Below, one piece after another: positions 1 to 64,000 of a DNA stretch of 64,000 nt (positions are counted from its first letter, which is position 1; each line of letters begins with the position of its first letter). The position numbers and the translations under genes are program-made. Source of the stretch: Parabacteroides distasonis ATCC 8503 (GTDB lineage Bacteria > Bacteroidota > Bacteroidia > Bacteroidales > Tannerellaceae); contig NC_009615.1 in assembly GCF_000012845.1 (NCBI RefSeq), positions 2,007,501-2,071,500 of the forward strand, given 5' to 3'. Under the pieces are notes generated by a model that saw only the letters and a program-made list of their open reading frames with translations, had not been told where the DNA came from and did no database searches.

Positions 1-1084
1 TTGCCAGATGAGTCAGGAACAAGGCGATACCTACCAAAGCGTCGCGTCCGTAATGGCTGGCCGGATAGATCACTCCACCGTTGCCCTCACCACCGATCAC
101 TGCATTCGTAGCCTTCATCTTGGTAACCACATTTACCTCACCTACAGCGGCGGCATTATATTCGCAGCCATGAGCACGGGTAACGTCACGAAGCGCACGG
201 CTGGAGCTCAGGTTACTTACCGTATTACCCGGAGTATGGCTTAATACGTAATCACTGACAGCGACCAAGGTGTATTCCTCGTTGAACATCTCGCCATTCT
301 CGCAGATAATCGCCAAACGGTCTACGTCCGGATCTACTACGAAACCGACATCCGCTTTCGCATGTCCCATCAAATCGGAGATCTCTGTCAAGTTTTCCGG
401 AATGGGTTCCGGATTATGAGAGAAGTTTCCATGAGGGGCGCAATGCAGCTTAAAGATTTCCTTCACACCCAACGCATATAACAAATCCGGGATCACGATA
501 CCGCCTACGGAGTTCACGCAATCGATAGCTACACGGAAGTTAGCGGCCTTAATAGCCTCCACGTCCACGAGATCCAGATTCAAGACGCTCTCAATATGTT
601 TTTGCTTATAAGTCGCATTCGGGATTACCTTGCCCAAATGATCCACGTCGGCGAACTCGAAGTCCTCGGCGGCAGCTATGCGTAATACCTCAGCCCCCTC
701 AGCGGCATTCAAGAACTCACCTTTCTCATTCAAAAGCTTCAAGGCATTCCATTGCTTCGGATTATGACTGGCGGTAAGGATAATACCTCCGCAAGCCCCT
801 TCCATAGCTACGGCCAATTCGGTAGTCGGGGTCGTGGCCAGATCGATATCCACCACATCAAATCCCATACCGGTAAGCGTTCCTAGGACGACTTGTTTTA
901 CCATCGGACCGGAGATACGTGCGTCACGCCCTACAACGATCTTATTGGTCTCCACTTTTGTGTTTTTTCGGATGAATGTAGCATAAGCGGCTACAAACTT
1001 AACAATAGCTAACGGATTCAATCCGTCTTCCGGGCTACCGCCTATTGTACCGCGAATACCGGAAATAGATTTAATTAGTGTCAT
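1..1084 (-). CDS. glmM: Phosphoglucosamine mutase / phosphohexomutase, C-terminus outside window
   Basis: Alpha-D-phosphohexomutase, probably converting glucosamine-6-P to glucosamine-1-P for UDP-GlcNAc, peptidoglycan and LPS synthesis in the cytoplasm. From an ATG at 1084 the frame stays open for 361 codons to the window edge. All three hallmark loops are present: the phosphoserine loop TASHNP (Ser106), the metal loop DPDVDR (251-256) and the sugar-selecting loop GGEGNGG (Glu333). Only the C-terminal phosphate-binding domain, roughly 100 residues, is missing. The ATG overlaps the TGA of the upstream lipoprotein gene as ATGA, so translation is probably coupled. The Bacteroidetes/archaeal TASHNP subfamily includes phosphomannomutases and phosphoglucomutases, so substrate choice is inferred. 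Confidence 0.85.
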   Translation of the reverse strand, partial: MTLIKSISGIRGTIGGSPEDGLNPLAIVKFVAAYATFIRKNTKVETNKIVVGRDARISGPMVKQVVLGTLTGMGFDVVDIDLATTPTTELAVAMEGACGGIILTASHNPKQWNALKLLNEKGEFLNAAEGAEVLRIAAAEDFEFADVDHLGKVIPNATYKQKHIESVLNLDLVDVEAIKAANFRVAIDCVNSVGGIVIPDLLYALGVKEIFKLHCAPHGNFSHNPEPIPENLTEISDLMGHAKADVGFVVDPDVDRLAIICENGEMFNEEYTLVAVSDYVLSHTPGNTVSNLSSSRALRDVTRAHGCEYNAAAVGEVNVVTKMKATNAVIGGEGNGGVIYPASHYGRDALVGIALFLTHLA

Positions 1085-1653
1085 AAGTTTTCTTCAAATA
1101 TATATTCTAGAATTTCGTAATATACAGGTTGACCGTTTGATTGATCATTATAGGCTCCTCTTTTGAAAGGCACTATCATTTTCACTTTAGCCCGATCTCC
1201 AACATACTTCAAAGGCTCTTGCATTCCCTCACTTACATAATAATAAGAGGGATCATAAGGTGAATTCTTCGAATAATCCCCATATGTAAAAGCGATAGGA
1301 GAAGTTCCATTACTATGCGGGCCATAGTTCTCAATAGCGACAATAGTAGAATCCATGAAGTAACTCATCTTACAACGGTACAACATTTTCGTCTTATATT
1401 GCACCGCTCTCTGATCGCTTCCCTTATCAATAATATTCAAATAGACACCATTATCCAAGAGCACAAACTGATTTTCCTTAAATACGCTATCAGCAGGAAA
1501 ATCATCTAAGATCTCAAGGCCCTTATCATCGATAAAACGCTCGATTGCCTTTTTCTCATCTTTCAACATATCCGTGTACGACTTTGTCTTGCTACAAGAG
1601 ATAGCAACTAATGCGGCACACAGAATCAACAGGATATTAAAACCTTTCTTCAT
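1081..1653 (-). CDS. DUF4827-type lipoprotein
   Basis: A 190-residue exported lipoprotein. The N-terminus is a short positive segment and hydrophobic core ending in the lipobox AISC, so Cys20 should be lipidated. The rest is a soluble domain with no catalytic motif I recognise; it resembles the Bacteroidales DUF4827 family, which I recall as FKBP-like. Function is unknown. It lies between the DHH phosphoesterase gene (52 bp upstream) and glmM (4-nt overlap), in the order rpe, comEC, DHH, this gene, glmM, an arrangement I recall from other Bacteroidales. Confidence 0.75.
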   Translation of the reverse strand: MKKGFNILLILCAALVAISCSKTKSYTDMLKDEKKAIERFIDDKGLEILDDFPADSVFKENQFVLLDNGVYLNIIDKGSDQRAVQYKTKMLYRCKMSYFMDSTIVAIENYGPHSNGTSPIAFTYGDYSKNSPYDPSYYYVSEGMQEPLKYVGDRAKVKMIVPFKRGAYNDQSNGQPVYYEILEYIFEENL

Positions 1654-1705
1654 TTGTTAGTCTTTAATTGAATGAATCGCAAATGTAAATAATCTTCGTC
1701 AAACC

Positions 1706-2755
1706 TTACGCATGTTTGCCTAAATCTTCTGATTTATTAGGATTAAATTCCTGTAAACCTTTCTCAAACACGGCTACGGCCTCAGATAAAGAGCCATAGA
1801 ACTCACCTCCGGACGCATTTTTATGTCCACCCCCGTTGAAATAAGTAGAGGCAAACTGGTTGCAAGGGAAATCGCCCACGGAGCGAAGCGATACCTTTAT
1901 GTAATCGCTGTCCTCACGAATAAAGACACTAAAGCTTACGTTCTCTATGCTTAACGGTAAGTTCACGAAACCTTCCGTATCTCCAGTCTGGTACTGAAAA
2001 CGATCCAGTTCCTCTTTCGATAACGTGATAAGAGCCGCCTGTTGTTCCGGATAGACCCTCATCTTCTCATACAACACATATCCCATCATACGTAAACGGC
2101 ACTCGGAATAGACCTGATTCACCTTACGATAGATCAAATCCTTATCAATCCCCTTCTTGATCAATTCGCTGACGATCGTATAAATCTCCGGTTTATTCGA
2201 ATTATAGGTGAACGATCCCGTATCCGTCATCATACCCGTATAGATACAAGCGGCGGCATCCCGATTCAATAAATCGAACATCCCCATACGACAAATAAAA
2301 CGGAAGATCATCTCACTGGTAGAAGACATCTCCGGATACGACATCGTCACACGACAAAAATCTGCGGGGTTCAAATGATGATCAATCATCACCTTGCGGC
2401 CTTCTGAGGCGATCACCGCCGGAGCCAGTTTCTCGATACGTTTGGGTTCATTGAAATCGAGGCAGAAAATAACATCCGCTTCCTTGATCAATTTCTCGGC
2501 GAAATCCGGATATTTCTCATGTATCACGACATCCTTAGCGCCCGGCATCCATCTATAAAAAGAGGAAAATGCGTTCGGTACCACTACCGCTACATTATCC
2601 TTACCGTAAGCGGATAGGAAATGATATAAACCAAGGGATGAACCTAATGCGTCGCCGTCTGGTGAGACATGCGTCACGATAACAAAACTCTCGCCTTTCT
2701 CTACGTATTTTTTGGCTTTCTGAATCTTCTCTTCTTGAATGATTTTAGTGATCAT
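1706..2755 (-). CDS. DHH-family phosphoesterase, NrnA-like
   Basis: A 349-residue DHH/DHHA1 protein related to NrnA, which degrades nano-RNA and dephosphorylates pAp, and to cyclic-dinucleotide phosphodiesterases. Metal-binding motifs are in order: SPDGDALGS (about 31-39), the LDFNEP aspartate (Asp100), DHH (125-127), and the C-terminal DHHA1 signature GGGHKNASGG near residue 310. Length fits NrnA (about 320-350). No membrane segment or extra sensor domain is present, unlike GdpP. It starts 38 bp downstream of comEC in the same operon. The exact substrate (nano-RNA, pAp or a linear dinucleotide) cannot be read from sequence. Confidence 0.85.
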   Translation of the reverse strand: MITKIIQEEKIQKAKKYVEKGESFVIVTHVSPDGDALGSSLGLYHFLSAYGKDNVAVVVPNAFSSFYRWMPGAKDVVIHEKYPDFAEKLIKEADVIFCLDFNEPKRIEKLAPAVIASEGRKVMIDHHLNPADFCRVTMSYPEMSSTSEMIFRFICRMGMFDLLNRDAAACIYTGMMTDTGSFTYNSNKPEIYTIVSELIKKGIDKDLIYRKVNQVYSECRLRMMGYVLYEKMRVYPEQQAALITLSKEELDRFQYQTGDTEGFVNLPLSIENVSFSVFIREDSDYIKVSLRSVGDFPCNQFASTYFNGGGHKNASGGEFYGSLSEAVAVFEKGLQEFNPNKSEDLGKHA

Positions 2756-2793
2756 ATAATCTTTTTGTTTTCACCCCCAAAGGTACGACTTTT

Positions 2794-4080
2794 TTAGTTT
2801 CCGGCTATCAAAAAAAGTTCAATAAGGATCTTTACTGATATTATTAACAAAAGGGTTAAGGCGGCTAACAAAACTTTTGGTTCCCGTATCTTCATATATA
2901 TCAAGCATAAAACAAGAAACCCATAACCTCCTAGCATCTCAAAGAAGCTAAAACGACCCGTAATCGTCGCATAAGGCATAACGCTAAACACGTCCACTAC
3001 CCTTACCATGCCATGAACCAGCCCTTCTACGATCTTCTGTATCCAGTCATATCCATAGAAATCCACCGGATAGCCTAACCACAAAAAGGCAAAAGGAATC
3101 AAAAACATAGCCAAGAGAGTGACCGGTAGATTCGTAAACAAGAAAACTGTCGAAAATTGTCCAAAATAATAAAAACAGAGCAAAGCAGTACCTATCTGTG
3201 CAGCAATAGACACCGTAATCCATTCCCAAGGCATGGCCAACAAAGGATTTCTCACCACTATCCATTCCTTGAAACGAGGCACTAGGAATAAAATAAAAAA
3301 CACAGCCAAATAGCTTAACTGAAAACCGACATCAAACAGATAATACGGATTATAGGCCAGCATACAGAAAGCGGCGGCGGCCAATGTATTATATCCATCC
3401 GTAACACGCCTAAGCGCCCTTCCTGTTAAATATAAAGATAGCATCAAGGCTGCCCGTACCGCCGAGGGCGCTAATCCTGTGATAAAGACAAACCCCCAAA
3501 GACTTCCCACCAGAATGATATAACGAACCCAACGTCCTATCCCCCATCTTGGCATAAACGAGCAAAAGAAAGATAAGAATCCACAAATCACGGCAACATG
3601 AAAACCGCTCACCGCTAATATATGAGACACGCCCGCCAAAGAGAAGCGCCTTTTCGTTTCCCGACTCATCGCTTTCTTATATCCCAATGTCAATGTAGCC
3701 AAAATAGATTTCTCCTCATCAGATAAACGCAAACGATCAAATGTATTTACCAAAGAATATTGAGCCTTGGTAGCCAATAAATCTAAAGAAGAAGCAGGCT
3801 CATTTACAAGCGCTATACGCCGGTCACTATACCAACAGACCTCAACCGCCAAACATACAATCAAAACGGAGACTATAGCTCCCCATATCCAACGGGAATC
3901 GTATTGCAACTCAGCATGCCCTTGCCCCCACGAGAACCCCAAAAAAAGAAAAACCAAAGCAGATAAAACCCCTAAAACATATAGGAGCGAAGAGGCAGGT
4001 AAAAACGCATAGCATAAAATTCCGGTTATCCATAAAAAAAGCGGCCGTACAAAAGGCCGCTTTTGTATTTCCTCAATCAT
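2794..4080 (-). CDS. comEC: ComEC/Rec2-family membrane protein (short form)
   Basis: Polytopic inner-membrane protein of the ComEC/Rec2 competence family, whose characterised members form the channel for single-stranded DNA uptake. It has N-terminal hydrophobic segments, the competence-domain signature HILAVSGFH (about 153-161) and about eight further membrane segments. At 428 residues it is much shorter than the usual 650-800: most of the N-terminal DUF4131/OB region and the whole C-terminal metallo-beta-lactamase domain are absent. The ends look natural, with an ATG at 4080 and a clean stop, so it is a short family form rather than an obvious break. It lies between rpe and the DHH gene. A DNA-uptake role is inferred from family only. 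Confidence 0.75.
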   Translation of the reverse strand: MIEEIQKRPFVRPLFLWITGILCYAFLPASSLLYVLGVLSALVFLFLGFSWGQGHAELQYDSRWIWGAIVSVLIVCLAVEVCWYSDRRIALVNEPASSLDLLATKAQYSLVNTFDRLRLSDEEKSILATLTLGYKKAMSRETKRRFSLAGVSHILAVSGFHVAVICGFLSFFCSFMPRWGIGRWVRYIILVGSLWGFVFITGLAPSAVRAALMLSLYLTGRALRRVTDGYNTLAAAAFCMLAYNPYYLFDVGFQLSYLAVFFILFLVPRFKEWIVVRNPLLAMPWEWITVSIAAQIGTALLCFYYFGQFSTVFLFTNLPVTLLAMFLIPFAFLWLGYPVDFYGYDWIQKIVEGLVHGMVRVVDVFSVMPYATITGRFSFFEMLGGYGFLVLCLIYMKIREPKVLLAALTLLLIISVKILIELFLIAGN

Positions 4081-4112
4081 GATAGTTAGGTTTTGTGATA
4101 TATTAATGTGTT

Positions 4113-4763
4113 CTACAAAGCTTTCAAGTCTTTAATTGTTTGTATCGGATCTGGAGATTTGAATACGAAGTTACCGGCGACTAACACATTGGCACCGGCG
4201 TCAACCAAGCGCTTCCCCGTCTCTAAATTCACCCCGCCATCTACCTCGATCATAGTACTCAATCCCTTCCGGTCTATCATTTCTCGTAAACGAGCCACCT
4301 TATCTACGGAATGCTCAATGAAACGTTGACCACCAAATCCCGGATTCACGGACATCAATAAAACCATGTCCACATCTTGGATAATATCTTCCAATAAGCA
4401 TATGGGCGTATGCGGATTCAAGGTGACACCCGCTTTCATGCCCGTTTCCTTAATAGCCGCTACCGTCCGATGCAAATGGGAACATGCCTCATAATGCACG
4501 TTCATCATATAGGCTCCCGTAGCCGCCACTTCGGGGATAAACTTCTGGGGCTCCACGATCATCAAGTGCACATCCATCGGCTTCTGGCATATAGGCTTTA
4601 ATGCGTTAAGTACCGGGAAACCAAACGAGATATTCGGCACGAATACCCCATCCATAATATCCAGATGCAACCAATCGGCGTCACTTTTATTTATCATCCC
4701 CATCTCCTTCCGCAAATCCAGAAAATTAGCGGAAAGCAGGGAAGGTGCTATCAAATGCTTCAT
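4113..4763 (-). CDS. rpe: Ribulose-phosphate 3-epimerase
   Basis: Interconverts D-ribulose-5-P and D-xylulose-5-P in the pentose phosphate pathway; a cytoplasmic TIM barrel. The ATG at 4763 gives 216 residues beginning MKHLIAPSLLSANF, the usual start. The frame is open further upstream, but a -7 box at 4784-4791 places transcription start close to this ATG. Family motifs are visible: HLDIMDG (metal and catalytic Asp), the substrate His in DVHLM, the second catalytic Asp in IEVDGGV, and the phosphate-binding loop NPGFGGQ. It leads the rpe-comEC-DHH-DUF4827-glmM operon, 32 bp before comEC. Confidence 0.95.
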   Translation of the reverse strand: MKHLIAPSLLSANFLDLRKEMGMINKSDADWLHLDIMDGVFVPNISFGFPVLNALKPICQKPMDVHLMIVEPQKFIPEVAATGAYMMNVHYEACSHLHRTVAAIKETGMKAGVTLNPHTPICLLEDIIQDVDMVLLMSVNPGFGGQRFIEHSVDKVARLREMIDRKGLSTMIEVDGGVNLETGKRLVDAGANVLVAGNFVFKSPDPIQTIKDLKAL

Positions 4764-4783
4764 AATCTTGTCTTTTGTTTTTA

Positions 4784-4791
4784 CAAAAGTA
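4784..4791 (-). promoter_or_regulatory. -7 box of rpe promoter
   Basis: TACTTTTG on the minus strand matches the Bacteroidetes consensus TAnnTTTG, about 20 nt before the rpe ATG. No clear TTG -33 box is seen. It supports the ATG at 4763 because the longer open frame would begin upstream of the transcript. Confidence 0.45.
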
Positions 4792-4793
4792 CA

Positions 4794-4833
4794 CAAAAAA
4801 AGAAAGAGAACCTAATAATATAGATTCTCTTTC
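4794..4833 (-). terminator. Intrinsic terminator after the sigma factor / small protein unit
   Basis: On the minus strand a 9-bp stem (GAAAGAGAA pairing with TTCTCTTTC) with a 14-nt loop is followed by a run of T. It lies just after the 57-residue protein gene and separates that unit from the rpe operon. Confidence 0.6.
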
Positions 4834-4841
4834 CGTAATTC

Positions 4842-5015
4842 TTAGTTCAACACATACCCGCAGAGCTCCGGACGTACAGCCGGTTCCGCTTGATAAGCCC
4901 TCGCAAACTGTTTCAAGAAATCCATCGTTTGCTTCCGAGGCGAACTTTTCGCCTCCGGGGCACTTTTCACTTTTTTCTCCAAATCATCCATGCATTGCGT
5001 AGAAAGCTTCCTCAT
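4842..5015 (-). CDS. Small conserved-looking protein, 57 aa
   Basis: An ATG at 5015 opens a 57-codon frame ending TAA at 4842, starting MRKLSTQCMDDLEKKVKSAP and ending LCGYVLN. It is hydrophilic, with no signal peptide or membrane segment, and has a possible helix around DFLKQFARAYQ. It lies 75 bp downstream of the sigma factor gene and is followed at once by an intrinsic terminator, so the two are probably cotranscribed. Protein-like composition, the snug terminator and my recollection of similar small proteins beside this sigma gene in Bacteroidales suggest a real gene. Function is unknown; a role linked to the sigma factor is possible from position only. Confidence 0.6.
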   Translation of the reverse strand: MRKLSTQCMDDLEKKVKSAPEAKSSPRKQTMDFLKQFARAYQAEPAVRPELCGYVLN

Positions 5016-5090
5016 AGGCACCTCTATTTTTATCTTGTTTGCTAATAAAACGTAGGGACCTAAGACTTATTGCATGGAAAGAAAATTATT

Positions 5091-5684
5091 TTACACCATA
5101 GATAGCTCGATACGGTTCTCATCGGCCATACGACGCATATTCAAGATAGCGTAACGCATACGCCCTAAGGCCGTATTGATGCTAACCCCCGTGATATCGG
5201 CGATTTCCTTAAAACTAAGGTCTTGATAGTAACGCATCTCCAACACTTCACGCTGGTTATCCGGCAAATGCTTTACCAATTTCTTCACGTCAGACAATAC
5301 TTGATGGCGCACGATATTATCCTCTATCGTACCATCGCAAAGCTTGATATTATTAAATAAGTCGATTTCTACCTCATCATTCGAGATCGTGTTTTCGCAA
5401 CGTTCTTGACGGAAATTATCGATAATCAAGTTATGGGCAATACGAGTAATCCATGCCTTAAACTTGCCGTTCTCAGTATAGCGACCTTGTTTTATAGTCA
5501 TGATAACCTTCACGAAGGTCTCTTGAAAGATATCCTCCGTAAGCTCTTTGTTACGTACTATGAAATAAATGTAAGAATGAATGCTACTTTTGTATCGATT
5601 TAATAAAATATCGAAAGCGGCATTATTACCTTCTGCATAAAGGACAACCAATTCCTCGTCGGTCATCATTTTTAAAGTCTTCAT
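5091..5684 (-). CDS. RNA polymerase sigma factor, sigma-70/ECF family
   Basis: A 197-residue ECF-type sigma factor. Region 2 (about 5-95) includes the -10-recognition helix around ELTEDIFQETFVKV and the AWITRIAHNLIIDNFRQ segment. Region 4 (about 130-185) holds a helix-turn-helix, DLSFKEIADITGVSINTALGR. A GTG three codons upstream could also start it, but the ATG at 5684 is preferred. There is no anti-sigma gene beside it, so it is probably not a SusC/D-type trans-envelope system. In this phylum such free-standing factors are often general stress or envelope regulators; its regulon is unknown. A small protein gene follows it. Confidence 0.9.
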   Translation of the reverse strand: MKTLKMMTDEELVVLYAEGNNAAFDILLNRYKSSIHSYIYFIVRNKELTEDIFQETFVKVIMTIKQGRYTENGKFKAWITRIAHNLIIDNFRQERCENTISNDEVEIDLFNNIKLCDGTIEDNIVRHQVLSDVKKLVKHLPDNQREVLEMRYYQDLSFKEIADITGVSINTALGRMRYAILNMRRMADENRIELSMV

Positions 5685-5820
5685 TACTTTCACATTTTTA
5701 GTTTATTCGAGTAATGTTTATGCTATAGGCGATGGGGGTTTAACTGTTATACAATGTTATTTATGGAAGCAAAAGAACGAAAAATATTTTAAACCAACAA
5801 ACATTTTATTTCAAATTATA

Positions 5821-5865
5821 AAAAGAATGTCCCCTGCCCGCACCTTTAACATACGAACAGGGGAC
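5821..5865 (-). terminator. Intrinsic terminator after the OmpP1/FadL gene
   Basis: Minus-strand hairpin with perfect 8-bp stem GTCCCCTG / CAGGGGAC, followed by a T-rich stretch, 25 bp after the stop codon. Confidence 0.6.
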
Positions 5866-5890
5866 TTTACTGATCTAAAATATATGTATA

Positions 5891-7501
5891 TTAGAACTTG
5901 TATCCCAATGTCAAAGCTACACGAGTCGTGTTTGTTTTCATCGTGGCGGGTTGGGCTTCGAGGAATGGTTTCGGATCATCTCCCGCAAACATATTAGAGA
6001 ACGCATAAACATCTTCCTTATGCGTACGGAATACACAAGCCAAGTCCGTATAGAAGTTCGGGGTGAAGCGATAACCGATACCTACCGTATAATTCATGAC
6101 CCCTTTATCGATCGTATAATTAGGAATCGTACCAACCGTAAAGACCTCTTTCTCTCCATTCTTCAGTTTATCCTTGATCGGACTATCGCTGTAGGCGACA
6201 CCTGCTCTTACGGCAAATTGAGGAGTAACCTTTACCTCCGCACCTACACGGATCGTATTCATTGACTTGAAATTATCCGTTATATCTTGGTTAGTATACA
6301 CGTTACTGCTACCATCCGTTTGATACATACGCATATTCTTATAATTCATCAACTCGTAATCAACGCTTATCAAAGCGGTCGTACCCAAGATAGCGGCGGC
6401 ACTAAAGATCCATTTATCCGGAGAACGGAATTCATAGTCATAATAAGCATTATTAGGGGTAGCGGCATCTAGTTTACGCTCTTTCATCTCCCCTTTATCC
6501 ATAAAGGTCAGATAAGAACCGGCCTCACCATAATAACGATCTGTCATCTTATACCACGTAGGTGAATTATAAGCCACACCCAAGCGAAGAAAATCGGCGG
6601 GACGGACGATAGCACCCACATTAAATGAATACCCGGTACCATCCGTATCCAAGTAATTATCTAAGTATAAATTATTGCCGTTCGTAAATTCCTCATCATA
6701 CGATGACTGATATCGATAGTTCAGATCCGTAATCGCAACCGTAGCGCCAAGCATCACAAGTTCCGATATATTTATACCGAAAGCCAAATCATATTGATCC
6801 ACGGAACCTCGCTCTGAAACTTTTAATTGACCTCCTTGCAATAAATATGGACTCCATTGCCCATCCGCATTATTATCTCCGAACGCACTATAATACTCTT
6901 TATCATTATCGTTATATGAATCCATATAACCGGCATTGTATCCTAGAATAGATAGCCAATCACCCAAGTCTTGATTGTTATAAGGATTATAGTCCTTATC
7001 CTCCCCTAACAGTCCGCTAGGCATTCCTGCCGCACGCATGGCCACATAATCAGAAAGAGAAGTATTCAAATCACCTCCTGTAGCCATCGTATAGTTCCGG
7101 CTATAATTCTTCAAGCGATTATAAGAGAAACCAACGTTCCAGCTCACGATACCCTCATCATTCGCTGTCGGGAAATATCCTACGTAAGCGATATTATCGA
7201 AACTCACCTTCGTACGGCTGTTATCCACCTTCGAACCAAGCCAATCGGTCTTCGCCGAGGCCGAAGACAAACTCAATGTCGTAACCACCTCCGAGCTTTT
7301 ATAAATCGCCAAGCCTGCCGGGTTCGTATTCATAGCGGAAATATCACCACCTAACGCACCAAAAGCACCACCCATTCCTAAATAACGAGCCGTACCATTC
7401 AACTCCGTCTGGGAATACTTAAAGGCATCCAACTGTGACTGCGAAAAAGCGGTGCCGCCACACAGGGCAAGCACCGACATTATAATTCCTATCCTTTTCA
7501 T
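5891..7501 (-). CDS. OmpP1/FadL-family outer membrane transport protein
   Basis: A 536-residue beta-barrel precursor. Residues 1-20 form a Sec signal peptide ending at AFSQ. The mature start has the FadL/OmpP1 signature of a Gly-rich loop (ARYLGMGGAFGALGGD) followed by MNTNPAGLA, matching the N-terminal hatch NPA motif. Many alternating hydrophobic strands follow, and the C-terminus VALTLGYKF ends in an aromatic residue, as expected for BAM recognition. Characterised members move long-chain fatty acids or other hydrophobic compounds; the substrate here is unknown. It lies 30 bp downstream of the Ser/Gly-rich exported protein gene and is probably cotranscribed with it. Confidence 0.85.
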   Translation of the reverse strand: MKRIGIIMSVLALCGGTAFSQSQLDAFKYSQTELNGTARYLGMGGAFGALGGDISAMNTNPAGLAIYKSSEVVTTLSLSSASAKTDWLGSKVDNSRTKVSFDNIAYVGYFPTANDEGIVSWNVGFSYNRLKNYSRNYTMATGGDLNTSLSDYVAMRAAGMPSGLLGEDKDYNPYNNQDLGDWLSILGYNAGYMDSYNDNDKEYYSAFGDNNADGQWSPYLLQGGQLKVSERGSVDQYDLAFGINISELVMLGATVAITDLNYRYQSSYDEEFTNGNNLYLDNYLDTDGTGYSFNVGAIVRPADFLRLGVAYNSPTWYKMTDRYYGEAGSYLTFMDKGEMKERKLDAATPNNAYYDYEFRSPDKWIFSAAAILGTTALISVDYELMNYKNMRMYQTDGSSNVYTNQDITDNFKSMNTIRVGAEVKVTPQFAVRAGVAYSDSPIKDKLKNGEKEVFTVGTIPNYTIDKGVMNYTVGIGYRFTPNFYTDLACVFRTHKEDVYAFSNMFAGDDPKPFLEAQPATMKTNTTRVALTLGYKF

Positions 7502-7531
7502 CGTATCTCTAATTTTATCAACCTAACACTT

Positions 7532-8821
7532 TTACCTGCGACCACCACCGGCACGGCCACCTCCGCCACCAACAGAGCCTCCACTAGAACGACCTCCACC
7601 GAAGCTACCGGAAGAAGAACCTACCGAACTACTACGAGAAGGAGAGGAACTTCTAAATTGACTGGAAGAAGAGCGACTATTTGAGAAATCGCTACTGCTC
7701 CTAGAAGAGGAACGTGTTACCGGAGCTGAATATTGACGTCCGGAAGAAGATGCGGCTCCAGAACTACTTCTGGAAATCCTTGTTCTCGCCGAGCTATTAC
7801 GTATGCCCGAGCTACTTCTTGTCGTTGCCGAATTTCTAACAGAAGAAGAGGAACGACGTCCCGCACCAGAGGATATAGCAGATTCCCTACGGGTAGATCC
7901 CGCACGTCCATTGCTCAATGAACTTGAAGACGAAGGTCTTGTAGTCGATCCTGAATTTCTCAAGGAAGAAGAGCCACTGCTCCGCCCACCTGTATAACCG
8001 GAACCTCTGCCACTCGCATAAGAGCGATTATCTCGATAAGAGGAACGTCCGTTTGAATAATGTCTACTTGGAGTCGAGTAGTAACCGGGATAGTAATGGT
8101 GATGATGTCCCCAATGGCCACCCCAATAGCCTCCACCCCAGCCCCAAGACGGGCCATACCATGGATCGTACCACGGACTATAATAGCCGGCATAAAAGCC
8201 TCCCCAGCCCCAGCCGAATCCCCAAGACGGGCCGTAGAAGCGAGATGAATAAGTCCACCAAGGGCTATAGCTATAGAACCAAGGATCGTACCAACCTGTA
8301 TACCAAGGCGAGCCCCAGCCGTTGCCGACATTGATATTAAAATTCACGTTCGCGCTACCGTTCGAATAATCCGTATCATAGCCGTAACCATAATATCCGT
8401 CACTCAGATACAAATCGACTTGATCCGCTCCGGCGATCGTAATCTTACTCGGCGAATGATAACGAATGATACGTTCCGTATATTCAGTATCCGAACGACG
8501 CTCGGAAGAAGACTCATTCTCATCGCTATCCTCATAGATAACGGAATCATCCTCACGATAAGGCTCCTCTACCTCGACTGATGTATAACGACGGTTATAT
8601 TCATCCACATCCCGGCTGTCTGAAGAAGCTGGGCTCTTGGCTGTAGCGACCAGGGCCCTAGACTCCTGTTTCGGCTGAACAACCTTTTTCTCTTCAACCT
8701 GTTCTTTCTTTTTCTTGTTTTTGGAAGAGAAATACACATCATCAAAGAACTCCTCCTGAGCCGCGGCACTAAACGCGATCAGAAGCATCATCACTAAAGA
8801 TGTTAATTTCATGGGTTTCAT
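7532..8821 (-). CDS. Exported low-complexity protein (Trp/Tyr/Gly-rich centre, Ser/Arg-rich tail)
   Basis: A 429-residue protein I cannot name. It has a signal peptide ending near SAAAQ and an acidic, charged segment to about residue 115. A centre (about 145-250) dominated by Trp, Tyr, Gly and Pro includes a His cluster. The tail (about 255-429) is almost entirely Ser, Arg and Gly and ends in Gly-rich GGGGGRAGGGRR. No catalytic domain is seen. The composition suggests a surface-associated, intrinsically disordered or adhesive protein, which is inference. An ATG at 8812 is an equally possible start. A strong promoter lies about 120 bp upstream, and the FadL-like gene follows by 30 bp. Confidence 0.7.
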   Translation of the reverse strand: MKPMKLTSLVMMLLIAFSAAAQEEFFDDVYFSSKNKKKKEQVEEKKVVQPKQESRALVATAKSPASSDSRDVDEYNRRYTSVEVEEPYREDDSVIYEDSDENESSSERRSDTEYTERIIRYHSPSKITIAGADQVDLYLSDGYYGYGYDTDYSNGSANVNFNINVGNGWGSPWYTGWYDPWFYSYSPWWTYSSRFYGPSWGFGWGWGGFYAGYYSPWYDPWYGPSWGWGGGYWGGHWGHHHHYYPGYYSTPSRHYSNGRSSYRDNRSYASGRGSGYTGGRSSGSSSLRNSGSTTRPSSSSSLSNGRAGSTRRESAISSGAGRRSSSSVRNSATTRSSSGIRNSSARTRISRSSSGAASSSGRQYSAPVTRSSSRSSSDFSNSRSSSSQFRSSSPSRSSSVGSSSGSFGGGRSSGGSVGGGGGRAGGGRR

Positions 8822-8939
8822 ATTTGTTTCTCCTCTACATTAAATAAATATTTTTCTCTTTTCATGTTTGACACCCTTTTATGCAAAGGGTTTAAACGCT
8901 TTTTAGTTTTATAACAATAAACTCAATGCAATGTATGTA

Positions 8940-8970
8940 CAAATATAATCGGTTCACGCTAATGTCCCAA
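8940..8970 (-). promoter_or_regulatory. Promoter of the exported low-complexity protein gene
   Basis: On the minus strand TTG (8968-8970), a 20-bp spacer and TATATTTG (8940-8947) match the Bacteroidetes -33/-7 consensus. The 5' leader would be about 115 nt. Confidence 0.6.
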
Positions 8971-9108
8971 GATTTACATATACTTTAACTTATAAAACTC
9001 ACACATTCATTGTTATCTATAAAAGAAGATGCAAAGTTGGCGTAAACGCTGCAATCTCCGCAAATTCTTATTATTTTTGTTTCAAATTATAACGAAAAAA
9101 TTACGCAT

Positions 9109-11175
9109 ATGGTATTAGCCTCGACAATAGATTTCACATTGCCCTTAGCGGACCCGGTATTAAAATTTCTCTTGATTCTTTTAATTATCCTGGCCGCTCC
9201 CCTTTTATTAAACAAGCTGAGAATCCCTCACCTGCTTGGACTGATCATTGCCGGCGCAATTATCGGACCGCACGGCTTTAATCTCGTATTACGGGATAGC
9301 AGCATTATCTTGTCCGGGACGGCGGGATTGCTTTATATCATGTTTCTCGCCGGATTGGAAATCGATATGGCGGATTTTAAGAGAAATAGTACGAAAAGCC
9401 TAGCATTCGGCATGTACACATTCCTCATTCCGATGATCCTAGGAACGGTTGTCGGAATATGGGTCCTGCGATTCAACGTATTGACCTCCGTTTTACTCGC
9501 CAGTATGTTCGCCTCCCATACATTGATCGCCTATCCGATTATCAGCAAACTGGGTATCAGCAAAAACAAAGCTGTCAGTATCACCGTAGGAGGAACGATG
9601 ATCACTGATACCTTGGCATTGCTCGTCCTAACGATCATTGTCGGCATGGCCACCGGACAGGTCAACGATATGTTTTGGATTCGTCTGGGGGTTTCCATCT
9701 TGATATTCGCGTTAATCGTATTATTCGGTTTCCCTTTCATTGGGCGTTGGTTCTTTAAGCATGTACACGATAATATATCACAGTATATATTCGTGCTGGT
9801 GATGGTATTTCTGGGATCTTTCCTAGCTCAGGTAGCGGGTATGGAGGCGATCATCGGGGCGTTCTTATCCGGACTAGCCCTAAATCGCCTTATCCCGCAA
9901 AGCTCACCCTTGATGAATCGTGTCGAGTTCGTAGGAAATGCCATATTCATCCCATTCTTCTTGTTGGGCGTAGGTATGTTAATAGATTATCGTACGTTCT
10001 TTACCAGTTTCGAGACCATTAAAGTAGGGCTTATCATGATTATCGTAGCTACGGCCGCCAAATACATAGCCGCTTGGATGACCCAAAAGACTTTCCATCT
10101 GTCCACAGATCAGCGAAGCGTTATTTTCGGCTTAAGTAACGCACAAGCCGCCGCTACATTGGCCGCCGTGATGGTCGGATATAACGTAATCACCGGAACA
10201 GACGCTAATGGGGAACCAATCCGGTTATTAAATGAGAGCGTGTTGAACGGTACGATCCTGATGATACTTGTCACTTGTACCATCGCCTCTTTCGCCGCCC
10301 AAAAAGGCGCTCATAACATAGCGGCCCAAGATATATCCGATAAGGAGGAAAACAAAAAAGAATCAGAGCATATCTTGATACCGGTCAGCAATGAAGAGAC
10401 CGTGGAAGAGCTGGTCAACCTCAGCTTGGCGATCAAATCTCCCCAAAACAAGAACGGCTTGTTTGCCCTAAAAGTGATAGATAACCATCATTCAGACGAG
10501 AAAGCGTTAAAACAATCCCGCAGGGTTCTACAGACCGCAGTCAATACGGCTGCCGCCACGGATACCCGGATGAAAGATTTATTAAGATATGACTTAAGCG
10601 TATCGAATGCTATCGCCAGCGTGGTAAAAGAGCGGGAGATCACAGATCTGGTAGTGGGATTGCACAAGGAAAAAGATATACCGGCGGCCTTCCTAGGCCA
10701 TATCGTGGAAAGTGTATTGGCGGAAAGTAGTGTAAGTACATTCATATACAAGCCCGCACAACCCATATCTACCGTTAGACGGCATCTGATCATCATCCCG
10801 GAATTGGCCGAAAAAGAAATCGGTTTCAACCAAATCATCTTCCGGTTACGAAACGTGACCCAGAACACAGGTGCAGCGACAGTCTTTTACGGTTCGGAAG
10901 CGACCTTGAATGCCTTAAAGAAATTATTAGCCAAGAAAAGCGGAGAAGCCAGTTATATCGAATTCAACGACTGGGATGACTTCCTGATCGTTTTCCGGGA
11001 TATAAAACCGGACGACACGATGTGGATTATCCTTAGCCGCAAGGAAGGACTTTCCTACGCTCCCGCCATGGCCCGTATCCCCAAGTACCTCAACAAATAC
11101 TTCCAGGCAAACAGTTTCGTATTGGCATATCCCGTGCAAGCTGGCATGAACGAGGGTACTCGCTATCTGACTTAA
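9109..11175 (+). CDS. Cation:proton antiporter (CPA2-type) with cytoplasmic tail
   Basis: A 688-residue inner-membrane antiporter exchanging a monovalent cation (Na+ or K+) for protons. About 12 hydrophobic segments span residues 15-400, with the Gly-rich LLGLIIAGAIIGPHGF typical of the Na/H exchanger fold and a conserved region around GAFLSGLALNRLIP. From about 415 there is a soluble domain resembling tandem universal-stress-protein modules (LIPVSNEETVEELVNLSL; KEREITDLVVGLH). A -7 box TATTTTTG lies at 9072-9079. It ends 3 bp from the stop of the convergent flavoprotein gene with no terminator between, so the transcripts probably overlap. A second antiporter of similar design is at 34581. 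Ion specificity is unknown. Confidence 0.85.
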   Translation: MVLASTIDFTLPLADPVLKFLLILLIILAAPLLLNKLRIPHLLGLIIAGAIIGPHGFNLVLRDSSIILSGTAGLLYIMFLAGLEIDMADFKRNSTKSLAFGMYTFLIPMILGTVVGIWVLRFNVLTSVLLASMFASHTLIAYPIISKLGISKNKAVSITVGGTMITDTLALLVLTIIVGMATGQVNDMFWIRLGVSILIFALIVLFGFPFIGRWFFKHVHDNISQYIFVLVMVFLGSFLAQVAGMEAIIGAFLSGLALNRLIPQSSPLMNRVEFVGNAIFIPFFLLGVGMLIDYRTFFTSFETIKVGLIMIIVATAAKYIAAWMTQKTFHLSTDQRSVIFGLSNAQAAATLAAVMVGYNVITGTDANGEPIRLLNESVLNGTILMILVTCTIASFAAQKGAHNIAAQDISDKEENKKESEHILIPVSNEETVEELVNLSLAIKSPQNKNGLFALKVIDNHHSDEKALKQSRRVLQTAVNTAAATDTRMKDLLRYDLSVSNAIASVVKEREITDLVVGLHKEKDIPAAFLGHIVESVLAESSVSTFIYKPAQPISTVRRHLIIIPELAEKEIGFNQIIFRLRNVTQNTGAATVFYGSEATLNALKKLLAKKSGEASYIEFNDWDDFLIVFRDIKPDDTMWIILSRKEGLSYAPAMARIPKYLNKYFQANSFVLAYPVQAGMNEGTRYLT

Positions 11176-11178
11176 CCA

Positions 11179-12174
11179 TTACGGAACCAGCCTCTCACGC
11201 CAAGACTTTCGAGGTGAGTACGGCATTTTCCGCTTGGCGTATCCCAGACGGAGGCTCAAGGCTGGAATCTCGTTGGTGAAAGACAAGTCTTTCGCCAGCA
11301 AACCGGAAAGATCACGCACCTCACAAGGCTGGTTCAAAAAGGCGAAAGCGATATTCTTTTCCGTAGCTCTCAAAAGAAAACGTTGCAAACTCCGGCCTAG
11401 CGCAAACCATTCCGGTAGCGTATTTATCCGTAAGGCGAACAAGGCTAAATGAGAAGAAGAGTCCAGCTTCTTCTTGTCTCCCCTATTTTGTATGCCGGCT
11501 TTCAAGACACTTCCCATGATTGTCTCTGAGATAAGACGGGGAAGGTTCGGCGCCCCGAACACCGCATAACTCAGGCCGTCCGATGTAGCTCGTACATGAT
11601 TCTTATTAAAACGCATCCATGATTTCAGCTCTCGCTTAAACAGACGATCGTTCATTTGCCGGTTATTCCCCGCAAATATATAAGAAGAAAGCGTATCGAA
11701 CTCCCACTCTCCTTTCGACCACAAATGCAGACTGATATTTTCCTCCAAAGGCGTATTCCTCAAATAGCTCAGTTGATCCGATGGAATCATTTCCCCGGAA
11801 TATATGCCTCGATTCGTCTGTCTCACCGAAATTTCCTCGATAAGCCCACTCGTCTCCTTAATCATCGATGCCTCCGACAAGAGTACGGTGATCTCCCCCG
11901 ATCCTGAAAAAAACGGTAGCGGAGTATATCCTTTTGCCTCAGCCGCAATGCAAAGATTCTCGGTGGCGCATCCTAAGCTAATAAATAACTCACGGTTATC
12001 CGGATCTACGGCCGGAAGGGACTTACTCATATCCGGAAGAATCTGTATCCTATCCTTTTGCACACGAAACAACCAAGGTTGGGTATTATGCCCCGATGGG
12101 GCTTTCACGGCTTGTTCCATCATATAGATAAAATCCGGCCGTATATCACTTATCCGCAATGATCCTGTTTCCAT
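11179..12174 (-). CDS. Acg-family FMN-binding oxidoreductase
   Basis: About 331 residues from the ATG at 12174; a GTG at 12186 would add four. It is related to the mycobacterial Acg group of nitroreductase-fold flavoproteins. Visible signatures are APSGHNTQPWLF near the N-terminus (FMN-binding region), VDPDNRELFISLGCATENL, and a second nitroreductase-like segment with RQTNRG. Acg proteins bind FMN but often lack classic nitroreductase activity, with proposed roles in flavin storage or stress survival. No membrane segments are seen. It is transcribed towards the antiporter and is not in an operon; the tRNA cluster terminator lies just upstream. Confidence 0.75.
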   Translation of the reverse strand: METGSLRISDIRPDFIYMMEQAVKAPSGHNTQPWLFRVQKDRIQILPDMSKSLPAVDPDNRELFISLGCATENLCIAAEAKGYTPLPFFSGSGEITVLLSEASMIKETSGLIEEISVRQTNRGIYSGEMIPSDQLSYLRNTPLEENISLHLWSKGEWEFDTLSSYIFAGNNRQMNDRLFKRELKSWMRFNKNHVRATSDGLSYAVFGAPNLPRLISETIMGSVLKAGIQNRGDKKKLDSSSHLALFALRINTLPEWFALGRSLQRFLLRATEKNIAFAFLNQPCEVRDLSGLLAKDLSFTNEIPALSLRLGYAKRKMPYSPRKSWRERLVP

Positions 12175-12248
12175 ATTATTATACACTTTCTCATTCTAGC
12201 GATGCCCGCTACCTCTTTCCGTTTGTGCCCGGACAAACGCCTCAAAAA

Positions 12249-12280
12249 CAAAAAATCCCGTAAAGCTTTCGCCTTACAGG
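12249..12280 (-). terminator. Terminator of the Lys-Lys-Ser tRNA transcript
   Basis: Minus-strand 10-bp stem (CCTGTAAGGC with GCTTTACGGG, including G-U pairs) closed by a GAAA tetraloop and followed by ATTTTTTG, 9 nt after the tRNA-Ser. Confidence 0.7.
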
Positions 12281-12288
12281 ACTCTCTG

Positions 12289-12373
12289 CGGAAAGACAGG
12301 GATTCGAACCCCGGGAACCTCTCAGTTCAACGGTTTTCAAGACCGCCGCAATCGACCACTCTGCCATCTTTCC
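12289..12373 (-). tRNA. tRNA-Ser (anticodon TGA)
   Basis: 85-nt class II tRNA. Acceptor stem GGAAAGA/TCTTTCC with discriminator G, anticodon loop CTTGAAA (TGA), long variable arm and T loop GTTCGAATC. CCA is not encoded. It differs from the copy at 20569 by a single base in the variable arm and is the last gene of a three-tRNA transcript. Confidence 0.95.
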
Positions 12374-12388
12374 AATAAGTAAATCGTG

Positions 12389-12461
12389 TGACCTGGGAGG
12401 GGCTCGAACCCTCGACCCAATGATTAAGAGTCATTTGCTCTACCAGCTGAGCTACCAAGTC
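12389..12461 (-). tRNA. tRNA-Lys (anticodon CTT)
   Basis: 73-nt tRNA with acceptor stem GACTTGG/CCAGGTC, anticodon stem AATGA/TCATT and loop CTCTTAA (CTT), reading AAG. T arm GAGGG-TTCGAGC-CCCTC. CCA is not encoded. It is a near-identical tandem copy of the next gene, differing by one base in the D arm. Confidence 0.95.
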
Positions 12462-12480
12462 AACATGTTATTTGTTTGAG

Positions 12481-12553
12481 TGACCTGGGAGGGGCTCGAA
12501 CCCTCGACCCAATGATTAAGAGTCATTTGCTCTACCAACTGAGCTACCAAGTC
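12481..12553 (-). tRNA. tRNA-Lys (anticodon CTT), second copy
   Basis: 73-nt tandem duplicate of the preceding tRNA-Lys, differing by one D-arm base (AGTTGG instead of AGCTGG). It is the first gene of the tRNA transcript, 58 bp downstream of a consensus promoter. Confidence 0.95.
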
Positions 12554-12610
12554 ATTCTGTTTCGCTATCGTTACTTTTTCAAACCACCGTTTGTTTCTCG
12601 ATTGCGGGTG

Positions 12611-12640
12611 CAAAGATAGAGGTTTTATTTTTCCCCGCAA
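12611..12640 (-). promoter_or_regulatory. Promoter of the tRNA cluster
   Basis: Minus strand TTG (12638-12640), 19-bp spacer, TATCTTTG (12611-12618), a full match to the Bacteroidetes consensus. Confidence 0.75.
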
Positions 12641-12669
12641 ACTTTTCGACTACTTTTTTTCATAAAATT

Positions 12670-13473
12670 TTAATCAAACTCGTAAATATCCGAGGGTGTA
12701 GTCCGCTTCAACGCTACCAATGAGACATCTTTCCCTACCCTTATGCCCTCTTGGAAAAGACGTATATCCACTGTCTTATAGGCCAGTTCGGGATGGTTAT
12801 TGTCCCGGCTGAGATGGCAAAGCCAGATATTCTTCAAACCGGTATTATAATGGGTCGCCAAGAACTCCGCGGCCTCCCTATTACTCAAATGCCCGGTCGG
12901 GCTCGCCACCCGCTCTTTCAAGAAAGCAGGATATGTACCGAAACGAAGCATCTCCTCGTCATAGTTCGCTTCCAATATTAAATGGTTCGCCATGCAGATA
13001 TATTTCCCCACCGTGTCCGTGATATGGCCTACGTCGGTAGCGAAAGTGAATTTATGATTACCATACTCGATATGGTACCCCACATTATCAGTACTATCGT
13101 GAGGCACCTCGAAAGCCGTGATACGGAAATCACGGATAAGGAATGGAACTTCTTTTTCTATAACCTTACGGGAGACACATAAGGTCTCCTCCACATACCG
13201 GCTCTTATCAATCCCCCGGTGCACGTCGGCTGTCGCATAGACAGGAATGCAAAGCTTCTCGCCCAAATACCCGACCGTCTTGATATGATCCGCATGATCG
13301 TGGGTAATCAACACGGCCACGATCTTGGTAAAATCGATCGACCGGTCCTTCAATACTTTCTTTATGGTCCGGATTCCGATACCTGCGTCAATCAGCATAC
13401 CGAATTCCGAAGTCCCCAAATAATAGCAGTTCCCACTGCTCCCACTCGCTAAACTCAGAAATGATAGTTTCAT
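12670..13473 (-). CDS. MBL-fold metallo-hydrolase, WalJ/YycJ-like
   Basis: A 267-residue cytoplasmic metallo-beta-lactamase-fold protein starting MKLSFLSLASGSSGN, the characteristic opening of WalJ/YycJ. The metal-binding motif THDHADH is at about 57-63. Further ligands are suggested by ATDVGH and CHLSRDNN. WalJ proteins are proposed 5'-to-3' exonucleases linked to DNA repair or replication-cell division coordination; no WalRK genes are near. Downstream lie tRNAs on the same strand with their own promoter. Family assignment is firm, in vivo role inferred. Confidence 0.85.
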   Translation of the reverse strand: MKLSFLSLASGSSGNCYYLGTSEFGMLIDAGIGIRTIKKVLKDRSIDFTKIVAVLITHDHADHIKTVGYLGEKLCIPVYATADVHRGIDKSRYVEETLCVSRKVIEKEVPFLIRDFRITAFEVPHDSTDNVGYHIEYGNHKFTFATDVGHITDTVGKYICMANHLILEANYDEEMLRFGTYPAFLKERVASPTGHLSNREAAEFLATHYNTGLKNIWLCHLSRDNNHPELAYKTVDIRLFQEGIRVGKDVSLVALKRTTPSDIYEFD

Positions 13474-13522
13474 ACTCTCCTATTCCGCAACACTGCTTTT
13501 TTTCTGTTTTACATAGTATACA

Positions 13523-14587
13523 CTAGGGGCGGAACGTCTCAGGGATCGATACCTCCCCGATCAACGAGCAGTTCATATGCTCCTTCACCTCGTCGGGTGT
13601 CAGCCCATGGCCGAAGAGGAACATTAGCTTCGTCACGGCGCTCTCCGTCGTACTATCGAAGCCGCTCGTCACGCCTGCCTCCAACAATTTGTGCCCCGTC
13701 TCATAACGGTGCATCTCCACACTTCCGGCCCTACACTGAGTAACATTCACGATAACGATACCACGGTCTACAGCCTCCTTCAACATATTCAAGAACCATT
13801 CCTCGCACGGAGCATTTCCGCTTCCGAATGTTTCCATCACCACACCTTTCAGACCCGGGATATTCAGGATACTTTCCACTACTTGCGGAGAAATTCCGGG
13901 GAATAGTTTTAGTATAGCGATATTTCGGTCCAACAAATAATGCGGCTTCAGCGGCTTACGCGATACCGGATGATATACCTGCGGCAGATCATACTTGATA
14001 TAGATACCCGCATGGGCCAAAGCCGGGTAATTGTACGAACGGAACGCATTAAAATTATCTGCGTTTATCTTACTCGTACGATTCCCCCTCAATAAATCAT
14101 TCTCAAAAAAGATACAGACCTCCGGGACCAACGGTAAGCCGTTCTCCTTGGCAGCCGCTATCTCGATCGCCGTAATCAAGTTCTCCTTCCCATCGGTACG
14201 CAACATCCCGATCGGTAATTGCGATCCCGTAAGGATCACCGGCTTACTTAGGTTCTCAAGCATAAAACTCAATGCCGATGCCGTATACGACATTGTATCC
14301 GTGCCATGCAGTACCACGAAGCCGTCGTATTTCTGATAATTATCGGCGATGATTTTCACGATCTTCATCCACGAGTCCGGCCCCATCTCCGAGGAGTCCA
14401 TCGGAGGATCGAACTGTATCGTGGCCACCGAATACCCCAGTTTCTTCAACTCCGGCATATTGTCCTTCAAATGCTGGAAATTAAACGACTCTAACACTCC
14501 AGTCTCCGGATTCTCGATCATACCTATCGTCCCACCCGTATATATCAACAGGATGGAAGCCTTTTCTTGTTGAGTATGCATGTCCAT
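13523..14587 (-). CDS. ansA: Type I L-asparaginase
   Basis: Hydrolyses L-asparagine to aspartate and ammonia. About 354 residues from the ATG at 14587; ATG 14581 and a TTG at 14599 are alternatives. The first nucleophile motif IYTGGTIGM is near the N-terminus and the second catalytic motif VLHGTDTMSYTAS near 95-107. The substrate loop PVILTGSQLPIG and the Asn/Asp-interacting C-terminal region follow. No signal peptide is present, so it is the cytoplasmic type I enzyme. It starts 22 bp after the TRIC-like channel gene and is probably cotranscribed with it. Confidence 0.9.
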   Translation of the reverse strand: MDMHTQQEKASILLIYTGGTIGMIENPETGVLESFNFQHLKDNMPELKKLGYSVATIQFDPPMDSSEMGPDSWMKIVKIIADNYQKYDGFVVLHGTDTMSYTASALSFMLENLSKPVILTGSQLPIGMLRTDGKENLITAIEIAAAKENGLPLVPEVCIFFENDLLRGNRTSKINADNFNAFRSYNYPALAHAGIYIKYDLPQVYHPVSRKPLKPHYLLDRNIAILKLFPGISPQVVESILNIPGLKGVVMETFGSGNAPCEEWFLNMLKEAVDRGIVIVNVTQCRAGSVEMHRYETGHKLLEAGVTSGFDSTTESAVTKLMFLFGHGLTPDEVKEHMNCSLIGEVSIPETFRP

Positions 14588-14609
14588 ATAATTATGCAAA
14601 GTTAATAAA

Positions 14610-15221
14610 TTATTCTTCTCCTTTCAACACCGGAACACTTATATGATATTTTACGGCGATTATACGTGCGAGGAACACGCTCAACGCCGATACGAACTGT
14701 ATCATCGCCGCCGACATAGAAGTTTGCATACATATATAATATATCAAACCGCCAAAGACACAAGCCAACGCATAAATATCTTTCCGGAATATCAAAGGTT
14801 CCTCATTAATCAATATATCCCTCATCATACCGCCAAACGAGCCGGTTATAGTTCCCATCACGATCGCCACCCACATGGGAAACCCGAAATCCAAGGTCTT
14901 GGCGATACCTACCACCACAAACAACCCCAATCCGATAGCATCGAATATAAAAAATGTATTGTTCAAACGGATCACGTATTTTCGGAAAGCGATAACGAAC
15001 AACAAAGCCAAGGCCGAGACAATCAAATAAGAGGCTTGTTCCATCCAAAAAGGCACCGCATTCAATAAAATATCACGAATCGTACCTCCTCCTACAGCGG
15101 TCACGACACCCACCACATAGGCGCCAAACCAATCAAATTGTTTCGCAGAAGCCAATCTTATGCCACTTATGGCAAACGCAAAGGTCCCTGTATAGTCACA
15201 AAAGGTGATAAAATCTATCAT
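14610..15221 (-). CDS. TRIC/UPF0126-type membrane channel protein
   Basis: A 203-residue inner-membrane protein with about seven hydrophobic segments and internal duplication: GAYVVGVVTAVGGGTIRD (about 32-49) and VAIVMGTITGSFGGMMRD (about 115-132) are the paired Gly-rich repeats of the prokaryotic TRIC (YadS/UPF0126) family. Characterised homologues are trimeric cation channels with K+ preference. The ATG at 15221 is chosen over an open frame extending to 15257 because a -7 box TATTTTTG lies at 15235-15242, implying a very short leader. It precedes ansA by 22 bp. Confidence 0.85.
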   Translation of the reverse strand: MIDFITFCDYTGTFAFAISGIRLASAKQFDWFGAYVVGVVTAVGGGTIRDILLNAVPFWMEQASYLIVSALALLFVIAFRKYVIRLNNTFFIFDAIGLGLFVVVGIAKTLDFGFPMWVAIVMGTITGSFGGMMRDILINEEPLIFRKDIYALACVFGGLIYYICMQTSMSAAMIQFVSALSVFLARIIAVKYHISVPVLKGEE

Positions 15222-15234
15222 TTTGTTTTTTTCG

Positions 15235-15242
15235 CAAAAATA
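15235..15242 (-). promoter_or_regulatory. -7 box upstream of the TRIC-like gene
   Basis: TATTTTTG on the minus strand; a CTG lies 20 bp upstream as a weak -33. It lies between the longer and shorter candidate starts and decides for ATG 15221. Confidence 0.45.
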
Positions 15243-15393
15243 CGGAATAGTTCGCAAATAACAGCATTTATAGAAAGAATACCTAACAATAATTTAAACC
15301 AAACGAATCCCTTAATGTTTATTATATATAAGTTTGCGGAGTGGTTATAACCGTAACCTATTGATTTTTATTTACAAAAGAGAATTGAGTTAG

Positions 15394-16875
15394 ATGAGGA
15401 TGAAAAAATGCATGTTGATCGGGTTGATCTGTCTGCTATCCAGCCAATGGATGTGGGGGCAACACTTCCCTCAGATGGATGCCCGCAATTACGTGAGCGA
15501 CACGGCCCTTTTCATTCCACGCCGCCCTTGGTTGGCAGCAAGCGAGGTATTCGGAATGAACATGGCCGTCTGGACTTTCGACCGTTTCTTAATGAACGAG
15601 GATTTCGCGAAGATAAACGGACATACGATTAAGCAAAACTTCAAGACGGGGCCTGTTTGGGACACGGATAAGTTCTCTACCAATCTGGTCGCCCATCCCT
15701 ATCACGGATCGTTATATTTCAACGCGGCCCGTAGCAATGGACTGAATTTCTGGCAATCCATTCCATTCGCGGCGGGAGGCAGCCTAATGTGGGAATTCTT
15801 TATGGAAACGGAACCGCCCTCCATCAATGACATGCTTGCCACCTCTTTCGGCGGTATAGAATTAGGTGAGATTACCTACCGGCTCTCCGACTTATTCATC
15901 GACAACCGCTCCCACGGGGCGGAACGTGTGGGACGGGAGATCTTATCCGGTTTGATATCTCCGATGCGGGCGATCAATCGTATCATCACGGGAGAAGCTT
16001 GGAGACACAGCAGCTCCAAGGGGCGTGTCTACACCTCGGTTCCCGTAAACTTCATCGTGGGTGTTGGTCCTCGCTTCCTTGCCGAGCAGGAAGGCTCCAA
16101 GCATGGCACTACGAGCATGCACGTATCCTTCAGGTTGGATTATGGAGATCCTTTCAATGATGATTTCTATTCGCCCTATGAATGGTTTCAGTTGAAGGCC
16201 GGGTTCGATTTCTTTTCGAGCCAGCCGCTCATCAGCCAAGTCAATGCCGTTGGGGCTATCTGGGGGAAACAGGTCTGGAGTAAAGGCCCTCGTAGTCTGG
16301 CCGCTGGAATCTTTCAGCATTTCGACTACTATGATTCCGAGTTAAAATCCAATAGTTCCCAAACGGTAGCTCCCTACCGCATATCGGAAGCGGCGGCGGT
16401 CGGTGGTGGATTGATCTATTACAAAAGAGGCACGCCGGACAATAAGGTAGATGTTTACGCCGAATTATACGGAACAGGAGTCGCCTTGGGCGCAAGCATC
16501 TCCGATTACCTCCGGCTGGAAGAGAGAGATTATAATCTGGGAAGCGGTTATAGCGTGAAAGCGTTTACCGGATTGGCCTACGATAAACGCTGGGCGTTCT
16601 TGATCGATTTGGAGAACTACCATATCTTCACATGGAAAGGATACGAGCCGGATATAGACTGGAATGCGGTGGACCCTACAAAGTTAAACGTACAAGGCGA
16701 TGCCGGCAACGCACGTTTAACGGTATTTTCCACCACCTTAGCCTATATGTCCAAGCATAAATGGAATATTGCGTTGCGAAATCGTTATTTCTCCCGCCGT
16801 ACCCATTATAAGTATCATAAAGATATAGATAGCTCCACGTATGATATTATGCTGACGCTTGGGTGGAGGATTTAA
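15394..16875 (+). CDS. DUF3943 domain protein (exported, outer-membrane-like)
   Basis: A 493-residue protein with a signal peptide cleaved near WGQ (about residue 22) and a DUF3943 domain centred on HPYHGSLYFNAARSNG (about 97-112) with a downstream acidic LATSFGGIELGEITYRLSD. The C-terminal half alternates hydrophobic and polar residues with many aromatics and ends in LGWRI, compatible with an outer-membrane beta barrel. Function is unknown. A -7 box TAAGTTTG is at 15329-15336. The second ATG (15400) is also a possible start. Its TAA overlaps that of the convergent ABC-F gene within a shared TTAA. Confidence 0.75.
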   Translation: MRMKKCMLIGLICLLSSQWMWGQHFPQMDARNYVSDTALFIPRRPWLAASEVFGMNMAVWTFDRFLMNEDFAKINGHTIKQNFKTGPVWDTDKFSTNLVAHPYHGSLYFNAARSNGLNFWQSIPFAAGGSLMWEFFMETEPPSINDMLATSFGGIELGEITYRLSDLFIDNRSHGAERVGREILSGLISPMRAINRIITGEAWRHSSSKGRVYTSVPVNFIVGVGPRFLAEQEGSKHGTTSMHVSFRLDYGDPFNDDFYSPYEWFQLKAGFDFFSSQPLISQVNAVGAIWGKQVWSKGPRSLAAGIFQHFDYYDSELKSNSSQTVAPYRISEAAAVGGGLIYYKRGTPDNKVDVYAELYGTGVALGASISDYLRLEERDYNLGSGYSVKAFTGLAYDKRWAFLIDLENYHIFTWKGYEPDIDWNAVDPTKLNVQGDAGNARLTVFSTTLAYMSKHKWNIALRNRYFSRRTHYKYHKDIDSSTYDIMLTLGWRI

Positions 16876-18509
16876 TTCTTCCGCTCAAGCTCACGCAGAT
16901 TCTCCATCTTCTTGCGCTGCATAAACTCATAGATGCCTTCCAAATGCTCCGTCACTTTTTGGTTTCCGAACTCATAGACCTTAGAGACCAGCCCATCCAA
17001 GAAATCACGGTCGTGGGATACGACGATCAACGTCCCGTCAAAGTCAAGCAACGCCTGCTTCAAGATATCCTTCGTCTTCATATCCAGATGGTTTGTCGGC
17101 TCATCCAGAATCAGCAAGTTCACAGGCTCCAACAATAGCTTAATCATAGCCAGACGTGTGCGCTCGCCACCGGAAAGCACCTTCACCTTCTTCGCCGAGT
17201 TCTCGCCGCCAAACATGAACGCACCCAGCAGATCCTTGATCTTATTACGGATATCGCCTTGCGCCACATCGTCTATCGTCTGGAAAACCGTAAGATTCTC
17301 ATCCAGCAGGGAGGCTTGGTTCTGGGCGAAATAACCGATCATCACGTTATGCCCCAGCGTCAACGTCCCCTCATGCTCGATCTCTTTCATGATACACTTC
17401 ACCAAGGTAGACTTACCCTCGCCATTCTTCCCGACGAAAGCGATCTTATCCCCTCGCTCGATCATCAGATTAGCGTTTCGGAAAACCGTATGATCGCCAT
17501 ACGCTTTCGAGACATTCTCGATCGTCACCGGATAAGAGCCCGAACGAGGCGAAGGCGGAAACTTCAAGCGCAAAGCCGAGGTATCTTCCTCATCCACCTC
17601 CAAGATCTCCAGTTTCTCCAGCATCTTCACACGGCTCTGCACCTGCAAGGTCTTGGAGTACGTGCCCTTGAAACGCTCGATGAACTCTCTCGTCTCGGCT
17701 ATCATCTTCTGTTGCTCGTCATAAGCCTTCTGTTGTTGCTCACGACGTTCCTTCCGTAATTGCAAGTATTGGCTATAGTTTACCTTATAATCATAAATCC
17801 GGCCCATCGTCACCTCGATCGTACGAGTCGTGATATGATCCACGAACGCACGGTCGTGGCTGATCACCACTACGGCCTGACCGTTATCGATCAAGAAATC
17901 CTCCAACCACTGGATAGACTCGATATCCAAGTGATTCGTCGGCTCATCCAGCAAAAGGACATCCGGTTTCTTCAACAGTAGTTTCGCCAGCTCGATACGC
18001 ATACGCCAGCCACCGCTGAATTCACTGGTTTGCCGGTCGAAATCCTCCCGTTTGAAACCCAGTCCCAACAAGGTTTTCTCTATATCGGCGTCGTAATTGA
18101 TCTCCTCTATGGAATAGAATTTCTCGCTCAAGGTAGAGACCCGCTCGATCAGCTCCATATAACTATCCGACTCATAGTCCGTACGAGTCTCCAGTTGCTT
18201 ATTCAATTCGGCGATCTCCGCCTCCATCTCGTGCAGATGGGCGAAAGCCTGCGCCGTCTCCTCGAAAACGGTACGGCCATCCTCCGTCATCAAATGCTGC
18301 GGCAAATAAGCGATCACGGTATCTTTAGGGGCGGACACTTTTCCACGGCTTGGCTCCCGCACGCCGGCCAATATCTTCAACAAGGTAGATTTACCGGCAC
18401 CGTTCTTACCCATCAAGGCGATACGATCTTTCTCGTTAATCACAAAAGAAACATCCGAGAAAAGGGCGCTTCCACCAAACTCTACTGTTAGTCCGTCAAC
18501 TGAAATCAT
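16872..18509 (-). CDS. ABC-F family ATPase
   Basis: A 545-residue soluble protein with two fused nucleotide-binding domains and no membrane segments. Walker A motifs are GKNGAGKS (34-41) and GKNGEGKS (about 360). ABC signatures are FSGGWRMRIEL and LSGGERTRLAM, and the Walker B motifs are LLLDEPTNHLD and LILDEPTNHLD. Between the domains is a charged coiled-coil linker of about 80 residues, typical of ABC-F factors. The C-terminal extension is short, closer to YbiT/YkpA than to Uup or EttA. These proteins bind the ribosomal E site to relieve stalling or confer antibiotic protection; which applies is unknown. It ends in a 3-base overlap with the convergent DUF3943 gene. Confidence 0.85.
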   Translation of the reverse strand: MISVDGLTVEFGGSALFSDVSFVINEKDRIALMGKNGAGKSTLLKILAGVREPSRGKVSAPKDTVIAYLPQHLMTEDGRTVFEETAQAFAHLHEMEAEIAELNKQLETRTDYESDSYMELIERVSTLSEKFYSIEEINYDADIEKTLLGLGFKREDFDRQTSEFSGGWRMRIELAKLLLKKPDVLLLDEPTNHLDIESIQWLEDFLIDNGQAVVVISHDRAFVDHITTRTIEVTMGRIYDYKVNYSQYLQLRKERREQQQKAYDEQQKMIAETREFIERFKGTYSKTLQVQSRVKMLEKLEILEVDEEDTSALRLKFPPSPRSGSYPVTIENVSKAYGDHTVFRNANLMIERGDKIAFVGKNGEGKSTLVKCIMKEIEHEGTLTLGHNVMIGYFAQNQASLLDENLTVFQTIDDVAQGDIRNKIKDLLGAFMFGGENSAKKVKVLSGGERTRLAMIKLLLEPVNLLILDEPTNHLDMKTKDILKQALLDFDGTLIVVSHDRDFLDGLVSKVYEFGNQKVTEHLEGIYEFMQRKKMENLRELERKN

Positions 18510-18620
18510 ATGTTTATTTTAATACATTAATATAATGAAGCCGCGAAGATAAGAAAAATCCCTTTCATTAGGGATGTACAGGAGATTTCATACGATCTTT
18601 CCGGGGCAAGACTAGGAAGA

Positions 18621-18714
18621 AATTGGTTGCCGATGCCGTCGGCAATATTTTCGACGCCGTCAGCAATATTTCCGACAGCGTCAGCATTATTGCCGACGGT
18701 GTCGGCAACCAATT
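18621..18714. repeat. 94-bp imperfect palindrome built from 21-bp units
   Basis: Four consecutive 21-bp units share a core like GCCGTCGGCAATATT. The block is also a large dyad: the outer arms start AATTGGTTGCCGA and end TCGGCAACCAATT, matching over 26 bp with two mismatches, and the inner units also pair partly. It lies in the 345-bp divergent gap between the ABC-F gene and rpsP, upstream of the rpsP promoter. It could form a cruciform or long hairpin and is not in a convincing gene, although the minus strand is open and would encode a 7-residue repeat. Nothing else is seen in 18510-18620. Confidence 0.75.
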
Positions 18715-18785
18715 GCATAAGGGACTAATCCCTTAAACTACCTTTAAAAAAAGCAGAAGCATCCACATATTTTCCAACAAAACGC

Positions 18786-18815
18786 TTGTTTTATAAACAG
18801 AAACTCCTATCTTTG
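18786..18815 (+). promoter_or_regulatory. rpsP promoter
   Basis: TTG (18786-18788), 19-bp spacer, TATCTTTG (18808-18815), a full Bacteroidetes consensus about 40 bp before the rpsP ATG. Confidence 0.8.
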
Positions 18816-18854
18816 CACCCGCTAATACAAACAGCTTAAATTAATTATTCAAAC

Positions 18855-19403
18855 ATGGCAACAAAAATTAGATTGCAAAGACACGGTCGTAAAGGTTACG
18901 CCTTCTACCAAATCGTGATCGCAGACAGCAGGGCTCCACGTGATGGAAGATTTATTGAAAGGATAGGTTCTTATAATCCGAACACTAATCCTGCTACAGT
19001 AGATTTGAACTTCGAAAGAGCTTTGTATTGGTTACAAGTAGGTGCTCAACCTACAGACACAACTCGTAACATTCTTTCTCGCGAAGGCGTTTGCTTGAAA
19101 AAGCATTTATTGGAAGGTGTTAAGAAGGGTGCGTTCGACGAAGCCGCAGCTGAGGAGAAATTCCAAGCTTGGTTGAAGAACAAACAAGCTTCCGTACAAG
19201 CTATCAAAGAAAAAGACAGCGAAGCAGCTAGAGCAGAAGCTAAAGCACGTCTTGAGGCTGAAAAGGAAGCGAATAAGGCAAAAGCAGAAATCGTAGCTAA
19301 AAAGAAAGCAGAATTGGCAGCAGCTGAAGCTGCTAAGCAAGCTGAGGAAGCAGCCGCAGCGGCTCCCGCTGAAGAAGCTCCGGCAACTGAAAGCGCTGAA
19401 TAA
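18855..19403 (+). CDS. rpsP: 30S ribosomal protein S16
   Basis: Small-subunit ribosomal protein bound to 16S rRNA. Residues 1-80 match S16: [20 protein letters not shown] at the start, then [19 protein letters not shown] and the LQVGAQPTD segment. At 182 residues it is about twice the usual 80-90. The extra C-terminal region from about 100 on is rich in Ala, Glu and Lys and predicted helical, an extension typical of Bacteroidetes S16. It stands alone with a strong promoter and a terminator, without the rimM-trmD-rplS neighbours of other phyla. The codon use looks optimised, consistent with high expression. Confidence 0.97.
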
Positions 19404-19421
19404 TTCGTGCGATGCCAAAAT

Positions 19422-19457
19422 AAAAAAGAGGACATTTTTCAATGCCCTCTTTTTTTA
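19422..19457 (+). terminator. rpsP terminator
   Basis: Stem AAAGAGG-A-CATT / AATG-C-CCTCTTT with a TTTC loop and one mismatch, then a run of T, 20 bp after the rpsP stop. Confidence 0.7.
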
Positions 19458-19485
19458 TGCCTTTTCCACCAGCTACCGGATCTTC

Positions 19486-19818
19486 CTAATGCGTATAATC
19501 GATCAGCCGGATGCCATCGCCTAAATCGTTCTGGATAACATCCTTCATCCTTTTGGCGAAAGGACAGGCATAACCTATCGGCGTCCCTTTTTGGATACAG
19601 GAAGCAAAAGCGATACTATCCGCCCCTCTATTCACCAACTCCCTCGCCCTTAATACGGCCTTTTTTCCGGGACAACCTCCGCAATTGATAAACCCGATGA
19701 TCTCAATATCTTCCTCTACGCCCTCAAAGGCTCCCTTTTTCTCACGGATCATCCTAAAATCAGTAGTACCGGGGCAAAAATCCTCTGTTTGCATACATCT
19801 GATAATTCCTACTTTCAT
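19486..19818 (-). CDS. CGGC domain protein
   Basis: A 110-residue cytoplasmic protein of the CGGC family, a small Cys-rich domain thought to bind metal. Cysteines are Cys8 (IIRCMQTEDFCPG), Cys15, the INCGGCPGKK motif near 48, CIQKGTPIG near 78 and YACPFAKR near 88. Function is unknown; redox or metal sensing is often suggested. It lies 84 bp downstream of the thioredoxin lipoprotein gene but is separated by an intrinsic terminator, so it may be expressed at low level by read-through or from its own promoter. Confidence 0.75.
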   Translation of the reverse strand: MKVGIIRCMQTEDFCPGTTDFRMIREKKGAFEGVEEDIEIIGFINCGGCPGKKAVLRARELVNRGADSIAFASCIQKGTPIGYACPFAKRMKDVIQNDLGDGIRLIDYTH

Positions 19819-19835
19819 AAAGCATCCCTCCCAAT

Positions 19836-19869
19836 TAAAAAAGCCGTAAAATCTAAAATTCTACGGCTT
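19836..19869 (-). terminator. Terminator after the thioredoxin lipoprotein gene
   Basis: Minus-strand stem AAGCCGTA / TACGGCTT with an A/T-rich loop, followed by TTTTTT. Confidence 0.7.
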
Positions 19870-19902
19870 TCCGATCTATAAATGATGATTAACTAAGTCG
19901 TG

Positions 19903-20376
19903 TTACTTCTTCTTCAACAAGAAAGTATCGATCTGTTTCACAAACTCCTCACGGGGAAGAGCTCCCATCGATATCTGAGGCTGTCCTTCCTTAGGGATAA
20001 ACAAGAACGTAGGAATACTTTGTATGCCGAAAGCGGCAGCCAACTCCTTTTCCTTATCCACATTTACCTTATAAACTACGATATCATTCTTATACAGGAT
20101 AGCCAAATCCCTTAAAATAGGAGCCACTTGCTTGCAGGGACCACACCAGTCCGCATAAAAATCGATGATACAAGGCTTATCACCTTCATATACCCATTTC
20201 GTTGCGTTCTTCTCGTAATTGAATACCTTTTGCAAGAACTCTGCCTTGTTCAAAGTAACGACCTCTCCCTTGGAGGCGGTACCAGCCTCACTTGATTTAT
20301 CTGATTTAGCGGACATCGAGCAGCTTACTAATAGCAGCACAACCGAAACCAGCCATAAACTTTTCAACTTTCTCAT
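19903..20376 (-). CDS. Thioredoxin-fold lipoprotein
   Basis: A 157-residue envelope thioredoxin. The N-terminus is a lipoprotein signal ending at LVSC (Cys19 lipidated), followed by a Ser/Lys linker to about residue 38 and a thioredoxin domain with active site WCGPCK (77-82). The cis-Pro region is IQSIPTFLFIP. Such proteins usually reduce or isomerise disulfides in exported proteins or feed electrons to envelope reductases. It is monocistronic with its own terminator; a possible -7 box TATTTTTG lies about 40 bp upstream. The redox partner is not encoded nearby. Confidence 0.88.
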   Translation of the reverse strand: MRKLKSLWLVSVVLLLVSCSMSAKSDKSSEAGTASKGEVVTLNKAEFLQKVFNYEKNATKWVYEGDKPCIIDFYADWCGPCKQVAPILRDLAILYKNDIVVYKVNVDKEKELAAAFGIQSIPTFLFIPKEGQPQISMGALPREEFVKQIDTFLLKKK

Positions 20377-20499
20377 ATAGAAACCTTTTACTTGATTGAT
20401 AAATTATTTGCTACAAAAATAGCAATAAAAAGGGGATTCCCACACATTCTATTCTTAAAAGAAAAGAATAAACAAAAAGAAAAAAAGCGCATAAGACTC

Positions 20500-20529
20500 T
20501 TGTATATTCCAAAAGAATGACTACCTTTG
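20500..20529 (+). promoter_or_regulatory. Promoter of tRNA-Ser(TGA) copy 2
   Basis: TTG (20500-20502), 19-bp spacer, TACCTTTG (20522-20529). Confidence 0.75.
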
Positions 20530-20568
20530 CAAAGCGATTAAACGAAACGTTTGATCGCAAAACATATT

Positions 20569-20653
20569 GGAAAGATGGCAGAGTGGTCGATTGCGGCGGT
20601 CTTGAAAACCGTTGAACCGAGAGGTTCCCGGGGTTCGAATCCCTGTCTTTCCG
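20569..20653 (+). tRNA. tRNA-Ser (anticodon TGA), second copy
   Basis: 85-nt class II tRNA identical to the copy at 12289 except one variable-arm base. Anticodon loop CTTGAAA. CCA is not encoded. It is a single-gene transcript with its own promoter and terminator. Confidence 0.95.
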
Positions 20654-20690
20654 CAGAACCTACTGAACAAAACAAGAGAGTAAGTGGACA

Positions 20691-20727
20691 AAAACCTACA
20701 AATCGCTGATTTGTAGGTTTTTTTTAT
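20691..20727 (+). terminator. Terminator of tRNA-Ser(TGA) copy 2
   Basis: 13-bp perfect stem AAACCTACAAATC / GATTTGTAGGTTT with a 3-nt loop, followed by a run of T. Confidence 0.75.
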
Positions 20728-21012
20728 TACCTATAAGTCTTGTCTCCAATGCCTTATCAGAAGAAAATTCGGCTCACCCGATAATCAGTGGGGGTATCTT
20801 CAGGCTCATCTATATTTCATTTCAGCCGGCAACCTAAGACAAGTCGACCTACAGAAATATAGAAGTCGGCCAACAGATGAGATCATGGGATAACCATTGC
20901 CATATAAATCGCTGTCTTATATCCTGTTAATCAACAGGCCAACTCACTTGAGAAAGGCTTCCCAAGTGAATAACTAACCACTTCCAGACTCGTAAGCTTA
21001 CGGCTACCTCCA

Positions 21013-21058
21013 GCCGTAAGTTATTCACTTGACAAGCCGTAAGTTATTCACCTGACAA
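21013..21058. repeat. 23-bp tandem duplication with an upstream inverted copy
   Basis: Two 23-bp units beginning GCCGTAAGTTATTCAC and ending TGACAA differ at one base; a degenerate third follows. The inverse sequence CAAGTGAATAACT occurs about 50 bp upstream near 20963, so the block can fold into a long stem. Confidence 0.65.
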
Positions 21059-21366
21059 GGCATAAATTATACATTAACCGTCTCTCCCCCGATGGTTATC
21101 GGGAAATGGCAGAGGAACTATAGATACAAGTGCCCCATTTGTCTTTTTGACAACTTGTAATCTGAAGTCCCGGAGAATCGATTATTCCGTACCTAAGTGA
21201 GTCTCGCTTCCAAATTCGAGAGAAAAAAACAGCAATTCTCTGTTTGATAGCTGTTTGCTGAAAAACGGCCTTTCGTTCCAGTCGAAATAATTCACCCTAG
21301 TTCATGTTTTACGGTCGTTAGGCGGTAATAATGCCCAACGCTACCGCATCTGAGGGCCGATGCCTA

Positions 21367-21476
21367 TATATGTGTAGGCTTACGCCACTATATGTGTAGC
21401 TTGACGCAACTATATGTGTGGGTTAACACTGCTATATGTGTGAGCTGATACAGCCATATGTGTAGGTTGATACGTA
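21367..21476. repeat. Five imperfect 22-bp tandem repeats
   Basis: Exactly five 22-bp units starting at 21367, 21389, 21411, 21433 and 21455, each opening with TATATGTGT or CATATGTGT and then diverging over the last 12 bases. There are no spacers, so this is not CRISPR, and 22 is not a codon multiple. Confidence 0.75.
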
Positions 21477-21749
21477 TATATTCGTTAAAAAGCGACGCTT
21501 ATCGTGTTAAAAAGCGGTGGTGGCAGCTTGTTCGCGCTCCCCGTTTACGCCCGTTGGCTTTTATAGCCAGAGAGCCGTGTCGTGAAAAAGAAGGCATTTC
21601 AATCAAAAAGATACCATTCATCGCATTAAGCTGACATCCGCGATTCTTGTCTTATCCCTTTGAATTAAGTCTGTCCCCAATAAATATCGGGTGAGCCAAG
21701 TAATCGCATCCAGACATTGCATCTCTATGTAAATTCGCAAGCGAAACTC

Positions 21750-21779
21750 TTGCATAATCAAAAAAAATCAATACCTTTG
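21750..21779 (+). promoter_or_regulatory. Promoter of tRNA-Ser(GGA)
   Basis: TTG (21750-21752), 19-bp spacer, TACCTTTG (21772-21779); the same arrangement as the tRNA-Ser promoter at 20500. Confidence 0.75.
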
Positions 21780-21801
21780 CACCCGGTTTCAACAAGACCT
21801 T

Positions 21802-21889
21802 GGAGAGATGCTCGAGTGGTTGAAGAGGCACGCCTGGAAAGCGTGTAAACCCCTAAAGGGTTTCGCGGGTTCGAATCCCGCTCTCTCCG
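21802..21889 (+). tRNA. tRNA-Ser (anticodon GGA)
   Basis: 88-nt class II tRNA. Acceptor GGAGAGA/TCTCTCC, discriminator G, anticodon loop CTGGAAA (GGA), long variable arm with ACCCCTAAAGGGT, T loop GTTCGAATC. CCA is not encoded. Confidence 0.95.
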
Positions 21890-21915
21890 CAGAACTAACC
21901 AGATAATGAGCAGTC

Positions 21916-21949
21916 AAGTCCCACAAATCCAACGATTTGTGGGACTTTT
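21916..21949 (+). terminator. Terminator of tRNA-Ser(GGA)
   Basis: Perfect stem AGTCCCACAAATC / GATTTGTGGGACT with a 4-nt loop, then TTTTT. Confidence 0.75.
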
Positions 21950-21969
21950 TAGATTTTTTGTTACCTACA

Positions 21970-22760
21970 CTAAATCTTCTTGTTTGATCGAATAACACTT
22001 AGTGTTTGTAAGATGACAGACAATATTATTACCCCTAGCCCTATATAAAAAGCGGCGTTCAACTCTTTAGCCTCACTAAAAAGAAGCATAGCCAAGATAA
22101 TGCTATAAATAGGTTCCAGATTATAACTCAAGTTTACCGTGAACGCAGAGATCTTTTTCAAGACTTGTATCTGAAGTAAATACAAACCAATCGTACAAAC
22201 AGAAGCTAAAAGCAATAAATAAGTAAAATCTAATAGCCCGGGAACAATCGTCGATACAGGAAAATATCGCAAATAGAACGGTAAAATACAGGAAAGCCCG
22301 ATAAAGCCACCTACCATATAATACCCAAACCTATTCCTAAACGATAGCGAGTATCGAAATGGAAAATCAGTACCACCCCAAATAAAGTCAACAAACTAAA
22401 AACAACCTCCTTGAAAGACACTCTATGACAATTAATCAATGGCTCTAGAAAAGCCGTAAAGAAACCTACCAGAGAAAAACAAACCACTCCAATAGACACA
22501 TTCGAAGCCTTTATACTCCCATAAAAGAAAACCCAATGCAATCCCAGCAATAACCCTACTCCCCCTATTCTCAAGGCATCCCCGAAAGAAATTCGATTCA
22601 ATCTTTTGCTGACGGATAAAACGAGTAAAAACAACAAAGACGCAAGCATCATACGATACCAGACCAATAGGGCTTCATTCAAGCTAATCAATTTTCCAAA
22701 TATGCCCGTCGCACCTGCCAAAATAATAGATATATGCAGTTTTATAAATGCGTCTTTCAT
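21970..22760 (-). pseudogene. EamA/DMT-family transporter, broken by an internal deletion
   Basis: Two reading frames make up one drug/metabolite transporter. The N-terminal part (ATG 22760) starts MKDAFIKLHISIILAG, covers about 149 residues and stops after GLGIIW at 22311. The C-terminal part continues in another frame from about 22320, reading YYMVGGFIGL and ending at 21970 (about 115 residues). Together they give some 264 residues against the usual 290-300. The join lacks the start of the second EamA repeat, about 30-35 residues, so a deletion that is not a multiple of three is the simplest explanation. Neither half is likely to transport alone. A -7 box TACATTTG is at 22788-22795. A sequencing artefact is unlikely given the missing residues. 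Confidence 0.75.
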
Positions 22761-22881
22761 TATGTCACTATAATATTTAATTATGGACAAATGTACAAAG
22801 GAAATATAAGCTATCGAATTCAAACTTGATAAATACTCCGTTTTTTACCCTAATGGTAACTTTTTTCTAAATGGAGAAGCC

Positions 22882-22889
22882 TACTTTTG
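22882..22889 (+). promoter_or_regulatory. -7 box upstream of the MATE gene
   Basis: TACTTTTG, 30 bp before the ATG; the -33 region is only TTT. It drives the MATE and Crp-type regulator genes. Confidence 0.4.
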
Positions 22890-22918
22890 TGCCGCAAAAA
22901 TAAAAAGAAAAGAAACTG

Positions 22919-24268
22919 ATGATGCAAGACAGTATTGATTTTGGAACAATGAACATTCCGAAGTTGTTCCGTATGATGTTTATCCCTACCTTATTAGGTA
23001 TGATCCTTTCCGCCACTATTAATATCGCCGATGGAATATTCGTAGGAAGAGGCGTAGGAAATGACGCCTTGGCTGCGGTAAATATCGTGGCTCCTTTTTT
23101 CATGTTAGCAACCGGAATCGGGCTTATGTTCGGAGTAGGCGCTTCTATCGTCGCCTCGATCCACCTTTCACACCAGAAAGTCAAGGTAGCGAATATTAAT
23201 ATCACGCAAGCGCTTTCGATCTCATTATGTATTATGTTATCGCTTTCCTTGTTAGTGATGACATTCCGTGCTGAGGTCGCTCTTTTATTGGGTAGTTCCG
23301 AGCAATTATTGCCCTCCGTATTGGAATATATGAACTGGATCGTCCCGTTCCTTGCCTTTTACATGTTATTGAATATCGGGTTATTCATTATCCGGTTAGA
23401 CGGATCACCTACATACGCCATGTTATGCAGCGCTATCCCGGCCCTGATAAACCTAACATTAGACTATATTTTCGTTTTCCCATTGCATTGGGGATTAATG
23501 GGAGCCGCTTTAGCTTCCGCTATTTCCGTAATCGTAGGAAGTATTATGATCGTGGTTTATATCGTAGGTTTTTCTAAAGTATTACATCTTTACCGCCCTA
23601 AATTCTCGCTTAAAAGTATCTTATTGACAATCCGCAATATCGGATACATGGTAAAGCTTGGTTCTTCCGCGTTCTTAACTGAGGCAGCTATCGCTTGTAT
23701 GATGCTGGTGGGTAATTATATATTCATGAGATACCTTGGGGAAGACGGGGTTGCCGCCTACAGTGTAGCCTGTTATTGCTTTCCTATCGTATTCATGGTG
23801 AACAATGCGATCGCCCAGTCTACCCAGCCGATCATAAGCTACAACTATGGCATACAGCAGTGGAAAAGAGTACGGCAGGCGTTTAAGTTAGCCCTGCTAT
23901 GCGCTGTCGTGTGCGGAGGACTCGCCTGCGTGGGTACTATTTTATTCTGCCCGGAAGTCTCCTCCTTATTTCTCGGTAATCATGGCAACGCTTACGAGAT
24001 AGCGGTCTCCGGCATTCCCTATTTTTCTTTGGGATATGTCTTTTTCGCTCTCAATATCGTTTGTATCGGGTACTACCAGAGCATAGAACGTTTCAAACCC
24101 GCTACGCTATTCACTATTCTACGAGGAATCGTGATTATCACCCTAAGTTTCATGTACCTACCTGTTGTCTGCGGAATTAAAGGTATTTGGCTGGCCGTAC
24201 CTTTGTCGGAATTAATTACTTTTGTAATCATTGTGGTATACTATCTATTGAAACGTACAAGAGCATGA
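22919..24268 (+). CDS. MATE family efflux transporter
   Basis: A 449-residue inner-membrane protein with 12 hydrophobic segments in two homologous halves, the MATE fold, exporting cationic drugs or metabolites in exchange for Na+ or H+. N-terminal features include PTLLGMILSATINIADGIFVGR, with the conserved Asp in the first helices, and GANAIAxxxP-like VGNDALAAVNIVAPF. The second half opens near residue 240 with GSSAFLTEAAIACMMLVGN. The closest named relatives would be the MepA/NorM group. Its TGA overlaps the ATG of the Crp-type regulator as ATGA, so pump and regulator are translationally coupled. Substrate is unknown. Confidence 0.88.
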   Translation: MMQDSIDFGTMNIPKLFRMMFIPTLLGMILSATINIADGIFVGRGVGNDALAAVNIVAPFFMLATGIGLMFGVGASIVASIHLSHQKVKVANINITQALSISLCIMLSLSLLVMTFRAEVALLLGSSEQLLPSVLEYMNWIVPFLAFYMLLNIGLFIIRLDGSPTYAMLCSAIPALINLTLDYIFVFPLHWGLMGAALASAISVIVGSIMIVVYIVGFSKVLHLYRPKFSLKSILLTIRNIGYMVKLGSSAFLTEAAIACMMLVGNYIFMRYLGEDGVAAYSVACYCFPIVFMVNNAIAQSTQPIISYNYGIQQWKRVRQAFKLALLCAVVCGGLACVGTILFCPEVSSLFLGNHGNAYEIAVSGIPYFSLGYVFFALNIVCIGYYQSIERFKPATLFTILRGIVIITLSFMYLPVVCGIKGIWLAVPLSELITFVIIVVYYLLKRTRA

Positions 24269-24855
24269 AAGAGGAAGTTCGCCAGAAAGTGATGGAACGG
24301 TTTTCAATCTCTGAGCAGGCCATGCGGTTATTGCTGGAAAGCGCAGAGATGATGTCGTTTGTCCCCAAAGATATAATCGTACATGAAGGTGAGATAAACA
24401 CGAATATGTATATCTTATCCAAGGGAATCTGGCGGGCTTATACATTTAAAGATGGGACGGAAGATACCTTTTGGTTCGCCGTGGAGAGCGAGATCGCACT
24501 CCCGGTATGGGGATATACTTCCGGCTCTCCTTCTCTTTATACCATAGAAGCCGTTACGGAAAGCGAGGCGTATTGCCTATCCAAACAGAAACTAGAAATC
24601 CTATTTCAATCCTCCGTGCAATTAGCAAATATCGGAAGAAGGATTCTAGAGAATTTTATGCTTGAGATCGAGACTTCATGGTTAAGTTCTTACAAACGAA
24701 CCGCCATTGAACGTTACGCCATTCTATTGGACAAGCAGCCCGAAATCATCCAATCCGTCCCCCTAAAATATATAGCTTCTTATCTAGGTGTCACGGCTCA
24801 ATCCTTAAGTAGAATCCGGGCGAAATTAGCTAGTTCTTTAACCTTTATCGTGTAA
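24265..24855 (+). CDS. Crp/Fnr family transcriptional regulator (linked to MATE pump)
   Basis: A 196-residue regulator. The N-terminal cyclic-nucleotide-binding-type beta roll (about 20-120) contains VHEGEINTNMYILSKGIWRAY. A C-terminal helix-turn-helix follows (LKYIASYLGVTAQSLSRIRAKL, about 165-190). The family RxS phosphate-binding cassette for cAMP is not evident, so the ligand is unlikely to be cAMP. The ATG at 24265 overlaps the MATE stop; an upstream in-frame TTG would overlap the pump far more and is rejected. The context suggests that it controls the pump or responds to its substrate. Confidence 0.85.
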   Translation: MKEEVRQKVMERFSISEQAMRLLLESAEMMSFVPKDIIVHEGEINTNMYILSKGIWRAYTFKDGTEDTFWFAVESEIALPVWGYTSGSPSLYTIEAVTESEAYCLSKQKLEILFQSSVQLANIGRRILENFMLEIETSWLSSYKRTAIERYAILLDKQPEIIQSVPLKYIASYLGVTAQSLSRIRAKLASSLTFIV

Positions 24856-24916
24856 AGCCTCTTCATTTTTATAACGCATCGATAACCAACCTCTGACTTT
24901 TCATAAAGTCAATACG

Positions 24917-25214
24917 TTAAATCCGTAAATAACGATCAATAATCTCATAATAACTTTCTATCGCATTAGCGGATCGGAGCAAGTTCATATCGAAAGTCAC
25001 TCTATTATACAAGTGATTTCCTATGATCTGATCCCAACTTACAGGAAATTTGCGCAACCTCATCAATCGTAAAAGCGACCTCCCCACGAAGCCTGCGGTA
25101 CACCGCCTCTCTCCCGATACATAAAGTATCCGTCAAGAAATTAGCAAGATTTTGTCCGGGAGGAAGCCTATCTTTCATTGCGGTTATCAATTCATTTACA
25201 ATACTATCTTTCAT
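24917..25214 (-). pseudogene. Frameshifted, truncated paralogue of the adjacent HTH-type regulator
   Basis: From ATG 25214 the product resembles the N-terminus of the 321-residue protein at 25452, sharing the motif DTLCIGREA(V/I)YRRLRGEV. The frame then closes at 25005 after GSDHRKSLV. In another frame the homology continues (DQIIGN, FDMN, SYYEIIDRYLRI against DKIVGV, FDLN, AYFTILSRYVKI) to a TAA at 24917. Restoring the missing VSW at the break requires one more copy of an 11-bp unit TGTAAGTTGGG, so loss of one unit of an 11-bp direct repeat would explain the shift. Even when repaired the protein would be about a third of its paralogue. A -7 box TACATTTG lies about 50 bp upstream. Confidence 0.75.
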
Positions 25215-25451
25215 TGCCTTATACCTTATTTCCAACTATTAATATTCCTTGATACATTTGGCAAATGTAAAACATGTAAACGATAGTTTTGTACGATAAA
25301 GCAAGCCTATGAGAATTGTTCCTTTTCTAATTAAAGCAAACACAGACAGAAAAAGATAGAAAACGAAATTAAACTAAAAAAGCACCTATAAATTTCGAAT
25401 CGCGCAATCGGAAGATCTAGGTTGTTTCATTTATCGAAACAGGTTCAAACC

Positions 25452-26417
25452 CTAAAGCGTATTTATAATCTCCCTTTGTCTATTGAAAAACTGGATACGT
25501 TGCATCTCTCCACTCTCGGAGATCATGGTAGAGAACTTTTTTAAAGATTGAATCCAGTCTTTCAAGCTATTAAACATCTCAGTATCCTGTGTCGTAATAG
25601 AATTTATCGAGTAAACCCGTATCATACTTAACTGCAAAGAACTTGTTTCCAGATAACTATACGTAGCCTCAAAGTTAATATGCGATACATAAATTCGTAC
25701 ACTATTGCCAGCCTCGGTCTTTCCTCTCATGGCAAGTTCTTCCAATTCATCCACCAACACTAATAACTCCTCTTTGATACGTTGTATATCCTCACAGGAA
25801 ATAAGATGGATATCGGAGAAATATTTAATGTCATTGACCAAATGATGGAAGATCATATTATCCCAAATATAATCCGTAGAATGGATATACTGTGTCAACG
25901 ATACAAATTCTCTTTGGGTATCAACCAGTTTTTCCGGCATCTTCAGATTCTCAAAATGATTGCATTGGATATGCTTATTCTGATACATCCACTTAAATAA
26001 ACGAAACTTTGACAAAAGGTCATGCTTCAAATAAAGGGTCTGAGGAATAGTATTGGAAGAGGTACCCAAAGCCGTAGTAGGATCATCCTGAAAGGCCCTA
26101 AAGATCTTCACATATCTAGACAAGATCGTAAAATAAGCATTAAAAGGATCATCGTGATCTACCACATTCAAGTCGAACACGGCATTGGCACTAAAACTAA
26201 CCCCTACTATTTTATCCAATGACACACCCAATTTCCTTGAGATAAGAGCTGCCTCTTCCAAGGTGAAAGGAACCTCGCCACGTAAGCGCCTATAAATGGC
26301 TTCTCTGCCAATACAAAGGGTATCCATCAACAGATTCGCCAAATTTGTCTTAGGGGGAAGTTTTTCTTTTAAAGCTTCAATCAAGCCTGTATTTAATTCA
26401 TTTATCATCATAACCAT
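25452..26417 (-). CDS. HTH-type regulator-like protein, function unknown
   Basis: A 321-residue protein without signal peptide or membrane segments. The N-terminal 60 residues (LANLLMDTLCIGREAIYRRLRGEVPFTLEEAALISRKLGVSLDKIVG) resemble an XRE-like helix-turn-helix module. The remaining 250 residues are alpha-helical with no motif I recognise, possibly a ligand- or partner-binding domain. ATGs at 26417, 26411 and 26408 are all possible starts. A frameshifted partial copy lies immediately downstream, so the locus arose by tandem duplication. It reads away from the Crp/Fnr gene at 26499 on the same strand (81-bp gap). A transcription-regulator role is inferred. Confidence 0.6.
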   Translation of the reverse strand: MVMMINELNTGLIEALKEKLPPKTNLANLLMDTLCIGREAIYRRLRGEVPFTLEEAALISRKLGVSLDKIVGVSFSANAVFDLNVVDHDDPFNAYFTILSRYVKIFRAFQDDPTTALGTSSNTIPQTLYLKHDLLSKFRLFKWMYQNKHIQCNHFENLKMPEKLVDTQREFVSLTQYIHSTDYIWDNMIFHHLVNDIKYFSDIHLISCEDIQRIKEELLVLVDELEELAMRGKTEAGNSVRIYVSHINFEATYSYLETSSLQLSMIRVYSINSITTQDTEMFNSLKDWIQSLKKFSTMISESGEMQRIQFFNRQREIINTL

Positions 26418-26498
26418 GTCGAATGAAAAATCATCTACTCTAGTAACATATATAGAGAGGAAGTTGTTTCGAGAACAAGTACATTCGTAGATGGATTT

Positions 26499-27143
26499 TC
26501 AAAGCACGTAGCTTTTCAGCTTATTCATATCAACTATTTTCCCTTCCCGGGAAATAGCCCCTTCCTCTATCATTTCCGAGAAACTACGGGCCAATGAAGG
26601 ACGGGCCACTCCAAAATATTCCGAAAGCTCTGTTTGATTACGATCCTGCTTATAATGGTCTCCTTGAATACGTTTAAGTATATAGTAAGCCAGTTTACCT
26701 TTAATGGTCTTAATCGATAATAATTGAAGACGTTCAGAAAGAAATTGTGTTCGGTTGGCGTTAAAAGCCATATAGCTTTGAAGAAAATGCTCGTTTGTCG
26801 CCAGCAAACGCATCACCGCACTCTTAGGTATTAAAATGATCTCGCATTCCTCCAAGGCGATAACATCTACCGGGAAGCGATTATTTTCCGCAAACAAAAA
26901 TGCGGAGGCCAAAGGAGTAGGCGCCGATAAAGTCTCCACTTCCAGAATTGTCCCGCTTTCGGTGATCATCTCAGTCTTTACCCGTCCTTTACTCAATAGA
27001 TAAAGCGAAGATAAGGCATCTCCCTGACGAGCCACCCAGTCACCTTTCTTAAACGACCTTGTCGAATAATCCAACGAACTGAAAAGAGCGGTTTGCTCTT
27101 CCTCAGACAATTTTCCGCAAATAGGACACAAGCTCAGGTTCAT
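26499..27143 (-). CDS. Crp/Fnr family regulator, HcpR-like
   Basis: A 214-residue Crp/Fnr protein divergent from hcp. The N-terminus carries LCPICG; a cyclic-nucleotide-type sensor domain follows (about 25-125, with WVARQGDALSSLYLLSKGRVK) and a C-terminal winged helix (LSEYFGVARPSLARSFSEM, about 170-190). The gene order and a perfect 16-bp palindrome in the 114-bp shared intergenic region suggest an HcpR-type regulator. In other anaerobes, including Porphyromonas gingivalis, HcpR senses nitric oxide through haem and activates hcp. Haem binding cannot be shown from sequence. The palindrome lies 45-60 bp before its own ATG, so autoregulation is plausible. Confidence 0.8.
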   Translation of the reverse strand: MNLSLCPICGKLSEEEQTALFSSLDYSTRSFKKGDWVARQGDALSSLYLLSKGRVKTEMITESGTILEVETLSAPTPLASAFLFAENNRFPVDVIALEECEIILIPKSAVMRLLATNEHFLQSYMAFNANRTQFLSERLQLLSIKTIKGKLAYYILKRIQGDHYKQDRNQTELSEYFGVARPSLARSFSEMIEEGAISREGKIVDMNKLKSYVL

Positions 27144-27187
27144 AAAACTTCCTTTTGCGGATAAAGATAAAGAAAATAATCAAAGAG

Positions 27188-27203
27188 TGTAACAACTGTT
27201 ACA
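27188..27203. promoter_or_regulatory. Perfect Crp/Fnr-type operator between the HcpR-like gene and hcp
   Basis: TGTAACA-AC-TGTTACA is a perfect 16-bp palindrome with the size and half-site spacing of Crp/Fnr operators. Its centre is about 41.5 bp upstream of the start predicted from the hcp -7 box, the classic class II activator position. Confidence 0.65.
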
Positions 27204-27225
27204 GATTAAACGACCTTCTCCCCCC

Positions 27226-27233
27226 TACATTCG
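27226..27233 (+). promoter_or_regulatory. -7 box of hcp promoter
   Basis: TACATTCG, one mismatch from TAnnTTTG; no TTG at -33, consistent with an activator-dependent promoter. Confidence 0.45.
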
Positions 27234-27257
27234 CGATAAACTTTAAAAATAAAAGCT

Positions 27258-28904
27258 ATGTTCTGTTATCAATGTCAAGAAACCGCCCAAGGAAAGGGCT
27301 GCACATTAAAAGGTGTATGTGGTAAGACCGCCGAAGTGGCCGGATTACAAGATTTACTGATGTACTTAATGAAGGGAATCTCCAAATTAACAACGACTTT
27401 ACGCAAACAAGGCGTGGAATCATCCACGGCCAATAAGTTTATCGTAGACGGACTTTTCATGACCATCACAAACGCCAATTTCGATTCATCCAGGTTCGTC
27501 TCAAAGATCAAGGAAGCCTATCAGCTACGGGAGAACCTTCTCAACGAATTGCATCGACTGGGAATCCATCTTTCCTTAACCTGCGACTGTCTGACTTGGA
27601 AATCGGATAAAGTAGAGGAAATGGAGGTCAAAGCGAAAGAAGTAGGTATTCTTGCCACAGAAAACGAGGATATCCGTTCTCTATGCGAATTACTCACTTA
27701 TGGGGTTAAAGGTATGGCCGCCTACGTGGAGCACGCTTACAACCTAGGTTTCGAGGATACCAGCCTCTATGCCTTTATGCAAGATGCCTTGGTAGCGACG
27801 ACTCGATCAGACCTGACTGTCGCCGATTTAACCCAATGGGTACTTACCTGCGGCGAATACGGAGTAAAAGCCATGGCCTTATTAGATAAAGCGAATACTT
27901 CCACCTATGGCAACCCGGAAATTACGAAAGTGAATATCGGCGTAGGAAAGAACCCGGGTATACTTATCAGTGGGCACGACTTGAGAGACATTCAAGACTT
28001 GCTGGAACAAACCGAAGGTACAGGCATAGATGTCTATACACATGGCGAGATGCTTCCCGCACATTATTACCCGGCTTTCAAGAAGTATAAGCATTTTGTA
28101 GGAAACTACGGTAGCGCCTGGTGGAAACAAACATCCGATTTCGAGACATTCAATGGAGTTATCCTGTTTACGACCAACTGCCTTGTCCCTCCCCGTTCTT
28201 CCGCCACTTATGCCGATCGGGTCTATACGACCGGCTCTACCGGGTTCGAAGGATTCCCACATATCGCCGATCGTAAGCCCGGAGGCTCTAAGGATTTCTC
28301 TGCGTTAATCGAACACGCAAAGAAATGCGCCCCTCCAACGGAAATCGAACACGGGGAAATCATCGGTGGATTCGCTCATGAGCAGGTATTCCAATTAGCC
28401 GACAAGGTTATCGATGCCGTAAAATCAGGAGCGATACGTAAATTCTTTGTCATGGCAGGTTGCGACGGAAGAATGAAGAGCCGTAGCTACTATACCGAAT
28501 TCGCCGAGAAATTACCGAAAGATACCGTCATATTAACCGCCGGTTGTGCCAAATATCGTTACAACAAACTGCCTTTGGGGGAGATCAGAGGTATTCCACG
28601 GGTATTAGATGCCGGACAATGTAATGACAGTTACTCATTGGTGATGATCGCCCTCAAGTTAAAAGAGATCTTCGGGCTGGATGATGTCAATGAATTACCT
28701 ATCGCATACAATATCGCATGGTACGAGCAAAAAGCGGTAATCGTATTACTCGCCCTACTCTACCTAGGCGTAAAAAACATTCACTTAGGACCGACATTGC
28801 CAGCGTTCTTGTCGCCGAATGTAGCCAAAGTATTGGTCGATAATTTCGGGATCGCCGGAATAGGTAGTGTAGACGAAGACATGGAACTATTTCTAGGAAA
28901 GTAA
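27258..28904 (+). CDS. hcp: Hydroxylamine reductase (hybrid cluster protein)
   Basis: A 548-residue cytoplasmic Fe-S protein of the nitrosative stress response. Hcp reduces hydroxylamine to ammonia in vitro and acts as an NO reductase or trans-nitrosylase in other bacteria. The N-terminal cluster motif is Cys3, Cys6, Cys15, Cys21 (C-x2-C-x8-C-x5-C). Ligands of the hybrid cluster are suggested by [23 protein letters not shown] and [10 protein letters not shown]. Length matches the class found in anaerobes. No hcr reductase gene is adjacent. It is divergent from an HcpR-like regulator with a palindromic operator between them. The pyridoxamine kinase gene follows by 55 bp. Confidence 0.95.
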
Positions 28905-28959
28905 AATAAACCTTTACCGATCCGCTCTTGTTTTCCTATCACATTTTAATCGATTCAAG

Positions 28960-29817
28960 ATGAATAAGGAACAACAAAAAAGAGTAGCCGCCATTCATGA
29001 CCTATCGGGATTCGGCAAATGTTCATTGACAGTTGCCCTCCCGATCCTCTCGGCGGCAGGAATAGAGACAAGCGCCTTACCTACGGCCATACTTTCTACA
29101 CACACAGGAGGTATTCTCGGCTATACATATAGAGACTTGACGGAAGATATGCGTCCGTTCATGAAGCATTGGAAAGAATTAGATATCCGTTTCGACGCCG
29201 TCTACAGCGGCTTTCTTGGATCTTTCGAGCAATTAGATATCGTAAAAGAGTTCTTCTCCCTTTTCAAGCGGGAAGATAACCTGATTCTAGTCGATCCTGT
29301 CATGGGCGATAACGGAGAACTGTACAAGATCTTCACCCCTAAATTTGCGAAAGGAATGAGATCCCTTTGTGAAAGAGCGGATATTATCGTGCCGAACCTG
29401 ACGGAGGCCGCATTATTGTTGGGCGAACCCTACCAAGCAGGTCCCTATACCAAAGCTTATATCGATGGTATTTTACATAAGCTAAGTCAGCTAGGCCCTA
29501 AGCAAGTTGTCTTGACCGGTGTCTATTTCGACGAGAAAGAACTGGGAGCCGCCACTTTCGATATGGAACGAAATGCGACAGAGTATGTTTTAACAGAGAA
29601 AATACCCGGTTATTATCATGGTACGGGAGATGTTTTCGCAAGTGCTTTACTGTCCGGTTTGTTAAATAATTTCAACTTGGAGAGATCTGCGGAAATAGCC
29701 GTTCGCTTCACGGCAGAAAGTATTCTTCGAACATTCAAGGCGCAAACGGATTATCGCTTTGGCGTGAACTTCGAACAATCCATTCCGGATTTACTAAAAG
29801 AACTGAAACTGATATAA
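28960..29817 (+). CDS. Pyridoxamine/pyridoxal kinase
   Basis: A 285-residue ribokinase-fold kinase of the PdxK/PdxY group, phosphorylating B6 vitamers for the PLP salvage pathway. Signatures are HDLSGFGKCSLTVALPILSAAG near the N-terminus, the substrate segment LPTAILSTHTGG, VDPVMGDNGELY (about 111-122), NLTEAALLLG and the anion-hole/catalytic GTGDVFASALLSG near 227. It is 55 bp after hcp and 49 bp before the ketopantoate-reductase-like gene on the same strand, so hcp and the vitamin genes may share transcripts, though no functional tie is evident. PdxK versus PdxY cannot be separated here. Confidence 0.9.
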   Translation: MNKEQQKRVAAIHDLSGFGKCSLTVALPILSAAGIETSALPTAILSTHTGGILGYTYRDLTEDMRPFMKHWKELDIRFDAVYSGFLGSFEQLDIVKEFFSLFKREDNLILVDPVMGDNGELYKIFTPKFAKGMRSLCERADIIVPNLTEAALLLGEPYQAGPYTKAYIDGILHKLSQLGPKQVVLTGVYFDEKELGAATFDMERNATEYVLTEKIPGYYHGTGDVFASALLSGLLNNFNLERSAEIAVRFTAESILRTFKAQTDYRFGVNFEQSIPDLLKELKLI

Positions 29818-29866
29818 ATGAGAGCCTTTTTTTTCTCATATTTGCAAATAAAAGGAATATAATAGT

Positions 29867-30805
29867 ATGGCTAAATTAAGAATAGCGTTTTCTGGTATCG
29901 GTGCGGTGGGTGGTTATTACGGAGGTATGGTCGCCGCCCGCTATCAAGGAACAATAAAAGCAGATATCTTTTTTATCGCCCGTGGAGAAAATCTAAAGGC
30001 TATCCGTGAAAAAGGTTTACAAATGCAACTAGGCATCCGGACAATCCATACGGCTCCGGCACTAGCCACCGATAATCCCGCCGAGATAGGGCCGGTAGAC
30101 TACCTTTTCTGTTGTACAAAAAGTTACGATCTAGAAGAAAACATCCAGCAGCTAAAGCCTGTTATCGGACCTAAGACCGTTATCATCCCCTTGCTAAACG
30201 GATTGGATATCGAAGAACGAATCCATAATATACTACCCGGACAAGAGGTCTGGAAAGGATGTGTTTATATCGGTTCCCGCTTGACAGAGCCGGGTGTTGT
30301 CGAGAAATTCTCCTTGAAGGAACGTATTTTCTTCGGCAACAAAGATGCAAACAAAGATAAGCAAACCGAGTTGCTTAAATTACTTATGTATGCCCGGTTA
30401 AACGCTTTTAATCCAGCGGATATAGACCTACGCATCTGGAAGAAATTCTTCATGATCTCTACGGCGGCTACGGCTACGAGTTTCTTCAACCAGCCCATTG
30501 ATGAAGTACTAGCCCAACATATTGATCTATTCATCGCTTTGGGTACGGAATTAAAAAGCGTAGCGGAGGCTATGGGAGTCAGTTTACCCGATGACATCGT
30601 CTATACTTCCATCGAGACGCAAAAGATGATGCCGGCCGGCTCCACGACTTCCATGCATAGTGATTTTCTCGCCGGGAAAAAAACAGAGTTGGAAACATTG
30701 ACCGGATATGTTATTCGTCAAGCGGAGAAGCTCGGCGTTGATGTCCCTACTTATCGATTTATGTATAACGGATTGTCTTTTTATCCCTATCCGAAAAATC
30801 AGTAA
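29867..30805 (+). CDS. Ketopantoate reductase family protein
   Basis: A 312-residue NADP-dependent dehydrogenase of the ApbA/PanE family, reducing 2-dehydropantoate to pantoate for pantothenate and CoA synthesis if it is the canonical enzyme. The Rossmann motif is FSGIGAVGGYYGG (about 8-20). The C-terminal all-helical ApbA_C domain starts near 185 with DIDLRIWKKFFMISTAATAT, including the Lys of the catalytic helix. Length is close to PanE (about 300). Gene position beside tag and a B6 kinase rather than panBC leaves open that it is a paralogue acting on another 2-keto acid. Confidence 0.8.
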   Translation: MAKLRIAFSGIGAVGGYYGGMVAARYQGTIKADIFFIARGENLKAIREKGLQMQLGIRTIHTAPALATDNPAEIGPVDYLFCCTKSYDLEENIQQLKPVIGPKTVIIPLLNGLDIEERIHNILPGQEVWKGCVYIGSRLTEPGVVEKFSLKERIFFGNKDANKDKQTELLKLLMYARLNAFNPADIDLRIWKKFFMISTAATATSFFNQPIDEVLAQHIDLFIALGTELKSVAEAMGVSLPDDIVYTSIETQKMMPAGSTTSMHSDFLAGKKTELETLTGYVIRQAEKLGVDVPTYRFMYNGLSFYPYPKNQ

Positions 30806-30816
30806 TATCATACATT

Positions 30817-31389
30817 ATGGAAGATCTAATAAACGGGCGTTGCGGTTGGTGCGGAACTGACGAGTTGTATATGGCGTACCACGATCAAGAGTGGGGAAAG
30901 TTGGTGACTGACGATAAAACACTGTTCGAGTTTCTTGTATTGGAAAGCTCTCAAGCCGGATTGAGTTGGATAACAATCCTTCGGAAGCGTGAGGGATATC
31001 GTAAGGCTTTTTGTGACTTCGACACCGAACGGGTAGCGCAAATGACCGATGAGGATGTTGAACGGTTGATGCGGTTTGAGGGTATCGTGAAAAACCGCCA
31101 GAAAATCAAATCCACAATCACAAACGCAAGGCTGTTCCTCGCCATACAAAAGGAGTTCGGCAGCTTTTACAATTACACCCTGTCATTCTTTCCCGACAGA
31201 AAACCGATTATCAACACATTCCGGTCATTGAGCGAGATCCCTGTCACGTCGCCTGAATCCGAAGCCATGAGCAAGGACATGAAGAAGAGGGGCTTCAAAT
31301 TCTTCGGACCTACAATTTGTTACGCCCACCTACAGGCTTCGGGATTTATCAATGATCATCTGATAGACTGCGTTTGCAGGAAAGGATAA
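30817..31389 (+). CDS. tag: DNA-3-methyladenine glycosylase I
   Basis: Base-excision repair enzyme removing 3-methyladenine. 190 residues, as usual. The start has the family signature RCGWCGTDELYMAYHDQEWG, and the structural zinc ligands are recognisable: Cys9 and His22 near the N-terminus, His181 and Cys185 near the C-terminus. The substrate-pocket segment SSQAGLSWITILRKREGYRKAF follows. It begins 11 bp after the ketopantoate-reductase-like gene, in the same transcript. A large hairpin separates it from the convergent manA. Confidence 0.92.
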   Translation: MEDLINGRCGWCGTDELYMAYHDQEWGKLVTDDKTLFEFLVLESSQAGLSWITILRKREGYRKAFCDFDTERVAQMTDEDVERLMRFEGIVKNRQKIKSTITNARLFLAIQKEFGSFYNYTLSFFPDRKPIINTFRSLSEIPVTSPESEAMSKDMKKRGFKFFGPTICYAHLQASGFINDHLIDCVCRKG

Positions 31390-31439
31390 TAAAAAGGGGA
31401 TGTGTCAAAAGTCCGGTTTATTAGATTTGACACACCCCC
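31390..31439. terminator. Terminator between tag and manA
   Basis: Stem GGGG-x-TGTGTCAAA / TTTGACACA-x-CCCC with a 15-nt loop. On the minus strand it is followed by TTTTTATTAT, so it best terminates glgB-manA, and it probably also stops tag transcription. Confidence 0.65.
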
Positions 31440-31463
31440 TCATTATTATTTAGCGCATCGATC

Positions 31464-32441
31464 TTATTGACCGATATAAGTCTCCATGAACTTAGCGCCC
31501 GGAGCCGGAGAGATGGTTATTACCTCCGTGTCCGCAGGGATCAAGACAGTTTGACCTTGGTGTACAAAGATCTCGTTTCCTTTATTATCACGGATGGAAG
31601 CCTTGCCTGCCATACAGATATAAACGACAAAAGAATCCAGTTCCGAGAAATTACGAACCATAATCGTATCCAGATCCAAAAGGTTTGTCGTGAAATACTT
31701 ACAGTCCGCCAACTCTACCGTGGCATTCGTATGACCTTTGTAGTGAGTACGGTAATCCGGATACAACGTATAATCGATCGCGTCTTTCGCCAATTCCGTA
31801 TGCAGCTCACGGCCATTACCGTTCGCATCTTTACGGTTGTAATCGTAAATACGATACGTGATATTACTAGTCTGCTGGATCTCTGCGATAAAACAACCCG
31901 CTCCGATCGCATGCACACGTCCCGCCGGCAAGAAAAATACATCACCTTCATTTACGTCGTAACGTTGAAGCACATCCATGATCGTATTGTTCTCCACCCG
32001 TTTCACGTATTCCTCTGCGTCGATTTGCTCAGAGAAACCGGAATATAGGCCAGCGCCTTTCTCCGCCTTGATCACATACCACATCTCCGTCTTACCGAAA
32101 GAGTTGTGGCGCTTTTTCGCCAGCTCATCGTCCGGGTGAACTTGAATAGATAAATTATCACGGGCATCGATAAACTTGATTAGCAACGGGAAAGTCGTCC
32201 CGAATCTCTCCATCACCTTCTCTCCCAGCAACTCCTTGCCATAAGAGCGGATCAACTCATCCAAAGACTTGCCTTCCAACTCGCCATTATCGACAATAGA
32301 ATAATTTCCCTCAACATGAGAAAGCTCCCAGCTCTCGCCTACACCATTCTCAACCGGAGTAATACCCTTAAACGGGCAGATATCTGAACCGCCCCAAATC
32401 ACCTTCTTGAGGATCGGCTTAAATGTAAATGGATATAACAT
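31464..32441 (-). CDS. manA: Type I mannose-6-phosphate isomerase
   Basis: Zinc cupin enzyme interconverting mannose-6-P and fructose-6-P, feeding GDP-mannose and fucose synthesis or mannose use. 325 residues, the short class I form common in Bacteroidetes and Firmicutes. N-terminal YPFTFKPILKKVIWGG is typical. Zinc ligands are indicated by SIQVHPDDELAKK (about 98-110), FGKTEMWYVI and the VHAIGAGCFIAEIQQTS segment. It lies 22 bp downstream of glgB, so the two are cotranscribed, linking hexose-phosphate exchange with glycogen branching. Confidence 0.92.
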   Translation of the reverse strand: MLYPFTFKPILKKVIWGGSDICPFKGITPVENGVGESWELSHVEGNYSIVDNGELEGKSLDELIRSYGKELLGEKVMERFGTTFPLLIKFIDARDNLSIQVHPDDELAKKRHNSFGKTEMWYVIKAEKGAGLYSGFSEQIDAEEYVKRVENNTIMDVLQRYDVNEGDVFFLPAGRVHAIGAGCFIAEIQQTSNITYRIYDYNRKDANGNGRELHTELAKDAIDYTLYPDYRTHYKGHTNATVELADCKYFTTNLLDLDTIMVRNFSELDSFVVYICMAGKASIRDNKGNEIFVHQGQTVLIPADTEVITISPAPGAKFMETYIGQ

Positions 32442-32463
32442 AACGTGTTTTGTGTATAGAGTT

Positions 32464-34482
32464 TTACTTTTTGACCTTCACTTTCCTTAATACGACGGCG
32501 CTACGTGCCGGGATATAAAGTTTCAGCCATTCTTTCTTTTCTTTCTTATATAACGGATCAAATTGCGTGAAATGCCTTATGGTATCATCAGCCAAGCCAA
32601 ACCCCCCGAAACGGGTAGCGTCAGTGTTCAATACGACCTCATATTCTCCCTTCGGAACCAAGAAACCGTAATCCGTGAACGATTTCGTCGGGCTAAAGTT
32701 GAACACAAAAACCAAGTCTTTACGCATATAAGCCAATATCTGATCGCCATCATTATCCCAAACCTTCTGGATAGGGGTATCTTGGAAATTCTTCACATCC
32801 CCGATCAATTCCAACATCTCACGGTCGAAATCGCCCAAGAAATGGTACTTCAAATCCAAGTTGTCCACCAAATTCCATTGGCGGCGAGCGTATTTATAAG
32901 ACCATCCATTGCCCTCCCTTGGGAAGTCGATCCACTCCGGATGCCCAAACTCATTTCCCATGAAGTTCAGATAACCGCCATTAATGGTAGAAGCCGTAAC
33001 CAAACGGATCATCTTATGCAAGGCGATACCTCTATCTACCATGAAATTATGGTCATCTTTTTGCATATGCCAATACATATCGGCGTCGATCAAGCGGAAG
33101 ATGATCGTCTTATCACCCACCAAGGCTTGATCGTGGCTCTCGGCATAACTGATCGTCTTCTCATCGGCACGACGGTTCGTCGTCTCCCACCAGATCGAAG
33201 ACGGATGCCAATCCTCATCCTTCTTTTCCTTGATCGTCTTGATCCAATAATCCGGGATGTTCATGGCCATGCGATAATCAAAGCCATAACCACCATCTTC
33301 GACCTTGGCTGCCAAACCCGGCATGCCACTCACCTCCTCGGCGATCGTTATAGCGCCCGGATTCACCTCATGGATCAATTTATTGGCCAAGGTTAGATAA
33401 GCGATAGCGTCGCCATCTTGGTGGCCATTAAAATAATCGCCGTAATTACAGAAAGCCTCGCCCAAGCCATGGCTGTAGTAAAGCATGGAGGTCACGCCGT
33501 CGAAACGGAAACCATCGAACTTATACTCCTCCAGCCAGAACTTACAATTCGACAATAAGAAATGAAGCACCTCGTTCTTTCCATAATTGAAGCACAGGGA
33601 ATCCCATGCCGGATGCTCACGGCGTTCGCCACTCAGGAAATATTGGTCATACGAACCGTCAAAGCGGCCTAATCCCTCCACCTCGTTCTTTACGGCGTGG
33701 CTATGTACGATGTCCATGATCACGGCGATACCCATCCCGTGCGCCTCGTCGATCAGTTGTTTCAACTCGTCCGGCGTACCGAAACGGGAAGAGGCAGCGA
33801 AGAAGCTACTTACGTGATAGCCGAACGATCCATAATAAGGATGTTCTTGTATAGCCATGATCTGAATGGCGTTATAACCATCCTTCGCTACACGAGGCAA
33901 TATATTTTGACGGAATTCATTATACGTCCCCACCTTCTCCTCGTTAGTGCTCATACCGATATGGCACTCGTAGATCAAAAGGGGAGACTTCTTAGGTTTG
34001 AATCGTTTATTCTTGAATTTATAAGGTTTCTCCGGGTTCCATACTTGAGCGCTAAATATCTTAGATTGCTCATCTTGCACCACCCGGCGAGTCCATGCGG
34101 GAATACGTTCTCCGCTACCGCCGTCCCACTCGACCAGCAACTTAAACAAGTCCTCATGACACATCTGCGCATCGGTCAAAGCGATCTCCCATATGCCATT
34201 CGCCTTACGTTTAAGCTTGTATTTATTATCTTTCTGCCATCCGTTGAATGTTCCGATCAAATAAATAGCGGTAGCATTCGGCGCCCATTCACGGAACACC
34301 CAGCCTTTCGTGGTTTTGTGTAACCCAAAATAAAGATATCCGGAAGCCATCTCGGATAAAGTTAGTTTACCATTATTCGTCAAGCTCTTTTCTTTATCAA
34401 TCACGTATTGATACCGGCCTTCTATAGCCGCCTCATAAGGGGCCAGCCACGGGTCATTTTTTATCAGATTTAGAGACTCCAT
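32464..34482 (-). CDS. glgB: 1,4-alpha-glucan branching enzyme
   Basis: A 672-residue GH13 enzyme forming alpha-1,6 branches in glycogen. It has an N-terminal CBM48 module (about 35-135, GWVFREWAPNATAIYLIGTFNGW) and then the catalytic barrel with VIMDIVHSHA (region I), DGFRFDGVTSM containing the nucleophile Asp (region II), AEEVSGMPG containing the acid/base Glu (region III) and YAESHDQAL (region IV). A C-terminal all-beta domain ends the protein. It is shorter than E. coli GlgB, lacking the extra N-module, and closest to the eukaryotic-like branching enzymes of Bacteroidetes. A -7 box TATCTTTG is at 34507-34514. It is cotranscribed with manA. Confidence 0.93.
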   Translation of the reverse strand: MESLNLIKNDPWLAPYEAAIEGRYQYVIDKEKSLTNNGKLTLSEMASGYLYFGLHKTTKGWVFREWAPNATAIYLIGTFNGWQKDNKYKLKRKANGIWEIALTDAQMCHEDLFKLLVEWDGGSGERIPAWTRRVVQDEQSKIFSAQVWNPEKPYKFKNKRFKPKKSPLLIYECHIGMSTNEEKVGTYNEFRQNILPRVAKDGYNAIQIMAIQEHPYYGSFGYHVSSFFAASSRFGTPDELKQLIDEAHGMGIAVIMDIVHSHAVKNEVEGLGRFDGSYDQYFLSGERREHPAWDSLCFNYGKNEVLHFLLSNCKFWLEEYKFDGFRFDGVTSMLYYSHGLGEAFCNYGDYFNGHQDGDAIAYLTLANKLIHEVNPGAITIAEEVSGMPGLAAKVEDGGYGFDYRMAMNIPDYWIKTIKEKKDEDWHPSSIWWETTNRRADEKTISYAESHDQALVGDKTIIFRLIDADMYWHMQKDDHNFMVDRGIALHKMIRLVTASTINGGYLNFMGNEFGHPEWIDFPREGNGWSYKYARRQWNLVDNLDLKYHFLGDFDREMLELIGDVKNFQDTPIQKVWDNDGDQILAYMRKDLVFVFNFSPTKSFTDYGFLVPKGEYEVVLNTDATRFGGFGLADDTIRHFTQFDPLYKKEKKEWLKLYIPARSAVVLRKVKVKK

Positions 34483-34533
34483 GATTTATTATAATTTGGT
34501 TCTCGGCAAAGATAAAAGAAAAAAACATACCCA

Positions 34534-34563
34534 TTGATAATATTAGGATATTTCTTATATTCG
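34534..34563 (+). promoter_or_regulatory. Promoter of the second antiporter gene
   Basis: TTG (34534-34536), 19-bp spacer, TATATTCG (34556-34563; one mismatch), 18 bp before the ATG. Confidence 0.55.
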
Positions 34564-34580
34564 CGGTAAACCGTATAAAG

Positions 34581-36869
34581 ATGAGCAAAGGAACAAAAAG
34601 TATAGCCTTTTACCTAATGATGATCCTCATTTTCGGTTCGCTGATGTACTTTATCGCCAAAGAAGGGGAAAGTCAGCAACTGGAAAATTCGATTGCGTCC
34701 ATTCAAAACGCACCTAGTAATTTAGAAGAGGGATTTACCATATTTACTCAATTATTAGTACATAATATCGAGTCTTCCATAGGAATTCTGCTTTTACAAA
34801 TCATCACGATATTGCTTACGTGCCGTTTGTTCGGTTGGTTATTCCAGAAGATCGGGCAACCCACCGTCATCGGCGAGATCGTTGCCGGAATCGTGCTAGG
34901 GCCGTCCGTATTAGGCAATTTATTCCCGGAGGCTTCCGCCTTCCTTTTTCCTGTGGAATCGTTGGTGAATATAAATATGCTGAGTCAATTCGGACTTATA
35001 CTCTTTATGTTCGCTATCGGGATGGAACTTAATATCTCCGAGGTAAGGAAAAAGCTGAAAGAGACGATCTTAATCAGTCATACCAGTACGATCGTCCCCT
35101 TCTTTTTCGGTATGCTGACCGCCTATTTCGTGTACGACAAATATGCGGATAAGAGTACGCCTTTCCTCTCTTTCGCCTTGTTTATAGGTATCGCCATGAG
35201 TATTACCGCCTTTCCCGTATTGGCACGTATTATCCAAGAGAAAGGACTTACCAAGACACATTTGGGTACCATCTCGTTGGCAAGCGCGGCGAATGGGGAT
35301 ATCACCGCATGGTGCTTGCTAGCGGTTGTCATAGCGATCGCACAAGCGGGTTCGATGCTAAGTGCCGTTTACAACATCTTATTCTCAGTCCTTTACATAG
35401 TGTTTATGTTTTTGGCGGTGCGGCCATTCCTGCGGATGATCGGACATATTTACCACAACAAGGAGGTAATCGACAAGGGGCTGGTCGCTTTCATCTTCTT
35501 GCTATTGATCACCTCGGCTTATCTGACTGAGATATTGGGATTGCATGCCTTGTTCGGCGCTTTTATCGCAGGGGTGGTGATGCCGGGAAATGTCAAATTC
35601 CGCAAGATCATGACCGAGAAAGTAGAGGATGTATCCCTTGCGCTATTTCTTCCCTTATTCTTCGTATCCACCGGATTACGTACGGAAATAGGTCTTCTAA
35701 ACAAGCCTGAGTTATGGTGGCTATGCCTTATCTTCATAATCGTGGCCATCGCGGGAAAGTTTGGGGGAGCGATGTTCTCCGCCCGATTCGTGGGTGAGAG
35801 CTGGAAGGATAGCCTATACATAGGGGCACTCATGAACACCCGCGGGTTGATGGAGCTGGTCGTATTGACGATCGGGTACGAGATGGGGATATTGACACCT
35901 TCCGTATTCGTGATCTTAGTGCTAATGACGCTGGTCACCACCTTTATGACAACACCGTTGGTCTCATTCATCAAATTCTGTTACCGGACGCATGACAAGC
36001 TGATGGAGCAAAAAGAGAGAATGCCATTGGAGGGAATATTCAAGGTACTGTTGTCCTTCGGACGAGCCGGAAATGGACAGATCATGCTGGACGTAGCCTA
36101 CCAGATGTTCGCCCAAGGCAAAAACAAGCTGGAGCTGACGGCGCTGCACTTAACGGTTGGCTCGGACGTAAACCCGTTACACACGGATAATTTCGAGGAA
36201 GTCAGCTTCGGCCCGATCCTTTACGGGGCCAAGAAGCTGGGCATTCAGATACAGACCCGCTACGAGGTATCGAACAACGCCGGAGTGGATATTTGTAGCA
36301 TCGTAAACAATGAGGGGTATGATTTCCTTCTGGTCGGTTCCGGGATATCGATGAGCAACACACCGGATGATATAGCGGCAAGCCATTACCGGGCCTCTTT
36401 CTACAACCGTTATTTCAAACGCTTCAAGGCTCCGGAATCTTGGTTTTATCCGGGTGCCTTATTGAAAGACAAGACGAAGATGTTTATCGAGCAAAGCAAT
36501 TGCCCGGTAGGTGTATTCGTGAACCGGAATTTCGTCAAGGCGTCGAACGTGATCGTGGTCATCGATTCCGAGGAGGATTTATTCCTGTTGGGATATGCCC
36601 AGACCTTATTGAAGTCTACACACGGCTCGGCCAGCGTACTTGATAAATCCAGCAGCACGACCCCGGGGAACGAGGTGATCAAGGAAGGAATCCTGCGATT
36701 CACGGAAGACGTGAAGCAGACCACGCTTCTACGAGAAAAAGACCTTACGCCCCAGTCTTTCAACGGCTTCAACTTCATGCTGATCAGTTATAAGACATGG
36801 AACGATGTCTCCGAGCACCGGAAAGAAGCCTTGCAGAAGATGCCTTCTACGTTGATATTAAGTAAATAA
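34581..36869 (+). CDS. Cation:proton antiporter (CPA2-type) with C-terminal USP-like region
   Basis: A 762-residue inner-membrane antiporter. An extra N-terminal membrane segment (about 8-25) and a 40-residue periplasmic loop precede the exchanger core. The core (about 65-470) holds IGQPTVIGEIVAGIVLGPSVLG, the conserved helix around ANGDITAWCLLA and LHALFGAFIAGVVMPG, and the segment GALMNTRGLMELVVLTIGYEMG. From about 480 there is a cytoplasmic region like tandem universal stress domains. It is larger than the paralogue at 9109. The nitroreductase lipoprotein gene follows by 29 bp. Ion specificity is unknown. Confidence 0.87.
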   Translation: MSKGTKSIAFYLMMILIFGSLMYFIAKEGESQQLENSIASIQNAPSNLEEGFTIFTQLLVHNIESSIGILLLQIITILLTCRLFGWLFQKIGQPTVIGEIVAGIVLGPSVLGNLFPEASAFLFPVESLVNINMLSQFGLILFMFAIGMELNISEVRKKLKETILISHTSTIVPFFFGMLTAYFVYDKYADKSTPFLSFALFIGIAMSITAFPVLARIIQEKGLTKTHLGTISLASAANGDITAWCLLAVVIAIAQAGSMLSAVYNILFSVLYIVFMFLAVRPFLRMIGHIYHNKEVIDKGLVAFIFLLLITSAYLTEILGLHALFGAFIAGVVMPGNVKFRKIMTEKVEDVSLALFLPLFFVSTGLRTEIGLLNKPELWWLCLIFIIVAIAGKFGGAMFSARFVGESWKDSLYIGALMNTRGLMELVVLTIGYEMGILTPSVFVILVLMTLVTTFMTTPLVSFIKFCYRTHDKLMEQKERMPLEGIFKVLLSFGRAGNGQIMLDVAYQMFAQGKNKLELTALHLTVGSDVNPLHTDNFEEVSFGPILYGAKKLGIQIQTRYEVSNNAGVDICSIVNNEGYDFLLVGSGISMSNTPDDIAASHYRASFYNRYFKRFKAPESWFYPGALLKDKTKMFIEQSNCPVGVFVNRNFVKASNVIVVIDSEEDLFLLGYAQTLLKSTHGSASVLDKSSSTTPGNEVIKEGILRFTEDVKQTTLLREKDLTPQSFNGFNFMLISYKTWNDVSEHRKEALQKMPSTLILSK

Positions 36870-36898
36870 TCCGTTATAAACCATATAAATCCGTCTTT

Positions 36899-37483
36899 AT
36901 GAGAATCTGTCTTTTCTTCTTGATCACCGTTTTCCTCATGGCCTGCTCCTCTACGGGGAACCAGCGGCAGGAACCGGAAAACCAGACCTTGGAAACGATA
37001 CTCAATCGCAAAAGCGTACGTAAGTATAAGGATCGCCCGGTAGAAAAGGAAAAGATAGACAAACTGATACGAGCCGGAATGGCCGCCCCCTCCTCCCGTG
37101 ACAGGCGACCTTGGGAATTCATTATCGTAACCGACCGGAAAGCCTTGGACACAATGGCCGAAGGTCTCCCCTTCGCCCGGATGCTGAAAGAGACAAGGCA
37201 AGCGATCGTCGTTTGCGGCGATACGATCAAATCCTCCAACGCTTGGTTTCTGGATTGTTCCGCCGCCTCGCAAAACCTGCTACTTGCCGCCGAATCCATG
37301 GGATTGGGAGCCGTATGGACGGCTGTTTACCCCTATCCGGACCGGATCGAGATCGTCCGGAAAGAGCTTCGGCTACCGGATCATATCATGCCGTTGAACG
37401 TCATACCTGTGGGATACCCCATGCAGAAAGAGACTCCCAAAAACAAATACAACGTCCAACAGATCCATCACAACGGCTGGTAA
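36899..37483 (+). CDS. Nitroreductase-family lipoprotein
   Basis: A 194-residue FMN-dependent nitroreductase-fold protein with an unusual location. Residues 1-16 form a lipoprotein signal ending at LMAC (Cys16), so the enzyme should be membrane-anchored in the periplasm or at the cell surface. The nitroreductase core follows: ILNRKSVRKYKDRPV (FMN phosphate site), AAPSSRDRRPWEF, CSAASQNLLLAAESMGLGAVW and VIPVGYP. It is shorter than usual. It lies 29 bp downstream of the antiporter and ends 2 bp from the convergent sbcC stop. Physiological substrate is unknown; FMN loading outside the cytoplasm would be notable. Confidence 0.85.
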   Translation: MRICLFFLITVFLMACSSTGNQRQEPENQTLETILNRKSVRKYKDRPVEKEKIDKLIRAGMAAPSSRDRRPWEFIIVTDRKALDTMAEGLPFARMLKETRQAIVVCGDTIKSSNAWFLDCSAASQNLLLAAESMGLGAVWTAVYPYPDRIEIVRKELRLPDHIMPLNVIPVGYPMQKETPKNKYNVQQIHHNGW

Positions 37484-37485
37484 AG

Positions 37486-40467
37486 CTATATGACTTCCAG
37501 ATAACTCCGTCCGTTTCCCGCCCGGTTCACCCGGATCTGCACGGGAATACGTTCCGTCATTTCCTGTACGTGCGAGATAACGCCGATCTTGCGCCCTTGC
37601 GTACGCAGGCTCTCCAAGGCATCCATAGCGACCCGCAACGTCTCCGCATCCAAAGAGCCGAAGCCCTCATCGATAAACAAGCTCTCAACCTTCATCCGGT
37701 TCGAGGAGAGCGAGGACAAGCCTAACGCCAAGGCCAGCGAGACCAAGAAAGATTCCCCTCCGGAAAGGCTATGCACGGTACGGATCTCGTCGCACATATC
37801 TTGGTCGATCACCTGCAAGGCCAAGGTATCCGGCACACGCTCCAACCGGTAACGCCGGGATAGTTGCCGCAATTGCACATTCGCGTAACTCAACAAGACA
37901 TCCAAGGTGTAGCCTTGGGCGATCCTACGGAACTTGGCGCCATCCGCCGAGCCTGCCAACTCATTCAGCTTCGCCCAACGCTCGCTCATCGCCCTCCGCT
38001 CCGAGAGCTCTTGCTGGAAGCCGGCTATCTTCCGCTTATTCTCCTCGTGCGTACGCAGACGGAAACTACATTCAGACTTTTGGGCCGTCATTTCCGACAG
38101 AGATTCCTCCAGCGTCTTCCCCTCGGAGTTCTCTTGATAGGCGACCATCCAGTTATCCAGCTCCTGCCGGCGTGCGGAAAGGAGACCGGAAGTCTCCGCC
38201 AGATCCTTCTTGATCTGTTCCGTACCCCCCCGGTATTGCTCCACCTCGCCGGCGTGCCTCGTCGTACTCTCTTGCAACTGCTTCAAATGGCTCTTCAAGG
38301 CTTCCACCCGTTCGTGGAAGGTACGTTCCACCTGGTCGGCTGGCTGGCCTCCCAGCAGGAGATTCCGCTCCGAACGCAAGCGGGTATAGGATTGATTCTT
38401 CTCGTCGTAGGCTTTCGCGGCGTCCTCGTACTGCTTGCGCAAGGGAGGGAGGAAAGCCTCGTACGACTCCCGTTCCGCTTGATGGGCGCTCCGCTCCCGT
38501 TCCAGTTCCCGCAGGCGTTCCCCGTTGGCTTGCCACTGGCGGGCGAAATCCGTCAAGGTCTCCCGGAAGCTTTCCGGGTCCTTGTTCCAGCCCGTCTGCC
38601 ATGCGTCGTTCCCGAACAGGGCGTTGGCCGCTGATAGGGATTGGGACAGCTTCTCCTGCTGTTCCCGCTTATCCAGTTCTTCCCGGTCGATTTGCTCGGA
38701 CAAGGATTGTAACTGGTTCCTTAATTCCGTCCGTGCGTTCTCGTCCGCGGCGAGTTGTTTATGCAGCTCCAATTCTTTCTGTTGCAGGGCGGCGAGTTGT
38801 TTCCCGCAGGCCTCCTGCCGTTCTTTCCGGTCGAGAAGCCGCTTGAGGCGCAGGGTAGCTTCCGAGATGCGATCCGCCAAGGCCAACAGGCGCTCATGCG
38901 CCTCGTGAGAGGCGAAAGGATGCTCAAGGCTTCCGCAGACCGGGCAAGGCGTTCCGGCAGTCAGCTTGTCCCGCAGGCTTTTGATATCGCCAGTCGTCAC
39001 GAACTGGGCTTGCTCCAGCAATAAACGCTCCCGTTCCGTACGGCAGGTCTCGATCGACCGGTCCAAAGCCTCCGGTTCCAATTCCTGGAGGGCAAGCGCT
39101 ACGGACTTCCGCTCTTCCTCAATCTTTACCTGTTCCTTGGCGTGCGTCTCCGCCTCCCGCCGCAAGGATTGCCTCCGAACCTCCAACCGCTGGATTTTCT
39201 GTCGGATGGCTAGCAAGGCCTTGTCCGACCGCTCGACTGCCCGGCGAGCCGTAAGGCAGGTATCCAGATGAATCAACAAGGCCGACAGTTGCTCGGCGAT
39301 CCCCTCCTTGCTCCGGTAACGTTCACGCCACGACGTCAGCTTGTCCCATTCCTCCGAGGCTTTCTTCTGCCGCTCTTCCACCTTCCTGAGTTTCTCTTCT
39401 GCCTCCTGCTTCCGCCGGGAGAAGTCTTTCATCCGTTCATCAGCCTCGGAGCGGGCTTTCAAGGCCGATTCCAGTTGCACGTCCAGTTTCCGGGCCTGTT
39501 GCAATTCCAGTCGCAAGCCCTTAGATTCCTCATCCGTCCTCGCCAATCGCACCTCTCCTTGCTCATACTCCTTCCTTGAGGTTTCCAGCGATGCCAACGC
39601 CCGTTCCAAGAAACGGGCGTTCTCCTCCCGCTGTTTTTCCTTCGAGGCGATCTGGACCTCGGCCGCTTTCACGGCCTCCCGCAGGCTTTGCCGCTCGGCC
39701 CTCGCCTTCTCCAGACGGGCCAGCTCCACCTCCAAGGCCGAAAGGCGGGTTTGGGAGGCTTCCACCTCCTCCTCCGACAGAAGCTCTATGTCTTGTACGC
39801 GGGCGTATAGCTGCTCGTAGGCCTCCTTCGCCTCGGCGTTCTTGGCGAAGATCCGGCGGGAGATCTCCGAGTATTGCTCCGTACCGGTCAGTTTTTCCAG
39901 CAAGGAGGCCTTCTCGCCCTGCTCCGCTTTCAGGAAGGTAGAGAAATCGTTCTGGGCCAAGAGCACCGAGCGGGTGAACTGATCGAAAGTCAGGCCGATC
40001 AGCTCGATGATACGGGCTTGCAGGTCCTTGTTGGTTCCCGGCTCCTCTTTCCCGGCATCTATATTATATAATGTAAGGCGGGCGGCCTGCAAACGTCCGC
40101 TCTCCTTCTCCCGGGCCCGGGATACGGACCAGCGGGCGCGATACCGACACCCGTTCAGCGCCACGAAATCCACCTCGGCATAGCCCGAGGCCGTCCCGCG
40201 GCGCAAGAGGAAGCGGGGGTCGCTTTGCGGCAACACATCCTCTTGCACGTCCCTCAGCCGCACGTTATTCTCCTTCGCCAGCTCCGTTCGCGGCGTACGG
40301 GAGAAGAGGGCGAGGCACATGGCATCCAGCAACGTGGATTTTCCTGCCCCCGTAGGCCCGGATATAGCGAAGATACCCGCCGAAGCCAAAGGCTCTTCCG
40401 TAAAATCAATGGAGAACTCTCCTTCCAACGACGCAAGGTTGCGTCCTCTGATCGCCAGCACTCTCAT
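37486..40467 (-). CDS. sbcC: Exonuclease SbcCD, ATPase subunit SbcC
   Basis: A 993-residue SMC-like ATPase of the SbcC/Rad50 family, partner of SbcD in cleaving DNA hairpins and protein-blocked ends. Walker A is GPTGAGKS (37-44). Two long coiled coils rich in Glu, Gln and Arg flank the zinc hook TPCPVCGSLEH (about 508). The C-terminal lobe has the signature LSGGESFLVSLALALGLSSL and Walker B ESLFIDEGFGSLD. The gene is noticeably more GC-rich than its surroundings. Its ATG overlaps the sbcD TGA as ATGA, so the subunits are coupled. Long palindromes such as those in this window are classic SbcCD substrates. Confidence 0.95.
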   Translation of the reverse strand: MRVLAIRGRNLASLEGEFSIDFTEEPLASAGIFAISGPTGAGKSTLLDAMCLALFSRTPRTELAKENNVRLRDVQEDVLPQSDPRFLLRRGTASGYAEVDFVALNGCRYRARWSVSRAREKESGRLQAARLTLYNIDAGKEEPGTNKDLQARIIELIGLTFDQFTRSVLLAQNDFSTFLKAEQGEKASLLEKLTGTEQYSEISRRIFAKNAEAKEAYEQLYARVQDIELLSEEEVEASQTRLSALEVELARLEKARAERQSLREAVKAAEVQIASKEKQREENARFLERALASLETSRKEYEQGEVRLARTDEESKGLRLELQQARKLDVQLESALKARSEADERMKDFSRRKQEAEEKLRKVEERQKKASEEWDKLTSWRERYRSKEGIAEQLSALLIHLDTCLTARRAVERSDKALLAIRQKIQRLEVRRQSLRREAETHAKEQVKIEEERKSVALALQELEPEALDRSIETCRTERERLLLEQAQFVTTGDIKSLRDKLTAGTPCPVCGSLEHPFASHEAHERLLALADRISEATLRLKRLLDRKERQEACGKQLAALQQKELELHKQLAADENARTELRNQLQSLSEQIDREELDKREQQEKLSQSLSAANALFGNDAWQTGWNKDPESFRETLTDFARQWQANGERLRELERERSAHQAERESYEAFLPPLRKQYEDAAKAYDEKNQSYTRLRSERNLLLGGQPADQVERTFHERVEALKSHLKQLQESTTRHAGEVEQYRGGTEQIKKDLAETSGLLSARRQELDNWMVAYQENSEGKTLEESLSEMTAQKSECSFRLRTHEENKRKIAGFQQELSERRAMSERWAKLNELAGSADGAKFRRIAQGYTLDVLLSYANVQLRQLSRRYRLERVPDTLALQVIDQDMCDEIRTVHSLSGGESFLVSLALALGLSSLSSNRMKVESLFIDEGFGSLDAETLRVAMDALESLRTQGRKIGVISHVQEMTERIPVQIRVNRAGNGRSYLEVI

Positions 40468-41714
40468 AAAGCGACCTCCCTTATCACCTCGTTAAACAAT
40501 GTCTCTATCTCCTCGGGCAACTCGCCTCCGTATCTCGCTGCAAACGTATGCCTCAGCATATCCAACGGGGCTATCTTTTGCAAATCATTATAGGATAAGG
40601 CCCTCTCCTCGGCCTCCCCTTCCCTCCGGGGATACGAAGGAACGATGGAGGTGAGGCGGACCGCCTTCCCGACCAACGCCTCCTCTACCCGATGGCGGAA
40701 CGTAGGGTCCGGCTCCGTCAGCAGGACCCGTATCTCCAAATAAGGCCAGCGGCTCTCGTCCTCCCTGCCCTCCTCCGGCTCCGGAAGCCCGGCGAGGCAT
40801 CGCAAGACCTCCTTCGGAGGTAACGGGCTGTCCGGTATACGCATCAAGTCCGCGACTCTAGGAATCCCGATCGCCTCGATCTCCGTGACACTCCCCTCCT
40901 CGATCTCTACAGCTATCACTTGATGCCGGTAATTCTTCTCCGAGAACGACATGGGAAGCGGGCTTCCGGCATAACGTACCGCCTCGCGCCCGCCGATCCG
41001 TTGCGCTTTATGGATATGCCCCAGCGCCGTATAAGCGATCCCGGCGTCGAAGGTATCCGCGGATACGGACTCCAGACCTCCCATGATGGCGCGCTCGCTC
41101 CGGTCGTCGTCCGACAACTCGGCTCCGGTAGCGTGGAGGTGTCCCAAGGCTACGATCGCCTCGCCGGGATTCCTCTGGGCATCGGCATAGGCGTAGAGCC
41201 GCCGGTACATCCGGCCGATGCCCGCCACATACGAATCAAGCTCTCCCTCGGGCGCCGCCGGGTAATCCCCTTGGCGGAGGAAAGGCACCGCCAGGCAAAG
41301 CGCCTCCCGTTCTCCCGCCCGGTTCCTCAAGGGGACGACGAGCGAGGCGAGATCGATCTCCCCGGAATCCGTCCTCCCCACGATACCGACAATCGAAGTA
41401 TTCAATTCCTCCAGCAAGGGATTCGGGGCTTCCAGACGGATCGCGGAGTCGTGGTTGCCGGCGATGATCACGATCTGCAAGCCCGGGTTCAGGCGGTTCG
41501 CCTCCCGCAGGAAACGATAGAAACGGCGTTGCGCCCCGGCGGAAGGGTTCGTCACGTCGAACACGTCGCCGGCGATCAACAGGACATCCGTTTCCCGCTC
41601 CACCAATAGATTTGTCAGAAAACCGAGGAAAGCCTCGTGCTCCGCCTCCCGGTCGTAGCCGAAAAAGGTCTGGCCCAGATGCCAGTCGGCCGTATGGATA
41701 AGTTTCAATGCCAT
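40464..41714 (-). CDS. sbcD: Exonuclease SbcCD, nuclease subunit SbcD
   Basis: A 416-residue Mre11-type nuclease. All metallophosphoesterase motifs are present: ADWHLGQ (I, about 9-15), LIAGDVFD (II), IIAGNHDS (III), ALGHLHATG (IV) and YTALGHIHKAQR (V). A C-terminal capping and SbcC-binding region follows from about 290. Length is typical for SbcD (about 400). It is the first gene of the sbcDC operon, overlapping sbcC by 4 nt, and is GC-rich like sbcC. Confidence 0.95.
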   Translation of the reverse strand: MALKLIHTADWHLGQTFFGYDREAEHEAFLGFLTNLLVERETDVLLIAGDVFDVTNPSAGAQRRFYRFLREANRLNPGLQIVIIAGNHDSAIRLEAPNPLLEELNTSIVGIVGRTDSGEIDLASLVVPLRNRAGEREALCLAVPFLRQGDYPAAPEGELDSYVAGIGRMYRRLYAYADAQRNPGEAIVALGHLHATGAELSDDDRSERAIMGGLESVSADTFDAGIAYTALGHIHKAQRIGGREAVRYAGSPLPMSFSEKNYRHQVIAVEIEEGSVTEIEAIGIPRVADLMRIPDSPLPPKEVLRCLAGLPEPEEGREDESRWPYLEIRVLLTEPDPTFRHRVEEALVGKAVRLTSIVPSYPRREGEAEERALSYNDLQKIAPLDMLRHTFAARYGGELPEEIETLFNEVIREVAL

Positions 41715-41796
41715 TTATCTTCTTCTATTTTGATCCGGCAAATGTACTTCTTTCCCATCAGATATCAGATTTTGGTAGAATGAAAAAAACGAATGA

Positions 41797-43050
41797 TCAA
41801 ACGTATCCCCCCTTATATACCGGCAGCACAACCGAGAAGCGGCTTCCTTTTCCTAGCTTAGAACTCAGTTCTATCCGTCCCCCCAAGTTTTGTACGATTC
41901 CTTGGCAGATAGACAACCCCAGACCGGCCCCTTGGCTGAATTCATCTTGCTTGAAAAAACGGCTGAACACCTTCTCTTGTTGCTCCTCCGATAGACCGAT
42001 CCCGGAATCCTTGACAAAAATCGCTACCTCATCCGTCCCCCTCAGATGCTTAAATCCCAACTTTATATATCCGCTATTCGTGAATTTACAAGCGTTTGTC
42101 AAGAAATTGGTTATAACTTGAGAAAGTCTCTTTTTATCCGTATAGATAAACAAATCCCCCTCCGCCTCTTTCGAGAATTGTAGGTGGGTGGGGACTAATA
42201 ACTGATGGGCGAGGTAAAGGTCGTCTACCAACTCCTTGACGGAGCAGCTCTCTTTCTCGAATTTCATTTGTCCCGATTGAAGTCTCGAAACCTCCAAAAT
42301 ATCATTGATGAGCACCAACAACAGATCGCAACTCTGATTGATCGTCTTGGCAAACAGCTGCTTGTCGGCCTCGTCTAAGTCCTTCTCCGAGGCCAGCAGG
42401 TTCGAGAAGCCTACGATAGAGTTCAGCGGCGTACGTATCTCATGGCTCATGTTCGCCAAGAACTTTTGCTCATATCCCCTCATGAGGATAAGCTCTTTTT
42501 CTCGTTTCTTCATGTCATTGATATTGATAAGTATACCGCTCACGTCTTTGCCTCCCTCCGCATTATCTACCGCAGGCATGGCGCTAAAGCGGAATTCCCA
42601 CCATTCATAATCAGATCCGGCGAAGCGGGCACGGCATTGGAATACCTCCTTGTCCGCCTTCCATAAGGATTGCCAAAGTAATTTGAAAGCAGTGAGATCA
42701 TCGGGATGTATCAGCCTCCACATCTCTTCCAACTCGATCCGTGATGACTGGTCACCGACAGGATACTCGAAAAAGAACTCCTCGTCCTTAAACTCCCAGA
42801 TGTATATGCCTCCACACTGTATGGCCAAATCCAAGAAGAAATTCTTTTGAGACAGACGGGAGAAGATCATCTTGACTTGCCTCTTCTCCCGCCCATACAA
42901 GCATAAGACACCGATTAAAAATACGATAGTAGCTACCTCAAAAACAGGCCTCAGCCTATAATACTCAAATAAGGGAGTATGCTTAGGTAGCAAGTACAAC
43001 CCCGTAAGCAAGGTTGCTAAAACTAAAAATATATAAAGTAGGTGTTTCAT
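41797..43050 (-). CDS. Orphan membrane sensor histidine kinase with PAS domain
   Basis: A 417-residue kinase. Two membrane helices (about 4-22 and 36-53) are separated by only a short loop, so there is no sizeable periplasmic sensor. A PAS domain follows (about 70-180, with WRLIHPDD and the PAC-like WWEFRFSAMPAVDN), then the HisKA box FLANMSHEIRTPLNSIVGFS, an N box (ITNFLTNACKFTNSG) and G boxes (KDSGIGLSEEQ, GAGLGLSICQG). No receiver domain is attached and no response regulator is adjacent, so its partner is elsewhere. Upstream is a 145-bp segment bounded by inverted repeats in which the only good -7 box points away from this gene, so expression is probably phase-variable and off here. Confidence 0.88.
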   Translation of the reverse strand: MKHLLYIFLVLATLLTGLYLLPKHTPLFEYYRLRPVFEVATIVFLIGVLCLYGREKRQVKMIFSRLSQKNFFLDLAIQCGGIYIWEFKDEEFFFEYPVGDQSSRIELEEMWRLIHPDDLTAFKLLWQSLWKADKEVFQCRARFAGSDYEWWEFRFSAMPAVDNAEGGKDVSGILININDMKKREKELILMRGYEQKFLANMSHEIRTPLNSIVGFSNLLASEKDLDEADKQLFAKTINQSCDLLLVLINDILEVSRLQSGQMKFEKESCSVKELVDDLYLAHQLLVPTHLQFSKEAEGDLFIYTDKKRLSQVITNFLTNACKFTNSGYIKLGFKHLRGTDEVAIFVKDSGIGLSEEQQEKVFSRFFKQDEFSQGAGLGLSICQGIVQNLGGRIELSSKLGKGSRFSVVLPVYKGGYV

Positions 43051-43071
43051 GGTTCTTTAAGTTTACGAGTA

Positions 43072-43216
43072 CCTGCGGGACTCTGGTGGTAAATGGTTTT
43101 ATTTCACTCCGCTCATTAACACTATTGTTTTTTTTCTTAAGACTATTATTGATTTTCACCAGCTATTTAATAAATATTATTATCTTTGATCTCATAATCA
43201 ACCAGAGTCCCGCAGG
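43072..43216. repeat. Inverted-repeat-bounded segment: candidate invertible promoter
   Basis: Perfect 16-bp inverted repeats CCTGCGGGACTCTGGT (43072-43087) and its complement (43201-43216) enclose 113 bp of AT-rich DNA. The layout and size match known Bacteroidales promoter switches. The left repeat is 22 bp from the histidine kinase ATG. Confidence 0.75.
43181..43188 (+). promoter_or_regulatory. -7 box inside the invertible segment
   Basis: TATCTTTG on the plus strand, 13 bp from the right repeat, pointing away from the histidine kinase. No TTG is found 19-21 bp upstream. After inversion it would fall at about 43100-43107 on the minus strand, giving the kinase a leader of about 45 nt. Confidence 0.6.
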
Positions 43217-43290
43217 GACAACGCCTACACCTCTTCCACGATTATTTATCTACCCGGCATCTTCCTTACTCGTATCCGTACGGCTACATT

Positions 43291-43356
43291 CTTGTATCTA
43301 CGTATCTGCATCCGTGTATCCGTACGGATACGAAGATGCAGATACGTAGATACAAG
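43291..43356. repeat. 66-bp near-perfect palindrome
   Basis: A 22-bp arm (from 43291) pairs exactly with its complement ending at 43356. Inside, GTATCCGTACGGATAC (43316-43331) is itself a perfect 16-bp palindrome, separated by 3-nt mismatched bulges on each side. It is extrudable as a cruciform. There is no T run, so it is not a standard terminator. Confidence 0.85.
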
Positions 43357-43416
43357 GACGCAGATACGTAAGTGCAAGAGCGTAACCGTACGGGTACCCG
43401 CTTGTATCCGGGCAAC

Positions 43417-43467
43417 AAAAAGCCGGTATCTGGGCGGGTACACGTGAGTACCTGCCCGGATACCGGC
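43417..43467 (-). terminator. Terminator of the HU-like gene
   Basis: Minus-strand stem of about 20 bp from GCCGGTATCCGGGC with two mismatches and a 6-nt loop, followed directly by TTTTTG. It lies 20 bp after the stop codon. Confidence 0.75.
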
Positions 43468-43486
43468 CCGCGGCTATCATCCTAGC

Positions 43487-43933
43487 CTATATCTCGTCCG
43501 GAGATTCCGAGTCGGAGCCGCCGGAGCCACCCGGTCGTCCTTCCGCCAGCTTGTCCACCCAAGCGAAAGTAGCCTTCTGAAGATCCGTCTTGAAAGCCTC
43601 GTCAGGCTGGAAGTTAAGGTTCACACTTTTGATATTCTTGGCGTTGACCTCCTCCTTGGTAGGTACCCCCAAACTGGAAAGCGTAACGCTGAAACTACCC
43701 CAGTTACCCAGTTTCACGCTCTCGCCTCCCAGCAGCCTGCGAAGCAAGATCTTACGAAGCTGGCGGATGGCCATCATCGCCTCGGAAGGGTTCAACGTAG
43801 TCTCGTCGGCGAGTTCCATCGCTACCTCGGTCTCGTCCGCTTGGGCGGTAGTTACTTGAGTTACATACCATTTCTTAGGCGCTTCCTTGTCCAAAGGGTT
43901 TATTCGTTGCACGGGTTTTACTAGTATTGCCAT
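43487..43933 (-). CDS. HU-related DNA-binding protein, Bacteroidetes histone-like family
   Basis: A 148-residue nucleoid-type protein. The HU/IHF-like fold covers about residues 1-125 (NPSEAMMAIRQLRKILLRRLLGGESVKLGNWGSFSVTL), where the GWG/GSF segment matches the beta-saddle of HU. It then has a short acidic Gly/Ser/Glu tail (GGSGGSDSESPDEI). It belongs to the HU-related families multiplied in Bacteroidetes genomes, which are longer than classic HU (90 residues). A consensus promoter lies upstream and an intrinsic terminator follows, so it is monocistronic. Whether it bends DNA at the neighbouring palindromes or inversion site is open. Confidence 0.85.
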   Translation of the reverse strand: MAILVKPVQRINPLDKEAPKKWYVTQVTTAQADETEVAMELADETTLNPSEAMMAIRQLRKILLRRLLGGESVKLGNWGSFSVTLSSLGVPTKEEVNAKNIKSVNLNFQPDEAFKTDLQKATFAWVDKLAEGRPGGSGGSDSESPDEI

Positions 43934-43986
43934 GATAAATAGATTTATAGGTCTCTCTTGGATGGAGGCCCTGATTATTAAATCTT

Positions 43987-44017
43987 CAAATATAACAATA
44001 GAGTTCCACTCTCACAA
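43987..44017 (-). promoter_or_regulatory. Promoter of the HU-like gene
   Basis: Minus strand TTG (44015-44017), 20-bp spacer, TATATTTG (43987-43994), about 55 bp before the ATG. Confidence 0.7.
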
Positions 44018-44095
44018 GTTAAAACCGGATTACTATTCGCACTTTCTTGAAAAAACTATTTGTAAGCAAAACCTAGTAAACTCATAATAATTTGT

Positions 44096-44103
44096 TACTT
44101 TTG
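44096..44103 (+). promoter_or_regulatory. -7 box of the malic enzyme promoter
   Basis: TACTTTTG, 42 bp before the ATG; no clear -33 box. Confidence 0.5.
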
Positions 44104-44145
44104 CGGTGGTTTTAAATAGGAACAACATAATTAATAAACATACCT

Positions 44146-46434
44146 ATGGCAAAGATTACAAAAGAGGAGGCCCTTCGGTACCATGCCGAGGGCAAACCGG
44201 GTAAGATCGAGGTTATCCCGACAAAGCCTCATAGCACGCAAACGGATTTATCCCTGGCTTATTCGCCGGGCGTAGCCGAGCCGTGTCTGGAAATCGAGAA
44301 GAATCCGCTGGACGCGTACGAATATACGGCGAAAGGTAATTTGGTAGCCGTAATCTCCAACGGTACCGCCGTACTCGGGCTGGGCGATATCGGTCCCTTG
44401 GCCGGTAAGCCGGTGATGGAAGGCAAGGGATTGCTATTCAAGATATTCGCGGGTATCGACGTATTCGATATCGAGGTGAACGAGAAAGATCCGGAGAAGT
44501 TTATCCAGACCGTGAAGGCGATCTCGCCCACGTTCGGAGGAATCAACTTGGAGGATATCAAGGCACCGGAGTGTTTCGAGATCGAGACTCGCCTGAAGAA
44601 CGAGCTGGATATCCCCGTCATGCACGACGACCAGCATGGTACGGCAATCATCTCCGGCGCCGGGCTGATCAACGCCTTGGAGATCGCCGGCAAGAAGATC
44701 GAGGACGTGAAGATCGTGGTGAACGGCGCCGGAGCCGCCTCTATCTCATGTACGAGACTGTACGTGATGCTGGGAGCGCGCAAGGAGAATATCGTCATGT
44801 GCGACAGCAAGGGCGTTATCTCTACCAGTCGCCCGGACTTGAACGCCGCCAAGCGGGAGTTCGCTACCGACCGCCCGATCAAGACCTTGCAAGAGGCCGT
44901 GGTGGGAGCCGACGTATTCTTGGGCCTCTCCGTGGCGAACGTATTGACCAAGGAGATGGTACGTAGCATGAACGCCGACCCGATCGTATTCGCCTTGGCG
45001 AACCCGAACCCGGAGATCTCCTACGCCGACGCTATGGCCTCGCGGGACGATATCATCTTCGCTACCGGACGTTCCGACTATCCGAACCAGATCAACAACG
45101 TGCTGGGATTCCCTTATATCTTCCGCGGCGCCTTGGACACGCACGCCAAGGCGATCAACGAGGAGATGAAGCTGGCCGCCGTCTACGCTATCGCCGACCT
45201 TGCCAAGGAACCGGTTCCCGACGTGGTGAACGCCGCCTATAAGCTGAAACGAACCACTTTCGGACGCGACTATATCCTTCCGAAAGCGCTCGATCCCCGT
45301 TTGCTGACCCGTGTATCTTGCGCCGTGGCGAAAGCCGCTATCGACTCGGGCGTGTCTCGCAAGACGATCACCGACTGGGAGGGCTACGCCAACCATTTGC
45401 GTGAGATGATGGGGTACGATAATAAACTCTTGCGCTCGTTCACCGATATGGCGAAAGCGAACCCGAAACGGGTGGTATTCGCCGAGGCGAACCACGTGAA
45501 TATGCTGAAAGCCGCCGCCGAGGCGAAAGCGGAAGGTATCTGTTTCCCGATCTTGCTGGGTAACGAGGAGCGTCTGGCCAAGATCGCCGCCGAGGAGAAT
45601 ATCAGTCTGGACGGTATCGAGATCGTCAACCTCCGCCACGACCGTGAGACGGAACGCCGCCACCGCTACGCCCGTATCCTTACCGACAAGAAGGCGCGCG
45701 AGGGCGTGACCTACTCGGAGGCTTGCGAGAAAATGGTAGACCGTAACGCCTTTGGTATGATGATGGTGGCTACCGGCGACGCTGACGCTTTCGTGACGGG
45801 TGTATACAGCCGCTACTCGGAGGTTACAAAGATGGCGGAACAGATCATCGGCATCCGCCCGAGCTACAAGCATTTCGGCGCCTTGAACATCTTGACTTGT
45901 AAGAAGGGTACGTTCTTTATGGCCGATACGCTGATCAACCGCCACCCGTCGGCCGAGGTATTGATCGATATCGCCCGCCTGACGCACGACGCCGTGAAGT
46001 TCTTCGCTCACGAGCCGGTTATGGCGATGTTGTCTTACTCGAACTTCGGTTCCGACAAGCAGGGCAGTCCGCTGAAAGTACACGAGGCGATCGACTTCTT
46101 GCATAAGACATACCCAGACATGGTAGTAGACGGAGAGATGCAAGTAAACTTCGCCCTCGACAAGAAGCTGCGCGACGATATGTATCCGTTCAACAAGCTG
46201 AAAGGGCAAGACGTGAATACCTTGATCTTCCCGAACCTAAGCTCCGCCAACAGCGCGTACAAGCTATTGGATACGCTGGGTATCACCGAGACGATCGGCC
46301 CGATCCAGATGGGATTGAACAAACCGATCCACTTCACCGACGTAGAAAGCTCTACCCGTGATATCGTGAACCTGACGACCGTAGCTGTCGTAGACGCTAT
46401 CGTTCAGGAGCAGATCGAGAAAGAAAACAGATAA
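44146..46434 (+). CDS. maeB: NADP-dependent malic enzyme, MaeB type with phosphotransacetylase-like domain
   Basis: A 762-residue fusion. Residues 1-420 form the malic enzyme (SLAYSPGVAEPC, the catalytic Lys/Asp region GLGDIGPLAGKPVMEGK, metal-binding VMHDDQHGTA, Rossmann VVNGAGAASI). Residues 430-762 resemble phosphate acetyltransferase (NPKRVVFAEANHVNMLKAA, ATGDADAFVTG). In MaeB proteins this second domain has no transacetylase activity and mediates oligomerisation and acetyl-CoA inhibition. It decarboxylates malate to pyruvate with NADPH formation. Codon use is strongly biased to C/G third positions unlike its neighbours, a sign of high expression, which also creates a 487-codon antisense open frame with no other support. 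A repeat hairpin follows. Confidence 0.95.
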   Translation: MAKITKEEALRYHAEGKPGKIEVIPTKPHSTQTDLSLAYSPGVAEPCLEIEKNPLDAYEYTAKGNLVAVISNGTAVLGLGDIGPLAGKPVMEGKGLLFKIFAGIDVFDIEVNEKDPEKFIQTVKAISPTFGGINLEDIKAPECFEIETRLKNELDIPVMHDDQHGTAIISGAGLINALEIAGKKIEDVKIVVNGAGAASISCTRLYVMLGARKENIVMCDSKGVISTSRPDLNAAKREFATDRPIKTLQEAVVGADVFLGLSVANVLTKEMVRSMNADPIVFALANPNPEISYADAMASRDDIIFATGRSDYPNQINNVLGFPYIFRGALDTHAKAINEEMKLAAVYAIADLAKEPVPDVVNAAYKLKRTTFGRDYILPKALDPRLLTRVSCAVAKAAIDSGVSRKTITDWEGYANHLREMMGYDNKLLRSFTDMAKANPKRVVFAEANHVNMLKAAAEAKAEGICFPILLGNEERLAKIAAEENISLDGIEIVNLRHDRETERRHRYARILTDKKAREGVTYSEACEKMVDRNAFGMMMVATGDADAFVTGVYSRYSEVTKMAEQIIGIRPSYKHFGALNILTCKKGTFFMADTLINRHPSAEVLIDIARLTHDAVKFFAHEPVMAMLSYSNFGSDKQGSPLKVHEAIDFLHKTYPDMVVDGEMQVNFALDKKLRDDMYPFNKLKGQDVNTLIFPNLSSANSAYKLLDTLGITETIGPIQMGLNKPIHFTDVESSTRDIVNLTTVAVVDAIVQEQIEKENR

Positions 46435-46445
46435 GTTTTGATGCG

Positions 46446-46515
46446 GATGACGCAGATAACACGGATAAGAATAAAATAAATCCGTGTCATCCGTGTCATC
46501 TGCGTCATCTGCGTC
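46446..46515. repeat. Hairpin with four 9-bp tandem repeats after maeB
   Basis: ATCCGTGTC twice then ATCTGCGTC twice (46480-46515). The left arm at 46446-46466 is complementary to 46489-46509 with one mismatch in 21, giving a strong hairpin between the convergent maeB and dehydrogenase genes. It may act as a bidirectional terminator. Similar GTGTCATCTGCGTC words are, as I recall, widespread between Bacteroides-group genes. Confidence 0.7.
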
Positions 46516-46554
46516 TAAAAGATAGACCACCAAGAGTTTTGATACAGGGTCATG

Positions 46555-47448
46555 TCAATTTAGATAGCTTTCGATATTCGCTATTACCTTTTGCGACAAT
46601 CGCTCCATACATTGCTCCGAGTGGCCGGAGACTTTCGGGGTATATATGACATTATCGAATTGCGTCAAGGTATCCGCATAATTCCCGATACCTACCGCAT
46701 CGCATAAGAAGAAATTCCGCTTATGTGCGCTAAGCCAACGTTGTAAATCCGGGACACGGAAAGTCGGCCCTACCGACGTATTGATCAATATCTTCAGATT
46801 ACCGAACAAACGAAACTCACCCGCCCCCAGAAGAATCGTATTACGAGGCAAGCAAGTACATAAAATATCCACCTCCGGCAGCAACTCCCGCAAAGGCAGG
46901 TAAGCGATACCGGCGGCCTCGGCATCCGGCTTACGGGTACGGCTGAAATAATAAACCTCCGCCCCAAAAAAACGAAGAGCGTCAGCGATCATTCTCCCGG
47001 TGCGACCCAATCCCACAATGCCTACTTTTTGCCCGCCCAGCTCATACGCCTTATGCTTCCATTGTTTCCCGCCGAAACCATGCAACAGACGGACTAGCTC
47101 GCTAATGACATACTCCACGACTCCCTCATCGCCATAGTCGCGGATACCCAAGACCGTTATCCCCCGCTCACGTGCGGCGGCTATATCCACATTCGCGCTA
47201 GACTCGCTATAGAGGGTACAGCACATCCCGATGTATTTGATATTCGGGCAAGCCTCGATCACGTTCCTCCGGATCTGTGTATTATAAGAGACGAGTACGC
47301 AATCTGCGTCCCCGATCCGGTTCACAATCTCCTCATCCGTTTCCGGAATGCCGGTATAAAAAACAACCTCTTTTCCAAGCGCCTTCAAACGCTCCACTCC
47401 CCATGTATTCAACCCGGTAGAATCTACCACTACAATTTTCTCAAACAT
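46555..47448 (-). CDS. D-2-hydroxyacid dehydrogenase family protein
   Basis: A 297-residue NAD(P)-dependent dehydrogenase. The Rossmann motif is VGIVGLGRTGRMIADALRFFGAEV (about 142-165), and the adenine-side residues SRTRK suggest NADP preference. The C-terminal catalytic His is in VSGHSEQCMERL. The canonical Arg-Glu-His triad is only partly visible: the usual ARG after INT reads SVGPTF, so catalysis on classic substrates is uncertain. Length is slightly short for the family (310-330). It starts 24 bp after the DUF456 gene on the same strand. Substrate is unknown. Confidence 0.8.
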   Translation of the reverse strand: MFEKIVVVDSTGLNTWGVERLKALGKEVVFYTGIPETDEEIVNRIGDADCVLVSYNTQIRRNVIEACPNIKYIGMCCTLYSESSANVDIAAARERGITVLGIRDYGDEGVVEYVISELVRLLHGFGGKQWKHKAYELGGQKVGIVGLGRTGRMIADALRFFGAEVYYFSRTRKPDAEAAGIAYLPLRELLPEVDILCTCLPRNTILLGAGEFRLFGNLKILINTSVGPTFRVPDLQRWLSAHKRNFFLCDAVGIGNYADTLTQFDNVIYTPKVSGHSEQCMERLSQKVIANIESYLN

Positions 47449-47472
47449 ATCTTACTTTATTAATTACCATCT

Positions 47473-47952
47473 TCAATTAATTATCCCTCTCACAAAACTA
47501 TAAATAAAATAGCCGCAAAGGGTAACCTTCAGCACGACACTTAATAAAAAACCTGCGAACGCCCCGAAACCAGCCTTCAACGCATCCCCGGACGCCTTAC
47601 CTCCCAAAAGTTCCCCCACGAAAGCCCCCACGAAAGGACCCAGCAAGATCCCCCAAGGCGGAAACACGAACATACCGGCCACGGTTCCCACGGCACATCC
47701 CCAATTTCCCCACTTGGACCCTCCGCTATACTTAGTCCCCAGCATGGGCGTAACATAGTCCATCGCCTGTGCCAACACGACCAGCAATCCCCACACGACC
47801 AACTCCGTAACCGTAAATTCCGCATAACCCGTAAAATGCAACAGCCACAAAGCCAAATACGCTACCGGCGGCCCCGGCAAGATCGGCAAAAAACACCCCG
47901 CCAATCCCACCAACAAACAGATAACGCCTAGTATAACCAATAAGATATCCAT
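47473..47952 (-). CDS. DUF456 family membrane protein
   Basis: A 159-residue inner-membrane protein with about four to five hydrophobic segments and Gly-rich small-residue motifs (GCFLPILPGPPVAYLALW, WGILLGPFVGAFVGELLGG) characteristic of DUF456. Function is unknown. ATG 47952 is used: the frame is open to 47997, but a -7 box TATCTTTG at 47983-47990 lies inside that extension. The hydroxyacid dehydrogenase gene follows by 24 bp. Confidence 0.85.
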   Translation of the reverse strand: MDILLVILGVICLLVGLAGCFLPILPGPPVAYLALWLLHFTGYAEFTVTELVVWGLLVVLAQAMDYVTPMLGTKYSGGSKWGNWGCAVGTVAGMFVFPPWGILLGPFVGAFVGELLGGKASGDALKAGFGAFAGFLLSVVLKVTLCGYFIYSFVRGIIN

Positions 47953-47982
47953 ATATTTCAGTTTTTGGGATATATAAATAGA

Positions 47983-47990
47983 CAAAGATA
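47983..47990 (-). promoter_or_regulatory. -7 box upstream of the DUF456 gene
   Basis: TATCTTTG on the minus strand, about 30 bp before the chosen ATG; -33 weak (GTT). Confidence 0.45.
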
Positions 47991-48047
47991 CAAACATTTC
48001 CCACCCTTAACTGTTTTGCTAAAAGCTAAATCTAAACATATATATTT

Positions 48048-49454
48048 ATGCACAAACATTTACGCCTGACATGTTATGCTTTGTTGTGCTTGCTGGTACC
48101 GATCGGGGTAATGGCGCAGACAGAGCATACGTATTTAGACCGTGCCCTACCCGGATCATGGTCTGAGGAAGGGAGTGATTTCCAGCAGACACTTCCCGTA
48201 GAAGATAATTGGTGGAGGAATTTTAAGGACCCGTTACTGGACTCGCTGATAGAAGTAGCCGTGAAACAAAACTATTCCGTGCAAATGGCGATGGACAGGA
48301 TCGCCATGGCGAAAGCCAACCTGCGGTCGGCACAAGGAAGCTACTCGCCCACCCTAGGGCTTTCCGCCGGATGGACACGGCAACAAAGTAGCGGCAATAT
48401 CAATCAGGTACCCAAGGCGATCACCCAATATTCCAGCGCTACCGTAGATATGAACTGGGAAGTAGACGTATTCGGAAGTATCCGGAACCGGGTGAAAGCG
48501 GAGAAAGAGAATTTCGCCGCCTCGAAAGAGGAATACAACGCCGCCATGGTCTCCCTTTGCGCCCAAGTAGCCTCCTCCTATATCAATATGAGGGAACTGC
48601 AACAAGAGGTAAAGGTAGCGCAACAGAACTGCCGCTCCCAACAGACGGTCGTACAGATCACCCAGAAACGGTATGAGACCGGGCTAGTCTCTAAACTGGA
48701 CGTAGCGCAGGCGCAATCCGTATACTACAGCACGAAAGCCTCCCTCCCGATGCTGGAGGCCGGTATCATCCAATATACGAACTCCTTGGCGATCTTGCTA
48801 GGCCTGTACCCTTCCGATCTACAAAAGATCATGGAGACAGACGCTTCCTTGCCGGAATATATCGAGCCGGTCGGTGTAGGGCTACCGGCAAACCTGTTGC
48901 TACGCCGTCCGGATGTACGTGCGGCAGAACGGCAGGTCAATGCGCTTGCCGCCTCGCTCGGGGCCTCTAAGTCCGATTGGTGGCCGAAAGTATTCGTGAA
49001 AGGCTCGATCGGTTTCGCCTCCCACGACTTCGACAAGCTGGCGAATCATAATAGCTTGACCTATGAGATCGCCCCTACCCTTACGTGGAACTTCTTCCAA
49101 GGCACCCAGAAGATACAGGCTACCCGGTTGGCGAAAGCCCAGTTGGACGAGTCGATCCGGCAATTCAACCAGACCGTGCTTACCTCCGTACAGGAAGTGG
49201 ATAACGCCATGAGCTCGTACAAGAACTCGATCAAGCAGATCGTAGCCCTCCGGGAAGTGGTAAACCAAGGGAAACAAACCTTGGACCTTTCCCTAGACCT
49301 CTATAAGCAGGGCCTTACGCCTTTCCAAAACGTACTGGACGCGCAACGCTCCCTCCTCACCTACCAGAACCAATTGACACAGGCTCAAGGTAGCTCCCTA
49401 CTGAACTTGATACAGCTTTATCAGTCATTGGGCGGAGGATGGAATCCTATGTAG
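48048..49454 (+). CDS. RND efflux outer-membrane factor, TolC/OprM type
   Basis: A 468-residue outer-membrane channel protein, first gene of a tripartite efflux operon. The signal peptide ends near VMAQ (about 23). Two OEP repeats follow: the first with DPLLDSLIEVAVKQNYSVQMA and long amphipathic helices around EYNAAMVSLCAQVASSYINM, the second from about 275 (RRPDVRAAERQVNALAASLGASKSDWWPKVFVKG). The usual lipobox Cys of OprM proteins is absent, and it appears to be a plain SPI substrate. The adaptor gene follows after 69 bp. Confidence 0.92.
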   Translation: MHKHLRLTCYALLCLLVPIGVMAQTEHTYLDRALPGSWSEEGSDFQQTLPVEDNWWRNFKDPLLDSLIEVAVKQNYSVQMAMDRIAMAKANLRSAQGSYSPTLGLSAGWTRQQSSGNINQVPKAITQYSSATVDMNWEVDVFGSIRNRVKAEKENFAASKEEYNAAMVSLCAQVASSYINMRELQQEVKVAQQNCRSQQTVVQITQKRYETGLVSKLDVAQAQSVYYSTKASLPMLEAGIIQYTNSLAILLGLYPSDLQKIMETDASLPEYIEPVGVGLPANLLLRRPDVRAAERQVNALAASLGASKSDWWPKVFVKGSIGFASHDFDKLANHNSLTYEIAPTLTWNFFQGTQKIQATRLAKAQLDESIRQFNQTVLTSVQEVDNAMSSYKNSIKQIVALREVVNQGKQTLDLSLDLYKQGLTPFQNVLDAQRSLLTYQNQLTQAQGSSLLNLIQLYQSLGGGWNPM

Positions 49455-49523
49455 GCCGTTCGATCCGATCGAACAAAAGCCCACTCAAACAATTAATATA
49501 AATAATCATTAAAGACAAAAGAT

Positions 49524-50639
49524 ATGAAGACATTTGTTTACATAGGGATTATCGGAGCCTCCGCCTTATTACTGGCGTCTTGCAAGGGGAAAAGCAAGCC
49601 GCTGGAAACGCCCGTGCCCTCCATAAGCGTATCCACGCCGATCGTGAGGGACATTACCTTGACTAAAGAATACCCCGGATACCTTAGTTCACAACTGAAA
49701 GTAGACTTGGTCGCACGTGTCAACGGATACTTGCGTACCTCTTACCTCAAGGCCGGAAGCCGGGTGAAGAAGGGCGATCTTATCTTCGTGATCGAACCGG
49801 ACACCTATCAAGATAACGTCACCCAAGCCGAGGCTTCCGTAAAGACCTCCAAAGCCCAGCTGGAATATGCACGCAGTAACTACGAGCGTATGAAGGAGGC
49901 GGCTAAGAGCGGCGCCGTAAGCCAGATACAAGTGATCCAAGCGGAGGCTACCGTATCGGAGTCTGAGGCTGCCGTGAAGAATGCCGAGGCGGAGTTGAAT
50001 ACCGCACGGACCAACTTGAGCTATTGCTATATCCGTGCGCCTTTCGACGGTGCGGTTACCCGGGCCAGCTACGATATAGGTAATTACATCAACGGAGCCG
50101 TCCAGCCGGTTACCTTGGCCACCTTATACAAGGACGACTTGATGTTCGCCAATTTCAATATCGAGGATAACCAGTTCATGAAGATGATGCTGGAAGCCGC
50201 CCGCAACGATAGCACCGTGAAGCTTCCGACCGAGATCCTCGTCAGCATAGGCAAGGATGGCGGCAATGCGTATACGGGCCGGCTGGATTATCTATCCCCC
50301 AATATCGACCTATCGACCGGTACCCTGAACGTACGTGCCAATCTGGATAACCCGAAGCATGTATTGAAGAGCGGCTTATACGTCACCATCACCCTGCCGT
50401 ATGCCGAGCAGCCGAATGCGGTCTTGGTTCGCGACGCCTCGATCGGTACCGACCAATTAGGGAAGTACCTTTATATCGTGAACGACTCCAATGTCGTACG
50501 ATACCGTCCTATCGAGGTGGGCCAATTGGTAGACGATACGCTTCGCCAAGTGACCGCCGGTATCAGCCCCAAAGATTCCTATGTCACCTCCGCCCTGCTT
50601 AAGGTACGGGATGGCATGACTATCAAACCTATAAAATAA
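49524..50639 (+). CDS. RND efflux periplasmic adaptor (membrane fusion protein)
   Basis: A 371-residue lipoprotein adaptor of the AcrA/MexA type, bridging pump and outer-membrane channel. The lipobox LLASC places the lipid on Cys20. The split biotinyl-lipoyl domain ([30 protein letters not shown] and [24 protein letters not shown]) flanks an alpha-helical hairpin (about 95-150). Beta-barrel and membrane-proximal domains follow. It sits between the outer-membrane factor (69 bp) and the pump (7 bp). Confidence 0.95.
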
Positions 50640-50646
50640 GCAAGCT

Positions 50647-53600
50647 ATGGTAAAGTTCTTTATTAACAGACCGATATTCGCCACCGTACTTGCTCTGATC
50701 ATCGTCGTAGCGGGTTTGGTCACCCTCAATATATTACCGATCGCCCAGTATCCGGAGATCACGCCGCCTACCGTACAGGTATCCGCCGTTTATCCCGGGG
50801 CGGACGCACAGACCGTAGCGCAGACCGTAGGTTTACCGATCGAGCAACAGGTAAACGGCGTGGACGGTATGCTTTACATGAGTTCAAACTCCTCCAGTTC
50901 GGGGGCTTACTCCCTGACGATCACCTTCGCCGTGGGAACGGATATCGACATGGCGACCGTCATGGTGCAAAACCGGGTGAGTATCGCCCAAAGTAGCTTG
51001 CCGGAACCCGTGATCGTACAAGGTATCACCACCCGCAAGCAATCCTCCAATATCGTGATGATGCTTACCCTAAGTTCCAAGGATTCCATTTACGACGGGT
51101 TGTATTTAAGTAATTACGCCACCTTAAATATGATAGACCAGCTAACCCGCCTGCCGGGTGTAGGCTCGGTACAGGTGATGGGAGCCGGAAACTATAGCAT
51201 GCGTATCTGGCTAGACCCGGAGGCGATGCGTATCCGTAACTTGACGCCGGACATGGTCTATCAAGCCATATCCACGCAAAACGCCCAAGTATCCGCCGGT
51301 TACGTAGGCCAACCGATTCTACGGGCGGATAACCCCTATCAATATACCTTGACCGTGAAAGGACGGTTGACGACACCGGATGAGTTCGGCAATATTGTCC
51401 TTAAGACCGGGCAAGGTGGCAAGATCCTGCGATTGAAGGATATCGCCCGCATAGAGTTGGGTAGCTCCTCTTACAACGTGGTCTCTAAATTAAGCGGACA
51501 GCCGACTGCTGCGATAGCGATCTACCAGTTGCCGGGTTCCAACTCATTGGATGTATCGAAGGTGGTAAAGGCCAAGATGAAAGAATTAGGCAGTTCCTTA
51601 CCCGAAGGCGTGGAATACAAAGTGACCTTGGATACGACCGAGGTGATCGACGCCTCCATCCATGAGGTGCTTATCACGTTCTTGGAGACAACCTTGCTGG
51701 TGGTCTTGGTTATCTTCTTATTCTTACAGAATTTCCGGGCGGTAGTCATCCCGTTCATTACGATTCCGGTCTCATTGATCGGTACGCTGGCGGTCATGGC
51801 GGCTTTAGGCTTCTCCATTAATACGTTGACCTTATTCGGCTTGATTCTGGCGATAGCGGTGGTGGTAGACGACGCCATCGTGGTGGTAGAGAACTCCACC
51901 CGGCTCCTCGATACCGGGAAATATACGGCCCACGAGGCGGTATCGAAGGCCATGGATGAGATCGTAGGGCCTATCGTGGGCGTGGTATTGGTATTATTGG
52001 CGGTATTTATCCCGACAACGTTTATCAGCGGTATCTCCGGGCAGCTCTATAAGCAATTCGCCTTGACAATCGCCGCCGCTACCGTATTAAGCGGATTCAA
52101 CTCGCTTACGCTTACGCCCTCGCTTTGCGCCCTTTTCTTGGAGAAGAATACGGAAGAACCAAAATTCTTCCTCTTCAAAGGATTCAATAAGGTATACGGA
52201 AAGACTCAGAAGATGTACGACTCGATCGTGGAGCGGATGCTGAAACGACCGGGAGCGGCGATGATCGTTTACGGTATCATCACGGCGGTAGCGGTTATCT
52301 TGTTTATGCGCTGGCCGACAACCTTTATACCCGAAGAGGATGACGGCTATTTCCTAGTCGTATCCCAATTACCCCCGGCGGCGAGCTTGAACCGGACGGA
52401 GGCGGTCACCAAGCAGATCGACGAGATCCTAAAGACATACCCCGAGGTGAAATCATTCATCAGCGTTAGCGGATTCTCCGTGATGGGTGGAGGGGAGCAA
52501 TCCAATACGGCCACCTTCTTCGTGATCCTAAAGAACTGGAACGAACGTAAAGGTAAGGAGCATACGGCAGAGGCCGTGACCAACCGTTTCAACCGGGAGG
52601 CATCGGCTATCCAAGAAGCGCAGGTATTCGGTATGGTACCGCCAGCTATCCCGGGGTTGGGCGCTTCGGGCGGCTTGCAACTGCAATTGGAGGATCGTAA
52701 GAACCTAGGTCCGACGGAGATGCAGCATGCCGTGGAGACATTGCTGGCCAGCTACCGCTCGAAACCGCAATTGCTGAACCTTTCTTGTATGTATCAGGCC
52801 AATACCCCGCAGTATCTACTGAAGATAGACCGGGATAAGGTGCAGATGCTCGGTCTTCAGTTGAATCAAGTATTCTCCACGCTCAGCTATTATATGGGAG
52901 CGGCGTACGTGAACGATTTCGTGGAGTTCGGACGTATTTACCAAGTTAAGATCGAGGCGAATGGAGAGGCGCAGAAAGTGATCGATGATGTACTCCGTTT
53001 GAGTCTGGCGAATAGTAAAGGAGAGATGGTACCCTTCTCCTCTTTTATCGAATTAGACGAGCAATTGGGATTAGACCAGATCAACTTATATAATATGTAT
53101 TCATCGGCGGCTATTACTTGTATCGCCAACCCGAAATATAGCTCTGGAGAAGCGATCCTAGCGATGGAGGAGCTGATACAGGAACAATTAGGTGATAATT
53201 TTGGATATGAATGGACCTCGGTCGCTTATCAAGAGACGAAAGCAGGATCTACGACGGTGATTATTTTCGCCATGGCGTTGCTAGTCGCTTTCTTGGTTCT
53301 CTCGGCTCAATATGAGAGCTGGACAAGTCCGTTGGCGGCTATCATGGGTTTGCCGATCGCCTTGTTGGGAGCTATTATCGGCTGCTGGGTGATGGGGGTT
53401 CCGGTAAGCGTATATACCCAGATCGGTATTATCTTATTGATCGCCTTGTCCGCCAAGAATGGTATCTTGATCGTAGAGTTCGCCCGGGATTTCCGAAAGG
53501 AAGGTAATCCGATACGGGATTCCGCCTTGGAAGCCGGACACGTTCGTTTACGTCCGATCCTGATGACCTCGTTCGCCTTTGTATTGGGTGTCATGCCTTT

Positions 53601-53784
53601 GCTTTTCGCTACCGGAGCGGGAGCGGCCAGCCGTATATCCTTAGGTGCGGCGGTAGTATTCGGTATGGCTATCAATACGATATTCGCCACGATGTTCATC
53701 CCTAACTTCTATGAACTGATGCAGACCATCCAAGAGAAATGGCTGGATAAAGGAAAGAAGACGGATGATACGCCTAAACAATAG
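50647..53784 (+). CDS. RND efflux pump permease, HAE1 (AcrB) type
   Basis: A 1045-residue proton-driven multidrug exporter, full length for AcrB/MexB. The N-terminal helix reads [21 protein letters not shown]. Two large periplasmic loops lie between transmembrane helices 1-2 and 7-8. The helix-4 proton-relay pair is intact ([13 protein letters not shown]), as are the helix-10 Lys region ([16 protein letters not shown]) and GxxxDRxxE-like [13 protein letters not shown]. It is the last gene of the operon and has no local regulator gene. A bidirectional terminator follows. Drug range is unknown. Confidence 0.95.
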
Positions 53785-53810
53785 AAAGTTTCCAATCCTC
53801 TAATGAGGCA

Positions 53811-53852
53811 AAAAGAGAATAGCCATGGGTTTAGCCATGGCTATTCTTTTTT
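53811..53852. terminator. Bidirectional terminator between the RND pump and FKBP genes
   Basis: Perfect 12-bp stem GAATAGCCATGG / CCATGGCTATTC with a 6-nt loop, with T runs on both strands (TTTTTT on plus, CTCTTTTT on minus). Confidence 0.8.
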
Positions 53853-53892
53853 ACTCCCTTCGGATACATTATTATATATTCTATGATTGGAA

Positions 53893-54294
53893 TTAGGCGA
53901 TTCCCAACAACTCTACCTCAAATATTAATGTGGAGAAAGCAGGGATCGGACCCGAGGCACGATTACCATAACCCAAACTGTAAGGGATATAGATTATCCA
54001 TCTATCTCCTACCCGCATTTCTTGAAGAGCCAATTGCCAGCCTTCAATCACTTGATTCAAGCGAAAGGCTTCCGGGCAACCCCGTTTCCATGAGTTATCA
54101 AATTCCCTTCCGTTAATCAACGTTCCCTTATAATGTACGGAAACGACGTTTTCCCTATTAGGCGATACCTGGCCTGTACCCGCTTGTATTACCTTATATA
54201 ATATACCGCACGGTAATGTCTGGGTTCCCTCTTCCGAAGCGATCTCGTCCAAATACAATAGATTCTTCTCTTTGTACTCCTCTTTTCTACTCAT
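53893..54294 (-). CDS. FKBP-type peptidyl-prolyl isomerase
   Basis: A 133-residue single-domain FKBP. After a charged 30-residue N-terminus comes the isomerase domain with VSVHYKGTLINGREFDNSWKRG, the hydrophobic pocket Trp in QVIEGWQLALQEM, and IPYSLGYGNRASGPIPAFSTLIFEVELL at the end. There is no signal peptide or lipobox, so it is probably cytoplasmic, unlike most Bacteroidales FKBPs. In the first motif the canonical FDSS reads FDNS. It is monocistronic and shares a terminator with the RND operon. Confidence 0.88.
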   Translation of the reverse strand: MSRKEEYKEKNLLYLDEIASEEGTQTLPCGILYKVIQAGTGQVSPNRENVVSVHYKGTLINGREFDNSWKRGCPEAFRLNQVIEGWQLALQEMRVGDRWIIYIPYSLGYGNRASGPIPAFSTLIFEVELLGIA

Positions 54295-54499
54295 ATATAT
54301 TACATTATCTTACATTTAGCTCCGCAAATGTAGCAAATAGAAATAGAAATGCAATGGCATAGTAACACAATAGACATGCCAAACGTTCAAATACTATCAT
54401 TATATGAATCTGATTCCCGCTTTTTTTATCATAGATCAAGAAAACATAGGAATCCGCAAAAAACATGCTATAAAACATACCACGTATGGAATAACGCCG

Positions 54500-54507
54500 T
54501 ATATTTG
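54500..54507 (+). promoter_or_regulatory. -7 box before the 26-codon ORF
   Basis: TATATTTG, 28 bp upstream of the ATG at 54536; no TTG at the expected -33 distance. Confidence 0.35.
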
Positions 54508-54535
54508 TGTCGTAAAACATAATTGTAAAGCAAAT

Positions 54536-54616
54536 ATGGTAAAAAGATTGTTTAAACGTTACATCGATTTGCTAGGGTTTCAACCTTGGACAATTTGGGT
54601 TTACCGCGTGTGGTAA
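54536..54616 (+). CDS. Candidate 26-residue peptide gene
   Basis: The ATG at 54536 encodes a 26-residue peptide beginning MVKRLFKRYIDLLGF and ending IWVYRVW: basic N-terminus, hydrophobic and Trp-rich C-terminus, compatible with a membrane-active peptide. A -7 box lies 28 bp upstream. The stop codon lies within an 8-bp perfect hairpin (GGTTTACC 54598-54605, GGTAAACC 54612-54619). The combination of promoter box, amphipathic peptide and hairpin suggests expression, but no homologue is recognised and chance cannot be excluded. Confidence 0.35.
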   Translation: MVKRLFKRYIDLLGFQPWTIWVYRVW

Positions 54617-54642
54617 ACCTCACGATGAAAAAGAGGATGGTT

Positions 54643-54710
54643 TAGGTTAAGGTTATCAGAAGTCCGGGATTAGGTTAGTAATAGGTTAAAAGGTTAAAGG
54701 TTTAGGTTTT
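54643..54710. repeat. Degenerate GGTTAA-rich tract
   Basis: About eight loosely spaced copies of AGGTTA/AGGTTT words on the plus strand over 68 bp, between the two candidate small ORFs. No coding potential. Confidence 0.5.
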
Positions 54711-54800
54711 CAATTCATTCGTTACTCGGACTTCAAAAGTTATGTGAGATTTAGAACGTGTCGAAAGGCATAGATTTATTAATTAAAAAGAAAATGAGCT

Positions 54801-54896
54801 ATGAAAAGTTTTATTAGACATTTTTTGGATAGTTGCTTGAGATCACTCGCTGCTATCGGTCAGTCGGAGTTAACAAAATGGGGTTACAATAAATAA
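54801..54896 (+). CDS. Candidate 31-residue peptide gene
   Basis: The ATG at 54801, after an A/G-rich leader, encodes a 31-residue peptide starting MKSFIRHFLDSCLRSLAAIG and ending ELTKWGYNK, with a basic amphipathic first half. A strong hairpin from AAAATGGGG (54876) to CCCCATTTT (54914) covers the last codons and stop, and an intrinsic terminator follows at 54952. It is laid out like the ORF at 54536. It may be a small toxin-like or leader peptide, or part of a structured RNA; I recognise no family. Confidence 0.35.
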   Translation: MKSFIRHFLDSCLRSLAAIGQSELTKWGYNK

Positions 54897-54951
54897 GTAA
54901 CACCCCATTTTACCGGGAAGGTGAACATTTGATTTTTTCAAACCATACCGC

Positions 54952-54986
54952 GGTTGCTTGGCATCTTGCCAGACAACCACTTTTTT
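54952..54986 (+). terminator. Intrinsic terminator of the small-ORF transcript
   Basis: Stem GGTTG-C-TTGGCA / TGCCAG-A-CAACC with a 3-nt loop, then TTTTTT. Its presence implies a transcript entering from the left that is distinct from catalase. Confidence 0.65.
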
Positions 54987-55009
54987 GTATCCATACCTTT
55001 TAAACAAGA

Positions 55010-55087
55010 TATCTTAGTTTCATTGAGAAAGTATCCTAAGTTCATTGGCGAAGTATCTTAGGTGTATGGGGCGATGAAACTAAGATA
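55010..55087. repeat. Three 22-23-bp repeats closed by an inverted copy
   Basis: Units contain ATATCTTAG, GTATCCTAAG and GTATCTTAGG followed by TTCATT- or GTATGG-like words. The first unit (TATCTTAGTTTCAT, 55010-55023) is matched perfectly in inverse at 55074-55087, so the block folds into a stem-loop. Confidence 0.65.
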
Positions 55088-55143
55088 CTTTTATAACTCA
55101 TGCGCCTATCCCCACTGAGTTTCTACTACCCATCTATATATTT

Positions 55144-55158
55144 ATAGATATTAACTAT
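55144..55158 (+). promoter_or_regulatory. OxyR-like half-operator at catalase
   Basis: ATAGATATTAACTAT matches the OxyR half-site ATAGnTnnnAnCTAT exactly and abuts the -33 TTG. A second half-site is only approximate (CTAT one base out of register). In Bacteroides fragilis OxyR controls catalase, so the assignment is plausible. Confidence 0.5.
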
Positions 55159-55189
55159 TTGACAACTGTCTAACAACATCTTATTTTTG
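55159..55189 (+). promoter_or_regulatory. Catalase promoter
   Basis: TTG (55159-55161), 20-bp spacer, TATTTTTG (55182-55189). Implies a leader of about 88 nt. Confidence 0.65.
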
Positions 55190-55282
55190 TCAGGAAGTTA
55201 AAAACAATTGTTGTTTCTAAACAGTTTTATTTAAAGATTACTTTATCTAAAATTCTTTATTGCGACATAAAAAACTAAAGTT

Positions 55283-56749
55283 ATGGAAGACAAAAAACTA
55301 ACTGCCGCCAACGGGCGCCCTGTTGCGGACAATCAGAACGTACAAACAGTGGGGCCACGTGGCCCGATGGTATTACAAGACCCTTGGTTCATTGAGAAGC
55401 TAGCGCACTTCGACCGTGAAGTGATCCCAGAAAGACGCATGCACGCCAAAGGTTCCGGCGCATTCGGTACCTTTACCGTTACACATGATATCACAAAGTA
55501 TACGAAAGCGGCTATTTTCAGCGAGGTAGGCAAGAAAACTGACTGCTTTGTCCGTTTCTCCACCGTAGCCGGAGAGCGCGGAGCAGCCGACGCAGAGCGT
55601 GATATCCGTGGATTCGCCATGAAATTCTACACAGAGGAGGGCAACTGGGACTTAGTGGGTAACAACACCCCGGTATTTTTCTTGCGTGATCCCCTAAAAT
55701 TCCCTGACTTGAATCATGCGATCAAACGTGACCCGAAAACGAATCTACGAAGCGAGGATAACAACTGGGATTTCTGGACTTTGCTTCCCGAGGCCCTGCA
55801 TCAAGTAACGATTACGATGAGTTCTCGCGGCATTCCTTACTCTTATCGACATATGCATGGTTTCGGTAGCCATACGTACAGTTTTATCAACGATAAGAAC
55901 GAACGTATCTGGGTGAAGTTCCATCTCAGAACCCTGCAAGGTATCAAGAACTTGAGTGACGAGGAAGCGGCTGCGATCATCGCCAAGGATCGTGAATCCC
56001 ATCAGCGTGATTTGTTCGAGAGTATCGAGCGTGGGGACTTCCCGAAATGGAAATTCCAGATCCAATTGATGACTGAAGAGCAGGCCGAGACCTATCCGAT
56101 CAACCCATTCGACCTCACGAAAGTATGGCCGCATAAGGACTTCCCGTTAATGGATGTCGGTATCCTCGAGTTGAACCGTAATCCGGAGAATTATTTCCAA
56201 GACGTGGAGCAAGCCGCATTCAACCCGATGAATACTGTCGAAGGCATCGGCTTCTCCCCAGACAAGATGTTACAAGGTCGTCTATTCTCTTATGGCGACG
56301 CCCAGCGTTACCGCCTTGGCGTGAACCTAGAGCAGATCCCGGTGAACAAGCCCCGTTGTCCGTTCCATGCCTATCACCGTGACGGAACGATGCGTGTAGA
56401 CGGAAACTATGGAGCCGCAAAGGGTTACGAACCTAACAGCTTCGGCGAATGGAAAGACTCTCCCGAGAAGAAGGAACCGCCTTTGAAAGTACACGGGGAT
56501 GTTTATAATTACAACGAGCGTGAGTACGATGATGATTACTACAGCCAACCGGGTGCCTTATTCCGTTTGATGCCGCCGGAAGAGCAACAGTTGTTATTCG
56601 GCAATACCGCCCGTGCGATGGGTAACGCCCAACTGTTCATCAAGCAACGCCACGTACGCAATTGCTACAAGGCAGACCCTGCTTACGGTAAGGGAGTAGC
56701 TGAAGCTCTAGGAATCAGCTTGGAAGAGGCCTTGAAAGAAGACCGATAA
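55283..56749 (+). CDS. katA: Haem catalase (small-subunit type)
   Basis: Decomposes hydrogen peroxide in the cytoplasm. 488 residues, typical for clade 3 small-subunit catalases. The catalytic His is His54 in [12 protein letters not shown], the distal Asn is in [11 protein letters not shown], and the proximal haem Tyr is in [14 protein letters not shown] near 340. The central signature [15 protein letters not shown] is intact. It is a single gene with a consensus promoter preceded by an OxyR-like half-site, so peroxide induction is likely. The Bacteroides fragilis orthologue is called katB; the symbol here is generic. Confidence 0.95.
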
Positions 56750-56820
56750 AGTAGTAAGGCTACGATAGAAAGCGATAAAAGAGGGATAACCCCAGTAATC
56801 CTATGGATGAACGGGTTATC

Positions 56821-57195
56821 TCATTCTTTTTTAGTAGGATAAGAGAGGATATGCCATGAGACCCCGATACTGATAAGCCCTAGCAAAGCTTTCACCCACC
56901 AATAGCCGACTAGCAAAAGGGAAGTAATGATCGTAGATAGCCACATGATAGCGATCGTGATAATCTTGGAACGCAAAGGAATAGCCTTATCTTCCACAAA
57001 GCCCTTAATATGCGGCCCGAAATAACGATTGCTCATCACCCGGTTATAAAGTCTCTCCGAGCTACGGACATAAAACCAACAAGTCAGTAACCAAAAAGGA
57101 GTGGTCGGGAGCAAAGGGACAAAGATACCGATCGCTCCCAATATGAGAAAAAACGTTCCTAACGTAATGTATATGATACGTCTCGTCCCGTTCAT
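56821..57195 (-). CDS. YbaN/DUF454 family membrane protein
   Basis: A 124-residue inner-membrane protein with three to four hydrophobic segments and the DUF454 signature GIFVPLLPTTPFWLLTCWFYVRSSERLYNR (about 23-52), followed by KAIPLRSKIITIAIMW. Function is unknown. Its ATG overlaps the fmt stop by one base (TGATG), so it is the coupled last gene of the tsaC-sugar transferase-ClC-fmt unit. Confidence 0.85.
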   Translation of the reverse strand: MNGTRRIIYITLGTFFLILGAIGIFVPLLPTTPFWLLTCWFYVRSSERLYNRVMSNRYFGPHIKGFVEDKAIPLRSKIITIAIMWLSTIITSLLLVGYWWVKALLGLISIGVSWHILSYPTKKE

Positions 57196-58169
57196 CAGCC
57201 AACCGTATATTCCGCAATTTGCTTGAAACCATTCAGGAAGTCCGTTATATTCATCCGTTTCTTTCCGGCAAGTTGCAAGGAACGCAAGCGAAGAAAACCG
57301 TCCTTCACGGCCACGTCGATATACGATTTATGATCCGTATGGATAGAGCCGACCGGGAAGTTATGCTCCGCCGGACGTTTCTCTGCCTGGTAAATCTTTA
57401 AAGCCAGACGTTTGCCATCCTCAGAGATCAATTCCGTCCAAGCGGCAGGATAAGGAGAAAGCCCACGGACGAAATCATAGATATTCTTCACCGGCTGGTT
57501 CCAGTCGATATGACAGGTATCCTTGAATATCTTCGGGGCCGGACGCAACTCGGCGGCATCCTTATAGAATTCCTCTTGGGGGATAGCGTCTGTTTTTCCA
57601 TCCAACAGTAAGTCCACGGTCTCGGTAACCAACCTCGCCCCCATCGCCATCAAGGCATCGTGAACGGTTTCTACATCGTCGGTATCAGCGATCGGCAGAT
57701 GTCTCTGACGGATGATCTTACCCGTATCGATCTCATGCGTAAGAAAGAAAGTAGTCACGCCGGTCTCCGTATCACCATTGATAACCGCCCAGTTGATCGG
57801 AGCGGCACCCCGGTATTGCGGAAGCAAGGAGGCATGCAGATTAAAAGTTCCCAGACGGGGCATATTCCAGACCACCTCCGGCAGCATACGAAACGCCACC
57901 ACGATCTGCAAATCCGCCCGCAAGGCACGCAGTTCCTCCAAAAACGCCTCATCCTTCAACTTCTCTGGCTGTAAGACCGGAAGACCCACCGATACGGCAT
58001 ATTGCTTCACGGCACTCGGCTGAAGCACGCTACCATGACGGCCCATCGGCTTATCCGGCATCGTAATGACACCTACCACATTATATCCACCTTCTACCAA
58101 GGCACGCAGGCTCTCCACGGCGAAATCGGGAGTGCCCATATATACGATTCGTAAATCCTCTTTCTTCAT
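57195..58169 (-). CDS. fmt: Methionyl-tRNA formyltransferase
   Basis: Formylates initiator Met-tRNA using 10-formyl-THF. 324 residues from the ATG at 58169; the open frame reaches a TTG two codons earlier. The N-terminal formyltransferase domain has VYMGTPDFAVESL, the catalytic segment NLHASLLPQYRGAAPINWAVINGD (Asn and His of the active site) and HEIDTGKII with the catalytic Asp. A C-terminal OB-like tRNA-binding domain runs from about 205. The usual partner def is not adjacent. It lies 30 bp after the ClC gene. Confidence 0.95.
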   Translation of the reverse strand: MKKEDLRIVYMGTPDFAVESLRALVEGGYNVVGVITMPDKPMGRHGSVLQPSAVKQYAVSVGLPVLQPEKLKDEAFLEELRALRADLQIVVAFRMLPEVVWNMPRLGTFNLHASLLPQYRGAAPINWAVINGDTETGVTTFFLTHEIDTGKIIRQRHLPIADTDDVETVHDALMAMGARLVTETVDLLLDGKTDAIPQEEFYKDAAELRPAPKIFKDTCHIDWNQPVKNIYDFVRGLSPYPAAWTELISEDGKRLALKIYQAEKRPAEHNFPVGSIHTDHKSYIDVAVKDGFLRLRSLQLAGKKRMNITDFLNGFKQIAEYTVG

Positions 58170-58199
58170 GTACAATAAATTGGATCTGTTTTTAACAAG

Positions 58200-59984
58200 T
58201 TAGTCCCCGGAAAAGTTATCGACCAATACCTCCCGATAGGAATTAAATATCTTCGATTTCGACATAAAGCCGATATAATGGCCATTCTCATCGACCACCG
58301 GAAGATTCCACGCTTTCGTATCGTCAAACGTCTGCATGATCTGATCCATCGGCGTGTTGATTACGATCTTGGCCGGGGCGGAAACCATGAACTTCGATAC
58401 ATGGAAACGATTATACAACTCCGGACGGAACATGATATTCCGGATATTATCCAGCAAGACGATACCCAGCAACACGCCCCGCTCGTCCACAACAGGGAAG
58501 GTGTTACGCCCGCTTCGGGAAATAACCTTTACCATATCGCCCAACGTCATCTCCGGAGACACCATCTGGAAATCTTTCTCGATCACGCTATCCGCCCGTA
58601 GCAAGGTAAGCACCGCCCGATCCTTATGGTGCGTCAGCAACTCGCCTTTCTGCGCCAAACGCATGGAGTAGATACTATGAGGCTCAAACATAAGGATCGT
58701 GATATAGGAACTGATCGAGACGATCATCAAGGGGAGGAACAAATCATACCCACCCGTCAGCTCGGCGATCAAGAAAACCCCGGTCAAAGGAGCGTGCATC
58801 ACCCCAGACATGATACCCGCCATACCCAGCAAAGCGAAATTCTTCTCCGAGATATACATCGTGAACGGGAAATAATTAGACGTATGCGCAAAGATAAAAC
58901 CGGCGATACAGCCCAGATACAAACTAGGAGCGAAAATACCACCGCACCCCCCTCCGGCATTCGTGGCGCTGGAAGCGAATACCTTCGTAAGCAAGATCAA
59001 GGTCAAGAAGATCAAGACCCCGAAATAGGTATCGTTCAGATCGTAAAACAAACTCTTGTCCATGATATGCGAGAACTGCCCGTTCAGCAACGAGCCGATC
59101 GTATCATAGCCCTCACCATATAGCGGCGGGAACAGGAATATCAAAATACTCAGCATCACCCCCCCCAACATGAACTTCTTCCAATACGTACCCAACTTCC
59201 GGTACATCCCTTCCACCTTGTTCATCACACGGGTAAAATAAAGGGATACCAATCCGCAAAAAACACCCAGCAAGAGCACGTAAGGAATACGCTCGATCTC
59301 GAATGCCTCGGTCTGAGAGAACTTAAACATGGCCTCGGTGCCGGTAAAGATATAAGACATCGTAGCCGCCGTCACCGACGAGATCAGCAAAGGAAGCACG
59401 GAAGTCATCGTAAGGTCCAGCATCAATACCTCGATAACGAACACCAACCCGGCGATAGGCGCCTTGAAGATACCGGCGATCGCTCCGGCGGCACCACATC
59501 CCACGAGCAACATCAACGTCTTTTGCTCCATCTTGAACACCCGCCCCAGATTAGAACCGATAGCCGCCCCCGTCAATACGATAGGAGCCTCCGCCCCGAC
59601 CGATCCACCAAAGCCGATCGTCACGGAACTGGCTACGATAGAGGTCCATGTATTATGCGGCTTGATACGGCTCTTTCGTTGCGAGATGGCATACAAGATC
59701 TTCGTCACACCGTGGCTGATATCATCCCGCACGATGTATTTCACGAATAATCCGGCCAACAAGATACCGATCACCGGATAAAGCAAATAGAGGTAATTTA
59801 CGCCATCAGCATTGAAATTGCCCGTCAATAAATGCTGTATGAAATGGATCAGCTGTTTCAGTATTATGGCGGCGGCTGCCGTACAAAGTCCCACGATAAA
59901 ACTGATAATAAGGATGAAATGCTTCTCCTTGATGCGCTTTTCCCTCCACAACAAGAATTTATAGAATAAACCTTCGTTTGCCAT
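58200..59984 (-). CDS. ClC-family chloride channel/transporter with CBS domains
   Basis: A 594-residue membrane protein. The ClC core (about 20-440) holds the selectivity motifs GFGGSVGAEAPIV, with the gating-Glu position present, and GGCGGIFAPSLYLG. A Ser in the first GSGIP-like motif is not obvious. Two CBS domains follow (about 460-515 and 535-590: VIEKDFQMVSPEMTLGDMVKVI, FMVSAPAKIVINTPMDQIMQTF) and may bind adenine nucleotides. Whether it is a Cl-/H+ exchanger or a channel is not decided here. It lies between the sugar transferase (1-bp gap) and fmt. Confidence 0.9.
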   Translation of the reverse strand: MANEGLFYKFLLWREKRIKEKHFILIISFIVGLCTAAAAIILKQLIHFIQHLLTGNFNADGVNYLYLLYPVIGILLAGLFVKYIVRDDISHGVTKILYAISQRKSRIKPHNTWTSIVASSVTIGFGGSVGAEAPIVLTGAAIGSNLGRVFKMEQKTLMLLVGCGAAGAIAGIFKAPIAGLVFVIEVLMLDLTMTSVLPLLISSVTAATMSYIFTGTEAMFKFSQTEAFEIERIPYVLLLGVFCGLVSLYFTRVMNKVEGMYRKLGTYWKKFMLGGVMLSILIFLFPPLYGEGYDTIGSLLNGQFSHIMDKSLFYDLNDTYFGVLIFLTLILLTKVFASSATNAGGGCGGIFAPSLYLGCIAGFIFAHTSNYFPFTMYISEKNFALLGMAGIMSGVMHAPLTGVFLIAELTGGYDLFLPLMIVSISSYITILMFEPHSIYSMRLAQKGELLTHHKDRAVLTLLRADSVIEKDFQMVSPEMTLGDMVKVISRSGRNTFPVVDERGVLLGIVLLDNIRNIMFRPELYNRFHVSKFMVSAPAKIVINTPMDQIMQTFDDTKAWNLPVVDENGHYIGFMSKSKIFNSYREVLVDNFSGD

Positions 59985-59985
59985 T

Positions 59986-61386
59986 TTAAATACCTTTACC
60001 TGTAAACACTGTTTTAACTGTATAAATGAGAATCGTTATGTCCAGAATCAAGGACATATTCTCATAGTATAATATATCATATTCCAAGCGCTCGATCATC
60101 TCATCCACGCTGCCGGCATATCCATATTTCACCATACCCAACGAGGTGATTCCCGGACGTACGTTATGCAGCAGATAGTAGAAGGGGGCTTTCCTCACGA
60201 TCCGCTCGATGAAATATTTACGTTCCGGACGGGGGCCAACTAGCGACATATCCCCTTTCAGCACGTTCCAGAACTGCGGTAACTCGTCCAAGCGGTATTT
60301 CCGCATCACCCGTCCGAAGGGAGTGATACGGGAATCGTCCTCGGAAGAGAGCAACGGGCCTTCCTCCTCGGCGTTCGTGTACATCGTACGGAACTTATAG
60401 ATCATGAAAGGCTCGCCCATGTATCCGATCCGTTCCTGACTGAAAAACACCGGGCCGGGGGAATCCCGCTTCACCCGCCAAGCGATATACAGGAACAAGG
60501 GAGATAAGAGCACCAAGAAAATCAGAGATAACGTCTTATCCATAAAGAGCTTTACATTCTGCTCGATGGGCAAGAAGTTGTTATCCGTCACGTCCACCAG
60601 CGGAACGCCCTTTATCGCCTTGATCTTTACTTGCGATAATGAACTGGATTTATCCGCCAATATCTTGATCGGCCGTTTATAGCAATATAACGAATACAGG
60701 ATATCCATCAAACGGTTATTATCCACCGTCTCCAAGGCGACAACCAGCTCATCCACCTTTTTCTCCTCTACGATCACCGGCAAAGATTCTAGCCTACCGA
60801 TCACACGATCTCCGGCGACCCCGCCCTTTTTCTCCGTACCATCGGAGACAAAACCGACGATATTATAACCCAAACCATACAGGTCGTCGGCAATACACGC
60901 CGCCTTCTTCCCCGCCCCAATCATCAATACATTCAACGCCCATTCCCTGCACTTTATCTTCCGTAACCCGGCCTGCGTAATCAATAACCGGGGAATATAC
61001 GTCAAGACAAACTGCAATCCCCATAAAGAGAAAAACATATCATAATACACGTGATAAGAACGGGGCAAGTCATTCAGCACTAAGGCAAAAAACAAGATCA
61101 CGACACCGATCGACACGCTCCCAAGGGTAGAGAACAACTCAGTAAGCCTCGACTTACCGAACGGTTTATTATAATAACCGGAAAACCAATATAATACGAA
61201 CCAGAAAAACGGGATCAATAGCTGCCCCTTCAATGAGGGGATATGCAGCAAAAAGGCCCCGACGGTATCAAACCCTTCATACACCGCCACCTCCTCATAG
61301 CGTATCAGGTTAAATAATAACCAGACTACCGACGACGCTATAAAATCCGAGACAATATATTTTCCGGCTTGTACGCTTTTCTTCAT
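59986..61386 (-). CDS. Polyprenyl glycosylphosphotransferase (initiating sugar transferase)
   Basis: A 466-residue membrane enzyme of the bacterial sugar-transferase family that starts exopolysaccharide, O-antigen or S-layer glycan synthesis by moving a sugar phosphate to undecaprenyl phosphate. Four N-terminal membrane helices lead to a Rossmann-like CoA-binding-type domain (about 145-255, NVLMIGAGKKAACIADDLYG). Another membrane helix (about 275-300) precedes the catalytic C-terminus with GPVFFSQERIGYMGEPFMIYKFRTM and LDELPQFWNVLKGDMSLVGPRPE. It is not in a glycan cluster; it lies 2 bp after tsaC and 1 bp before the ClC gene. The acceptor glycan is unknown; a genome-wide role such as general protein O-glycosylation is possible. 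Confidence 0.9.
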   Translation of the reverse strand: MKKSVQAGKYIVSDFIASSVVWLLFNLIRYEEVAVYEGFDTVGAFLLHIPSLKGQLLIPFFWFVLYWFSGYYNKPFGKSRLTELFSTLGSVSIGVVILFFALVLNDLPRSYHVYYDMFFSLWGLQFVLTYIPRLLITQAGLRKIKCREWALNVLMIGAGKKAACIADDLYGLGYNIVGFVSDGTEKKGGVAGDRVIGRLESLPVIVEEKKVDELVVALETVDNNRLMDILYSLYCYKRPIKILADKSSSLSQVKIKAIKGVPLVDVTDNNFLPIEQNVKLFMDKTLSLIFLVLLSPLFLYIAWRVKRDSPGPVFFSQERIGYMGEPFMIYKFRTMYTNAEEEGPLLSSEDDSRITPFGRVMRKYRLDELPQFWNVLKGDMSLVGPRPERKYFIERIVRKAPFYYLLHNVRPGITSLGMVKYGYAGSVDEMIERLEYDILYYENMSLILDITILIYTVKTVFTGKGI

Positions 61387-61388
61387 CC

Positions 61389-61949
61389 TTATCTAATTAC
61401 CTGCACAAGCCCACCGGCTCCTAACTTGATAATGCCGGACGGAGCGGCCTTGCTCATATCGTCCTGACGATAACTCACGATATAATCCACACCCTCCTTG
61501 ATCACCTCCGATACCTCGCTGAAATTAGCGGGAGAAGGCTCGCCGCTTACGTTGGCGGAAGTAGAGACCAAAGGTTTACGGAAGCGCTCGCACAATTTCT
61601 TGGAGAACTCCTCGTTCGTGATACGGATACCCACGCTACCATCGGCTCCCAATAGATTTGTCGCCAAGTTCTTGGCACTTGAGTAAATGATGGTCAACGG
61701 CTTATCAGACACGCTAATCAAATCCCAAGCGATATCGGGAACATCCGACACGTACCTATCCAATTTAGCCTCGCTGTCCATCAAGACCAACATAGCCTTA
61801 TTGTCTGTCCTTCGCTTTAGCTCGTACACTCTTTGTACGGCTTTTTCATTGGTAGCGTCGCAACCAATTCCCCAGATAGTGTCTGTAGGATAAAGTATTA
61901 TGCCGCCTGCGGCCATTACTTCGCAAGCTTTTTTAATATCTTCCGTCAT
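61389..61949 (-). CDS. tsaC: Threonylcarbamoyl-AMP synthase
   Basis: Forms threonylcarbamoyl-AMP from threonine, bicarbonate and ATP for the t6A37 tRNA modification. 186 residues, a single YrdC/Sua5 domain without the Sua5 C-terminal extension. Visible features are GGIILYPTDTIWGIGCDATN (about 15-34), the nucleotide-binding basic cluster VYELKRRTDNKAMLVLM, and LVSTSANVSGEPSP. It is the first gene of a five-gene run with gaps of 2, 1, 30 and -1 bp. Its promoter lies about 25 bp upstream. Confidence 0.92.
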   Translation of the reverse strand: MTEDIKKACEVMAAGGIILYPTDTIWGIGCDATNEKAVQRVYELKRRTDNKAMLVLMDSEAKLDRYVSDVPDIAWDLISVSDKPLTIIYSSAKNLATNLLGADGSVGIRITNEEFSKKLCERFRKPLVSTSANVSGEPSPANFSEVSEVIKEGVDYIVSYRQDDMSKAAPSGIIKLGAGGLVQVIR

Positions 61950-61969
61950 TGTATTTTATAATATTTAGG

Positions 61970-61998
61970 CAAATGTACGAATCATTCTCCTACTTCAA
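61970..61998 (-). promoter_or_regulatory. Promoter of the tsaC operon
   Basis: Minus strand TTG (61996-61998), 18-bp spacer, TACATTTG (61970-61977). Confidence 0.5.
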
Positions 61999-62172
61999 AA
62001 AAATAATAACAAAAAAACTATTTTCTTTAAGCCATACCGGATATACCATATTTAATTTCTAACTTTACGGGTTGAAATATATTGCGGAAATCTCGCCTTT
62101 GTCATACGGTAGATTAAGGATGACAAGGTATCCGTAGTATCAGGCAAGCAAAAAAGAAAAAAACAATATATA

Positions 62173-63897
62173 ATGATTAACAAATGGAACTTTCAAACCC
62201 CATCAGAAGAAGAGTTACATAAGAGAGACCAATTGGTGGCTGAATTAGGATTCAGCCCGGTGATCTGTCTCTTGCTCGTTCAACGAGGTATCACTTCGAT
62301 CGAAGAGGCGAAGAAATTCTTTAAACCCAGCTTGAACGATTTGCACGACCCGTTCCTTATGCCGGATATGGATAAGGCGGTGAGGCGCTTGAACAAAGCC
62401 TTAGGGAATAAAGAAAAGATTTTGATCTACGGCGATTACGACGTGGATGGAACGACAGCGGTATCGCTCGTCTTCAAGTATTTAAGACCTTACTCGTCTA
62501 CCTTGGATTTCTATATCCCGGACCGGTACGACGAGGGGTACGGTATCTCTTACAAGGGTATCGATTATGCCGCCGAGAACGGCGTGTCGCTGGTTATCTC
62601 GCTGGATTGCGGTATCAAAGCGATCGAGAAGATCGAGTACGCCAAGGAGAAAGGCATCGACTTTATTATTTGCGACCACCATATGCCGGACGCCACTTTG
62701 CCGGACGCTGTCGCCGTATTGGATGCCAAGCGCTCGGATTCTATCTATCCGTATGAGCATTTATCGGGTTGCGGAGTGGGATTCAAGTTCATGCAGGCGT
62801 TCGCCAAGAGCAATAATTTCCCGTTCTCGGATCTGGAGAAGTTGTTGGAGCTGACAGCGGTCAGTATCGCCTCGGATATCGTCCCGATTACGGGAGAGAA
62901 CCGCATCCTCGCCTATTACGGGCTGAAGCAATTGAACAGCAACCCCAGCCTCGGGCTGAAAGGGATTATCGATATCTGCGGATTGACCGGAAAGGAGATC
63001 ACGATCAGTGATATCGTCTTCAAGATCGGTCCCCGTATCAACGCTTCCGGCCGTATGATGAACGGGAAGGAGGCGGTGGAACTGCTACTGTCCAAGGATA
63101 GCGCCAGTGCCCGGGAGAAGAGCGAGAGCATCAACCAATATAATGAGGAACGCCGAGAATTGGACAAGAAGATCACCGACGAGGCTAACGCTGTCATCGA
63201 CGAAGTAGAGAACATGGATGACCGGAAGGCGATCGTGGTGTATAACCCGGGATGGCACAAAGGCGTGATCGGTATCGTAGCGTCCCGTTTGACCGAGAAG
63301 TATTACCGTCCGGCGGTCGTTCTTACCAAATCGTCCGAGTTGATCACCGGATCGGCACGTTCCGTAACAGGCTTCGATATTTACAAGGCGATAGAGAGTT
63401 GCCGGGATTTATTGGAGAATTTCGGGGGACATACCTACGCCGCCGGGCTTTCCCTTCGGGAGGAGAACCTAGAGGCATTCACCGAGCGTTTCTTGAAGAT
63501 CGCATCCGAGGAGATCATACCGGAGCAGATGATCCCGCAGATCGATATCGACGCTATCTTGGATTTGAAAGAGATCAACCAGAAGTTCGTGAACGACCTA
63601 AAGAAGATGAGTCCGTTCGGGCCGGACAACCAAAAGCCCGTATTCTGTTCGCTTGGCGTAAAGGACTACGGCACCAGTAAGCTCGTGGGTAAGGAACTGG
63701 AGCATCTCAAGCTGGAATTGATCGACGGAAACTCAAGCACCCCCATGCACGCCATCGCTTTCGGCATGCACAGGTACAACGACCATATCAAGGGTATGAA
63801 GCCTTTCAACATCTGTTACACGGTGGAGGAGAACACCTACAACGGCAACACCTCTATCCAGCTGATGATCAAAGACATCAAACCCGACGATATATGA
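62173..63897 (+). CDS. recJ: Single-stranded-DNA-specific exonuclease RecJ
   Basis: 5'-to-3' single-strand exonuclease for recombination and mismatch repair. 574 residues, as usual. DHH-domain motifs are GDYDVDGTTAVSLV (about 80-93), ISLDCGIKA, ICDHHMPD and LSGCGVGFK. The DHHA1 domain has NPGWHKGVIGIVASRLTEKYYRP, then FGGHTYAAGLSL. A C-terminal OB fold runs from about 450. A 7-bp hairpin TTGTCAT/ATGACAA lies in the leader near 62100-62126. Its TGA at 63895 is followed in the same frame by recQ 9 nt later, so the repair pair is cotranscribed. Confidence 0.95.
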   Translation: MINKWNFQTPSEEELHKRDQLVAELGFSPVICLLLVQRGITSIEEAKKFFKPSLNDLHDPFLMPDMDKAVRRLNKALGNKEKILIYGDYDVDGTTAVSLVFKYLRPYSSTLDFYIPDRYDEGYGISYKGIDYAAENGVSLVISLDCGIKAIEKIEYAKEKGIDFIICDHHMPDATLPDAVAVLDAKRSDSIYPYEHLSGCGVGFKFMQAFAKSNNFPFSDLEKLLELTAVSIASDIVPITGENRILAYYGLKQLNSNPSLGLKGIIDICGLTGKEITISDIVFKIGPRINASGRMMNGKEAVELLLSKDSASAREKSESINQYNEERRELDKKITDEANAVIDEVENMDDRKAIVVYNPGWHKGVIGIVASRLTEKYYRPAVVLTKSSELITGSARSVTGFDIYKAIESCRDLLENFGGHTYAAGLSLREENLEAFTERFLKIASEEIIPEQMIPQIDIDAILDLKEINQKFVNDLKKMSPFGPDNQKPVFCSLGVKDYGTSKLVGKELEHLKLELIDGNSSTPMHAIAFGMHRYNDHIKGMKPFNICYTVEENTYNGNTSIQLMIKDIKPDDI

Positions 63898-63906
63898 GGA
63901 GGACAG

Positions 63907-64000
63907 GTGGACGTCTACCATAAGATATTAGAGAAGTATTGGGGATACCCTGCTTTTCGCCCCTTGCAGGAGGATATTATCCATTCCGTCTGTGCCGGAA
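63907..64000 (+). CDS. recQ: ATP-dependent DNA helicase RecQ, N-terminal fragment
   Basis: Only 31 codons are inside the window. From a GTG at 63907 they read VDVYHKILEKYWGYPAFRPL and continue QEDIIHSVCAG, the invariant RecQ N-terminus with the adenine-recognition segment FRPLQ and the start of Walker A. No in-frame ATG exists between the recJ stop and this point. AGGAGG lies 4 nt before the GTG, an unusually clear Shine-Dalgarno for this phylum. It follows recJ by 9 nt. Confidence 0.8.
   Translation, partial: MDVYHKILEKYWGYPAFRPLQEDIIHSVCAG

Follow-up and report, generated by a model that had tools for sequence, protein, structure and literature searches.

We think it reasonably probable, judging from the sequence, that the 145-bp element at 43072-43216 of the window (the whole stretch analysed, 64,000 nucleotides, 2007501-2071500 in a single-contig genome of 4,811,379 bases) is an invertible promoter (inverton), which would now lie OFF in front of a sensor histidine kinase gene. 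The DNA presents an inverted repeat, a promoter box and its position, dyads over both arms, a hairpin behind the neighbouring HU-HIG gene, and a layout that matches inverton-like loci. From these we infer inversion, a working promoter, an acting enzyme and an effect on the kinase. The 113-bp segment would be flipped through recombination between the two arms of 16-19 bp, catalysed by a site-specific recombinase from another locus. As deposited, the -7 box would fire to the right, antisense toward the 3' end of the HU-HIG gene, and because it points away from the kinase the latter would be OFF. The flip would turn the box toward the kinase gene, giving this gene a leader of ~45 nt and switching it ON.

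Inverted repeat and enclosed segment

The arms are perfect 16-bp inverted repeats with the sequence CCTGCGGGACTCTGGT, located at 43072-43087 (+ strand) and 43201-43216 (- strand), and when extended to 43069-43087 and 43201-43219 they match at 18 of 19 positions. They enclose the AT-rich 113 bp at 43088-43200 (unstranded), the segment proposed to invert, which has 24.8% GC against 47.1% for the window; the repeat and its AT-rich spacer are hence just as the original prediction described them. No other perfect repeat of at least 14 bp (spacer 60-600) is present in the window, and only 3 of 100 dinucleotide-shuffled windows contain any perfect repeat that reaches 16 bp (spacer 20-1000), so that the 16-bp repeat exceeds chance. 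A short intergenic segment flanked by inverted repeats beyond chance is one of the features by which invertons are recognised.

Each arm is overlaid by an imperfect 7-3-7 dyad centred on TGC and without strand, at 43067-43083 on the left (6/7 pairs) and 43205-43221 on the right (5/7 pairs), which are candidate core sites for a recombinase. The score of the two dyads together was reached in 121 of 4000 shuffles, and those of six control arms of our own choosing (L046, L052, L059, L060, L062 and L145) in 0, 0, 2, 37, 14 and 71 of 1000 shuffles respectively. As RNA, the 145-nt element is predicted to fold at -42.2 kcal/mol with the arms paired in a long stem. A transposon relic was also considered and set aside, no target-site duplication being seen by eye.

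Promoter box and the kinase

The Bacteroidetes-type -7 box TATCTTTG lies at 43181-43188 on the + strand, pointed away from the kinase and 12 bp inward of the right arm. Neither strand of 42951-43500 has another TAnnTTTG, which bears out the claim that the sole good -7 box points away from the kinase; likewise, in-silico inversion turns it toward the kinase as proposed, its first base then standing 57 bases before the ATG. An internal -7 box directed outward through one arm at such a distance is a further inverton feature, while a -33 TTG, also expected of one, is absent at the usual spacing both as deposited and after in-silico inversion. In the present orientation no TAnnTTTG with up to one mismatch (TA kept) faces the kinase in the kinase-to-HU-HIG interval. 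A scan of 42900-44200 for E. coli-type promoters returned 5 sites versus 1.6 in shuffles; two of these, on the + strand of the segment, immediately precede or touch the -7 box, and within 43051-43486 there is no site directed at the kinase.

The proposed target of the switch is a sensor histidine kinase of 417 aa (HisKA and HATPase_c) at 41797-43050 on the - strand. Read along that strand, the order is the HU-HIG DNA-binding protein gene (148 aa, 43487-43933, -), a palindrome-rich stretch, the inverted repeat, the kinase, sbcD and sbcC. The HU-HIG gene is followed on its 3' side by a terminator-like hairpin and then TTTTTGTT (43414-43467, -; 76-nt fold of -39.1 kcal/mol), although a simple terminator scan did not list it. 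This hairpin would block read-through into the kinase, which would therefore probably depend on a promoter of its own. The description of the kinase as an orphan holds locally, no response regulator adjoining it; that the switch could toggle a whole regulon is speculation.

Between the hairpin and the inverted repeat lies a GC-rich palindromic repeat array (43270-43397, unstranded), and overlapping GC-rich palindromes are seen across 43270-43470, 3' of the HU-HIG gene. In relatives the same place holds palindromes with a quite different unit sequence. Compared with 200 shuffles, the palindromes of the window (11 versus a maximum of 10), of L106 6212-6274 and of L107 5659-5744 exceed all, while those of L108 7903-7991 remain within the shuffle range (13 versus a maximum of 17). 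A second array whose units are as in the window (GTAGCCGTACGGATAC, one mismatch) is found at L181:1400-1560, near genome position 1609199 and 3' of a PAS/HATPase_c kinase frame; the array is thus a dispersed repeat type, and the idea that such arrays are specific to HU-type genes was dropped for two reasons: these like units stand behind a kinase frame, and among the other HU-HIG matches of the genome, whose gene ends were set by a rough longest-frame rule, only 3 of 22 beat all of their own 60 palindrome shuffles.

Comparison loci in the same genome

In order to place the element among its possible counterparts, 34 recombinase loci of the genome were compared (30 of the 36 tyrosine and 4 of the 4 serine recombinase matches). 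Perfect repeats of 14 bp or longer, with a spacer of 40-1500, are present at 16 of the 34, and 8 of those 16 have arms of the GCTACTYRG type. The promoter comparison was made on 14 repeat pairs, inverton candidates by arm type and adjoining recombinase, leaving out L049, L050, L055 and the second pairs of L041, L045, L046, L058 and L063. In ten of the 14 (9 loci, some of them near-identical copies) an outward TAnnTTTG stands at 9-16 bp from an arm; in two (L059, L060) the motif lies further in and in two (L056, L058) there is none. Eight of these ten promoters have a TTG 18 or 22 bases upstream of the box, while L062 and L063, near-identical copies, share the very same TATCTTTG and lack it. 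The element, with its box at 12 bp and no TTG, is within the range of the comparison loci. The missing -33 TTG is thus real but weakens the promoter call less than feared, given that 2 of 10 comparison promoters (near-identical copies) also do without it, and the likeness to capsule promoters originally noted is seen in the outward box 12 bp from an arm, as in repeat loci near tyrosine recombinases of the same genome. One of the loci, L058:98-252, lies ~1.2 kb from a tyrosine recombinase and consists of perfect 21-bp inverted repeats around a 113-bp spacer; its arms read outward as TACCTTTG, so that -7 boxes may sit within arms.

The combined signature, a perfect repeat of 16 bp or longer, a spacer of 60-600 and an outward TAnnTTTG at most 25 bp from an arm, was then sought in the window and in 20 stretches of 20 kb each, 464 kb altogether. 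Six repeat loci were found, 3 of them with an outward box: the element itself, a capsule-type locus in L150 (the L041 place; GCTACTTGGCGAGTAGC type, adjoining a tyrosine recombinase) and, in L145, a repeat before a DUF6383 gene. When the whole 464 kb were shuffled 15 times the signature never occurred, and repeats alone averaged 0.07 per 464 kb. Since 3 of the 6 repeat loci have no box, repeats of such size arise for other reasons too.

Recombinase and arm copies

The genome has 36 PF00589 and 4 PF00239 matches, and none of either falls within the 64-kb window, in agreement with the statement that no recombinase is encoded nearby. Within one mismatch, the arm core has no second copy in its own genome and is absent from 37 other genomes of the genus, and the arm-gap-arm pattern occurs in 1 of 123 family genomes, its own. 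At 2 mismatches the 15-bp arm core has one match in the genome (L003), where the inverted partner extends over just 10 bp; as this partner does not cover the full matched stretch, no arm copy elsewhere supports action in trans. The number of matches to the 15-mer in the window was discarded as evidence by itself, 26 of 100 shuffles having at least 2 matches at 3 mismatches.

By comparison, the CTAAACGATCG-type site is found at 6 places in the genome within one mismatch, with a perfect partner of at least 12 bp at one of the six and imperfect partners at the other five. The arm of the element belongs neither to this family nor to the capsule inverton family of P. distasonis (GCTACTYRGNRAGTAGC). 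The OFF invertible kinase promoter originally proposed is upheld in its layout, but not in its trans action by a shared invertase: unlike the recurring CTAAACGATCG-type site, its arm is found nowhere else in the genome. Neither an adjoining recombinase nor an arm common to other sites, one of which usually accompanies an inverton, was found at the element. As this is usual and not strictly required, the view that the element works like an inverton stands at reduced odds.

Other strains and relatives

P. distasonis TSDC17.2-1.1 (NZ_OY725747.1, deposited as 'plasmid 2') is 98.3% identical to the window over 3.4 kb of the sbcCD stretch, and has the kinase DNA in two pieces of 96.4% and 88.4% identity with ~94 bp missing between them, the gene being annotated from an internal start. 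Similarity stops at window position 43055, 5 bases before the kinase ATG, and no inverted repeat was seen upstream of that kinase. Nor does the upstream DNA of this strain indicate an ancestral orientation, neither orientation beating shuffles (263 and 256 of 500). The strain is also the single record of the locus in the plasmid collection, and no relative was found in viral contigs using two exact patterns and a kinase protein scan. The comparison of orientation between strains that had been suggested produced no flipped copy in viral contigs, genome contigs, genus genomes or the plasmid collection, and the one further strain record lacks the element. The palindrome array of TSDC17.2-1.1 (L106:6213-6228) contains CTAAACGAGCGTTTAG, which is one base off the inverton-type core CTAAACGATCGTTTAG of the genome that holds the window.

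A close relative (G004, 95% in sbcCD) has a HU-type gene and no kinase between sbcD and the malic enzyme gene, while another genome (G023) has there a different, 671-aa kinase in the opposite orientation. The locus is therefore young and variable, its kinase slot differing among TSDC17.2-1.1, G004 and G023. This slot, 41715-43944 from sbcD to the malic enzyme gene, is a hotspot where the kinase may be present, absent, shortened or replaced by a different one facing the opposite way. The HU-type gene varies as well: it encodes 148 aa without DUF4469 in the window and 259 aa (G004) or 261 aa (G023) with DUF4469, and in TSDC17.2-1.1 it is annotated as two overlapping frames. Across the genus, the kinase finds a match at E <= 1e-40 in 15 of 38 genomes, the best outside its own genome, among the matches listed, being 56% over part of the kinase; a protein scan of genome contigs gave 18 distant kinases of 24-35% identity.

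Alternative explanations

A unique arm sequence and no adjoining recombinase are also what a former inverton would exhibit if it had become locked, its cognate recombinase having been lost from the strain and the kinase being permanently OFF or served by a weak, unrecognised promoter. The shortened TSDC17.2-1.1 kinase with its internal start suggests moreover that the gene may be dispensable, and shorter kinase clusters exist in the protein search too (among them one of 240 aa with 191 members and two of 355 aa, with 63 and 277). We nevertheless consider a locked inverton unlikely: decay would erode the match between arms which still agree at all 16 positions, and kinase clusters close to full length, at 97, 93 and 93% identity, have 1264, 234 and 909 members, sizes by which the intact gene is common. 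The abundance of palindromes across 43270-43470 raises the possibility of a static repeat, in which two copies of a GC-rich intergenic repeat, produced by the process behind the palindrome array, would enclose AT-rich DNA by accident and undergo no recombination. Indeed, the outer edge of the left arm has GAGTACCTGC in common with the array, at a score reached in 13 of 1000 shuffles. The right arm, on the contrary, is not similar to the array, its score being reached in 1000 of 1000 shuffles, so that the arms were rejected as array units, the match being limited to the left outer edge; furthermore, neither an outward box near an arm nor dyads over the arms would be expected of such a repeat, and we give this account little credence.

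The predicted fold of the 145-nt RNA is compatible with a structural element of fixed orientation, the arm stem acting in the kinase leader or the arms as a pair of protein-binding sites. It is, on the other hand, missing from TSDC17.2-1.1, which has the kinase DNA, and a 113-nt AT-rich loop is unusual in a leader hairpin, making a structural role very improbable.

A second kinase behind an inverted repeat

Of the 23 kinase matches elsewhere in the genome (24 in total), 19 had their surroundings scanned, in 18 stretches (132 kb), and one more strong case emerged. At genome 1197443-1197613 (L175:2444-2614) a 27-bp perfect inverted repeat with a 117-bp spacer is followed 60 bp downstream by the start of a 364-aa kinase (HisKA and HATPase_c). 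No outward TAnnTTTG lies within 25 bp of an arm there, and TAATTTTG, inside the repeat and 57 bp from an arm, faces the kinase. L164, in the same scan, has just a 14-bp repeat with a spacer of 404 and no box. With the second kinase repeat it becomes easier to believe that inversion controls kinases in this genome, which is no proof for the element itself.

The arms at 1197443-1197613 resemble the CTAAACGATCG-type site, and a 2-mismatch copy of them at 4267192 is 179 bp from the CTAAACGATCG-type site at 4267371. Both of these sites precede a frame without Pfam match, which begins, as far as the eye can judge, much like the DUF6383 protein of L145. On sequence grounds, one recombinase might flip both surface genes and the sensor at 1197443-1197613.

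If the element flips, a gut commensal would be switching a sensor and not a surface molecule, and one stochastic event could change the downstream response; its unique arms would be a sign of a recombinase specificity not yet assigned. A wider idea, to which we attach considerable doubt, is that sensing is randomised by the bacterium itself, with at least two histidine kinases under separate invertons, one having the private site of the element and the other, at 1197443-1197613, arms like the CTAAACGATCG-type sites of surface-layer-like genes. Clone-mates would then hear different signals, in one case possibly differing in surface coat as well. The present flip would also trade kinase mRNA for RNA antisense to the HU-HIG 3' end.

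Comparison with known systems

The capsule loci of P. distasonis, whose invertible promoters have the consensus GCTACTYRGNRAGTAGC according to excerpts of PMC12118408, resemble the element in that their inverted repeats contain dyads, and of the 8 loci with such arms in the genome 7 have an outward TAnnTTTG 13-16 bp from the arm. They differ by an adjoining recombinase, segments of 265-345 bp and a common arm sequence, compared with 113 bp, a unique arm and no neighbouring recombinase at the element, and the seven with an outward box have a -33 TTG, which the element lacks. The repeat before the DUF6383 gene in L145 (CTAGTCTAAACGATCG arms) is closer in several respects, with 16-bp arms, a short segment (172 bp), an outward TACCTTTG 17 bp from the arm and no recombinase match in its 20-kb stretch. 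Unlike the element, its core occurs at 6 places in the genome (a perfect partner of at least 12 bp being found at L145 only) and a TTG is present 19 bases upstream of the box. DUF6383 genes are presumably S-layer-like, and the surface-layer glycoproteins of P. distasonis undergo phase variation.

Among published surveys, the PhaseFinder survey of PMC10939037 included P. distasonis, as stated in excerpts of that paper, while Parabacteroides is absent from the main text of PMC11892184 on invertons. Repeats alone prove little, since the PhaseFinder locate step returned 1,997 inverted repeats in B. thetaiotaomicron (excerpts of PMC10994844). Judged by title, none of the open-licence papers listed for invertible promoters together with histidine kinases concerns a Bacteroidales example. 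In Bacteroides fragilis, excerpts of PMC5903667 and PMC12632263 describe capsule promoters inverted in trans by one global invertase, Mpi, which serves many loci, whereas the arm of the element is unique in its own genome.

A functional parallel is CmrRST (Cdi6) of Clostridioides difficile, the cmr switch of PMC6837544 and the on-off two-component system of PMC5903667. There, as proposed for the element, invertible DNA precedes a sensor-kinase operon with on-off expression (PMC5903667). The organism belongs to a different phylum, the operon comprises a kinase and two response regulators, the paper leaves open whether the segment contains a promoter, and inversion and phenotype were measured there. 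A two-component system switched by DNA inversion is, with CmrRST, already established in C. difficile.
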